Shown piece after piece: positions 1 to 36,076 of a stretch of DNA of 36,076 nt. Both the position numbers and the translations under genes were made by a program. Source of the stretch: Chlorobiota bacterium. GTDB taxonomy: Bacteria > Bacteroidota > Ignavibacteria > OLB7. Under the pieces are notes generated by a model. The model did no database searches. It was not told where the DNA came from and saw only the letters and a program-made list of their open reading frames with translations. Position 1 is the first letter of the stretch; every line of letters starts with the position of its first letter. The stretch lies in assembly GCA_021296135.1 (NCBI GenBank), contig JAGWAZ010000035.1, positions 1-36,076 on the forward strand, written 5' to 3'.

Positions 1-17
1 TTTTTCTGTTCCATTTG

Positions 18-67
18 CTGTGTCATAGTTTAATGAAGATGAACAATTATCTATGACACAGTTTTTT
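18..67 (+). terminator. Hairpin terminator of an upstream gene
   Basis: An 11-bp perfect inverted repeat, CTGTGTCATAG at 18-28 and CTATGACACAG at 51-61, is followed directly by six T. The loop of 22 nt is longer than usual. It probably ends a transcription unit lying before the window and separates it from dnaX. The reading strand is inferred from the T run; the left side also begins with a T run (1-5), which read on the other strand is a short A run. Confidence 0.55.
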
Positions 68-143
68 GAACACCCTCTAAGTCCTATTCCTTCTTCGTAA
101 CTTCGTTCCACCTACATTTTTCATTCATCAAAAGCCACAAGGC

Positions 144-1982
144 ATGGCCGGTACACGCGACTACCAGGTAACAGCGCGCAAATGGCGACCAACCGTGTTC
201 AGTTCTGTTGTTGGTCAGGATCACGTCACTCAGACGTTGAGGAATGCGATCGCAAACGATCGGCTTCACCATGCGTATCTTTTGAGTGGACCACGTGGCG
301 TCGGCAAGACCACAACGGCACGCATCCTGGCAAAAGCACTGAATTGCACGAACCCGAGTGAAGAACAGGAGCCATGTAATACCTGTGAGTCGTGCGTTTC
401 GATCACTGAAGGACGTTCACTGGACGTGGTGGAGATAGATGGTGCATCGAACAACTCGGTTGAAGATGTACGGATGCTTCGTGAGAACGCCAAGTATCCG
501 CCCGTAAACGGCCTATACAAACTCTATATTATTGATGAAGTTCACATGCTCTCGACCAGTGCGTTCAACGCTCTGTTGAAGACGCTGGAGGAGCCTCCAA
601 AGCATCTGATCTTTGTTTTCGCTACAACTGAACCGCACAAAGTGCTTCCGACAATTCTCTCTCGCTGTCAACGCTTTGATTTCAGGCGTATGCAGATAGA
701 GGACATTGTCTCTCGATTGAGCCTTATCGCCCGGAAGGAGGGGATGAACCCGGAGGAAGATGCGCTGGTGATAATCGCCCGAAAAGGGGACGGTTCGATG
801 CGGGATGCGGAGTCGATTTTTGACCAGGTGACCTCGTTCTGTGGGCCAAACTTTACCGATGATCACGTCAACGAAGCATTGAACCTGATAGACCAGGAGT
901 TCTTTTTCTGCATCACAACGATGATGTGGGAACATCAGCCGGCTGAGGCCTTCGAGATTGTCGAGTATATCATGCGAGCTGGTTATGATCCCGGAGAATT
1001 TCTTCTCGGGCTGGCTGAACATTTTCGCAATATGCTTTCAGTGATGACAACCGCTTCCCCACGGCTAATCGAGACTACCGGAGCAATTCGTGAACGCTAC
1101 CAGGTCGATTCAGGAAAGTTTGAGCAGGGAGACATAATTCGTGCACTCCATCTGACGCTCGGTGTGCAAAGCGCTATCCGTTCGGCATCGCAACCACGAC
1201 TGCGTCTCGAGCTTCTTTTGATTCAGCTTGCAGTTATGGATTCGACTATCAGCCTTGAAGAGCTTCTTGAGAACATTAAAGGAATTCCTGATGGAGTGGA
1301 ACCTAGTCAGACTCTCAGCGCTTCATCGCCAACTACTCCCTCTGCTTCCTCCGGCCAGCAAGACAGTGAGGCCAAGAAGAGTGAGCCAAGCCCTTCGGAA
1401 GCTGAAGACACATCATCGAATGGAAGCGAATCTCCGCAGGCTTCACTTCTCAGAGAGAGTCGCGAATCTGGTGAATTGAAGAATTTCTCTTCTCGACTCA
1501 AAGAATTTCCAACGAGTACGACTGTTCGATCAATTCCGCCATCAATGATCAATGACGGATCGATGGCCAATCATGATAAGAACACCAATCAACAGTCTAC
1601 GGTCGCGGTCAGTATGTCGATCGATAAAGTCCGTTCTCAGTGGAATAGCTTTCTTGCTTCTTATTCCGAGAAGATGGGATTGATGTATGCACTTCATCCT
1701 GCTGCTCCGGGTGAGTTGCAGGGAAACGTTTTACAACTTTATGTCGAGAACGAGCGACAGAGAGATTTGATTGAGCAGTACAAGCATGATATCACGCAGT
1801 CGATTCAATCATTCTTTAACCAACCCTTGATTGTTGAAGGAGTGATCGGAATCCCTCCCACCTCAAAATCGAATGGGAGTGGGGTGAAAGCACACACCGG
1901 TGAAGCAACGGTTGACGGGGAGTATGAGGATCACCCGTTTATCAAGGGGATTGTTGAACTCCTTGGCGCCGTAAAAATCTGA
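144..1982 (+). CDS. dnaX: DNA polymerase III subunit gamma/tau
   Basis: This is the AAA+ ATPase of the clamp loader, which opens the sliding clamp and loads it at primed sites during replication. A Walker A motif GPRGVGKTT has its lysine at residue 55. Four zinc-ligand cysteines sit at 68, 78, 81 and 84. A DEVH Walker B begins at 131 and the arginine-finger SRC motif is at 173-175. Residues about 385-500 are a Ser/Pro/Glu-rich linker, and a folded C-terminal region follows, as in tau-type proteins. At 612 aa it is full length for tau. I saw no convincing A-AAA-AAG slippery site with a following stem, so a gamma product by frameshifting is not supported. The ATG at 144 gives the normal family N-terminus. 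It is a separate unit from the dcw cluster because a terminator follows it. Confidence 0.97.
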   Translation: MAGTRDYQVTARKWRPTVFSSVVGQDHVTQTLRNAIANDRLHHAYLLSGPRGVGKTTTARILAKALNCTNPSEEQEPCNTCESCVSITEGRSLDVVEIDGASNNSVEDVRMLRENAKYPPVNGLYKLYIIDEVHMLSTSAFNALLKTLEEPPKHLIFVFATTEPHKVLPTILSRCQRFDFRRMQIEDIVSRLSLIARKEGMNPEEDALVIIARKGDGSMRDAESIFDQVTSFCGPNFTDDHVNEALNLIDQEFFFCITTMMWEHQPAEAFEIVEYIMRAGYDPGEFLLGLAEHFRNMLSVMTTASPRLIETTGAIRERYQVDSGKFEQGDIIRALHLTLGVQSAIRSASQPRLRLELLLIQLAVMDSTISLEELLENIKGIPDGVEPSQTLSASSPTTPSASSGQQDSEAKKSEPSPSEAEDTSSNGSESPQASLLRESRESGELKNFSSRLKEFPTSTTVRSIPPSMINDGSMANHDKNTNQQSTVAVSMSIDKVRSQWNSFLASYSEKMGLMYALHPAAPGELQGNVLQLYVENERQRDLIEQYKHDITQSIQSFFNQPLIVEGVIGIPPTSKSNGSGVKAHTGEATVDGEYEDHPFIKGIVELLGAVKI

Positions 1983-2010
1983 ATAATAGGACATACCGAA
2001 TTCTACTCGC

Positions 2011-2053
2011 AAAGCATGGCCTCCGTCCTCCGGAGCCATGCTTTTTCTTTTTT
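2011..2053 (+). terminator. Rho-independent terminator after dnaX
   Basis: AAAGCATGGC-C-TCCG pairs with CGGAGCCATGCTTT across a short loop, with a single bulged C, and the descending arm runs into a TTTTTCTTTTTT tract. It lies 29 nt after the dnaX stop and isolates dnaX from mraZ. Confidence 0.85.
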
Positions 2054-2284
2054 CGCATTCCCACTTAGTGAAAAGATTTTTAATGTTTTCGTAGTGATTA
2101 CCAGAATTGGGAAGATTCTCAGCTCTCAGATTGAGTTACGTGAATAAGGAATAACGGCGATAGGGTTTGCTATAACGCTTAAAACTTTACAGAAAGACCG
2201 ATTTTCCATATTAGGAAAATGAAATGTAAAATATTAATACATAAGTCGAACACGACAAACGAAATCATAATTTTCACACTCCTG

Positions 2285-2321
2285 GTGGGGAAAAGTGGGG
2301 AAGGATGCTATACAGGTGGGG
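2285..2321 (+). promoter_or_regulatory. MraZ box array (three GTGGGG repeats)
   Basis: Direct repeats GTGGGG occur at 2285-2290, 2295-2300 and 2316-2321, spaced 10 and 21 bp, so all lie on about the same DNA face. MraZ of other bacteria binds arrays of TGGGN or GTGGG-like repeats with about 10-bp period before its own gene and represses the dcw operon. The array lies 38-74 nt before the mraZ ATG at 2359. No clear -35/-10 pair was found; CATAAT at 2266-2271 is a possible -10. Function is inferred from position and motif. Confidence 0.7.
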
Positions 2322-2358
2322 AGAACGGTACAGAGCGATTAGTTTGAACGCTGAAGTC

Positions 2359-2817
2359 ATGTCGTTTTTCAAGGGACGCGAAAATTATTCGGTGGATGAT
2401 AAGGGTCGTGTTGCGATCCCAGCGAAGATGCGCAAGAGCATGTCGCCGGAGGCTGCCGATACCTTTGTTGTTACCCGAGGGCCGGATGAAGATCCCTGTA
2501 TCTACGTTTACCCGCTCGACGAATGGAAGAAGATGGAAGCGCAGTTGGCTGGGCTTAATCAATACAACGGTCGCGACCTGTTCTTCGTTCGCACTCTTCT
2601 TTATTGGGCCGATGAATTAGCGCTGGATAAACAACACCGTGTAATGATTCCGAAAGCTCTTCTTGAGTTTGCCAAGATCGACAAGAATGCGTTGATCATC
2701 GGCGCTATGGACCATATCGAAATCTGGAACCCGGAGATCTTTGACAGTTATCTAAACAAGCGGGATGAATCGTATGCCGATGTAGCCGAGAGAGTGATGG
2801 GAGGAAGGCTTCTATAA
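2359..2817 (+). CDS. mraZ: Transcriptional regulator MraZ
   Basis: First gene of the dcw cluster: a ring-forming DNA-binding protein of the SpoVT/AbrB type that in other bacteria represses its own operon. Two tandem half-domains are visible, each with the D-K-x-x-R-V-x-I-P core: DKGRVAIPAK near the start and DKQHRVMIPK in the second half. The ORF track opens at 2305, but that start would put the third GTGGGG box inside the gene and add 18 residues not seen in the family. The ATG at 2359 gives the typical MSFFKG opening and 152 aa, the usual length. The SD before it is weak. rsmH follows after 19 nt. Confidence 0.95.
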   Translation: MSFFKGRENYSVDDKGRVAIPAKMRKSMSPEAADTFVVTRGPDEDPCIYVYPLDEWKKMEAQLAGLNQYNGRDLFFVRTLLYWADELALDKQHRVMIPKALLEFAKIDKNALIIGAMDHIEIWNPEIFDSYLNKRDESYADVAERVMGGRLL

Positions 2818-2836
2818 GCCCTTCGACTAAAGTGAA

Positions 2837-3772
2837 GTGGAGAAGCCATATCACATACCGGTCATGCTCCGCGAAGTTCTTGACAGACTGAAGATTTATC
2901 CTGAAGGAACATACTTCGATGGGACGCTTGGAGGGGGAGGGCATACAGAGGGTATTCTTCAGAGACTTGGAGCTCATGGCAGAGTGATCGCATGCGATGC
3001 TGATCCGGTTACAATCACACGAGCACAGCAGAGGTTTGCTAACGAACCACGACTACAGATTCGCCATGGATACTTCTATGCTGTTTGTCAGGAACTCTGC
3101 GATGAAAACGTAACGCTCACAGGAGTTCTTCTTGACCTCGGTGTTTCAAGTCGCCAACTCGATTCAGATCAGATTGGATTGAGTTATCGCGAAGAGATGC
3201 CGCTCGATATGAGATTTGATCCGGGAGAACGAGATCAGTCGGCGGCCGATATCATCAATAACTATTCGCCGGAAGACTTGGCGACGCTTTTCAGAACCTA
3301 TGGTGAGGAACCGGCAGCATGGAAGATCGCTCAGGCAATCGGCGCAGGCCGAATTGTCAAACCGATCAGTACAACGAAAGAGTTGCGAGAGATCATTGAA
3401 GAAGTGATTCCGGGACGATTCCTGATCAAAACGCTGTCGCGAGTCTTTCAGGCGTTGCGGATTGCCGTTAACAATGAGTTGGAAGAGCTCGAGCAAGGGC
3501 TTGGCTGCTTTATAGACCGACTTGAGGTCGGAGGAAGGTTGACAATTCTGACGTACCACTCGTTGGAGGATCGAATTGTGAAACAAAAGTTTCGGGTGGA
3601 GGAGAAAGGGTGTGAATGCCCACCCAGAATTCCAGAGTGTGTATGCGGCAACGTGGCTCGTTTGCGGATGATTCCACGAAAGCCGATTCGACCAAGTCAC
3701 GATGAAGTAAGGAAGAACCCAAGAGCACGTAGCGCAAAGCTCAGGATAGCAGAAAAAATTGTTGAGAAGTGA
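2837..3772 (+). CDS. rsmH: 16S rRNA (cytosine(1402)-N(4))-methyltransferase
   Basis: RsmH (MraW) transfers a methyl group from SAM to N4 of C1402 in 16S rRNA and is a standard dcw member. The start is GTG at 2837, chosen because it gives the family N-terminus YHIPVMLREVL. The SAM-binding glycine-rich loop GTLGGGGHTEG lies near residue 31, LDLGVSSRQLD follows, and the HSLEDRIVK segment is in the C-terminal half. A CxCP...CxC cysteine group (CECPPRIPECVC) near the C-terminus is also typical of the family. The 311-aa length is normal. A 54-nt spacer without a gene follows before ftsL. Confidence 0.97.
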   Translation: MEKPYHIPVMLREVLDRLKIYPEGTYFDGTLGGGGHTEGILQRLGAHGRVIACDADPVTITRAQQRFANEPRLQIRHGYFYAVCQELCDENVTLTGVLLDLGVSSRQLDSDQIGLSYREEMPLDMRFDPGERDQSAADIINNYSPEDLATLFRTYGEEPAAWKIAQAIGAGRIVKPISTTKELREIIEEVIPGRFLIKTLSRVFQALRIAVNNELEELEQGLGCFIDRLEVGGRLTILTYHSLEDRIVKQKFRVEEKGCECPPRIPECVCGNVARLRMIPRKPIRPSHDEVRKNPRARSAKLRIAEKIVEK

Positions 3773-3826
3773 TGTGAGAGGAAAACGTAATACCAGGAAG
3801 CTCGAAGACAGAAACTATTAAGGCAG

Positions 3827-4231
3827 ATGCAGGCAGTACGGGAACGAAAACGAGTAGCGCAAAAATCTGCTAAGAGAGGAGCCTCACCTCGTTCTTCTCG
3901 TCAGACAGAACTGATGCTTGAGGCAGAGCCTCCGCAACGATCGTTCCTTAGTCGTTGGAGTGCTGCCGGATTGATCTTGGTAGCTGCGGCCCTTGCGGTT
4001 CTCTTCGTTGCCAATGCAATTCACGTTAACGAATTGCTCAGAGGAGTGACCTCGGTAGAAGCAGAACGGGATGCTGTGAAAAGAGAGAACGAAGGGCTTC
4101 GGGCTGAGTTAACACGGCTGATGTCAGTGGATCAGATCACTGAGAGGGCAACTGGTATTGGCATGATTCAGCCGGAGAAGCCGCCAAAAGCATTGTCGTT
4201 ACGCAATAGTGAACTACAGGTAAATCCATAG
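3827..4231 (+). CDS. ftsL: Cell division protein FtsL-like (bitopic)
   Basis: A 134-aa bitopic protein in the ftsL position between rsmH and ftsI. It has a basic cytoplasmic N-terminus (about residues 1-43), one transmembrane segment at about 44-65, and a periplasmic helix rich in Glu, Arg and Leu (about 70-105) likely to form a coiled coil. FtsL joins FtsB/DivIC and FtsQ in the complex that activates FtsWI. FtsL sequences are poorly conserved, so the call rests on position, size and topology. It ends in TAG, which matters for the murD stop discussed elsewhere. Confidence 0.85.
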   Translation: MQAVRERKRVAQKSAKRGASPRSSRQTELMLEAEPPQRSFLSRWSAAGLILVAAALAVLFVANAIHVNELLRGVTSVEAERDAVKRENEGLRAELTRLMSVDQITERATGIGMIQPEKPPKALSLRNSELQVNP

Positions 4232-4295
4232 AGAAACATCGTTAAGGCTCTGAACGTTTGAGTCGAAACAAGTCGAGCACAGAGGTTGCAAGTCA

Positions 4296-6443
4296 GTGCC
4301 CGTCATTACCGAACACCATACCGAATATGCACCAACCCGTCCTCGTCCATCACACAAAGGACGATGGAGGCTTTATGCGGTCGGTATCCTTTTTGCCTTG
4401 GCGATGGCAGGAGTTATCGCACGCCTTTTTGTTCTTCAGGTGGTAAAGGGTGAGGAGTATGCAGAGCTTGCCCAGAAGCAGTATGAATCCAAAGCTCCGC
4501 TTCAAGCAGATCGAGGTACAATCCTTGATCGCAACGGTACCCTTCTTGCGACAAATATTCCTGCTCTTTCCTTTGCAGTTGATCCAAATCACATTGAGGA
4601 ACCTGAGATTCTTGCAGAGGCATTTGCCGAATCGTTTGGTGGTGACGTTGCTCTCTGGCGAAAGAAGATTGCTGCTGAGAATACCTCCTTCGTCTGGATC
4701 AAGCGCAAGGTTGTTGGTGAAGCGATCAACCGAATGAAAGAAATTGATGACGCCGGCCTTATCACGATCTCAGAGCCACTTCGTCGGTTTGAGTACGGAT
4801 CGTATGGAGCACAGGTTGTAGGCTGTGTAAACCTTGATAACGATGGACTAAGTGGTGTGGAACTCTTCTACAATACGTCATTGCGTGGTCTGGACGGCTA
4901 TATGGTTATGCAGCGGGATGCCCTCGGTCGGCGGCGTCCTGATATTGATCTTCCTCTTGTAGATCCGCAACATGGGGAGAACCTGCAACTGACGATTGAT
5001 ATCATCATACAGAGCATTGTTGAAGACGAGTTGGCGCGTGGTATCAAGTCGGCGGATGCAACCACAGGAACGGCTCTTGCCCTTGATCCAAGGACCGGTG
5101 AAATCCTTGCAATGGCGAGTCTCCCTTCGTTCGATCCAAATACTCCGGGTGCTGCCGAGCAATCAAATTTCCATCCACGGGGCATAACCAATACCTACGA
5201 GCCAGGGTCAACGATCAAGGGAATTATCGCAGCTGCTGCTCTCGAGGAAGGCCTGATAAGTCCTGATGAATTGATCGACGGAGAGGGTGGAGAGTATCAT
5301 CTCACTGACGACTATGTTATCCGCGACGATCACCCTCTTGGGTTGGTCAGCTTTGCTGATGCGTTCCGATGGTCGAGCAACATCATCTTTGCCAAGGTCG
5401 CCGGACGACTCGATCGGTCAACGTTCTACAAGTATGTCCGCGATTTCGGATTCGGTGTATCAACAGGGATTGATCTTCCAGGTGAGGTTCGGGGAGAGGT
5501 GAAGAAACCGGAAGAGTTCAGTGAGGGGACACAGGAGTTTATGGCCTATGGTTATCAGATTGCAGTAACTCCACTACAGCTTGCAGTAGCCTATGCGGCG
5601 ATAGCTAACGGAGGCGTAATCGTGCGGCCACATATTCTCAAGGGTAAAATTACCACTAATGGCGGTCTGCTTGAAGAGACTGAGTCTCAGGGCGTTCGTC
5701 GCGTTATCAGTGAAGAGACAGCAGCAACTATTTGCCGGATGCTGATAGATGTTGTTGAGAACGGAACAGGGCGAATAGCACAAACAACGAGTATTCCGGT
5801 TGCGGGTAAAACCGGTACTGCTCAAATACTTCACGAAGGGAGTTATGGGAACCAGCGCTATAACGCCTCCTTTATTGGATTCTTCCCGGCTGATGACCCG
5901 GAGGTCGTACTGCTTGTTCTTTTGAGCGAGCCAAAGAACGGTTACTACGGAGGCCGGGTTGCCGCTCCGATCTTCTCATCAATTGCAAAGCGGGTAATCA
6001 ACGTAACAATGGTCAATCGTGAACCTGAACTGCTGCAAGTGATCGATGAGACTGAAGATAGCAACCCTGTCGAGAGTGTTGAGGCGATCATTGTTCCTGA
6101 TATGCGTGGCCTGGATAATGATGCAGCAATTCGCATGGCACTATCCTGCCGTCTGAAAACTTCGATGCAAGGAATGGGGAAGAGAGTGTTAGCCCAGCAT
6201 CCTGCCCCAGGAGAGCCGATAAACAGAGGGGAGGTGATCTATCTGAATTTTGGTGACTCAGCAAGAATGCATGTCGTGCCTGATGTTCGTGGAATGACAA
6301 CGCGTCGTGCTCTTGCTGTGCTGAACGAATACCGATTGCAGCCAAGTATAGTCGGAACTACCGGTGGAGTGATTGGGGAGCAGCGTCCGCTGCCCGGTAC
6401 TCGGGTGAGCCGGAATGAGCACATCAGACTGCAATGTCAGTGA
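4296..6443 (+). CDS. ftsI: Septal peptidoglycan transpeptidase FtsI (PBP) with PASTA domains
   Basis: Class B penicillin-binding protein that cross-links septal peptidoglycan in the periplasm together with FtsW. Start GTG at 4296, with AGAGG ten nt upstream. One TM helix lies at about residues 28-48, then the PBP dimerisation domain (RGTILDRNG motif). The transpeptidase domain has the catalytic SxxK serine at 305 (STIK), the SxN motif at 360-362 (SSN) and KTGT with lysine 505. Two PASTA domains close the protein (about 600-655 and 661-715), each beginning VPD-M/V-RG. At 715 aa it fits the PASTA-bearing FtsI/SpoVD type. A 104-nt spacer with a hairpin separates it from murE. Confidence 0.96.
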   Translation: MPVITEHHTEYAPTRPRPSHKGRWRLYAVGILFALAMAGVIARLFVLQVVKGEEYAELAQKQYESKAPLQADRGTILDRNGTLLATNIPALSFAVDPNHIEEPEILAEAFAESFGGDVALWRKKIAAENTSFVWIKRKVVGEAINRMKEIDDAGLITISEPLRRFEYGSYGAQVVGCVNLDNDGLSGVELFYNTSLRGLDGYMVMQRDALGRRRPDIDLPLVDPQHGENLQLTIDIIIQSIVEDELARGIKSADATTGTALALDPRTGEILAMASLPSFDPNTPGAAEQSNFHPRGITNTYEPGSTIKGIIAAAALEEGLISPDELIDGEGGEYHLTDDYVIRDDHPLGLVSFADAFRWSSNIIFAKVAGRLDRSTFYKYVRDFGFGVSTGIDLPGEVRGEVKKPEEFSEGTQEFMAYGYQIAVTPLQLAVAYAAIANGGVIVRPHILKGKITTNGGLLEETESQGVRRVISEETAATICRMLIDVVENGTGRIAQTTSIPVAGKTGTAQILHEGSYGNQRYNASFIGFFPADDPEVVLLVLLSEPKNGYYGGRVAAPIFSSIAKRVINVTMVNREPELLQVIDETEDSNPVESVEAIIVPDMRGLDNDAAIRMALSCRLKTSMQGMGKRVLAQHPAPGEPINRGEVIYLNFGDSARMHVVPDVRGMTTRRALAVLNEYRLQPSIVGTTGGVIGEQRPLPGTRVSRNEHIRLQCQ

Positions 6444-6478
6444 AAGCTGGTTTCAGCATTGCCGATACACTTCCCTAT

Positions 6479-6501
6479 GCCCCCCTCCGAAGTGGAGGGC
6501 A
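6479..6501 (+). repeat. Short hairpin between ftsI and murE
   Basis: The spacer holds a small inverted repeat, CCCTCC-GAAGT-GGAGGG, with no T run after it, followed by a weaker GCCG/CGGC pairing. It is not a convincing terminator. It could be a decayed dispersed repeat or an mRNA structure. Confidence 0.4.
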
Positions 6502-6547
6502 ATTGAAAGCGTAGTGCCGTTAGAGGCGGCAAAGTAGCATAAAGAAG

Positions 6548-8098
6548 TTGGCAGATAACAAGAGAGTCTGGACAGACAACTTTAAGACACGAACAGTGAA
6601 GTCTCTTACATCCATAATCTCAATTCTGACTGAGGTCATCGCGATACGGGGTGCTGTAGAGAAGAATGTGAGCGCTATCAGATATGATAGCCGGGTTGTG
6701 GAGCCGGGAGATCTTTTTGTGGCCGTTAACGGTCCTGATGACCAGGCCCTCGGATTTGTTGACGCAGCTCTTACTGCCGGAGCTGAAGCAATTCTTCTCG
6801 ATGATCCGACACACATGCCTGAGAGGACCAACGGAGCAACCTGGATTCTTGTACGGGATGCTCGCCGAGCTATGGCTGAGGCTTCGGCATATATGTTCAA
6901 TTACCCGATGCACGACATGGTGCTTTATGGGGTTACGGGAACAAATGGAAAGACAACAACTGCTCATGTTTTACAATTTCTTTTGAATGGAACTGGTGAG
7001 ACTACCGGCATGATCGGAACGCTTGGAAAGACTATTGAGGGCACAACTCCAACCGGTTATACAACTCCCGAATCACCCGAACTGATAGGGATCCTGGGAG
7101 AAATGAAAAAGGCAGGAATGACGAGCGTTGTGATGGAGATCTCCTCACATGCTCTGACTCTCAAACGGGTTGAAGGTCTCTGTTTTTCTGGCGGAATCTT
7201 CACCAATATCGCGCAAGACCATCTCGATTTTCATACAACATTTGAGGACTATCTCGATGCAAAGAAAAGCTTCTTTGACAGACTCGACTTACACGCACAT
7301 GCAGTGGTCAACATCGACGACCTATACGGAGCCGGAATGGCACGCGACAGTAATGCCGCAATCGTTCGATATGGATACGGCAGAGATGCCGATCTCCGCA
7401 TCAGTGACACAAACCTCGATTCCAACGGCTCCTCATGGGTCGTAACCTTCTCTGATGCCTTTGGAGGTGGGGTCTTGACGCTCGAGTCGACGCTGTTGGG
7501 AAACTTCAACGTAATGAACATTACGGCGGCCTGTGGAATGGTAATTGCAGCCGGAATTGACCGGCAAAGGTTGCCGTCGCTGGTCTCATCACTGAAGCCG
7601 GTGCCTGGACGTATGGAGACAATCAGTCTGAGGAATGGTGCAACCGCTGTTGTGGATTATGCCCATACGCCGGACGCGCTGGAAAGTTTGTTGAAAACTA
7701 CCAGAGAGTTCCATCGCAAAGGAAAGCTGATTCTGGTCTTTGGTTGTGGGGGGGATCGTGATCGAGGCAAAAGACCGTTGATGGGGAGAATTGCTTCGGA
7801 CTTATCAGATACTATTTACGTTACCTCCGACAATCCTCGTAGTGAGGATCCGGAGACGATTATCAATGAGATCCTTGGGGGAATTGAAGGAGGGCCAACA
7901 AGAGTCAACCGGATAACCGATCGTCGAACGGCAATCGAGGCAGCCCTTTCCGAGACTACATCGGATGACATTCTGGTGGTCGCCGGAAAGGGACATGAGA
8001 CCTACCAGCTTGTTGGAGCCGAGAGACGCTATTTCGATGATCGTGAAGTCGTTCGAGGATGGCATGCAGAGGGGACTAATGGACGTGAACAGAATTAG
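6548..8098 (+). CDS. murE: UDP-MurNAc-tripeptide synthetase, meso-DAP-adding
   Basis: Cytoplasmic ATP-dependent Mur ligase that adds the third residue to UDP-MurNAc-L-Ala-D-Glu. The N-terminal domain has the YDSR motif, the ATP loop GTNGKTT has its lysine at 135, and the substrate motif TTPE follows. DNPR at residues 428-431 is the meso-diaminopimelate recognition motif, as opposed to DDPN in lysine enzymes, so the cell wall is probably DAP-type. The track start is TTG at 6548. It leaves an extra stretch of about 16 residues before the conserved N-terminus, so a GTG at 6596 is an alternative; neither has a strong SD. It ends in TAG, 11 nt before murF. Confidence 0.96.
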   Translation: MADNKRVWTDNFKTRTVKSLTSIISILTEVIAIRGAVEKNVSAIRYDSRVVEPGDLFVAVNGPDDQALGFVDAALTAGAEAILLDDPTHMPERTNGATWILVRDARRAMAEASAYMFNYPMHDMVLYGVTGTNGKTTTAHVLQFLLNGTGETTGMIGTLGKTIEGTTPTGYTTPESPELIGILGEMKKAGMTSVVMEISSHALTLKRVEGLCFSGGIFTNIAQDHLDFHTTFEDYLDAKKSFFDRLDLHAHAVVNIDDLYGAGMARDSNAAIVRYGYGRDADLRISDTNLDSNGSSWVVTFSDAFGGGVLTLESTLLGNFNVMNITAACGMVIAAGIDRQRLPSLVSSLKPVPGRMETISLRNGATAVVDYAHTPDALESLLKTTREFHRKGKLILVFGCGGDRDRGKRPLMGRIASDLSDTIYVTSDNPRSEDPETIINEILGGIEGGPTRVNRITDRRTAIEAALSETTSDDILVVAGKGHETYQLVGAERRYFDDREVVRGWHAEGTNGREQN

Positions 8099-8109
8099 TA
8101 CTCAGTCAA

Positions 8110-9567
8110 ATGAGAATTTCTACCATTCAACAGCTTCATGACATTCTTGGTGGTGAATATGCTGGCGCTGCTGCTTCACTTCGACGAGGGATCAAGGGAA
8201 TTTCTACCGACACACGTTCTTTGAAAAAAGGTGAGGCTTTCCTTGCAATCAAAGGAGAGAACTTTGATGGACATAACTTTTTGACGGAAGCTGTCCGAAA
8301 AGGAGCTTCTGTTGGGGTCGTTGAGCATGATTGGTATCTGGTCAACGCTCGGAAAAAGCTGAAGATGCCGTTAATAGTTGTGCGTGATACGCTCGATGCG
8401 TACGGACGTATTGCCCTTGCTCACAGAAGGTCTTTCAAGATTCCGATCATTGCAGTTGCTGGGTCAAGTGGTAAAACATCGACCAAGGAGATGATTTCCT
8501 CAGTGCTTGAGCAAAAGTTCAATGTGCTGAAGACCGAAAAAAACTTCAACAACAGGATCGGTGTTCCGGCAACCATTCTGAAGCTGACCAAAAGACATGA
8601 TGTTGCAGTGGTTGAAATCGGCACAAACATGCCGGGAGAAATCGGTGCTCTTTGCAGAGCTATTGAGCCGACACATGGTGTAATTACCAATATCGGGCAT
8701 GAGCATCTTGAACTGCTTCAGTCAATTGATGGTGTTGCTGAGGAGGAAGGAACATTGTTCAAATGGCTTACAGCGCATGGTGGTACTGGTTTTGTCAATC
8801 TCGATGATGATATCGTTAAGGCACTGGGGCAAGGACTTGCCAACCCCGTAACGTATAGCCGGACAAAGCGAGGAGATTATCAGGTGAAAGTGGGGCGATT
8901 GAACGAGGGAGGAGCTCCCGGTATTCAGGTTCTTTCTCATAAGCGGAAGAGCATCAAGCAAGTGAAAGCTCAGTTGAATACTCCAGGGAAGCATACTGCA
9001 TATAATGCTGCTGTTGCAGTGGCAGTAGGCGCAACGTTGGGGGTGCCGGCTACAAAGATCAGAAAAGGGCTTGAGGAGTATCGACCGGATGTTGATATAA
9101 GCCAGGGATATGCTCGACTGGCAATGATACGGCTTGAAGATGGTGGACGTATCCTCAACGATACATACAATGCAAATCCGGACTCGATGCGAGTTGCTCT
9201 TGAGACTCTTGCGGGGATCAAGATCAGCAAAAAAGGAAGTCGTATTGCGGTCCTTGCCGATATGGCAGAGTTGGGAACGTATGCTTCGGAAGAGCACCGT
9301 AAAGTTGGCGAGTTGATTGCAGAGATGGAGAAAATTGACGTGGCGATTTTCTTCGGTCGTCAAATGCGTTATGCATACGAAGCAATTGCTCTGGCAGATC
9401 AACCCGCTCGTGTTACCTCCTTCTTCTTCCGGAAGAAAGATAAACTGATTCACGTGCTGAATAACCTGCGAACATCCAAAGATATCGTCCTTGTCAAAGG
9501 CTCTCGAAGCATGAAGATGGAGGAAGTAGTCGAGGGAGTTATTACGGAAATCATAGGTCATCAGTAA
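8110..9567 (+). CDS. murF: UDP-MurNAc-tripeptide--D-Ala-D-Ala ligase
   Basis: The last cytoplasmic Mur ligase: it adds D-Ala-D-Ala to give UDP-MurNAc-pentapeptide, using ATP. The N-terminal STDTR segment, the P-loop GSSGKTSTKEM (lysine 122), the NFNNRIGVP segment and the MurF motif NDTYNANPDSM are present in the expected order. The 485-aa length is slightly above average. It starts at ATG 11 nt after murE, so the two are surely co-transcribed. No ddl gene is present in this cluster, so D-Ala-D-Ala must come from elsewhere in the genome. Confidence 0.97.
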   Translation: MRISTIQQLHDILGGEYAGAAASLRRGIKGISTDTRSLKKGEAFLAIKGENFDGHNFLTEAVRKGASVGVVEHDWYLVNARKKLKMPLIVVRDTLDAYGRIALAHRRSFKIPIIAVAGSSGKTSTKEMISSVLEQKFNVLKTEKNFNNRIGVPATILKLTKRHDVAVVEIGTNMPGEIGALCRAIEPTHGVITNIGHEHLELLQSIDGVAEEEGTLFKWLTAHGGTGFVNLDDDIVKALGQGLANPVTYSRTKRGDYQVKVGRLNEGGAPGIQVLSHKRKSIKQVKAQLNTPGKHTAYNAAVAVAVGATLGVPATKIRKGLEEYRPDVDISQGYARLAMIRLEDGGRILNDTYNANPDSMRVALETLAGIKISKKGSRIAVLADMAELGTYASEEHRKVGELIAEMEKIDVAIFFGRQMRYAYEAIALADQPARVTSFFFRKKDKLIHVLNNLRTSKDIVLVKGSRSMKMEEVVEGVITEIIGHQ

Positions 9568-9618
9568 ACAATGGTACAGGGCATTTTGAATTTTGAGTCC
9601 ATCATTTTGAGGTAATCC

Positions 9619-10743
9619 TTGCTTTATTACCTGGCGAAATATCTCGAAGAGTGGTTCAACCCACCCGGTGCTGGACTTTTTGACTTTGTAACCTTCCGGG
9701 CGGCCGGAGCAGCAGTTACTGCGTTGTTGATTTCGTTGTTTATCGGACGAAAGATTATCGCCCTTTTGAAGAGAAATCAAATAGGTGATCAAGGAAAGAA
9801 GGAGGCTCCGGAAAACCATATGACAAAGATCGGGACGCCAACCATGGGAGGAGTAATAATTCTCCTTGCGTTGATCGTTCCAACACTCCTCTTCTGCGAC
9901 ATCAAAAGTTCTTATGTGATATTGGTTGTGATTGTAACGTTTTGGCTTGGTGGGGTTGGATTTCTTGATGATTACCTCAAAGTGATCAAAAAGCTGAGGA
10001 AAGGATTGATCGCTCGCTACAAAATTATTGGACAGGTCACTACTGGTTTGATTCTTGGCGGAACCATCTACTTCTTCCCGGATTGGTTTCCAGGTTCCTA
10101 TGATGTGTTGCATACACGTACAACGGTACCATTTATAAAGGACACGCTCTTTGACTTCGGCATCTACTACATCCCGATCATTGTCTTTGTGTTGGCTGCA
10201 ATTTCAAACGCTGTCAACCTTACCGATGGTCTCGATGGATTAGCAATTGGAACTGTCAGCATAGTTGCGTTGGCATTGGTCTTGATAACCTACGTGGCGG
10301 GTAATACCGTTGCGTCAGATTACTTGAATATCCCCTATATGAAAGGGGCTGAGGAGTTGTCAATCTTCAGTGCAGCTCTTGTTGGAGCGGGACTCGGTTT
10401 CCTTTGGTATAACGGTTATCCCGCGCAGGTCTTTATGGGCGATACGGGATCGTTGGCCCTTGGTGGGGCAATTGGTTCAATAATGATTCTTGTGAAGAAG
10501 GAATACATGATCCCGATACTTGGAGGAGTCTTCTTTGCCGAATCGCTCTCGGTGGCGTTGCAGGTACTCTACTTCAAGTATACGAAACGAAGGTATGGAG
10601 AAGGACGCCGAATCTTCCGTCGTGCTCCTCTTCATCATCACTTTCAAGAGAAAGGTTGGCCGGAAGCGAAAGTTGTAACCCGCTTTTACATCGTCGCAAT
10701 TCTTCTGGCAATCTGTGGATTGGTGACATTGAAAATACGGTAG
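9619..10743 (+). CDS. mraY: Phospho-N-acetylmuramoyl-pentapeptide-transferase
   Basis: Integral membrane enzyme that moves phospho-MurNAc-pentapeptide onto undecaprenyl phosphate to form lipid I. The TTG start at 9619 is supported by GAGG six nt before it. Conserved motifs are seen in order: TKIGTPTMGG, GFLDDYLK (Mg-binding aspartates), NLTDGLDGLA, MGDTGSLALGG, and the cytoplasmic HHHFQEKGW near the C-terminus. About ten hydrophobic helices are visible in 374 aa, the usual size. It ends in TAG. An 85-nt spacer of short repeated words precedes murD. Confidence 0.97.
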   Translation: MLYYLAKYLEEWFNPPGAGLFDFVTFRAAGAAVTALLISLFIGRKIIALLKRNQIGDQGKKEAPENHMTKIGTPTMGGVIILLALIVPTLLFCDIKSSYVILVVIVTFWLGGVGFLDDYLKVIKKLRKGLIARYKIIGQVTTGLILGGTIYFFPDWFPGSYDVLHTRTTVPFIKDTLFDFGIYYIPIIVFVLAAISNAVNLTDGLDGLAIGTVSIVALALVLITYVAGNTVASDYLNIPYMKGAEELSIFSAALVGAGLGFLWYNGYPAQVFMGDTGSLALGGAIGSIMILVKKEYMIPILGGVFFAESLSVALQVLYFKYTKRRYGEGRRIFRRAPLHHHFQEKGWPEAKVVTRFYIVAILLAICGLVTLKIR

Positions 10744-10828
10744 TAGAACTTAAAGCTTAGTACGTAGTATGTCAAGACCATCAAATTTCTAGGGACTAAG
10801 CTCAAAGCTCTAAGCACTATAGCAAAAC

Positions 10829-11956
10829 TTGATGTCTGAGAAAGCTACATATACCATCCTCGGTGCCGGTCGTTCTGGGCTCGCTGTTGCGCGATTGCTC
10901 AGCGAGGAGGGAGCAGAGGTCTTTGTCAGTGATGCGAGACCAGAAAGCGAGTCGTTCGAGCAAATAGAGATTCTTGAGTTGCTTGGTCTTGACTATGAAT
11001 TTGGTGGACATACTGATCGGTCGCTTGATGCTGAGACTATTGTTCTCTCACCTGGGGTTCCCCCGAGTATCCCTGTTCTTCTGGAAGCAGAGGAACGAGG
11101 TGTCAGGATCACAAACGAGATCGAAATTGCCTCATGCTTTTGTGATGGTACAATCATCGGGATTACCGGAACCAACGGCAAAACGACTACCGCCGAGTTG
11201 ATCGGACATATCTGTCGTGAAGCGGGGAAGAAGGCATTTGTGGCGGGAAATGTAGGAACCCCGTTCAGTACGATTGCACGGCAAGCGGATGCTGAAAGTA
11301 TTGTCGTGCTTGAGTTGAGTTCGTTTCAGCTTGAAAGGATCGAATCATTTCATCCTCATGTAGCAGTCTTGTTGAACGTGACTCCTGATCATATGGATCG
11401 CTATGAAAGCATCGAAGAGTATGGCAGTGCGAAGCTATGGATAACGACCAATCAGGATGAGAGCGATTGGTTGATATTCAATGGTGATGATAAATGGCTT
11501 CGGCGCATAAAGGATATGGAGTTCAAGCCGGAGCGGCTTGAGTGCAGTATCAGAATGTCGGTAGAAAAAGGAGCCTTCTTGGATAATGAGAACTTGACAC
11601 TGCGGATGGGAAAAGAGGACAATGTTGAGCAGGTTATCTCTGCAAGTGAGATCGGAATTCGGGGACCGCATAATCTGGTGAACTCGATGGCGGCGGCGTT
11701 GGCAACTCGCGTCGTCGGCGTTTCCGGTCGTAAGATATCTGAAGGGCTTCGGTCATTCCGTTCACTGCCACATCGGCTTGAAGATGTTGCCCTGGTTAAT
11801 GGCGTCCGATATGTCAACGATTCAAAGGGTACAAATACCGACGCACTTCGATTTGCGCTCGCAAGTTTTGAGGAACCGATTGTTCTGATTGCGGGTGGCA
11901 GAGCTAAGAAGAATGACTATTCGGAATTGCTTCGCCCCGTTCGCGAACGAGTATAG
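10829..11956 (+). CDS. murD: UDP-MurNAc-L-alanine--D-glutamate ligase, N-terminal part (interrupted by TAG)
   Basis: MurD adds D-Glu to UDP-MurNAc-L-Ala in the cytoplasm. This part holds the Rossmann-like domain (VLGAGRSGLAVARLL), the central ATPase domain with GTNGKTTT (lysine 118), the NVTPDHMDRY segment, and the start of the third domain (HRLEDV, NDSKGTN, LIAGGRAKKNDY). Reading stops at TAG (11954-11956), inside domain 3 rather than at a domain border. The same frame continues directly into the missing C-terminus (next entry). The whole frame, 10829-12214, would encode about 461 residues, normal for MurD. No indel is needed, so this is a nonsense codon in an otherwise intact gene, a sequencing error, or a split or readthrough gene. 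Confidence 0.9.
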   Translation: MMSEKATYTILGAGRSGLAVARLLSEEGAEVFVSDARPESESFEQIEILELLGLDYEFGGHTDRSLDAETIVLSPGVPPSIPVLLEAEERGVRITNEIEIASCFCDGTIIGITGTNGKTTTAELIGHICREAGKKAFVAGNVGTPFSTIARQADAESIVVLELSSFQLERIESFHPHVAVLLNVTPDHMDRYESIEEYGSAKLWITTNQDESDWLIFNGDDKWLRRIKDMEFKPERLECSIRMSVEKGAFLDNENLTLRMGKEDNVEQVISASEIGIRGPHNLVNSMAAALATRVVGVSGRKISEGLRSFRSLPHRLEDVALVNGVRYVNDSKGTNTDALRFALASFEEPIVLIAGGRAKKNDYSELLRPVRERV

Positions 11957-11962
11957 GTTGCG

Positions 11963-12214
11963 GTGTTGTTAGTTGAGGCGGCCAACGAGATGGCTGATGC
12001 GTTTAGTGAGCTGACAACAGTCCTCCATGCGGAGGCCGATCTGGAGCTTGCAGTTGAGAAGGCCAGAGAAGTCGCGGATCCAGGGGATGTTGTGCTTCTC
12101 TCTCCAGCCTGTGCCAGCTTCGATATGTTCAAAAATTTTGCAGAGCGAGGAAATACGTTCAAAGAGATTGTGCGCCAACTTCATCAATCATCGTTGACCG
12201 TAGAAGGAAGTTAA
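11963..12214 (+). CDS. murD: MurD, C-terminal part after the in-frame TAG
   Basis: Same reading frame as the upstream murD part. It encodes the end of the third, substrate-binding domain, including [20 protein letters not shown], the signature MurD C-terminal motif. The listed start is a GTG at 11963 with a weak AGG just upstream (in TATAGGTTGCG), so re-initiation is conceivable but unproven. The local sequence [10 protein letters not shown] has Val where most MurD proteins have Gly before Glu, so the few codons around the stop look altered. ftsW starts 7 nt after its stop, so this segment is embedded in the operon. Confidence 0.75.
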
Positions 12215-12221
12215 TCACTAT

Positions 12222-13385
12222 ATGTCCAACGCAACAACTATAGGACAACGTGGTCATAGCGACTGGTTCATTCTGCTGAGCGTGCTTGGCATGATGTTCT
12301 TCTCTGTTGCTTTTGTCTATTCTGCTTCTGCAGGTTTTGCTGATACTCGTACTGGATCGACCGAGACGTTCTTCTGGAGTCATCTGATTCGTGTTGCAGC
12401 CGGTGCAGGGATTCTCCTCCTCTTTGCACGGATAGACTACCATTGGCTGGAGCGTTGGAGCAAACCACTTCTTGTACTTGCGGTTGGAATGCTCATCTAC
12501 GTTCTCTTCGAAGGATCGCGAATAAAAGGGGCAACGCGTTGGATCGACCTTGGGCTTATATCCTTCCAGCCGTCTGAGATTGCGAAGTTTGCTTTGGTCA
12601 TGCATCTCGGTGTGATGATTGCCGACAAGCAAGGATACCTTAATGATTTCAAATTCGGTGTGTTGCCAATGCTGACGTGGATTGGCATAGTAGCCGCGTT
12701 GATTGCCTTACAACCAAATCTTTCAACAGCCCTTGCTATATCGTTTCTTGGGTTTGGCGTTCTTTTTATTGGAAGGGTAAAACTCTGGCATCTGGTCCTT
12801 GTGACGCTTCCGGTAATTGCGGCTGCTGGAGCCTATGCCGTTTCAGCAGAGTATCGAATGCGAAGGATAATGGGCTTCATTGGAATGCACACGAATGAGA
12901 GCGGAGGAATAGAGACAGCAGGTTATCAGTTAAAGCAGGGCCTGTTAGCATTTGGTTCCGGGGGACTCTTTGGTGTTGGGGCCGGGCAGAGTCGTCAACG
13001 TCTCTATCTGCCGGAGCCCTTTGGGGATTTCATCTATGCAATCATCGGTGAAGAGTATGGATTTCTCGGGGCAATCCTTTTGCTCTTCATCTTTGGAGTT
13101 ATTGTTTGGCGAGGGCTTCTCGTGGCGCGACAGGCCCCGGATAGTCTCGGAGAAAACGTGGCCGCGGGAATTACAATGGTGATCGGTCTGTATGCGGTTG
13201 TGAATGCCGGTGTAACCACCGGTCTTCTCCCAACCACCGGTTTGCCGATGCCTTTTGTCAGTTATGGTGGGAGCTCTGTTCTTTTCGGTGCTGCCGCCGT
13301 TGGTGTTCTTTTAAATATCTCAAGAGGTGCGAACGTGATGCCTTATCGTCGGGGTGAATTGCAACCGGCGGAGGTGCCCGAATGA
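12222..13385 (+). CDS. ftsW: Septal peptidoglycan glycosyltransferase FtsW (SEDS family)
   Basis: Polytopic SEDS protein that polymerises lipid II at the septum as partner of FtsI. About ten hydrophobic segments are visible. Family motifs include WIDLG...QPSEIAKF in the first half and TGLPMPFVSYGGSS near the C-terminus. AAGGAAG lies 11 nt before the ATG. The 387-aa length is normal. The stop overlaps the murG start as ATGA (13382-13385), indicating translational coupling. Confidence 0.97.
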   Translation: MSNATTIGQRGHSDWFILLSVLGMMFFSVAFVYSASAGFADTRTGSTETFFWSHLIRVAAGAGILLLFARIDYHWLERWSKPLLVLAVGMLIYVLFEGSRIKGATRWIDLGLISFQPSEIAKFALVMHLGVMIADKQGYLNDFKFGVLPMLTWIGIVAALIALQPNLSTALAISFLGFGVLFIGRVKLWHLVLVTLPVIAAAGAYAVSAEYRMRRIMGFIGMHTNESGGIETAGYQLKQGLLAFGSGGLFGVGAGQSRQRLYLPEPFGDFIYAIIGEEYGFLGAILLLFIFGVIVWRGLLVARQAPDSLGENVAAGITMVIGLYAVVNAGVTTGLLPTTGLPMPFVSYGGSSVLFGAAAVGVLLNISRGANVMPYRRGELQPAEVPE

Positions 13386-14473
13386 AGAACAAAAAGGGAC
13401 GTTTTCTCTTTGTAGCCGGAGCAACGGGGGGACATCTCTTCCCGGCCTTGGCTGTTGCAGATCGTTGTCGCGAGCTTCTGTCTGAAGCTTCGATCCGTTT
13501 TGTCGGTGCAAAAGGACGGCTCGAAGAAGAGGTTGTGCCACGTTCAGGGTATGAGCTTGATCTGCTATGGATCAGTGGGTTTGACCGTACTATCTCGCTG
13601 AGGAATGCAGTTCTTCCCATCAAGATACTTCGATCGCTGGCGCAATCGCGAAAAATTATCAAGCGATTCCGTCCCGATGTTGTGGTCTGTGCAGGAGCCT
13701 ATGTCAGTTGGCCGGTTGGCTCGGTAGCAGTGTCACGCGGGCTGCCCTTGATACTGATGGAGTCAAATGCCCTACCAGGCATGGTTGTGCGGAAGCTGGC
13801 GCCGAAGGCAAAAGAAGTGCACGTAGCCTTTGAGGAGACAAAGAAATGGCTCCCGGGACCTAACGTGCTCGTAAGCGGAAATCCAATTCGGCGAGTCTTT
13901 CACAAGCAGCTTGATAAAGGTGAGGCGCGACGTCACTTTGGTCTCGATCCGGATCGTCCAACGCTCTTTGTCTTTGGTGGATCGCTCGGCGCCCGTTCAA
14001 TCAACAACGCCCTTGACGGGCTCCTTGGTTCGCTTCTCTCGGATGGCTTGCAAGTGATCTGGCAGACTGGAAAGAGTTATAAGGGGGAAGAACGGCGCGA
14101 ATCGAATCTTTATCGATCACCTTTTCTTCATGAGATGGATAAGGGTTATGCCGCTGCTGATCTTGTCTTGGCAAGGGCGGGAGCGACAACGATAGCAGAG
14201 TTAAAGGCGGTTGGAACGCCATCAATCCTTGTCCCTTTGCCAACGGCCACTGACGACCATCAGCGCATGAATGCTGAGGCAATGCAAAGGGCAGGAGCAT
14301 CAAGAATGATACTCGATAAAGATCTGGCGGAGCAGTTACATGGAACGATTATCGAACTGATGGTTCGTCCTGACCTGCTCGCCGAAATGGACAGAAAGGC
14401 CAGATCAATGGCATCTCTTGATGCGGATGATCGGATTGCAAGAAGCGTTCTCGGGGTTGTAGAGTGTTCCTAG
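13382..14473 (+). CDS. murG: UDP-GlcNAc--MurNAc-pentapeptide-undecaprenol GlcNAc transferase
   Basis: Peripheral membrane glycosyltransferase that converts lipid I to lipid II on the inner leaflet. The glycine-rich lipid-I loop GATGGHLFPALAVAD lies near residues 13-27. The linker motif VSGNPIRR, the second glycine loop FGGSLGARSIN, and the UDP-GlcNAc-binding stretch RAGATTIAEL...PLP follow in order. At 363 aa it is full length. It overlaps ftsW by 4 nt. It ends in TAG and is followed by a 241-nt spacer that may interrupt coupling with murC. Confidence 0.97.
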   Translation: MKNKKGRFLFVAGATGGHLFPALAVADRCRELLSEASIRFVGAKGRLEEEVVPRSGYELDLLWISGFDRTISLRNAVLPIKILRSLAQSRKIIKRFRPDVVVCAGAYVSWPVGSVAVSRGLPLILMESNALPGMVVRKLAPKAKEVHVAFEETKKWLPGPNVLVSGNPIRRVFHKQLDKGEARRHFGLDPDRPTLFVFGGSLGARSINNALDGLLGSLLSDGLQVIWQTGKSYKGEERRESNLYRSPFLHEMDKGYAAADLVLARAGATTIAELKAVGTPSILVPLPTATDDHQRMNAEAMQRAGASRMILDKDLAEQLHGTIIELMVRPDLLAEMDRKARSMASLDADDRIARSVLGVVECS

Positions 14474-14714
14474 AGTTGAGAGTCAGGGGCCAAGAGTTTG
14501 CAGAGAACTGGAACTGTCACTCTGAATTTTCCGCAGGCGGATGAAGAGTCTCTGAAGCTTGTAGAGAGTTCATAGTGTTTATGGTGTGAGAAAAGGAGAT
14601 AGAAGGTAGAATATAGGCAGGGGCTATATCCCGCTGCTAACTAAGTCCAAAATTCTATGAGCCTATAAAGCTAACAGCTCATTACCACCGCCGCACGCGG
14701 ACAGATAGCTCGTT
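14473..14714. other. Spacer with degenerate repeat words
   Basis: No gene was found. It opens with GAGTTGAGAGTCA (14473-14485), a 13-mer also present at 30601 and, inverted, at 26832. A stretch near 14513-14556 (TCACTCTGA ... TGAAGAGTCTCT) encloses a CCGC-AG-GCGG palindrome and resembles a decayed dispersed intergenic hairpin. No clear promoter or terminator was seen. Confidence 0.4.
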
Positions 14715-15227
14715 ATGAAAAAGATATATGCACAAAAGCTGGATCTCTACTACGTGGCAACAATCGCCTATCTGGTGACGTTGATTGCATACGCTGGAGT
14801 TACTGGGACGCTTATAGGAGAACGTCTTGAGTTGATCTGGAGAGATCCGATTGTTTATCTGCTCGCTCTTTGTGCTGTTGTAGCGCTGATTGCTCTTTTA
14901 GCTGCAGCGGTTTTGAACAAAAAGGTGACGATACGGGAAAGCGACCTCGTCTTTGCCACACGGTTCAAGGAGAAAACCATTCGTGCTGACGAGATTGCCT
15001 GGATCAGTTTTCGTCGGGGAAGTCGAGGAAAGTTGCGGGATGGTGTTGCGCAGCGAGCAGCAACAATCAAACTGAAAAGCTATCGCCGCAGACTCTGGCT
15101 ACGGCCATCAATGTTCGATGAAAGCGAAAAATTGATGCGTGATCTGAAAGAGTGGGCCGAACGGAATCGGATTCCGGTACGATCACGACGAGGAATACGG
15201 CGACAGAATAAAGAGAACGATGAGTAA
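14715..15227 (+). CDS. Unknown membrane protein, two TM helices plus PH-like soluble domain
   Basis: I do not recognise a named family. Residues about 12-35 and 46-66 form two hydrophobic helices joined by a short loop. A soluble part of about 100 aa follows, with alternating hydrophobic strands (VTIRESDLVFATRF, IRADEIAWISF) and a final helix. That layout resembles bacterial PH-like (bPH) domains attached to membrane hairpins. The C-terminus is strongly basic (RSRRGIRRQNK). It is co-oriented and sits between murG and murC, where most dcw clusters have nothing, so a cell-envelope role is possible but only inferred from position. The start ATG has no strong SD. Confidence 0.7.
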   Translation: MKKIYAQKLDLYYVATIAYLVTLIAYAGVTGTLIGERLELIWRDPIVYLLALCAVVALIALLAAAVLNKKVTIRESDLVFATRFKEKTIRADEIAWISFRRGSRGKLRDGVAQRAATIKLKSYRRRLWLRPSMFDESEKLMRDLKEWAERNRIPVRSRRGIRRQNKENDE

Positions 15228-15306
15228 GGAGATAGGAGATAAATGTTCCTGTTTATTTCTCTTAACCAAGAACTATTAACTGCTATCTAAGAACTAAAAC
15301 TATTCC

Positions 15307-16707
15307 ATGTTTCGCAGTATCAACAGTATACACTTTGTCGGGATTGGTGGTATTGGCATGTCCGGTATCGCTGAGATTCTTCTTGCCGAAGGATTTCGTG
15401 TTTCGGGGAGTGATTTGGCAAAGAGTGATGTGACTGCAAGGCTGGAAGAGCTTGGAGCGTGCATTGTACAGGGGCACTCGCCTGAGAATCTCGCGGATGC
15501 TGAAGTGGTTGTCTATTCAAGTGCTGTCAAACCGGACGAGAATCCTGAGACACTCGAGGCGATGCGTCGGAAGGTACCTCTGATTCGCAGAGCAGAGATG
15601 TTGGCAGAAGTGACACGGTTGCACTATGGTGTTGCAGTTGCTGGAACGCATGGCAAGACGACGACAACATCGATGATCGGTCTGGTGCTTATTGAAGGCG
15701 GAATTGATCCAACTGTAATCGTTGGGGGCAAACTTGCCGACCTGGGGGGAACAAATGCTCGACGTGGAGAAGGAGAATGGACTGTTGTCGAGGCAGATGA
15801 GTATGATCGCTCGTTCCTCTCGCTACTGCCGACAATTGCCGTGATTACGAACCTTGAGTCAGAACATCTCGATATCTATTCCGATCTCGATGATCTGAAA
15901 CGCTCCTTCGTTGAGTTTGCAAACAAAGTTCCGTTCTATGGATTTGTTGCTCTCTGCCTCGATGAACCGGAGCTTGTCGACATCATGCCGAGACTGACTC
16001 GACGTGTTGTCAGCTATGGAACATCATCACAGTGCGATGTGCAGGCATCTGAGATTACCTATGAGAAAGGGCGTTCCCGGTTTACTGTTTTGTTCCGAGG
16101 CGAAGTGCTTGGAACAATTGAGCTTGGGGTTCCGGGATTGCACAACGTGAAAAATGCCTTGGCTGCAGTGACTTCCGGACTGGCTCTTGATGTCCCGTTT
16201 GAGACCATCTCTAGTGCTCTGGTCAAGTTCAGTGGAGTCTATCGACGTTTTGAGATAAAAGGAGAGAGCCGGGGTGTTCTGGTAATCGACGATTACGCTC
16301 ATCATCCAACGGAGGTGAAGGCGACGCTCCAGGGGGTGAAGCGAGGCTGGAATCGACGAGTAGTTGTGGTTTTTCAGCCACATACCTACACGCGAACGCG
16401 TGACTTTCATGATGAGTTCGGTAAATCGTTTCTGAACGCAGATCTGGTAATTATCACAGATCTATACCCTGCACGGGAGCAACCGATTCAGGGAGTAAAC
16501 GGTGAGCTTGTTGCAAAGAGTGCTACCGATTTTGGTCATCGCCACGTGAGCTATGTACCGGAGAAGAACGACGTGCCGGCACATTTGTCATCACTCCTTG
16601 AGCCCGGAGATATCGTTCTGACAATGGGAGCAGGGGATATCTGGAAAATTGGAGAAACGATTTTGGAAGAGTTGAGCAAGAAGAGAGAAGTAGTAGATAG
16701 TAGATGA
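15307..16707 (+). CDS. murC: UDP-N-acetylmuramate--L-alanine ligase
   Basis: First Mur ligase: it adds L-Ala to UDP-MurNAc in the cytoplasm. The N-terminal dinucleotide-fold motif HFVGIGGIGMSGIAEIL is present. The ATP loop AGTHGKTTT has its lysine at 117, the NLESEHLDIY segment follows, and the C-terminal domain has DDYAHHPTEV and FQPHTYTRT, which are MurC-specific. The 466-aa length is normal. The ATG at 15307 sits directly before the nucleotide-binding fold, as expected. A 41-nt spacer separates it from murB. Confidence 0.97.
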   Translation: MFRSINSIHFVGIGGIGMSGIAEILLAEGFRVSGSDLAKSDVTARLEELGACIVQGHSPENLADAEVVVYSSAVKPDENPETLEAMRRKVPLIRRAEMLAEVTRLHYGVAVAGTHGKTTTTSMIGLVLIEGGIDPTVIVGGKLADLGGTNARRGEGEWTVVEADEYDRSFLSLLPTIAVITNLESEHLDIYSDLDDLKRSFVEFANKVPFYGFVALCLDEPELVDIMPRLTRRVVSYGTSSQCDVQASEITYEKGRSRFTVLFRGEVLGTIELGVPGLHNVKNALAAVTSGLALDVPFETISSALVKFSGVYRRFEIKGESRGVLVIDDYAHHPTEVKATLQGVKRGWNRRVVVVFQPHTYTRTRDFHDEFGKSFLNADLVIITDLYPAREQPIQGVNGELVAKSATDFGHRHVSYVPEKNDVPAHLSSLLEPGDIVLTMGAGDIWKIGETILEELSKKREVVDSR

Positions 16708-16748
16708 GTGTAAGGAAAGGTTGCATTGGTGACATCGGTTAGTCTCTT

Positions 16749-17705
16749 ATGCATCTCTCCAAGCTGAAAGACCATTGCTCATATATGGTTGCCGTAGAAG
16801 ATATACGGAACAGTTTTCAGGGTCGCATCGAACTGGGTGAGTCGATGGCGCGTCACATGACGTTCCGAATAGGTGGGACCGCAGACATTTATCTGGAGCC
16901 TCTTGACAAAGAGGATGGGCTCAGTCTGTTTAGATTCCTTGCCAAGGCAGATATACCGTATGTGCTTATTGGAAACGGAAGCAATGTCTTGATAGCTGAT
17001 AAAGGTATTCGCGGAGCAGTTGTCAATCTGGAGACGGGGTTTAACTATTTACGTGCCGTTGATGGAGAGATCATTGCGGGAGCTGGAGTGAAGCTGGCAA
17101 AGTTTGTCGACTTCTGCATCAACAACAAGTGCGGTGGTGCTGAGATGTTGGCAGGAATTCCCGGGACGCTGGGTGGCGCTATTATTATGAATGCCGGGGC
17201 TTACGGTGGTGAGATATCTGATTATATCATGAGGGTAGATCTTATTCGGGATCTGAACCTTCTTTCAATTAAAAAAGATGATGGCGGGTTCGCTTATCGC
17301 GCATCAGCCCTTGTTGGCGATATCGTTCTGGAGGCTGCCTTTCGTTTTCCGGAAGGAGTACTGGAACCGATGAAGCAAAGGCGACGTGAGTTGCTTCTTA
17401 AGCGGAACGCATCACAGCCGGTGAATTGGCCGAATGCGGGAAGCATTTTCAAGAACCCGCTGGATGACTATGCAGCGCGGCTGATCCAGGAGTGTGGGCT
17501 AAAGGGACGTCGCGTCGGTGGAGCGCAAATCAGTGAGTTGCACGCGAACTTCATCATTAATGTAGATAATGCTTCAGCACAGGATGTACTCGATTTGATG
17601 GTGATAGCGCGGGATGCTGTTACAGATAAGTTCGGTATAACGCTTGAACCTGAGATAAAACTCATTGGATTCACCAAAGAGGAGATGACACCAGTGGTCT
17701 CATAA
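16749..17705 (+). CDS. murB: UDP-N-acetylenolpyruvoylglucosamine reductase
   Basis: FAD- and NADPH-dependent enzyme that makes UDP-MurNAc, the substrate for MurC next door. FAD-binding motifs HMTFRIGGTAD, GNGSNVLIAD and GIPGTLGGAIIMNAGAYGGE are clear. The YRAS motif and the catalytic serine segment NAGSIFKNP follow, then GGAQISELHANFI near the C-terminus. Its 318 aa fit the short MurB type. The first ATG is used, but an ATG at 16785 (MVAVEDI) is nearer the usual family start, and neither has an evident SD. The stop overlaps ftsQ by 1 nt (TAATG). Confidence 0.97.
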   Translation: MHLSKLKDHCSYMVAVEDIRNSFQGRIELGESMARHMTFRIGGTADIYLEPLDKEDGLSLFRFLAKADIPYVLIGNGSNVLIADKGIRGAVVNLETGFNYLRAVDGEIIAGAGVKLAKFVDFCINNKCGGAEMLAGIPGTLGGAIIMNAGAYGGEISDYIMRVDLIRDLNLLSIKKDDGGFAYRASALVGDIVLEAAFRFPEGVLEPMKQRRRELLLKRNASQPVNWPNAGSIFKNPLDDYAARLIQECGLKGRRVGGAQISELHANFIINVDNASAQDVLDLMVIARDAVTDKFGITLEPEIKLIGFTKEEMTPVVS

Positions 17706-18511
17706 TGATGGCAAGGAAGAAGACGATATCAAGCAAGAGATTAAGGAACCGTCAGATCGATCGGAATGATTCGAAACGGTTTGCCTCGAAGATTTCGCTT
17801 GCCATGGTCGTGGTCGGTGCAACGATAGGTCTGGTTGCCGTTGCAAACAAGTGGATTGCACGCGAAGGTCTGCATACGATCGTAATCAAGGGAAATCTGG
17901 TTCTGGATACATCGGAGGTCCTTGCTCAGTCAGACATTCCAGACTCAGTTCGCTTGAAAGCTCTTGACCTTGAAGAGATAGAAAAGCGACTCAGCGCACA
18001 TCCGTTTATTGCGAAGGCAGTTGCCTGGGAGGGAGGAAATGGAAGTCTTGTTCTTGAAGTAGAAGAACGTATACCTGTTGTAGTAGCGATCGTTGATGGT
18101 AAGCCTCTCTATCTCGATCAACAGGGTGTGGCCCTTCCGTTTCGCTTCGGGGTTGCCTCGCCTGATGTCCCTCTCCTTATCGGAATTTTTGCTGATGGAG
18201 AGATAGATAGTCTAAAGGCCCTGGAAGCTATCGGCGTTGTTGAGACCCTGCGAGGCTATAGTGATCTTCTCTACAGAAGAATTGCAGAAGTGCATAGAAG
18301 TGATGACGGAGTCTATACGTTTAGGCTGACCGACAACGGTGTTCCTGTCATTGCAGGCCTGGCCGGTGAAATCGGTCCACGGCTACCTAAACTGGAAGCG
18401 TTTCTGACAGAGGTCCTTCCCTACAAAGGTGCACACAGTTTACGTTCGGTCGATCTTCGCTGGAGAGGCCAGGTTGTGGTACGATGGAAGGAAGAAAGGA
18501 AGGTGACCTAG
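17705..18511 (+). CDS. ftsQ: Cell division protein FtsQ/DivIB
   Basis: Bitopic division protein linking the FtsBL complex to the early divisome. A very basic cytoplasmic N-terminus (about 1-28) precedes one TM helix (about 30-50). A POTRA-like region follows (IVIKGNLVLDTSEVLAQ ... ERIPVVVAI), then the FtsQ beta domain (DGKPLYLDQQGVALP). At 268 aa it is typical. It starts at the ATG inside the murB stop (TAATG), so it is translationally coupled. An 81-nt spacer leads to ftsA. Confidence 0.92.
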   Translation: MMARKKTISSKRLRNRQIDRNDSKRFASKISLAMVVVGATIGLVAVANKWIAREGLHTIVIKGNLVLDTSEVLAQSDIPDSVRLKALDLEEIEKRLSAHPFIAKAVAWEGGNGSLVLEVEERIPVVVAIVDGKPLYLDQQGVALPFRFGVASPDVPLLIGIFADGEIDSLKALEAIGVVETLRGYSDLLYRRIAEVHRSDDGVYTFRLTDNGVPVIAGLAGEIGPRLPKLEAFLTEVLPYKGAHSLRSVDLRWRGQVVVRWKEERKVT

Positions 18512-18592
18512 TAAGACTGCGATAGATGACTTCCAAGAAGGCGTCATTACCGAAGGACAATTTCTTATCAAACAATAGATAGGGCGATAAAC

Positions 18593-19906
18593 ATGGCAGA
18601 ACAGAACTATTCGACAAACGGGCACGCCGAGGGTGTGAACAATGGATATGATGCAGGTCAGGATATCATTGTTGGACTCGATATCGGGACGAGCAAGGTC
18701 TGTGCAATCGTTGCGCGTCGCGATCAGGAGAATCCGGATCAGGTCCATGTCCTTGGCATAGGACACTCTTCTTCTAATGGATTGAATCGAGGTGTTGTGG
18801 TAAATATCGAAAAGACTGTTCGTTCAATTGAGCGGGCGGTTGAAGGGGCGGAAGCACAATCAGGCGTGAAGATTTGCTCTGTGATCGTTGGTATCGCAGG
18901 AGATCATATTCAGTCATTCCCGAGTCGTGGGGTCGTTACGATCAGCGATCTGGAGCAGGTAGTCTCGCAAGCTGATGTCGATAGGCTCTTGCAGGATGCT
19001 CAGCGTATTAGTCTACCGTCAGACCGTCGCATCCTTCACGTGATCCCGCAGGAATACATTATAGACGGACAAGATGGAATCAGCGATCCGGTCGGAATGT
19101 CGGGGTTGCGTATGGAGGCAAACGTACACGTCATTACCGGGCTTCTCACCGCAGCGCAGAACATCTATCGCTGTGTTGAACGTGCCGGGTTGGCCATCGA
19201 AGATATTGTCCTTGAACCGCTTGGCAGCAGCTATGCAGTTCTTGAAGAGGATGAGCGAGAGGTCGGTGTAGGGTTGATCGACATCGGAGGGGGCACGACA
19301 GATGTTGCTGTCTTTGAAGATGGTACAATCCGCCATACATCAGTAATCGGAATTGCCGGACAGATGGTGACGAACGATATCCGTAAGGGGCTTGGCATCA
19401 TTGGTGAGCAGGCTGAACGGATCAAGCGCGAGTATGGCTACGCGTACAGTGCAGTGATTCTGAATGACGATTCTTTTATGATTCCTGGCATTGGCGGTCG
19501 CAAACCAATGGAGGTGACCAAGTCAATGCTTGCGCGGATCATCCAGCCTCGCATGGAGGAGATTCTGGAGTTCGCATTGGCAGAAATCAAGCGCTCCGGT
19601 TATCTGCGTCACCTCTCAGCAGGCGCCGTGCTGAGTGGTGGAGGTTCGTTGCTGCGAGGATCTGCCGAACTTGCTCAGGAAGTCCTTGGAATGCCGGTAA
19701 AGATTGGCATACCGGCAGGCTTCGGTGGAAGTGCTCTTGCGCCCGAGGTGGAGTCTCCTGTCTACGCAACCGGCGTCGGTCTTGTTATGCGTGCTTTGAA
19801 ACGTACATCGGAAGTTGATCTGATAGTTGAGGAGGAAGAGGCAGAGGAGTCGGTTGCAAAGGAGTCCATGTTCAGGCGCATGAAGAAATTTTTTGAAGAA
19901 CTCTAG
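18593..19906 (+). CDS. ftsA: Cell division protein FtsA
   Basis: Actin-like ATPase that tethers FtsZ to the inner membrane. The phosphate-1 motif GLDIGTSKVCAIV lies near residue 25, after an unusually long polar N-terminal extension. GLIDIGGGTTDVAVF (phosphate 2) and VLSGGGSLLRG (adenosine motif) follow, with the 1C-type insert between them. The C-terminus, FRRMKKFFEEL, is a short amphipathic basic helix, the expected membrane-targeting sequence. At 437 aa it is full length. It ends in TAG. The 122-nt spacer to ftsZ contains AAGTAAGAAGTCAGAAATAAGAAG-like word repeats. Confidence 0.97.
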   Translation: MAEQNYSTNGHAEGVNNGYDAGQDIIVGLDIGTSKVCAIVARRDQENPDQVHVLGIGHSSSNGLNRGVVVNIEKTVRSIERAVEGAEAQSGVKICSVIVGIAGDHIQSFPSRGVVTISDLEQVVSQADVDRLLQDAQRISLPSDRRILHVIPQEYIIDGQDGISDPVGMSGLRMEANVHVITGLLTAAQNIYRCVERAGLAIEDIVLEPLGSSYAVLEEDEREVGVGLIDIGGGTTDVAVFEDGTIRHTSVIGIAGQMVTNDIRKGLGIIGEQAERIKREYGYAYSAVILNDDSFMIPGIGGRKPMEVTKSMLARIIQPRMEEILEFALAEIKRSGYLRHLSAGAVLSGGGSLLRGSAELAQEVLGMPVKIGIPAGFGGSALAPEVESPVYATGVGLVMRALKRTSEVDLIVEEEEAEESVAKESMFRRMKKFFEEL

Positions 19907-20028
19907 AAGGTAAAAAGTAAGAAGTCAGAAATAAGAAGTTGGAAAGGTTCGGTGATTCACACTGGATACTTCAACTCAAATTTTGAATAACTCGGCTCAA
20001 CACATAACATGAGGGAGGACCACACACC

Positions 20029-21354
20029 ATGATTGAGCTTGACCACAATGCTGAAATGTACAGCGCGAAGCTGAAAGTCGTCGGCGTCGGCGGCGGAGGG
20101 GGCAATGCTATTAACAGCATGATTGCGCGTGGCCTTGAGGGATGCGAATTCGTCGCGGTGAATACTGACGCGCAGGCGTTGTCAAAAAACCAGGCACCAC
20201 ATAAGGTGCAGATCGGAAAAGAGCTGACCCGCGGCCTTGGGGCCGGGGCAAATCCTGATATTGGACGGGATGCTTCGATTGAGGATCGGGATGAATTGAG
20301 TGAAACTCTGTCCGGAGCTGATATGGTCTTCGTGACCGCCGGGATGGGCGGAGGTACTGGTACCGGAGGGGCTCCTATTGTTGCTGAGGTTGCTCGTCAA
20401 CAGGGGGGGTTGGTTGTCGGCATTGTTACCCGTCCCTTCAACTGGGAAGGGAAGCCACGACAGGCGAAGGCCGATCAGGGCATAGAAGAATTACGTGAGC
20501 ACGTCGATACACTGATCGTTGTCCCGAATCAGCGGCTCCTCTCGATTATCGACAACAACACCAGCTTGCAGGATGCCTTCCGAAGAGTTGATGATGTTCT
20601 CTACAATGCCACCAGTGGTATTGCACGGATCATTACTGGTCAGGGCTACATCAACGTAGACTTTGCTGACGTGCGGACTATCATGCAGAGCATGGGCGAA
20701 GCCTTGATGGGAACTGGCATGGCCGCCGGAGATGACCGAGCAGTCGAAGCAGCACAAAGCGCTATCTCCTCGCCACTGCTCGAAGGTGTCTCGATTTCAG
20801 GATCCCAGGGTGTGCTCATCAACATCGTTGCCTCAAGCAGTCTGACAATGATGGAGATTGATGAAGCAGTCGATATCGTTTATAAGTCAGTCGGGCAGGA
20901 AGCAAACATCATCTTCGGTGTAGTTATTGATGAGGCGCTCGAAGACAAGATGATGGTGACTGTGATCGCAACCGGATTTAACAGGAAGGCAACGGCAAAG
21001 AAAGAGGAGGGGAAGAAGCAGGGTACCTCTATGCCGTTCCGAGCAGTCGGTTTCGATCTGCAACGCGCGGAGACTGCCGACGAAATGGAGCAGAAAATTC
21101 CCGAATCGCAACCGAACGTTCCACTAACTCCTACGGAGGAACCCGAAGAGTACGTTGCAAACAATCCGGGAACCTATAAGAAGTACGACGTCCCTGCATA
21201 CGAGCGGCGAAACGTCAGCCATGAAGTTCTCCGTGGCGGCTTCGACATTCCTAAACACGAGGAGGCTGAGGACAAACAGGAGATACAGAAAGAGCAGGAG
21301 GCACAGCGACCATGCCCTGAACGAGCTGCCTTTTTGCGCAGGATAATGGATTAG
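20029..21354 (+). CDS. ftsZ: Cell division protein FtsZ
   Basis: Tubulin-like GTPase that forms the Z ring. [11 protein letters not shown] lies near residue 19 and the GTP signature [12 protein letters not shown] is at 105-116. The T7-loop region is recognisable from the conserved NVDFADV sequence. Residues about 325-425 form an acidic, variable linker, and the C-terminal peptide ends AAFLRRIMD, like the aFLRR tail of Bacteroidota-type FtsZ that binds FtsA. GGGAGG lies 10 nt before the ATG, one of the best SD sequences in the window, fitting high expression. It is the last dcw gene, followed by a strong terminator. Confidence 0.98.
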
Positions 21355-21400
21355 GTTGGGTAGGCGCACATCTCTGCAGCATGCGCTAAACGCTTGCACA

Positions 21401-21445
21401 AATCGAGCCGAGCCGGATTCTCTCCGGCTCGGCTCGATTCTTTTC
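21401..21445 (+). terminator. Strong rho-independent terminator after ftsZ
   Basis: A perfect 17-bp stem, AATCGAGCCGAGCCGGA paired with TCCGGCTCGGCTCGATT, closes a 5-nt loop and is followed by CTTTTC. It marks the end of the dcw transcription unit. Confidence 0.92.
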
Positions 21446-21512
21446 TGACCAGGTGAGAAGTTTTTGTGCCTAGGGTGTCCTTATACAAAATAAGGAGGGT
21501 CATTCAGATAGT

Positions 21513-21719
21513 CTACGATATTTGGTTCCTTATCGCTTTTGCCGGGCTATCAACTTGGCAAACCTGGAAAACGATAAAAAGTACACGCCATGTTCTAATA
21601 AAGAACTGAAATAGATATGTATCTTTAGCGTTATGAACTCTTAGTAACAACGAAATCTCCGTAAAACCAACGAATCGACTTTTCTTTGCTGGCTTCTTCA
21701 AATGGAACCCGATCTTCAT
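21513..21719 (-). CDS. Possible small protein, 68 aa, unknown
   Basis: Not recognised. A short basic, aromatic-rich ORF reading against the dcw cluster. The main support is an almost perfect SD, AAGGGAGGT, five nt before the ATG on the minus strand. The middle has a hydrophobic stretch (WRVLFIVFQV), and the start is basic (MKIGFHLKKPAKKSRF). It lies in a gene-poor 0.9-kb stretch next to a pseudogene, so it could be a chance or remnant ORF. Confidence 0.35.
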   Translation of the reverse strand: MKIGFHLKKPAKKSRFVGFTEISLLLRVHNAKDTYLFQFFIRTWRVLFIVFQVCQVDSPAKAIRNQIS

Positions 21720-21889
21720 AGTACCTCCCTTATAAGTTAGTATAGGGAAAACCTTTCATCAAAGAAATCTTCTCTTTTTCTTGAAAATCGCTTATATAAT
21801 GGGATGTTTTGTGAAATTTAGAGTAGTTAAGAGAAACTAAAAAATGAACCCTGCCGGTTCACATCGAACTTCTCCTTTGCGAGATATTT

Positions 21890-22245
21890 TCATAAAGGAG
21901 TGTCGTGTACAACGGCATCAATTTTTCCGGCATGTAAGTCTCTCATTCCATCGATTGCCGATTCATACTGTTCTATAGGGAATGTTCCGTTCGTTCAACT
22001 ATGTTGCTCCGGTTGCCTTGTACACAGCGCCGACTCGGACGCGGGGAAGATCACTCACTCCCTTCACATCGGTCTCAAGCTCAGAAACAGTCGGCGAGGC
22101 AGCAACCGCTTCCGTAAAACTTGAGATGGTAATGATCGCTACAGAAGGAGGCAATCGGAACTTCTCCTGAGTTCGGAGCAAGCCTCAGATCAAACCTCAG
22201 ATCAAACCCGAGCGTCCGATCTTGTCGTCCACATTTAACAATATT
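21890..22245 (-). pseudogene. Remnant of a GluR0-like ligand-gated channel / solute-binding protein
   Basis: The minus strand encodes pieces of one protein in two frames. The first reads VAIITISSFTEAVAASPTV, then DLPRVRVGAVYKATGAT, a TAG stop, and LNERNIPY. After a frameshift comes YESAIDGMRDLHAGKIDAVVHDTP, then a stop. The order (TM helix with SSFT, a DLP-x-x-RVG strand, GAT-YL, and GKIDAVVHD) matches bacterial ionotropic-glutamate-receptor-like channels, in which a family 3 solute-binding domain is split by a pore. The pore and N-terminal half are gone, apart from a possible DKIGRSGLI trace. At least one stop and one frameshift make it nonfunctional. Family assignment is by pattern recall. 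Confidence 0.55.
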
Positions 22246-22252
22246 ACCTTGC

Positions 22253-22260
22253 TATATTTG
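22253..22260 (+). promoter_or_regulatory. Bacteroidota-type -7 box (TAnnTTTG)
   Basis: TATATTTG, matching the TAnnTTTG -7 consensus of Bacteroidota promoters, lies 40 nt before the ATG of the secreted protein at 22301. No clean TTTG -33 box is present at the right spacing, so support is partial. Confidence 0.35.
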
Positions 22261-22300
22261 CGATATCAAAATTGACGGTTGACAACGTTGCTTTAGAGTT

Positions 22301-22978
22301 ATGAGATTTCTACGCAGCGAGCTGCTTGGGCTTGCTCTTTTAGGATCAGTTCTATTACTGCGCCCTCTCTGTGCTCAGACAGATAACCCGGATACGAATG
22401 ATGTCTGGGAAGACATTGAACTGACCGAACCTGTACTGGCTCCAGGGCCAGGGGGCTTTGGCATCTATGGAGGACCGATCTTTGAGTACTCTACGCTCAA
22501 AACAACCGACCTTGATCCAGACCTCGATCATACCCTTTTGCTCACAGGTGGCTCCGGTTATGTGATTATTGCGAACTGGCTCGTTGGGTGTGCTGGAGCC
22601 GGCGTAACTCTCAATAACCCGAATGATCGCTACGACCGGTTTCGCTTGGGGTATGGAGGATTTATAACCGGTTACGATCGCTATCTGTTCAAAGATCTTT
22701 CAGGACGTGTTTTGATGCTTGTAGGGGGAGGTGATCTTGAGATGGTGAAGAAGATCAACATTCCGAATCACGAGGGAGAATTTCTGGAGCGTTTTCGGAA
22801 GGAGGATTTTTTTCTCACGAAAGGCGAAGTCAGCATCGGCTACAACGTGCTTCCCTTTACCGATATACGTGCTGCAGCCTCATACTGGTACCCGATCGGA
22901 GGAGAGAATGCTGAAGATCTTCGCGGCTGGACGTTTGGTCTTCGCCTGATGCTTGGATTCAGGAACAATGTCTTTTAA
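22301..22978 (+). CDS. Secreted outer-membrane beta-barrel-like protein, copy 1
   Basis: Not a named family. A signal peptide covers about residues 1-26 (hydrophobic LLGLALLGSVLLL, ending CAQ). The mature protein starts with a short acidic segment, then alternating amphipathic, Gly- and aromatic-rich strands such as GGFGIYGGP, RFRLGYGGFITGYDRYL and TFGLRLMLGFRNN. It ends in aromatic F. This pattern fits a small outer-membrane barrel or porin-like surface protein. The neighbour at 23106 has the same layout and shares clear blocks (GY-G-GY, LER...F), so the two are diverged tandem paralogs. The ligand is unknown. The start ATG is supported by the signal peptide. Confidence 0.75.
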   Translation: MRFLRSELLGLALLGSVLLLRPLCAQTDNPDTNDVWEDIELTEPVLAPGPGGFGIYGGPIFEYSTLKTTDLDPDLDHTLLLTGGSGYVIIANWLVGCAGAGVTLNNPNDRYDRFRLGYGGFITGYDRYLFKDLSGRVLMLVGGGDLEMVKKINIPNHEGEFLERFRKEDFFLTKGEVSIGYNVLPFTDIRAAASYWYPIGGENAEDLRGWTFGLRLMLGFRNNVF

Positions 22979-23105
22979 TAGTCAATGGAGTTAGAGAGTT
23001 TATAGGGTTCATTGAGTTGAGCAGTCGGAAGTCGAAGAGTCAGAAGTCGATTGAGTGCAAAATCTGTCCTCATAGCTCACTATCCCGTAGTATATCAACC
23101 AGAGT

Positions 23106-23831
23106 ATGATTTCCAACACGTTTTACTATACCATGACGACTCTATTATCAGTATGCCTTCTTTTGCTCCTAGAGCTTCTTGTTCCAGCAACGTTGCTTTA
23201 TAGCCAAAGCACTGACGAAGAAGACTTTGTGGAGCTTGAGGACTTCGTCGATGAGGACGAGTTCAGCATGAAACCACGCTTCAGTCGTCCAAGTTCGGGG
23301 GGTGGGGTTACTCTCGGCTTCAACCTTACTGCTTTGAAGCCCTCAGTTCTCGATCCTTCCCTAAAGGGTGATCTGGTTTTGAGAAACATCGATGTCTATT
23401 TCGTCCACAACGGTCTGCTTCTTGGCGGCTCATGGACAACATCAACCCTTTATGACGCTCCTGATAACTATGACGAATTTGATTTTGGTTATCGAGGAGT
23501 GATGCTTGGTTATGAACAGGGTCTCTACTATGGAAGATTGAAAATCCGTCCGAGTATTTTTCTGGGTCAGATGGGCGTCAAACTCATAAAATCACGTCCT
23601 GATATAACATTTGACACGATACTCAATCCTAGCCGACGGGAAGTCCTTGAAAGAGTTTGGGAAGATGAATCTTTCATGCTTAGGCCAGCATTCGGTATCG
23701 GCTTCTGGCCAATCGACTTGGTTCAACTTCGAGTAGAGGCCGGTTTCCTCTATCCGATGCAAGGCAGGCGGTGGGAGGAGTTGCGCGAACCGATATATAG
23801 TTTCCAGTTTGTTTTCGGCTCAAACCGGTAA
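23106..23831 (+). CDS. Secreted outer-membrane beta-barrel-like protein, copy 2
   Basis: Diverged paralog of the preceding gene. The signal peptide lies in the first 34 residues (LLSVCLLLLLELLVPATLLYSQ). ATG codons 1 and 10 are both possible starts. The mature N-terminus is strikingly acidic (DEEDFVELEDFVDEDE), followed by an RPSSGGG linker and barrel-like strands (VTLGFNLTALKP, FDFGYRGVMLGYEQGL, FGIGFWPIDLVQLRVEAGF). It ends in a strand with FQFVFGSNR. Shared blocks with copy 1 include YD-F-x-GY-G-x-GY and LER...E-F-L. Function unknown; outer membrane is the likely site. The spacer before it holds GTCAGAAGTCGA-type words. Confidence 0.75.
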   Translation: MISNTFYYTMTTLLSVCLLLLLELLVPATLLYSQSTDEEDFVELEDFVDEDEFSMKPRFSRPSSGGGVTLGFNLTALKPSVLDPSLKGDLVLRNIDVYFVHNGLLLGGSWTTSTLYDAPDNYDEFDFGYRGVMLGYEQGLYYGRLKIRPSIFLGQMGVKLIKSRPDITFDTILNPSRREVLERVWEDESFMLRPAFGIGFWPIDLVQLRVEAGFLYPMQGRRWEELREPIYSFQFVFGSNR

Positions 23832-23942
23832 CAGTGAGACCTGATTCGCTGTTAAACCAGTGGGAGTTTCATGGTTCAAATGATTGCTTATGTATCAGAG
23901 ATGAGTTCTCTTGAAGAGCACAGCAACAATTTTACAAGAACT

Positions 23943-24635
23943 ATGAAAGCGGTTTATCTATTTATTGGAATCTTCCTGTGCTCTTTCCTCCTTATCAGTT
24001 GTGGACATACCAACAACCTTACCCAGTATGATATAGTCGGAAAGAGAGCGTTTTATCGCGCTCATTCATCAACTTCAGGCTCATCAAAAGCGATTGTTGA
24101 CAGCCCGGATAACGATAACATCGTTGCAGATATCGTAGCTATTATCGGGAGTGGCGTCGTGAGCGATCGGGCACGGAAAAAACTTCAACGGGCAATTAAT
24201 ACTGATTCGATTGCCAACGCCATCGCGGACGGTATGCGGCGATCAGCCAGTGACTACCTCGGAATTCGGGAAGTAAAAAGCATGTCGGATGATCCGGACT
24301 TTATCGTTGAAACAGAGCTGACCGAATTCAGGATAATCTCCACCAAAACCGGACTCAATGCACGGGTCTGTGCCAAATCGCGGATCATCGACCGACGTTC
24401 CGGCGGCGTTGTCTGGGAGAATTCCGAAGGACATACCATCAACGTTTCGAATACATTCTCTGCTCTCTATGGGCCGGACGCTGTGCAGTTTGGTGCAAGC
24501 GTCTTTAATGCAGTACAATTGTTGGATATGGATGAAGAGGATATCCGCAAGTTCATTAACCCTACAGCGGAAGAGGCTGGCCGTAAGATTGGCGAGACAC
24601 TCCGTGAAGATGTGGCCGAAATGCATGGACAATGA
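23943..24635 (+). CDS. Putative lipoprotein, unknown function
   Basis: The ORF track opens at 23871, but the ATG at 23943 gives a clean lipoprotein signal: MKAVYLFIGIFLCSFLL then lipobox LISC-G, so about 230 aa with Cys as the lipidated residue. The mature part is soluble and mixed alpha/beta. It has VSDRARKKLQRAINTDSIANAIADGMRRS, a predicted helix, and a later DFIVETELTEFRIIS ... VCAKSRIIDRRSGGVVWE beta region. That second part recalls lipoproteins in which a periplasmic beta domain measures or binds another component, but I cannot name the family. It follows the two barrel-like proteins on the same strand, so an envelope role is plausible. Confidence 0.75.
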   Translation: MKAVYLFIGIFLCSFLLISCGHTNNLTQYDIVGKRAFYRAHSSTSGSSKAIVDSPDNDNIVADIVAIIGSGVVSDRARKKLQRAINTDSIANAIADGMRRSASDYLGIREVKSMSDDPDFIVETELTEFRIISTKTGLNARVCAKSRIIDRRSGGVVWENSEGHTINVSNTFSALYGPDAVQFGASVFNAVQLLDMDEEDIRKFINPTAEEAGRKIGETLREDVAEMHGQ

Positions 24636-24689
24636 CCTGAGGCAGTAGGTAGGGAAAAGATAATCATATACAAAAGTTACTAAGAATAG

Positions 24690-24717
24690 TTGACAATTAG
24701 TTAATTTATGATATTAT
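24690..24717 (+). promoter_or_regulatory. Sigma70-like promoter (TTGACA-N16-TATTAT)
   Basis: A perfect -35 TTGACA (24690-24695), a 16-nt spacer and TATTAT (24712-24717) sit in an A/T-rich stretch. It points to the transposase remnant that starts 40 nt later and may also drive the restriction-modification genes. It resembles classical proteobacterial promoters more than the TAnnTTTG type, fitting an acquired element. Confidence 0.5.
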
Positions 24718-24756
24718 AGTTACCATGATTAAAGTAAATAGCATAAGAGAATAATT

Positions 24757-25149
24757 ATGCCAGGACCAGGAAAATCGTACCGAGAAGGTTTTACGGTTAT
24801 TGAGTTCTATTTCGTATTTTTCTGAATAATGCGGCGGCGGAAAGCGTGGTTTGAGGCGCAACGGTGGCCCGGTGAAGTTACCTGCCCAGATTGCGGTTCT
24901 GATAAATGCGTTTCCACGACACACAAGACAAAGCGGTATCGTTGCAAAGATTGCAGGCAGTTCTTTAGCGTTCGCAAGGGAACGGTTATGGAGTCGAGCA
25001 AGCTCGGATGACAACAATGGACTATCACTGCTATGTTAACGAATTTGCCGGCGTATAACATCCGCGACAAGGGTACACTCATGCAGAAGACCGCGATGGC
25101 GCGGGGAATGGTTGGGAAGCAACTCAAATACGAGGATTTAATCGCATGA
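24757..25149 (+). pseudogene. IS1595-family transposase remnant (frameshifted, internally deleted)
   Basis: Pieces of one transposase lie in order but in different frames. MPGPGKSYREGFTVIE opens at the ATG. A shifted frame gives LFRIFLNNAAAE, then AWFEAQRWPGEVTCPDCGS. A zinc ribbon follows (CPDC ... CKDC) with FSVRKGTVMESSKL, the hallmark N-terminus of IS1595/ISXO2-type transposases. The central catalytic region is missing. After a stop come DYHCYVNEFAGV and, in another frame, YNIRDKGTLMQKTAMARGMVGKQLKY, the usual C-terminal end. The track shows only the 60-aa ORF at 24829-25011. Its final stop overlaps the methyltransferase ATG as ATGA. No terminal inverted repeats were identified by eye. 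Confidence 0.8.
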
Positions 25150-25961
25150 TGACGAAAGATACGTGGATCGGCAAGGTCCATCATGGCGATTGTCTTGATG
25201 TAATGAAGGTCATTCCGTCTGATAGTGTTGACCTTATCATTACTTCGCCACCCTATGCCGATGCTAGGTCTCATACATACGGCGGAATTAAGCCAGAAGA
25301 ATATGTCGAGTGGTTTTGTGACCGCGGGGAGGAAATCCACAGAATATTAAAGCCGACGGGATCGTTTGTTCTGAACATAAAAGAGAAAGCGGTTGATGGT
25401 GAAAGGCACACGTACGTACTCGATCTTATTCTTGCCTTAAAGCGACAAATCGGTTTCCGATGGGTCGAGGAATACGTGTGGCACAAAACCACGTCCGCGC
25501 CGGGGAAGTGGAAATATCGTTTTCGAGATGCATGGGAGCGGATAATCCATTTCAGCAAAACCAAAGACATCAAAATGCGACAAGATGCCGTCAAGGTTCC
25601 TATAGGCGACTGGACGGAAACCCGCCTACGCAACATGAGTGATAACGACCGCGAGCGGAGAGAATCTGCTACAAGTTCAAAGATCGGTCGCAGAATAGAG
25701 GCTTGGGAAGGCAGAAAAACTGTATATCCATCAAACGTCTTGCATCGCCCACCTGTCTGTCACAATACAGGACATAGTGCCGCCTTCCCTGAATGGTTGC
25801 CGGAGTTCTTTATCAAATTATTTACCGACGAAGGTGATGTAGTGCTCGATCCTTTTTTGGGTAGTGGAACGACTTTCCGAGTTGCCCAAAAGATGGGCAG
25901 AAATCCCGTTGGAATTGAAATAAAAAAGGAATATGTGCAGGAAGAGAGGATTTTGCTGTGA
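25146..25961 (+). CDS. Type II DNA amino-methyltransferase (beta class, likely N4-cytosine)
   Basis: Modification enzyme of a restriction-modification pair: it methylates an exocyclic amino group of DNA using SAM. The catalytic motif IV TSPPY is at residues 33-37 and comes before the SAM-binding motif I DPFLGSGTT (235-243), the circular order of beta-class enzymes. SPPY is most common in N4-cytosine enzymes, but N6-adenine cannot be excluded. The 271-aa length is normal for a stand-alone enzyme. The stop overlaps the nuclease gene (GTGA, 25958-25961), so the two are coupled. The first ATG overlaps the transposase remnant stop. A second ATG directly follows. Base composition is more A/T-rich than the dcw genes, fitting transfer. 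Confidence 0.9.
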   Translation: MMTKDTWIGKVHHGDCLDVMKVIPSDSVDLIITSPPYADARSHTYGGIKPEEYVEWFCDRGEEIHRILKPTGSFVLNIKEKAVDGERHTYVLDLILALKRQIGFRWVEEYVWHKTTSAPGKWKYRFRDAWERIIHFSKTKDIKMRQDAVKVPIGDWTETRLRNMSDNDRERRESATSSKIGRRIEAWEGRKTVYPSNVLHRPPVCHNTGHSAAFPEWLPEFFIKLFTDEGDVVLDPFLGSGTTFRVAQKMGRNPVGIEIKKEYVQEERILL

Positions 25962-26623
25962 ATGATTATTTGCCTTGGATTGCAGATAACGAACTCCTTG
26001 ATGCTGTAGACGCACTCATAAAATCGTCAGAGAAAGCATACTCACATGCTGAGGAACGGATTCAGAAAAATGTTATTGACCCGTTTTCTTCCATAACTAT
26101 TGTCTCCACGCTAAACATAAAATCTTCTGAGGATTTGAACAGAATCCAAGCGTCTCAATCTGCATTATCTGGAATGTCAAACGCAATTGGAACGTTTCAT
26201 CAATCTGTATTAGGTTCTGTGGAAGGCTGGTTAAACCACGATACTGGTTACGATCTTGAAAACCCGTCTCGGAAACTTATTGCCGAAATTAAGAACAAGC
26301 ACAACACTATGAATCAACAGAACCGAGAAAAGGTTATTAGCGATTTAGATACAGCACTTAAGCAGAAAGGCAGGGAATGGACTGGCTACCTAGTGCAAAT
26401 TATCTCAAAAAACAGAGAACGTTTTACAAAGAAAACTGGCTTTGGCAGGGAATTGTATGAGACCGATGGGTCTACTTTTTACGAATTGGCAACAGGCTAT
26501 TCGACAGCCCTGTATGACCTATATCATGCGCTTGAAAAACTTTTGAGCGAAATAAATGGGTCGCTATCTAGTGAAATTAAGGACATGTGCAGAAGAATAC
26601 TCACCAACGGTATTCCTAAATAA
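25958..26623 (+). CDS. Type II restriction endonuclease, Eco47II-like
   Basis: Partner nuclease of the preceding methyltransferase, starting at GTG inside its stop. Residues 99-118 (D99, then AEIKNKHNT with E110 and K112) make a plausible PD-(D/E)xK active site. The blocks EIKNKHNT and DGSTFYELATG are those I associate with Eco47II-type enzymes that cut GGNCC. The N-terminal 95 residues look helical. At 221 aa it is close to that family's size. The site specificity is inferred from family resemblance only, and the pairing with an amino-methyltransferase rather than a C5 enzyme should be checked. Confidence 0.75.
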   Translation: MNDYLPWIADNELLDAVDALIKSSEKAYSHAEERIQKNVIDPFSSITIVSTLNIKSSEDLNRIQASQSALSGMSNAIGTFHQSVLGSVEGWLNHDTGYDLENPSRKLIAEIKNKHNTMNQQNREKVISDLDTALKQKGREWTGYLVQIISKNRERFTKKTGFGRELYETDGSTFYELATGYSTALYDLYHALEKLLSEINGSLSSEIKDMCRRILTNGIPK

Positions 26624-26636
26624 GAAGTCTTCGAAT

Positions 26637-26807
26637 ATGACAAGTCAAAAAACGAAACCCAAAATTAAGCACAGTCGCCCTGCAACTCGGACATTAAAGA
26701 TTGATGTGTTGCCCGAATATGTGGCGAAGTCGATATTTGCCGCCACCAAACAACCCGATTCATCGAAACGAAAGAAATCTGTGAACTGCCATGTTTGTAG
26801 TGAGTAG
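26637..26807 (+). CDS. Possible small basic protein, 56 aa
   Basis: A short ORF begins at ATG 26637, 14 nt after the nuclease stop, and reads to 26807. The longer track ORF from 26556 overlaps the nuclease and is less likely. The product is basic (Lys/Arg/Ser/Thr-rich start) with a KIDVLPEYVAKSIFAA helix and a C-terminal CHVC pair. I do not recognise it. It lacks a clear helix-turn-helix, so it is not an obvious controller protein of the restriction system. Confidence 0.3.
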   Translation: MTSQKTKPKIKHSRPATRTLKIDVLPEYVAKSIFAATKQPDSSKRKKSVNCHVCSE

Positions 26808-26872
26808 TGAGGATAGATTCTTGGACTCTATTGACTCTCAACTCCTGGACCCTTGACCCAAAAACTATACTC

Positions 26873-27006
26873 TCGCAGGCTAAAGCCTTGCGACTACCAT
26901 TCGACCCTCAACTTCAAGAACTACGGTCATTGCTGCGCCAAGGCCAAAGACCTGCGACTACCTTTCAACTCTCAACTTCAAGAGCTACCATCGTTGCCGC
27001 GCCAAG
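26873..27006. repeat. 64-bp tandem duplication with REP-like hairpin
   Basis: Two imperfect copies with 64-bp period: 26877-26940 and 26941-27004, both beginning AGGC-x-AAAG and containing CTGCGACTACC-like (copy 1 TTGCGACTACC) and CTCAACTTCAAGA words. Copy 1 starts in a palindrome, TCGCAGGCT-AA-AGCCTTGCGA (26873-26893). On the minus strand both copies read LGAA-x-x-V-x-LEVE, the C-terminus of the ROK kinase. Copy 2 contains the true gene end (stop at 26965), so copy 1 is a duplicated gene tail. An inverted copy of the 13-mer GAGTTGAGAGTCA lies just before, at 26832-26844. Confidence 0.75.
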
Positions 27007-27942
27007 CAACGCACTGTCATGCCCCAACGAGGCAGGCTGCAAATCAATACAATCAACAGGAATATAAAAAACGTGATCTCGTAGCCGTTCTCGTACAGGT
27101 GTGATCAAATCATCTCCTGCCATTGCAACACCGCCCCCGAGAACAATACGCTCCGGCGAAAGGACGTGAATGATACTGCCAAGACCTATTGCCAGATACT
27201 CTGCAGCCTCAAGCCAGGCTTTCGTTGCCAAGGCATCTCCCATCCTGTAGCCCTCCAGCACTTCTTCAGCACGTATCTTTTCAATCGTTCCATCTACCAT
27301 TTCGAGTAATCGCCTCCCCTCTCCGGGCCGTTCCCGCACCAGTTCACGGGCACGTTCAGCAATATGCGTGCCACTTGCCATCTGCTCCAGGCACCCCCGA
27401 TTACCGCAATCACAAAGAGGACCATCGGTCTGTACAGTGATATGTCCAACCTCTCCACCACCTGAGGCCACTCCATGAACGAGCTTACCATCAAGGATTA
27501 CCCCTCCACCAATGCCGGTACTGATAGTCAGATTAAGGAAGGGGTTGGCTCCCTTTCCGATTCCCCAGTGATATTCCGCAAGCGCTCCGAGGTTCGCATC
27601 GTTATCAAGGGTTGTCGGGCTGTCGAAAGCCTCAGCAAGTATGCTCGCGAGGGGAATATCCTTCCATCCGGGCAAGTGGGGGAAATTGAGGACGACTCCA
27701 CGTTCATGATCGAGAGGCCCTCCAATGGAAATGCCAACTGCAACAGGATGTTCCCTGGCAAGCAATTGCAGGGAGCGATCCACAATAACCGGAATCACCA
27801 ACTCCGGTCTGCGCAATTCTGGCACGGGGAACTTCTCTACTCTCTGAAACTCACCGCTCGAGCTGAAACTGGCATGATCAGCTATCCCGAGTGCAATCTT
27901 TGTTCCTCCGATATCAATTGCCAGTAGTTTTTCAGAACTCAC
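26965..27942 (-). CDS. ROK-family sugar kinase (glucokinase-like)
   Basis: Cytoplasmic ATP-dependent hexose kinase of the ROK family. The N-terminal phosphate loop AIDIGGTKIALG is present, followed by the sugar-site segments LDNDANLGALAEYHWG and STGIGGGV. The ROK zinc motif GH-x9-CDCGNRGCLE follows, with GH histidine plus three cysteines. A C-terminal adenosine-side ERIVLGGGVA motif is also seen. No helix-turn-helix precedes it, so it is a kinase rather than a NagC/XylR-type repressor. At 325 aa it is normal. The sugar is uncertain: glucose is the commonest, N-acetyl-sugars or fructose are possible. It stands alone and is divergent from the ABC ATPase gene. Confidence 0.92.
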   Translation of the reverse strand: MSSEKLLAIDIGGTKIALGIADHASFSSSGEFQRVEKFPVPELRRPELVIPVIVDRSLQLLAREHPVAVGISIGGPLDHERGVVLNFPHLPGWKDIPLASILAEAFDSPTTLDNDANLGALAEYHWGIGKGANPFLNLTISTGIGGGVILDGKLVHGVASGGGEVGHITVQTDGPLCDCGNRGCLEQMASGTHIAERARELVRERPGEGRRLLEMVDGTIEKIRAEEVLEGYRMGDALATKAWLEAAEYLAIGLGSIIHVLSPERIVLGGGVAMAGDDLITPVRERLRDHVFYIPVDCIDLQPASLGHDSALLGAATMVALEVES

Positions 27943-28045
27943 ACCGACACCTTCAGCAGATGGTCGCAGTTACTCCGAACCATTGCCAACCGATCCCACA
28001 TAGAGAGTTGCTCAGTTTCTTCATGATTCGTTATGTTGGGTTGAT

Positions 28046-28849
28046 ATGCCAATTCAGGCCACAAACATAACATATCGGCACAGTCCACGCTTTGGGTTGG
28101 AAGAAATCTCGCTGCACCTTGAGCAAGGGAAGTTAACCGCATTGATTGGTCCAAACGGTTCTGGCAAGACAACGCTTATCCGGCTGCTCTGCGGTTTTCT
28201 GAAGCCACAACTTGGAGAGATAACGTTACTTGGTCGTCCATTGCATGAATGGCCCTCGTACGACCGTGCCCGACACATTACGTATGTCTCACAGACATGG
28301 CGTCCAACATTCCCTTTCACGGTAGAGCAGGCCGTTCTGATGGGACGAACACCCTGGCGGGGAAAGTATGGAGGGTTTGAAAGTGGGGAGGATGTGAAGG
28401 CAGCAGATCGTGCAATAGAACTGCTCGACCTCGAAACCTTTCGTCATGAACCGATCACACATCTATCCGGAGGAGAACTTCAACGAGTAATGATTGCAAC
28501 TGCCCTTGCTCAAGGAACGGAGATCATTCTGCTCGATGAACCGACGACACACCTTGATATTTCATGGCAGCAGAGCATTCTTGAAAAACTACGAGGGGTT
28601 ATCTCCGATAGTTCGCTGACTATTCTGGCATCGATTCACGATTTGAACCTTGCCTCGATATACAGCGACCGGATCGCTATGCTCTCGGACGGCCACATGG
28701 TTGCCTACGGAAAGCCTGCCGATGTGCTCACGGCAGATCGCCTGCGAAGCGTCTTCAGTCTCGATCTTGACCTCGATGAGAGTCGATATGGTGATGCACC
28801 AGGCATTAATTATCGGTCTCCTCACAAATCCTGGAGCCATGCACGATAA
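28046..28849 (+). CDS. ABC transporter ATP-binding protein, iron-siderophore/B12 type
   Basis: Nucleotide-binding subunit of an importer. Walker A GPNGSGKTT is at 35-43, the Q-loop is SQTW, the ABC signature LSGGELQRV is at about 140-148, and Walker B ILLDEPT has its Asp at 164. An H-loop histidine (SIHDLN) follows. The overall pattern (LLCGFLKPQLGEITLLGRPL; AVLMGRTP) is that of FecE/BtuD/HmuV ATPases for iron-siderophore, haem or cobalamin uptake. No permease or binding protein lies next to it here, so it is an orphan or serves a system encoded elsewhere. It diverges from the ROK gene across a 103-nt spacer. Confidence 0.92.
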   Translation: MPIQATNITYRHSPRFGLEEISLHLEQGKLTALIGPNGSGKTTLIRLLCGFLKPQLGEITLLGRPLHEWPSYDRARHITYVSQTWRPTFPFTVEQAVLMGRTPWRGKYGGFESGEDVKAADRAIELLDLETFRHEPITHLSGGELQRVMIATALAQGTEIILLDEPTTHLDISWQQSILEKLRGVISDSSLTILASIHDLNLASIYSDRIAMLSDGHMVAYGKPADVLTADRLRSVFSLDLDLDESRYGDAPGINYRSPHKSWSHAR

Positions 28850-29127
28850 CTCCCCAAATCCCATATAATAACCGCAACCTTCTCCCGATTCTACTGAATA
28901 ACCGGAATCGATAACGGAGATTCCTGAACTACTGCCGGAAGAAGGATCAGGACAATCAGCTCGAACAGGGGAACGCCGTGGTTGGATGTTCAACCTCTTC
29001 CTCTTTGCTGCTCTTCTCGAGGTTGCTGGAATGCTCCTGACGACCTGGATGAGGTATCGACATTAAGGACTCTCCTCCGACCATCTTGCGTTTGGCAAAA
29101 CGTTGAAAAAAACCGAATTTCTCCGAC
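28850..29127 (+). other. Gene-poor stretch with a trace of a small membrane ORF
   Basis: No ORF in the track. One frame is open from just after a TAA near 28898 to TAA at 29064-29066. It contains an ATG at 28986 and encodes FNLFLFAALLEVAGMLLTTW, a plausible single TM helix, followed by MRYRH. No good start or SD was seen. An ATG at 28838, overlapping the ATPase stop, opens only a 9-codon peptide. It may be a decayed small membrane protein. Confidence 0.3.
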
Positions 29128-29649
29128 TTGTTACCAACGGAGTCGGCGATAGAAAACGGGCTACATATCATGGTCAACATGACAATTTCCCGACTTCGTT
29201 CCAGCATTGAAGCCGGAGATATCGTTCTTGCAGACAAAGAAGTTCCCTCTTTCAATGAGGACAAAATCAGCATTGATGCTGAGAGGCCCCGGCAGTTCCT
29301 TGAACATGCCGAGAGGAGAGCTTGTGATAGCGAATTAATGATAGCAACTCCCTCTCTTCTAAATGTTCTCAACCTTTGGAAAGGAGAAGTTCTATTTCCA
29401 ACGCTGTATGATGACTTCTTTGAGAACCTTCATGAGGAATTTAAGGCAAGAGTACGATCAACCTGGCTACGTATCGCTGAACGACTTATCTATGAAGGGG
29501 ATTACACCGGAGCATCGGAGATTCTTGAGCACATTCACGAGTTCATGCCCGAAGATGGAGAGATTGCCGAGCTTCTTGTAGAAGCATTGGAACTGAGAGA
29601 AAAGAGAGTGGAGGCAGGAAGGGTCAGATCGAACAGTATGGGTGAATAG
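29128..29649 (+). CDS. Truncated BTAD (SARP-like) transcriptional regulator
   Basis: This is the C-terminal end of a bacterial transcriptional activator domain protein. MTISRLRSSIEAGD is the end of the winged-helix part. LWKGEVLFPTLYDDFFENLHEEF ... AERLIYEGDYTGASEILEHIHEFMPEDGEIAELL is the TPR-like BTAD. The in-frame codons before it read LAKR-TGA-KKPNFSDLLPTES, again DNA-binding-domain-like, so a TGA at 29104-29106 cuts the original gene. The listed start is TTG; ATG 29170 is another choice. It is probably a pseudogene fragment. A second relic lies at 31859. Confidence 0.65.
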   Translation: MLPTESAIENGLHIMVNMTISRLRSSIEAGDIVLADKEVPSFNEDKISIDAERPRQFLEHAERRACDSELMIATPSLLNVLNLWKGEVLFPTLYDDFFENLHEEFKARVRSTWLRIAERLIYEGDYTGASEILEHIHEFMPEDGEIAELLVEALELREKRVEAGRVRSNSMGE

Positions 29650-29836
29650 ACGTCCATACCCTCCAACTCATCTTTGAAAGAAATGGCCTTAATTGCCACC
29701 CAATCGGAACATCCCTCTACTCTTTACACTCCCCCTGAATACCAACACGTAAGAAGTTGATGTCTTGTGTTGTAGGATGTAGTTGTGGTATTATGTTCCA
29801 CGCTTGTTGTATCCATTTTGAACAAAGAATATTTGT
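29650..29836. other. Spacer, nothing recognised
   Basis: A 187-nt A/T-rich spacer before the flavodoxin-fold gene. No gene, terminator or consensus promoter was seen by eye. Confidence 0.3.
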
Positions 29837-30583
29837 ATGACTCTCAACGAACGACAGGAAAAACTCTGCTCTGAAAACACCACTGACTTCTCCGATCTGA
29901 AAGCAATCATTTTGAATTGCACACTGAAGAAGTCGCCGGCCCTCTCGCACACCGAAGGACTGCTTAATGTTCCGAAGGCAATCATGGAAAAGAAGAGCGT
30001 GGCGGTCGAGATGCTCCGCCCGGTTGATTACGATATTGCCTACGGCGTCTATCCCGACATGAAAGATCATGGTTGGGATGTCGACGAGTGGCCCGGGATT
30101 CAGGAGAAGGTGATGGAAGCTGATATCCTGGTTATTGGCTCTCCTATCTGGCTTGGAGAGAAATCCTCAGTATGCACCCAGGTGATCGAACGCCTCTACG
30201 GCTTTTCCAGCAATTTGAACGAACATGGTCAGTATGCCTACTACGGCCGAGTCGGAGGATGCATCATCACCGGAAATGAGGATGGTGTTAAGCATTGTTC
30301 GATGGGCATTCTCTATGCCCTGCAGCATCTGGGATACACCGTTCCGCCACAAGCTGACGCCGGGTGGATTGGCGAGGCAGGTCCTGGCCCCTCCTATCTC
30401 GATGAAGGCTCTGGCGGCCCGGAGAACGATTTCACACAGCGGAACACAACCTTCATGACCTGGAACCTTCTCCACCTTGCACGGATGCTAAAGGATGTCG
30501 GAGGTATTCCCGCGCACGGAAACCAGCGGTCGTTATGGGGTGCAGGATGCCGGTTTGATTATCCGAATCCAGAATACCGATAG
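29837..30583 (+). CDS. Flavodoxin-fold NAD(P)H-dependent FMN reductase-like protein
   Basis: A cytoplasmic flavin-binding oxidoreductase of the flavodoxin/NADPH-dependent FMN reductase superfamily. The first strand and phosphate-loop region reads IILNCTLKKSPALSHTEGLL, where the classic GSxR/SxTG loop is replaced by NCTLKKSPA, common in this branch. ADILVIGSPIWLGEKSS binds the flavin ring side, and YYGRVGGCIITGNEDGVKH is the third conserved block. At 248 aa it is longer than a minimal flavodoxin because of the N-terminal lead and the C-terminal AHGNQRS-type tail. It is monocistronic between relics, and the substrate is unknown. Confidence 0.85.
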   Translation: MTLNERQEKLCSENTTDFSDLKAIILNCTLKKSPALSHTEGLLNVPKAIMEKKSVAVEMLRPVDYDIAYGVYPDMKDHGWDVDEWPGIQEKVMEADILVIGSPIWLGEKSSVCTQVIERLYGFSSNLNEHGQYAYYGRVGGCIITGNEDGVKHCSMGILYALQHLGYTVPPQADAGWIGEAGPGPSYLDEGSGGPENDFTQRNTTFMTWNLLHLARMLKDVGGIPAHGNQRSLWGAGCRFDYPNPEYR

Positions 30584-30731
30584 GGACGAAAAGAGTCCAA
30601 GAGTTGAGAGTCATGGAGGCGAGTGTCGGAGAAGAGTTGATTTGGTTAATTCCTCTTTTCGTATTATGCGCCATACGGCACTTATACAGTAGCCATATGA
30701 CAATAGACTACATAGAGACAGAAAGAGCATT

Positions 30732-31118
30732 ATGAATTACGCATCATGGGATTTGAGCACCGCAGCAGCAAAGATTAGTAAAGGACTTCCGCTCAGAATT
30801 CTTACTGATATTCAAAAACGATTGGAGTTATCGAATACAGAACTGGCTGAAGCAATAAGCATTCCTGTTCGCACACTTGCACGACGCCGTAACGAAAAGC
30901 GACTTTCCCCTACTGAGTCAGAGCGTGCATGGCGGATAGCCCGGCTTATCGATAGGGCAGCAGAAGTCTTAGGAGGAGAGGAGAAAGCACGGAAGTGGAT
31001 GAAGGGGCCCAATTATGCGCTTGGAAATGTCAGTCCGATTGAAATGGCAAAGACAGAACCGGGTACAGAGATTGTTGAACAACTTCTCGGGCAAATTGAG
31101 CATGGTATACCAGTGTAA
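30732..31118 (+). CDS. Xre/ParS-type antitoxin (DUF2384)
   Basis: Antitoxin of a RES-Xre pair. An Xre-like helix-turn-helix lies at about residues 35-65 (SNTELAEAISIPVRTLARRR). The DUF2384 region follows: RIARLIDRAAEVLGGEEKARKWMKGPNYALGNVSPIEMA, the block that caps the toxin active site in this family. At 128 aa it is slightly short. The toxin gene follows after 36 nt, the usual order. It probably binds its own promoter region; no clear operator was identified. Confidence 0.92.
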   Translation: MNYASWDLSTAAAKISKGLPLRILTDIQKRLELSNTELAEAISIPVRTLARRRNEKRLSPTESERAWRIARLIDRAAEVLGGEEKARKWMKGPNYALGNVSPIEMAKTEPGTEIVEQLLGQIEHGIPV

Positions 31119-31154
31119 AGATTTATCATCTCATACGTATCCAATATCAGCCTC

Positions 31155-31622
31155 ATGTCTCATATCACTATTTGGCGTATTACTCCTCGCACGTATCTGG
31201 ATACTGCTTTCTCTGGGATAGGAGCAAAAGAATATGGTGGACGCTTTAACAGTCGAGGACATCGCGTTGTCTATACAGCAGAATCGATTGCATTAGCTTT
31301 GCTTGAACTTCTGGTACGAATCCATGATCCGGAATCAATTGTTGACTACATATGTATCCCGGCAACCTTTGATACAAAGCTCATAAAAACAATCTCACTT
31401 GAATCTTTGCCCAAAGATTGGAATCGGCATCCGTCGAGTTTAGTTTCAAAACAAATAGGTAATGCCTGGCTTCAGGAAAAAAGCTCCCCTGTTCTTCGTG
31501 TCCCAAGCGTATTTGTACCTCTTGAACATAACTACCTGCTTAACCCTCTGCACAAAGACTTCAAGAAGATTAGCATTGGAAAGGCAATTTCAGTACCGTT
31601 TGATAAGAGACTGGTCAAGTGA
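31155..31622 (+). CDS. RES-domain toxin (NAD+-degrading)
   Basis: Toxin that in characterised members (RES-Xre systems) cleaves NAD+ and stops growth. The RES motifs are visible: WRI with arginine 8, YGGRFNSRG with arginine 30, VVYTAES with tyrosine 40, and VPSVFVPLEHNYLLNP with serine 118. These are the expected active-site arginine, tyrosine and serine. At 155 aa it is full length and has no stop, so it looks functional. It is transcribed with the antitoxin. The SD before the ATG is weak, which would favour antitoxin excess. Confidence 0.93.
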   Translation: MSHITIWRITPRTYLDTAFSGIGAKEYGGRFNSRGHRVVYTAESIALALLELLVRIHDPESIVDYICIPATFDTKLIKTISLESLPKDWNRHPSSLVSKQIGNAWLQEKSSPVLRVPSVFVPLEHNYLLNPLHKDFKKISIGKAISVPFDKRLVK

Positions 31623-31858
31623 CAGAGGAAGACATTTTTATAGTGGATGTCTCTCTCAAATTTGTCCCATTAATTAATCACACTTTCCCTCTCGTAGTAG
31701 TTCTTTCTCAACTGCCCAGAGTTGAACCTATTTTTTCACCAAAGTTTATCAATCCAAGTGCACTCAACTTTGCACCGACAACACCGCAAAAGCAGCCTTT
31801 TCCGTCTGACAGGATGAGCCATCCAGTACACTAACCGAATAGTTACCGATCACCTAAA
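31623..31858. other. Spacer, nothing recognised
   Basis: Track ORFs here lack family resemblance and a plausible start, so I see no gene. The stretch separates the RES toxin from the BTAD relic. Confidence 0.3.
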
Positions 31859-32188
31859 ATGTTGGACGAGCATACGCAACGGAGCTCTTTGCCAGGATAT
31901 CGACCTTAATCTGTGGGAACCCAATTGTAAAGACTGCAGCAAGTGCACCAACTGAGGCTGGACTCTGGGAAATTCGAGGCTGGAGTACGGGAAATCGGAT
32001 TGCAAGCTGCCGAAGAGCTTCTCAGCCTTGGCGATACAACTGGAGCCGAAGAATTGTTGAGAACGCTTATCCGCTATATGCCCGAAGATGAAGAGATGAT
32101 AGAGCTTCACATCCGAGGGCTTGAGGCGTCGGGAAAGAAAACCGAGGCAATGTGCGCTCGCAACCGGCTTAGCACCGTGGAAGTGTAG
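31859..32188 (+). pseudogene. Second BTAD regulator relic with two in-frame stops
   Basis: A single frame reads SSLPGYRP, TAA (31907-31909), SVGTQL, TAA (31928-31930), then RLQQVHQLRLDSGKFEAGVREIGLQAAEELLSLGDTTGAEELLRTL and on to 32188. LPGY and the GD-x4-AEELLRTLIRYMPEDEEMIEL TPR-like repeat are typical of the BTAD of SARP-type regulators. The DNA-binding half is gone. It resembles the fragment at 29128 in layout, with MPED in both, so both probably come from related large regulators. The track shows only the 81-aa tail at 31943. Confidence 0.65.
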
Positions 32189-32296
32189 ATTGGTTCGGGT
32201 ACACGATGGCGACCTCGTAATGGCTTTGTTTTGGAGGAAAACAGTATACTTGCGTTGTGAGTCAACATGATCATATACAACCATCAAGGCTGAAAC

Positions 32297-32827
32297 ATGC
32301 CGGAGAGTCGTGATGTAGTCCCTGAGCCAGAATGGGACGACGAAGAAGACACCCTGCCTGTGGCTGTTAATCGACGTGACGTGCGTATACGCGTAATGCA
32401 AACCCTCTATGCAGGAGCTATCGGTGAATTGGCTGGCGGAACCGATATGAACACCCTTTTCACACATATTCTCTCAGAGTATCTTGAGAATCGTTCCGAT
32501 CTCCTGGAGTTTGGAAGAGATCTTCTCAGGCGTGCCTGGAACAATCGCGAGACGTGTGATGATCTGATTATGAAGCTCGCCGAAAACTGGGACTTCAACC
32601 GCATAACCCCTATCGACAAAGCTGTCCTCCGTATGGGTATCACAGAGCTTCTCTACTTTCCCGATATCCCGACAAGAGTCACAATCAACGAGGCTATTGA
32701 AATCGCAAAGACCTTCTCGACCGATAAGTCGGGGGTTTTTATCAACGGTATGCTCGATGCTGCTGTGGCGATGCTGACAAAGGACGAACGGTTGAAGAAG
32801 TCGGGTCGGGGGTTGATAGAAGAATAG
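32297..32827 (+). CDS. nusB: Transcription antitermination factor NusB
   Basis: RNA-binding factor that joins NusE (S10) in antitermination complexes at rRNA operons. An acidic N-terminal extension of about 25 residues precedes the conserved RRDVRIRVMQTLYA. The C-terminal half carries the signature NWDFNRITPIDKAVLRMGITELLYFPDIPTRVTINEAIEIAK and FINGMLDA. At 176 aa it is a little longer than E. coli NusB because of the N-terminal tail. The DUF445 gene follows after 4 nt, so the two are likely co-transcribed. Confidence 0.95.
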   Translation: MPESRDVVPEPEWDDEEDTLPVAVNRRDVRIRVMQTLYAGAIGELAGGTDMNTLFTHILSEYLENRSDLLEFGRDLLRRAWNNRETCDDLIMKLAENWDFNRITPIDKAVLRMGITELLYFPDIPTRVTINEAIEIAKTFSTDKSGVFINGMLDAAVAMLTKDERLKKSGRGLIEE

Positions 32828-32831
32828 AGAT

Positions 32832-34226
32832 TTGAGCAAGGTAGCCGGCTCTGGACCAAGCACGAAGTTCTACGTACTTGTTTCAAGTTTCAAATACGCA
32901 ACCCAACAAATCCGGACTCGTATCCCCCCTACTGCTACGAACAACGAACATCTTCCGATTATCGACAATCCGAATTCCGATAAGGCCCACGCCATGAGAC
33001 GCATGAAGCTGATTGCCACCGGCGCGTTTCTGTTGATGGCAATCCTCTTTATCATCAGTCTTCAGTATGAGGGGGAAGGGCTTCTCTGGGTTGTGCGCTG
33101 GGATCACCTGAACGCCTTTGCAGAGGCTGCCATGATCGGCGCTCTGGCAGACTGGTTTGCCGTTGTCGCCCTTTTCCGTCACCCGCTCGGCATTCCGATC
33201 TGGCACACCGCCATCATACCAAAACGGAAAGATGAGATCGGACGTAACCTGGCCAACTTTGTTGAGACGCGACTCCTCTCCGTCGAAAATCTCTCGTGTG
33301 AAATCGAACGCTTCTCCGCTGCAAAGGCCGCCGCAAGCTGGCTTGAGTCCAAGGAGAATCGTGGACAAACGACCGACTGGCTTGCCGATGGGCTTACGAC
33401 GCTGATTCGTGGTTTTGATGATGACCAGATGCGGGGGATCATCGGTGATATTCTGGCGCGTCGCCTCAACTCGCTCGACGGCGCCTCCCTCCTCTCAGGC
33501 GGACTGACGATGCTCGTGGAATCGGGACGGCACGATCAACTTGTCGATACCGGACTGCACCGGATTGCCGAATGGCTCCCTTCGCGACGCGAGACCGTGC
33601 GGGAGTTTGTGCAGGGGACGGCAAAGAGGACACTGAAATGGGGGAACGTTCTTGTGCCGGACAGGATAATTGACGGAGCCACCGACAGAACGCTGGAAGC
33701 CCTTATCCAGGTCTTTCTGGAGGCTGCCCGCGATCCGAAGCATCCCCTCCGGGCCGACATAGCTGAGCGAATCCTTGAGTGGATTGATCGACTGAACACC
33801 GACCAGGAGTTGAAAGGGAAGATCGACGAGTGGAAGGCCGAGGCAATCGATTCGCCAAAGCTGCGGGAAACCGTTGCCAGACTCTGGGAAGAAGGGAAGG
33901 AAAAACTTCTTGAGGAACTTGCCGAGCCTGACTCAACAACACGAGGCTATATCAGCCATGCGGTCGACCGACTTGCCGAAAAGCTCCGTGATGACAACGA
34001 TCTTCGCACACAACTCGACGAACGTCTCCGTTCGGTTGTTATCACGTTCCTGAACAACCATCATGGAGAGATAGGCGCCCTGGTACAGCGGACTGTTGAT
34101 TCCTGGGATGGGGAACGGCTTGCCCGCGAGATGGAACTGAACCTCGGCAAAGACTTGCAATTCATCCGCCTGAACGGCACCTTCATCGGCGGAATGGTCG
34201 GGTTGATCATTCATTTGTTGAAGTAA
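32832..34226 (+). CDS. DUF445 family membrane protein (YjiN-like)
   Basis: Membrane-anchored protein of the DUF445 family, function unknown. One TM helix lies near residues 60-80 (LIATGAFLLMAILFIISL). The family block EAAMIGALADWFAVVALFRHPLGIPIWHTAIIP follows, then a long helical periplasmic or cytoplasmic domain, and a C-terminal hydrophobic helix, RLNGTFIGGMVGLIIHLLK. The track start TTG at 32832 lies 4 nt after nusB. An ATG at 32994 would shorten it to 410 aa but cut the conserved DKAHAMRRMK lead, so I keep the longer form with doubt about the exact start. A palindromic repeat follows the stop. Confidence 0.9.
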   Translation: MSKVAGSGPSTKFYVLVSSFKYATQQIRTRIPPTATNNEHLPIIDNPNSDKAHAMRRMKLIATGAFLLMAILFIISLQYEGEGLLWVVRWDHLNAFAEAAMIGALADWFAVVALFRHPLGIPIWHTAIIPKRKDEIGRNLANFVETRLLSVENLSCEIERFSAAKAAASWLESKENRGQTTDWLADGLTTLIRGFDDDQMRGIIGDILARRLNSLDGASLLSGGLTMLVESGRHDQLVDTGLHRIAEWLPSRRETVREFVQGTAKRTLKWGNVLVPDRIIDGATDRTLEALIQVFLEAARDPKHPLRADIAERILEWIDRLNTDQELKGKIDEWKAEAIDSPKLRETVARLWEEGKEKLLEELAEPDSTTRGYISHAVDRLAEKLRDDNDLRTQLDERLRSVVITFLNNHHGEIGALVQRTVDSWDGERLAREMELNLGKDLQFIRLNGTFIGGMVGLIIHLLK

Positions 34227-34227
34227 A

Positions 34228-34293
34228 GGAACGCAGGTATCCTGCCTGCGCTGAACTAAATGCTTTTTCACGCCGACAGGATGGTGGCGTTCC
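34228..34293. repeat. Imperfect palindromic repeat (REP/MITE-like), possible terminator
   Basis: Left arm GGAACGCAGGTATCCTGCCTGCG (34228-34250) pairs with right arm CGCCGACAGGATGGTGGCGTTCC (34271-34293); about 17 of 23 positions are complementary around a 20-nt loop with TTTTT. The left arm also folds alone (CGCAGG/CCTGCG). It begins 1 nt after the DUF445 stop and could end its transcript. A partial copy, GGAACGCAGG, forms the 3' end of the gene at 34844 (35095-35104). Confidence 0.65.
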
Positions 34294-34310
34294 AGTATTC
34301 TTGATGAGAC

Positions 34311-34847
34311 ATGAGCGCAATTGAAACACTACAAAACGTTGTTCACGCATTAGAGACAAGTGAGATCCCATACATGGTCTCCGGAAGTATCGCACTCGGT
34401 TGCTATACAGTAATGCGAACGACACGTGGTATCGATATTGTTGTAGAACTTCAAGAGACTGACATTCAAGACTTTCTAAGTGGCTTTGACGAAGCGGAGT
34501 ACTATCACTATGAACCCGCAATTCGAGATGAAGTGCGCCGCCGTGGTATGTTCAATCTGATCAGTCAAATAACCGGGTTCAAAATTGACTTTATTGTTAG
34601 GAAAGCTTCCGACTATGCAAAGGTTGCATTCTCACGTCGAAGAATTTGCGAGGAGTTCGGGGTAAGGATATGGGTTATTTCATTGGAAGACCCGATCATT
34701 GCCAAGCTGGACTGGATTCAGGATTATCAGAGCGACAGACAGATTGAAGATATTCAGGCTCTACTTGAGAACAAAGATCTTGACCGATCATACATGCTTC
34801 AATGGATTGATTCTCTCAAACTCAAAACCTTTGGACTGAATATATGA
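34311..34847 (+). CDS. Nucleotidyltransferase-like protein (AbiEii/MNT-like fold)
   Basis: Resembles small nucleotidyltransferases with the pol-beta fold. GS is at residues 25-26 (VSGSIALG), and RTTRGIDIVVEL (36-47) occupies the place of the catalytic D-x-D motif. The first aspartate appears replaced by Gly40, and only Asp42 remains. A later FKIDFIV Asp fits the third acidic residue. The C-terminal half is helical (LEDPIIAKLDWIQ, a typical substrate-side motif). At 178 aa it is like stand-alone members. The stop overlaps the next gene as ATGA (34844-34847), so the two are a coupled pair. Activity may be lost; a toxin-antitoxin or regulatory role is only inferred. Confidence 0.75.
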   Translation: MSAIETLQNVVHALETSEIPYMVSGSIALGCYTVMRTTRGIDIVVELQETDIQDFLSGFDEAEYYHYEPAIRDEVRRRGMFNLISQITGFKIDFIVRKASDYAKVAFSRRRICEEFGVRIWVISLEDPIIAKLDWIQDYQSDRQIEDIQALLENKDLDRSYMLQWIDSLKLKTFGLNI

Positions 34848-35113
34848 TGCGTGACACACCAGATCATATCCGAAAAAAGCAGATCGAGATCATTCTCTCG
34901 AAGCCGATGAACGAGCGACTCAGGATGACCCTTGACATGATCGACTTCGCCCGTGAAACCACGCACCGCTTAATCAAACGCCAACACCCTGAGTTCACTG
35001 ACCTTGAGGTGAAGGTCGAGCTTTTTCGACGAACTTATAAAAACGATTTCACCCCGGAAGAAATGGACCGGATCGTGACATGGATGAAAAGAGAGGAACG
35101 CAGGCTTCCCTGA
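34844..35113 (+). CDS. Small helical protein coupled to the nucleotidyltransferase
   Basis: An 89-aa highly charged helical protein starting in the stop of the previous gene (ATGA). Sequence such as MNERLRMTLDMIDFARETTHRLIKRQHPEFTDLEVKVELFRRTY and NDFTPEEMDRIVTWM is of a type I have seen beside nucleotidyltransferase genes in Bacteroidota and Chlorobiota, but I cannot name a family. RLIKRQH gives an R-x5-H, yet it is not at the usual HEPN position, so I do not call HEPN. Its last codons (35095 on) run into a partial palindromic repeat, so the natural C-terminus may have been altered by the insertion. Confidence 0.7.
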   Translation: MMRDTPDHIRKKQIEIILSKPMNERLRMTLDMIDFARETTHRLIKRQHPEFTDLEVKVELFRRTYKNDFTPEEMDRIVTWMKREERRLP

Positions 35114-35197
35114 ACACCGCCTCAAAAAAAAGAAAAACTACCAAAATTCGGCCCCCGTGCGCTCCTAAACGAACTTTCGTCCCTCTGCCCTCCTCCC

Positions 35198-35857
35198 TTA
35201 ACCCCCTTTTCCCAACCGCAGTCCCACAAAAACCACAACCAACGACACACCGGTCAGAATTGCCGAGAGAACAGCTGCCGTCTTGTCATCTCCGAGCGTA
35301 AAGGCCTCGTAGATTGCCAGCGGCATGGTCTGCGTGCGGCCCGGGATGTTACCACTCAGCATCAGAGTTGCCCCGAACTCTCCAATGGCACGGGCAAACG
35401 TGAGGACGATTCCTCCGGCCAAACCACTCCGAGCAAGGGGCAGTAGAATATACCGCCAGCGTGCCAGGCGTCCAGCTCCATCGAGCGAAGCCGAGTCCTC
35501 TATCTCGCGGTTTATCCCCTCAAACGCAATGCGAGACGATCGGATCATCAAGGGAAATGCCACAATACCGCTTGCCAACGCAGCTCCAAGCCATGTAAAC
35601 ATAAATTCGATGCCGATACCGGCAAAGAATCCGCCAATGGGTGTCTGTCGCCCGACAAGAACCGTGAGATAATACCCGAGAACTGTAGGTGGAAGAAAAA
35701 GAGGGAGCGAAGCAAGCGCATCTACTATGTCCCCCCCAGTATGGCGGCGCAGGGCAAGCCAGCGGCCCAGCAGGCCACCAAACAGAGCCACCCCGACCGT
35801 TGCCACCGATGCAACGAGCAGGGAGAGCAGAAGTGCGTCACGAATTCCGTCTGTCAT
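35198..35857 (-). CDS. modB: Molybdate ABC transporter permease
   Basis: Inner-membrane permease of the molybdate importer ModABC. About five TM helices are visible. LFLPPTVLGYYLTVL is a ModB signature. The EAA loop that contacts the ATPase reads DGAGRLARWRYILLPLARSGLAGG, followed by ARAIGEFGATLMLSGNIPGRTQTMPLAIY, which is strongly ModB-like. At 219 aa it is full length. Neither modC (ATPase) nor modA (binding protein) lies downstream of it, and 219 nt upstream to the window end show no modA. The partners may lie beyond the window or elsewhere. Confidence 0.93.
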   Translation of the reverse strand: MTDGIRDALLLSLLVASVATVGVALFGGLLGRWLALRRHTGGDIVDALASLPLFLPPTVLGYYLTVLVGRQTPIGGFFAGIGIEFMFTWLGAALASGIVAFPLMIRSSRIAFEGINREIEDSASLDGAGRLARWRYILLPLARSGLAGGIVLTFARAIGEFGATLMLSGNIPGRTQTMPLAIYEAFTLGDDKTAAVLSAILTGVSLVVVFVGLRLGKGG

Positions 35858-36076
35858 TATTCAGAATGTGCTCGTTCAGATTCAAGCGAAGATAGGAAGT
35901 TGAGATGGGATGGTCGGTAAGGGTTAGTGGGTGAAAGCATAGTCAGTTGGAGAGATATGAGGTTCAGGAAGTAGGTGTGGAGTATAAGTGTCAACAAAGC
36001 GTCGCTACGCGACTCCCATAGCCTCCGGGAATTTAGAAAAAGAGACACGTGATAAACTCAGGCAACTGCTTCCGTT
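35858..36076. other. Terminal non-coding stretch
   Basis: No gene was recognised. The minus-strand 63-aa ORF lacks family resemblance. A short palindrome GTCGC-TAC-GCGAC (36001-36013) is present. The window ends before any partner gene of modB becomes visible. Confidence 0.3.

Follow-up and report, generated by a model that had tools for sequence, protein, structure and literature searches.

Does a restriction-modification (R-M) gene pair that directly follows a broken IS1595-type transposase gene owe its position to chance, or did it arrive as the cargo of an insertion sequence (IS)? The question is raised by a locus within the 36,076-nucleotide stretch of Chlorobiota DNA analyzed here (hereafter, the window; Table 1), which an earlier sequence-only reading had described as a possible compact, mobile, IS-borne R-M unit. 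We have found that IS1595 elements carry R-M systems between defined ends, with 8-bp target duplications and multi-copy spread. The window locus is very probably a decayed "transporter IS" of the IS1595 family, in which a two-gene type II R-M cargo has outlived its transposase.

Table 1. Features of the R-M unit and its surroundings, in window coordinates.
Feature	Position	Strand	Evidence and remarks
Candidate left terminal repeat (GATAATCATATACAAAAGTTACTA)	24659..24682	+	Resembles group terminal inverted repeat (TIR) GGGAATTATATAC...; weak, P=0.15 in shuffles
Predicted sigma-70-like promoter, TTGACA-N16-TATTAT	24690..24717	+	11/12 match; TG before -10 (extended -10)
N-terminal stretch of IS1595 transposase remnant, zinc ribbon included	24757..25008	+	PF12760; 44-53% identity to the L015 and L151 transposases
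In-frame stop, then ~540-bp deletion junction, then frameshift	25009..25053	+	Three-frame translation against the L015 transposase
IS1595 transposase remnant, C-terminal end (...ARGMVGKQLKYEDLIA)	25054..25149	+	tblastn, 55-61%; stop overlaps methyltransferase start
N4/N6 DNA methyltransferase, 271 aa	25146..25961	+	PF01555, E=5.6e-47; TSPPY and DPFLGSGTT motifs preserved
Eco47II-type type II restriction endonuclease, 221 aa	25958..26623	+	PF09553 RE_Eco47II, E=6.3e-37
Small ORF, 56 aa	26637..26807	+	Family searches without significant match
Candidate right terminal repeat (GGCAAATATCGACTTCGCCACATA)	26718..26741	-	Weak, P=0.07; 118 nt past nuclease

Both ORFs of the window pair are intact and full length and match PF01555 and PF09553, in agreement with the sequence-only reading; the adjoining methyltransferase (MTase) and type II nuclease genes provide the gene content of a type II R-M system. 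The closest PDB match of the MTase is the PvuII N4-cytosine methylase (1boo, E=1.5e-31), and PADLOC assigns the protein to MTase_II. The nuclease aligns with positions 1-199 of the 202 in the PF09553 profile at 127.6 bits (cut-off 25.9), is assigned to REase_II by PADLOC (PDLC03470, E=1.1e-29), and contains an AEIKNKHNTMN motif that is shared with its relatives. The GTGA overlap that had been noted between the two genes is present, with the MTase stop at 25959-25961 and the GTG start of the nuclease from 25958. The 56-aa ORF that follows may lie within the old element.

The upstream gene (24757-25149) is a dead IS1595-family transposase that retains its N- and C-termini and has lost its catalytic core. 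Its reading frame opens at the ATG at 24757 and encodes a zinc ribbon within 24757-25008 (PF12760 Zn_ribbon_IS1595, E=1.4e-8 in a profile search, exceeding the curated cut-off), the N-terminal domain expected of the family. After an internal stop, the C-terminal end resumes at ~25030 (...YVNEFAG/RHNIRD...ARGMVGKQLKYEDLIA) and continues to 25149, its last 31-39 residues having 55-61% identity to the C-termini of IS1595 transposases (tblastn). An alignment to the intact transposase of a related locus, L015, showed that residues ~92-272, which comprise the DDE core, are absent, corresponding to a deletion of ~540 bp, and three-frame translation revealed frame changes at ~24800-24830 and ~25045 plus in-frame stops. 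The DDE_Tnp_IS1595 catalytic domain is found in L015 and is deleted from the window, where the gene is therefore a remnant and no functional member of the IS1595 family. The earlier identification of an IS1595-type remnant was thus correct, as was its ATGA overlap with the MTase (transposase stop at 25147-25149, MTase ATG at 25146-25148). Since the element around the R-M pair has decayed, the pair itself might have arrived as IS cargo and be inactive by now. Such a relic would be compatible with a transporter-IS origin and rivals only the functional part of our reading; we consider it unlikely, as neither ORF is truncated and the family motifs of both are preserved, beside a heavily damaged transposase.

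Scanning of genomes with the window nuclease retrieved 80 loci. In the seven nearest in gene content (L010-L016), which derive from Chloroflexota, Pseudomonadota, Spirochaetota and one MAG labelled Cenarchaeum, an orthologous MTase (71-78%) is followed by the nuclease (45-50%). One of these, L015, has the order transposase-MTase-nuclease enclosed in a 2694-bp element with perfect 34-bp inverted repeats (GGGAATTATAGGGAATAGTGAACATATATTAAGC) at its ends and an 8-bp duplication (AAACATAT) on both sides. Its transposase is complete (318 aa; PF12762, E=8.7e-33), and its cargo matches that of the window at 71% for the MTase, which has one frameshift, and 45% for the nuclease. On a contig from a viral collection (L179), a truncated transposase precedes the MTase (78%) and the nuclease (42%), and a good right TIR of the group is located at 4595, 160 nt past the nuclease. 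The gene order of the window is also kept in L013, where the transposase C-terminus alone remains upstream of the MTase. Related elements with the same gene order, which the earlier reading had suggested seeking, therefore do occur in other genomes (L015, L179 and L013). Another contig, of a phage (L178), encodes the MTase only, and neither the transposase search nor the L015-repeat search of viral contigs produced a match. In L014, the MTase-nuclease pair lies between group-type TIRs without a transposase. Mobile insertion cassettes are transposase-less and bounded by TIRs; L014 shares this anatomy, whereas the window differs from it in keeping transposase pieces and in having no provable repeats. 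At 6692-6846 of L014, a small inverted-repeat element (GGGCACCTC...GAGGTGCCC) is apparently located within the right IS1595 end, with a possible TCAA duplication.

No IS parts were detected at L010, L011, L012 and L016, where the MTase-nuclease pair is present, and the link to the IS is therefore common and not obligatory. In the nuclease tree, the nine members paired with an N4/N6 methylase form one supported clade (100/98), four of them without an IS part; branches inside this clade are unresolved, and neither the MTase nor the nuclease tree resolves whether the IS-linked members group together. The choice of methylase sets this clade apart. An m5C-like methylase is present in 72 of the 80 retrieved nuclease loci and an N4/N6 type in exactly seven, beside which the window and L179 also pair an Eco47II-type nuclease with an N4/N6 methylase. 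The window thus resembles Eco47II-type R-M systems (PF09553) in nuclease family and type II pairing and departs from them in having an N4/N6 methylase instead of the usual m5C-like partner, which indicates that the IS-linked lineage is also partner-swapped. The RE_Eco47II nucleases of L017-L089 mostly co-occur with m5C methylases, an N4/N6 partner being seen only in the clade of the window.

Elements with proven ends extend beyond this nuclease. Perfect 8-bp duplications surround transposase plus cargo in L180 (TAAAACAG), L186 (ATAACTTT), L196 (AAAAATAT), L212 (TAAATCAA) and L209-L211, as in L015, and passenger genes lie within the IS termini in all of these; an 8-bp duplication is also present at L204. 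TIRs starting with GG are clear in the relatives and represented by weak candidates only in the window. L191, L202 and L188 have repeat pairs and lack a clean 8-bp duplication, and were not accepted as proven elements. In a less selected check, 369 genomes of the same class were searched for transposase matches at E<=1e-80. Close transposases were found in four, two of them already known and two new (G777 and G782), and both new genomes carry methylases. The closed 2.16-Mb chromosome of G782 contains three copies of a 2530-bp element that are 99.8-100% identical and occupy three sites, each with 23-bp ends and its own duplication (AAATTAAA, TAAATTTT and TTATTTTA). Every copy consists of a transposase and a methylase-HNH gene, the latter a full HNH fusion in one copy and a shorter ORF in two. 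Three near-identical copies with distinct duplications demonstrate recent movement of the methylase-HNH cargo.

The genomes of L011, L012, L015 and L016 contain many transposases of the same subgroup, and the genes downstream of these were classified. A DNA methylase is the first gene behind the transposase in at least 15 of ~30 evaluable copies, an approximate count, since these elements often coincide with contig ends. PF01555 genes on the same strand and <=400 nt from the transposase end were seen 8 times against 0.06 expected (P ~4e-15, or P=5e-13 leaving out L015); the background density rests on PF01555 counts that may be lower bounds in genomes with at least 20, and P is still 6e-11 when this density is doubled. 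The cargo varies in R-M type, with an EcoRV-like nuclease and D12 methylase in L187, a BglII-like nuclease and N4/N6 methylase in L192, an NgoFVII-like nuclease and m5C methylase in L184, and a CfrBI-like nuclease and N4/N6 methylase in L188, to which the methylase in L185 is related. L186 and L202 each pair another REase_II with a methylase (m5C and D12, respectively), and L180, L152 and L191 carry methylase-HNH fusions. Defence-like cargo is found in L196, a 5.2-kb IS1595 element (1407-6589 in reverse-complement coordinates; duplication AAAAATAT) with ThsB-like TIR protein, MazG_C, Nmad2 and UDG-family genes, and in L189 (3540-5685) a GmrSD/NsnA-like gene and an AAA ATPase are located downstream of an IS1595 transposase fragment.

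The host genome has a second unit of this type on contig C31 (L110 6561-8692), where a D12 methylase and an HNH nuclease come directly after an IS1595 transposase remnant. A small IS1016-like IS1595 copy with TIR GTTCAAGACAACTTAAGAG on host contig C119 (L111 5521-6254) was not counted as evidence of R-M cargo, since simple insertion into an R-M locus is the likelier origin. Class-level IS1595 relatives (L118-L147), which are more distant and come from the window's own class, were likewise discounted as evidence of R-M cargo, their passengers being mostly unknown or membrane proteins. The IS1595 cousin at L133 (472-3577) has target duplication CCCGTAAA and a 295-aa passenger without a known family, and L140 has a RhuM-family gene beside the transposase.

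The ends of the window copy itself were sought with a position weight matrix (PWM) built from the ends of the group, which scored best at 24659 and 26741. The left candidate is 98 nt upstream of the transposase start, compared with 54-164 nt in relatives, and the spacings of both weak candidates resemble those in intact elements. No significant TIR pair was found in the window by ungapped search, gapped alignment (P=0.59) or the group PWM (P=0.15/0.07), and no 8-bp duplication occurs at the candidates, where the flanking sequences differ. The TIRs and target duplication that the earlier reading had proposed looking for around the unit were thus not recovered, and the window alone proves no element. 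With its transposase dead and neither termini nor duplication recovered, the window copy is not supported as mobile; the notion of a compact mobile R-M unit applies to intact relatives with TIRs and 8-bp duplications. No second copy of the remnant, the unit or the 3' flank was found in the host genome. Family-level relatives (L106-L109) keep the ROK kinase gene, L108 and L109 also the ABC ATPase, and no empty site is readable in them because rearrangements have altered the region past the ROK gene; the flank beside the R-M unit is not conserved. In the window, two 64-bp tandem copies (26877-27004), 83% identical and without a match elsewhere in the host genome, separate the small ORF from the ROK kinase gene. 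The promoter-like site at the left edge, which had been singled out as strong, is present, but as a class such sites are no commoner than chance predicts (4 against 4.1 in shuffled sequence). This predicted promoter is probably the former transposase promoter.

These results bear on whether the pair was cargo here at all. An ordinary IS1595 copy could have inserted in front of R-M genes that were already resident and then decayed, and the window's want of termini and duplication, together with the four related pairs that have no IS parts, fits such a history. The same order, orientation and short spacing nonetheless recur in L013, L015 and L179, which come from unrelated sources; the repeats and duplication of L015 enclose the R-M genes; and methylases are strongly enriched behind this transposase group. 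We therefore regard a chance neighborhood as improbable. That only the left IS end was selected, as a driver of R-M genes that were never cargo here, is more doubtful still. A strong promoter-like site has indeed been retained and the transposase core lost, but the C-terminal end of the transposase runs straight into the MTase gene, just as it does in intact elements with cargo. On the earlier proposal that R-M pairs without a transposase, or an absence of shared termini, would speak against an IS-borne unit, the former are found in part (L010, L011, L012 and L016), and the latter holds for the window copy only, intact relatives having termini.

Passengers on IS1595 elements, which the earlier reading had mentioned, are documented. 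The family is characterized by 8-bp duplications, a zinc finger and a DDE domain, and has been compared with the GG-ended Merlin elements (PMC8101967). Its transporter IS include tISCpe8 (lincomycin resistance) and the related tISSag10 (MTnSag1) (PMC5704250), as well as ISNha5, with a regulator (PMC11891212). The intact relatives described here likewise combine an IS1595 transposase with passengers inside the IS ends; the difference lies in the cargo, an entire type II R-M system, with other R-M or defence genes in sister elements, and the window copy is in addition transposase-dead. A methyltransferase passenger is shared with IS220, which belongs to the IS1380 family and for which no restriction nuclease is mentioned (PMC11891212). 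Searches of the open literature did not retrieve a description of complete R-M systems as IS1595 cargo, a result that does not extend to subscription papers such as the 2009 article on the IS1595 family.

The following course of events is proposed. The relatives show a transposase that works on inverted repeats at the element's ends and leaves 8-bp target duplications, and the window R-M pair would have arrived in this way as IS1595 cargo behind the transposase gene. The core deletion and frameshifts would then have killed the transposase, leaving the MTase and nuclease genes undamaged. Transcription of the pair probably starts at the former transposase promoter, with translation through the start-stop overlaps. 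R-M pairs impose addiction on their host, and selection for defence or such addiction may have kept the pair while the transposase decayed.

Type II R-M systems move between distant species, and to our knowledge most of them sit in genomes without a visible vehicle. An IS-sized group with complete R-M cargo, intact ends, duplications and recent multi-copy transposition is a concrete vehicle for R-M systems. We are inclined, with some reserve, to see this IS1595 subgroup as a dedicated small vehicle for R-M and other defence genes, one that swaps R-M types behind its transposase, crosses phyla and strands R-M pairs when the transposase decays. Decayed copies like that of the window would account for seemingly solitary R-M pairs, and the R-M-carrying IS1595 group offers a setting for testing whether R-M addiction helps to retain a transposon in the genome.
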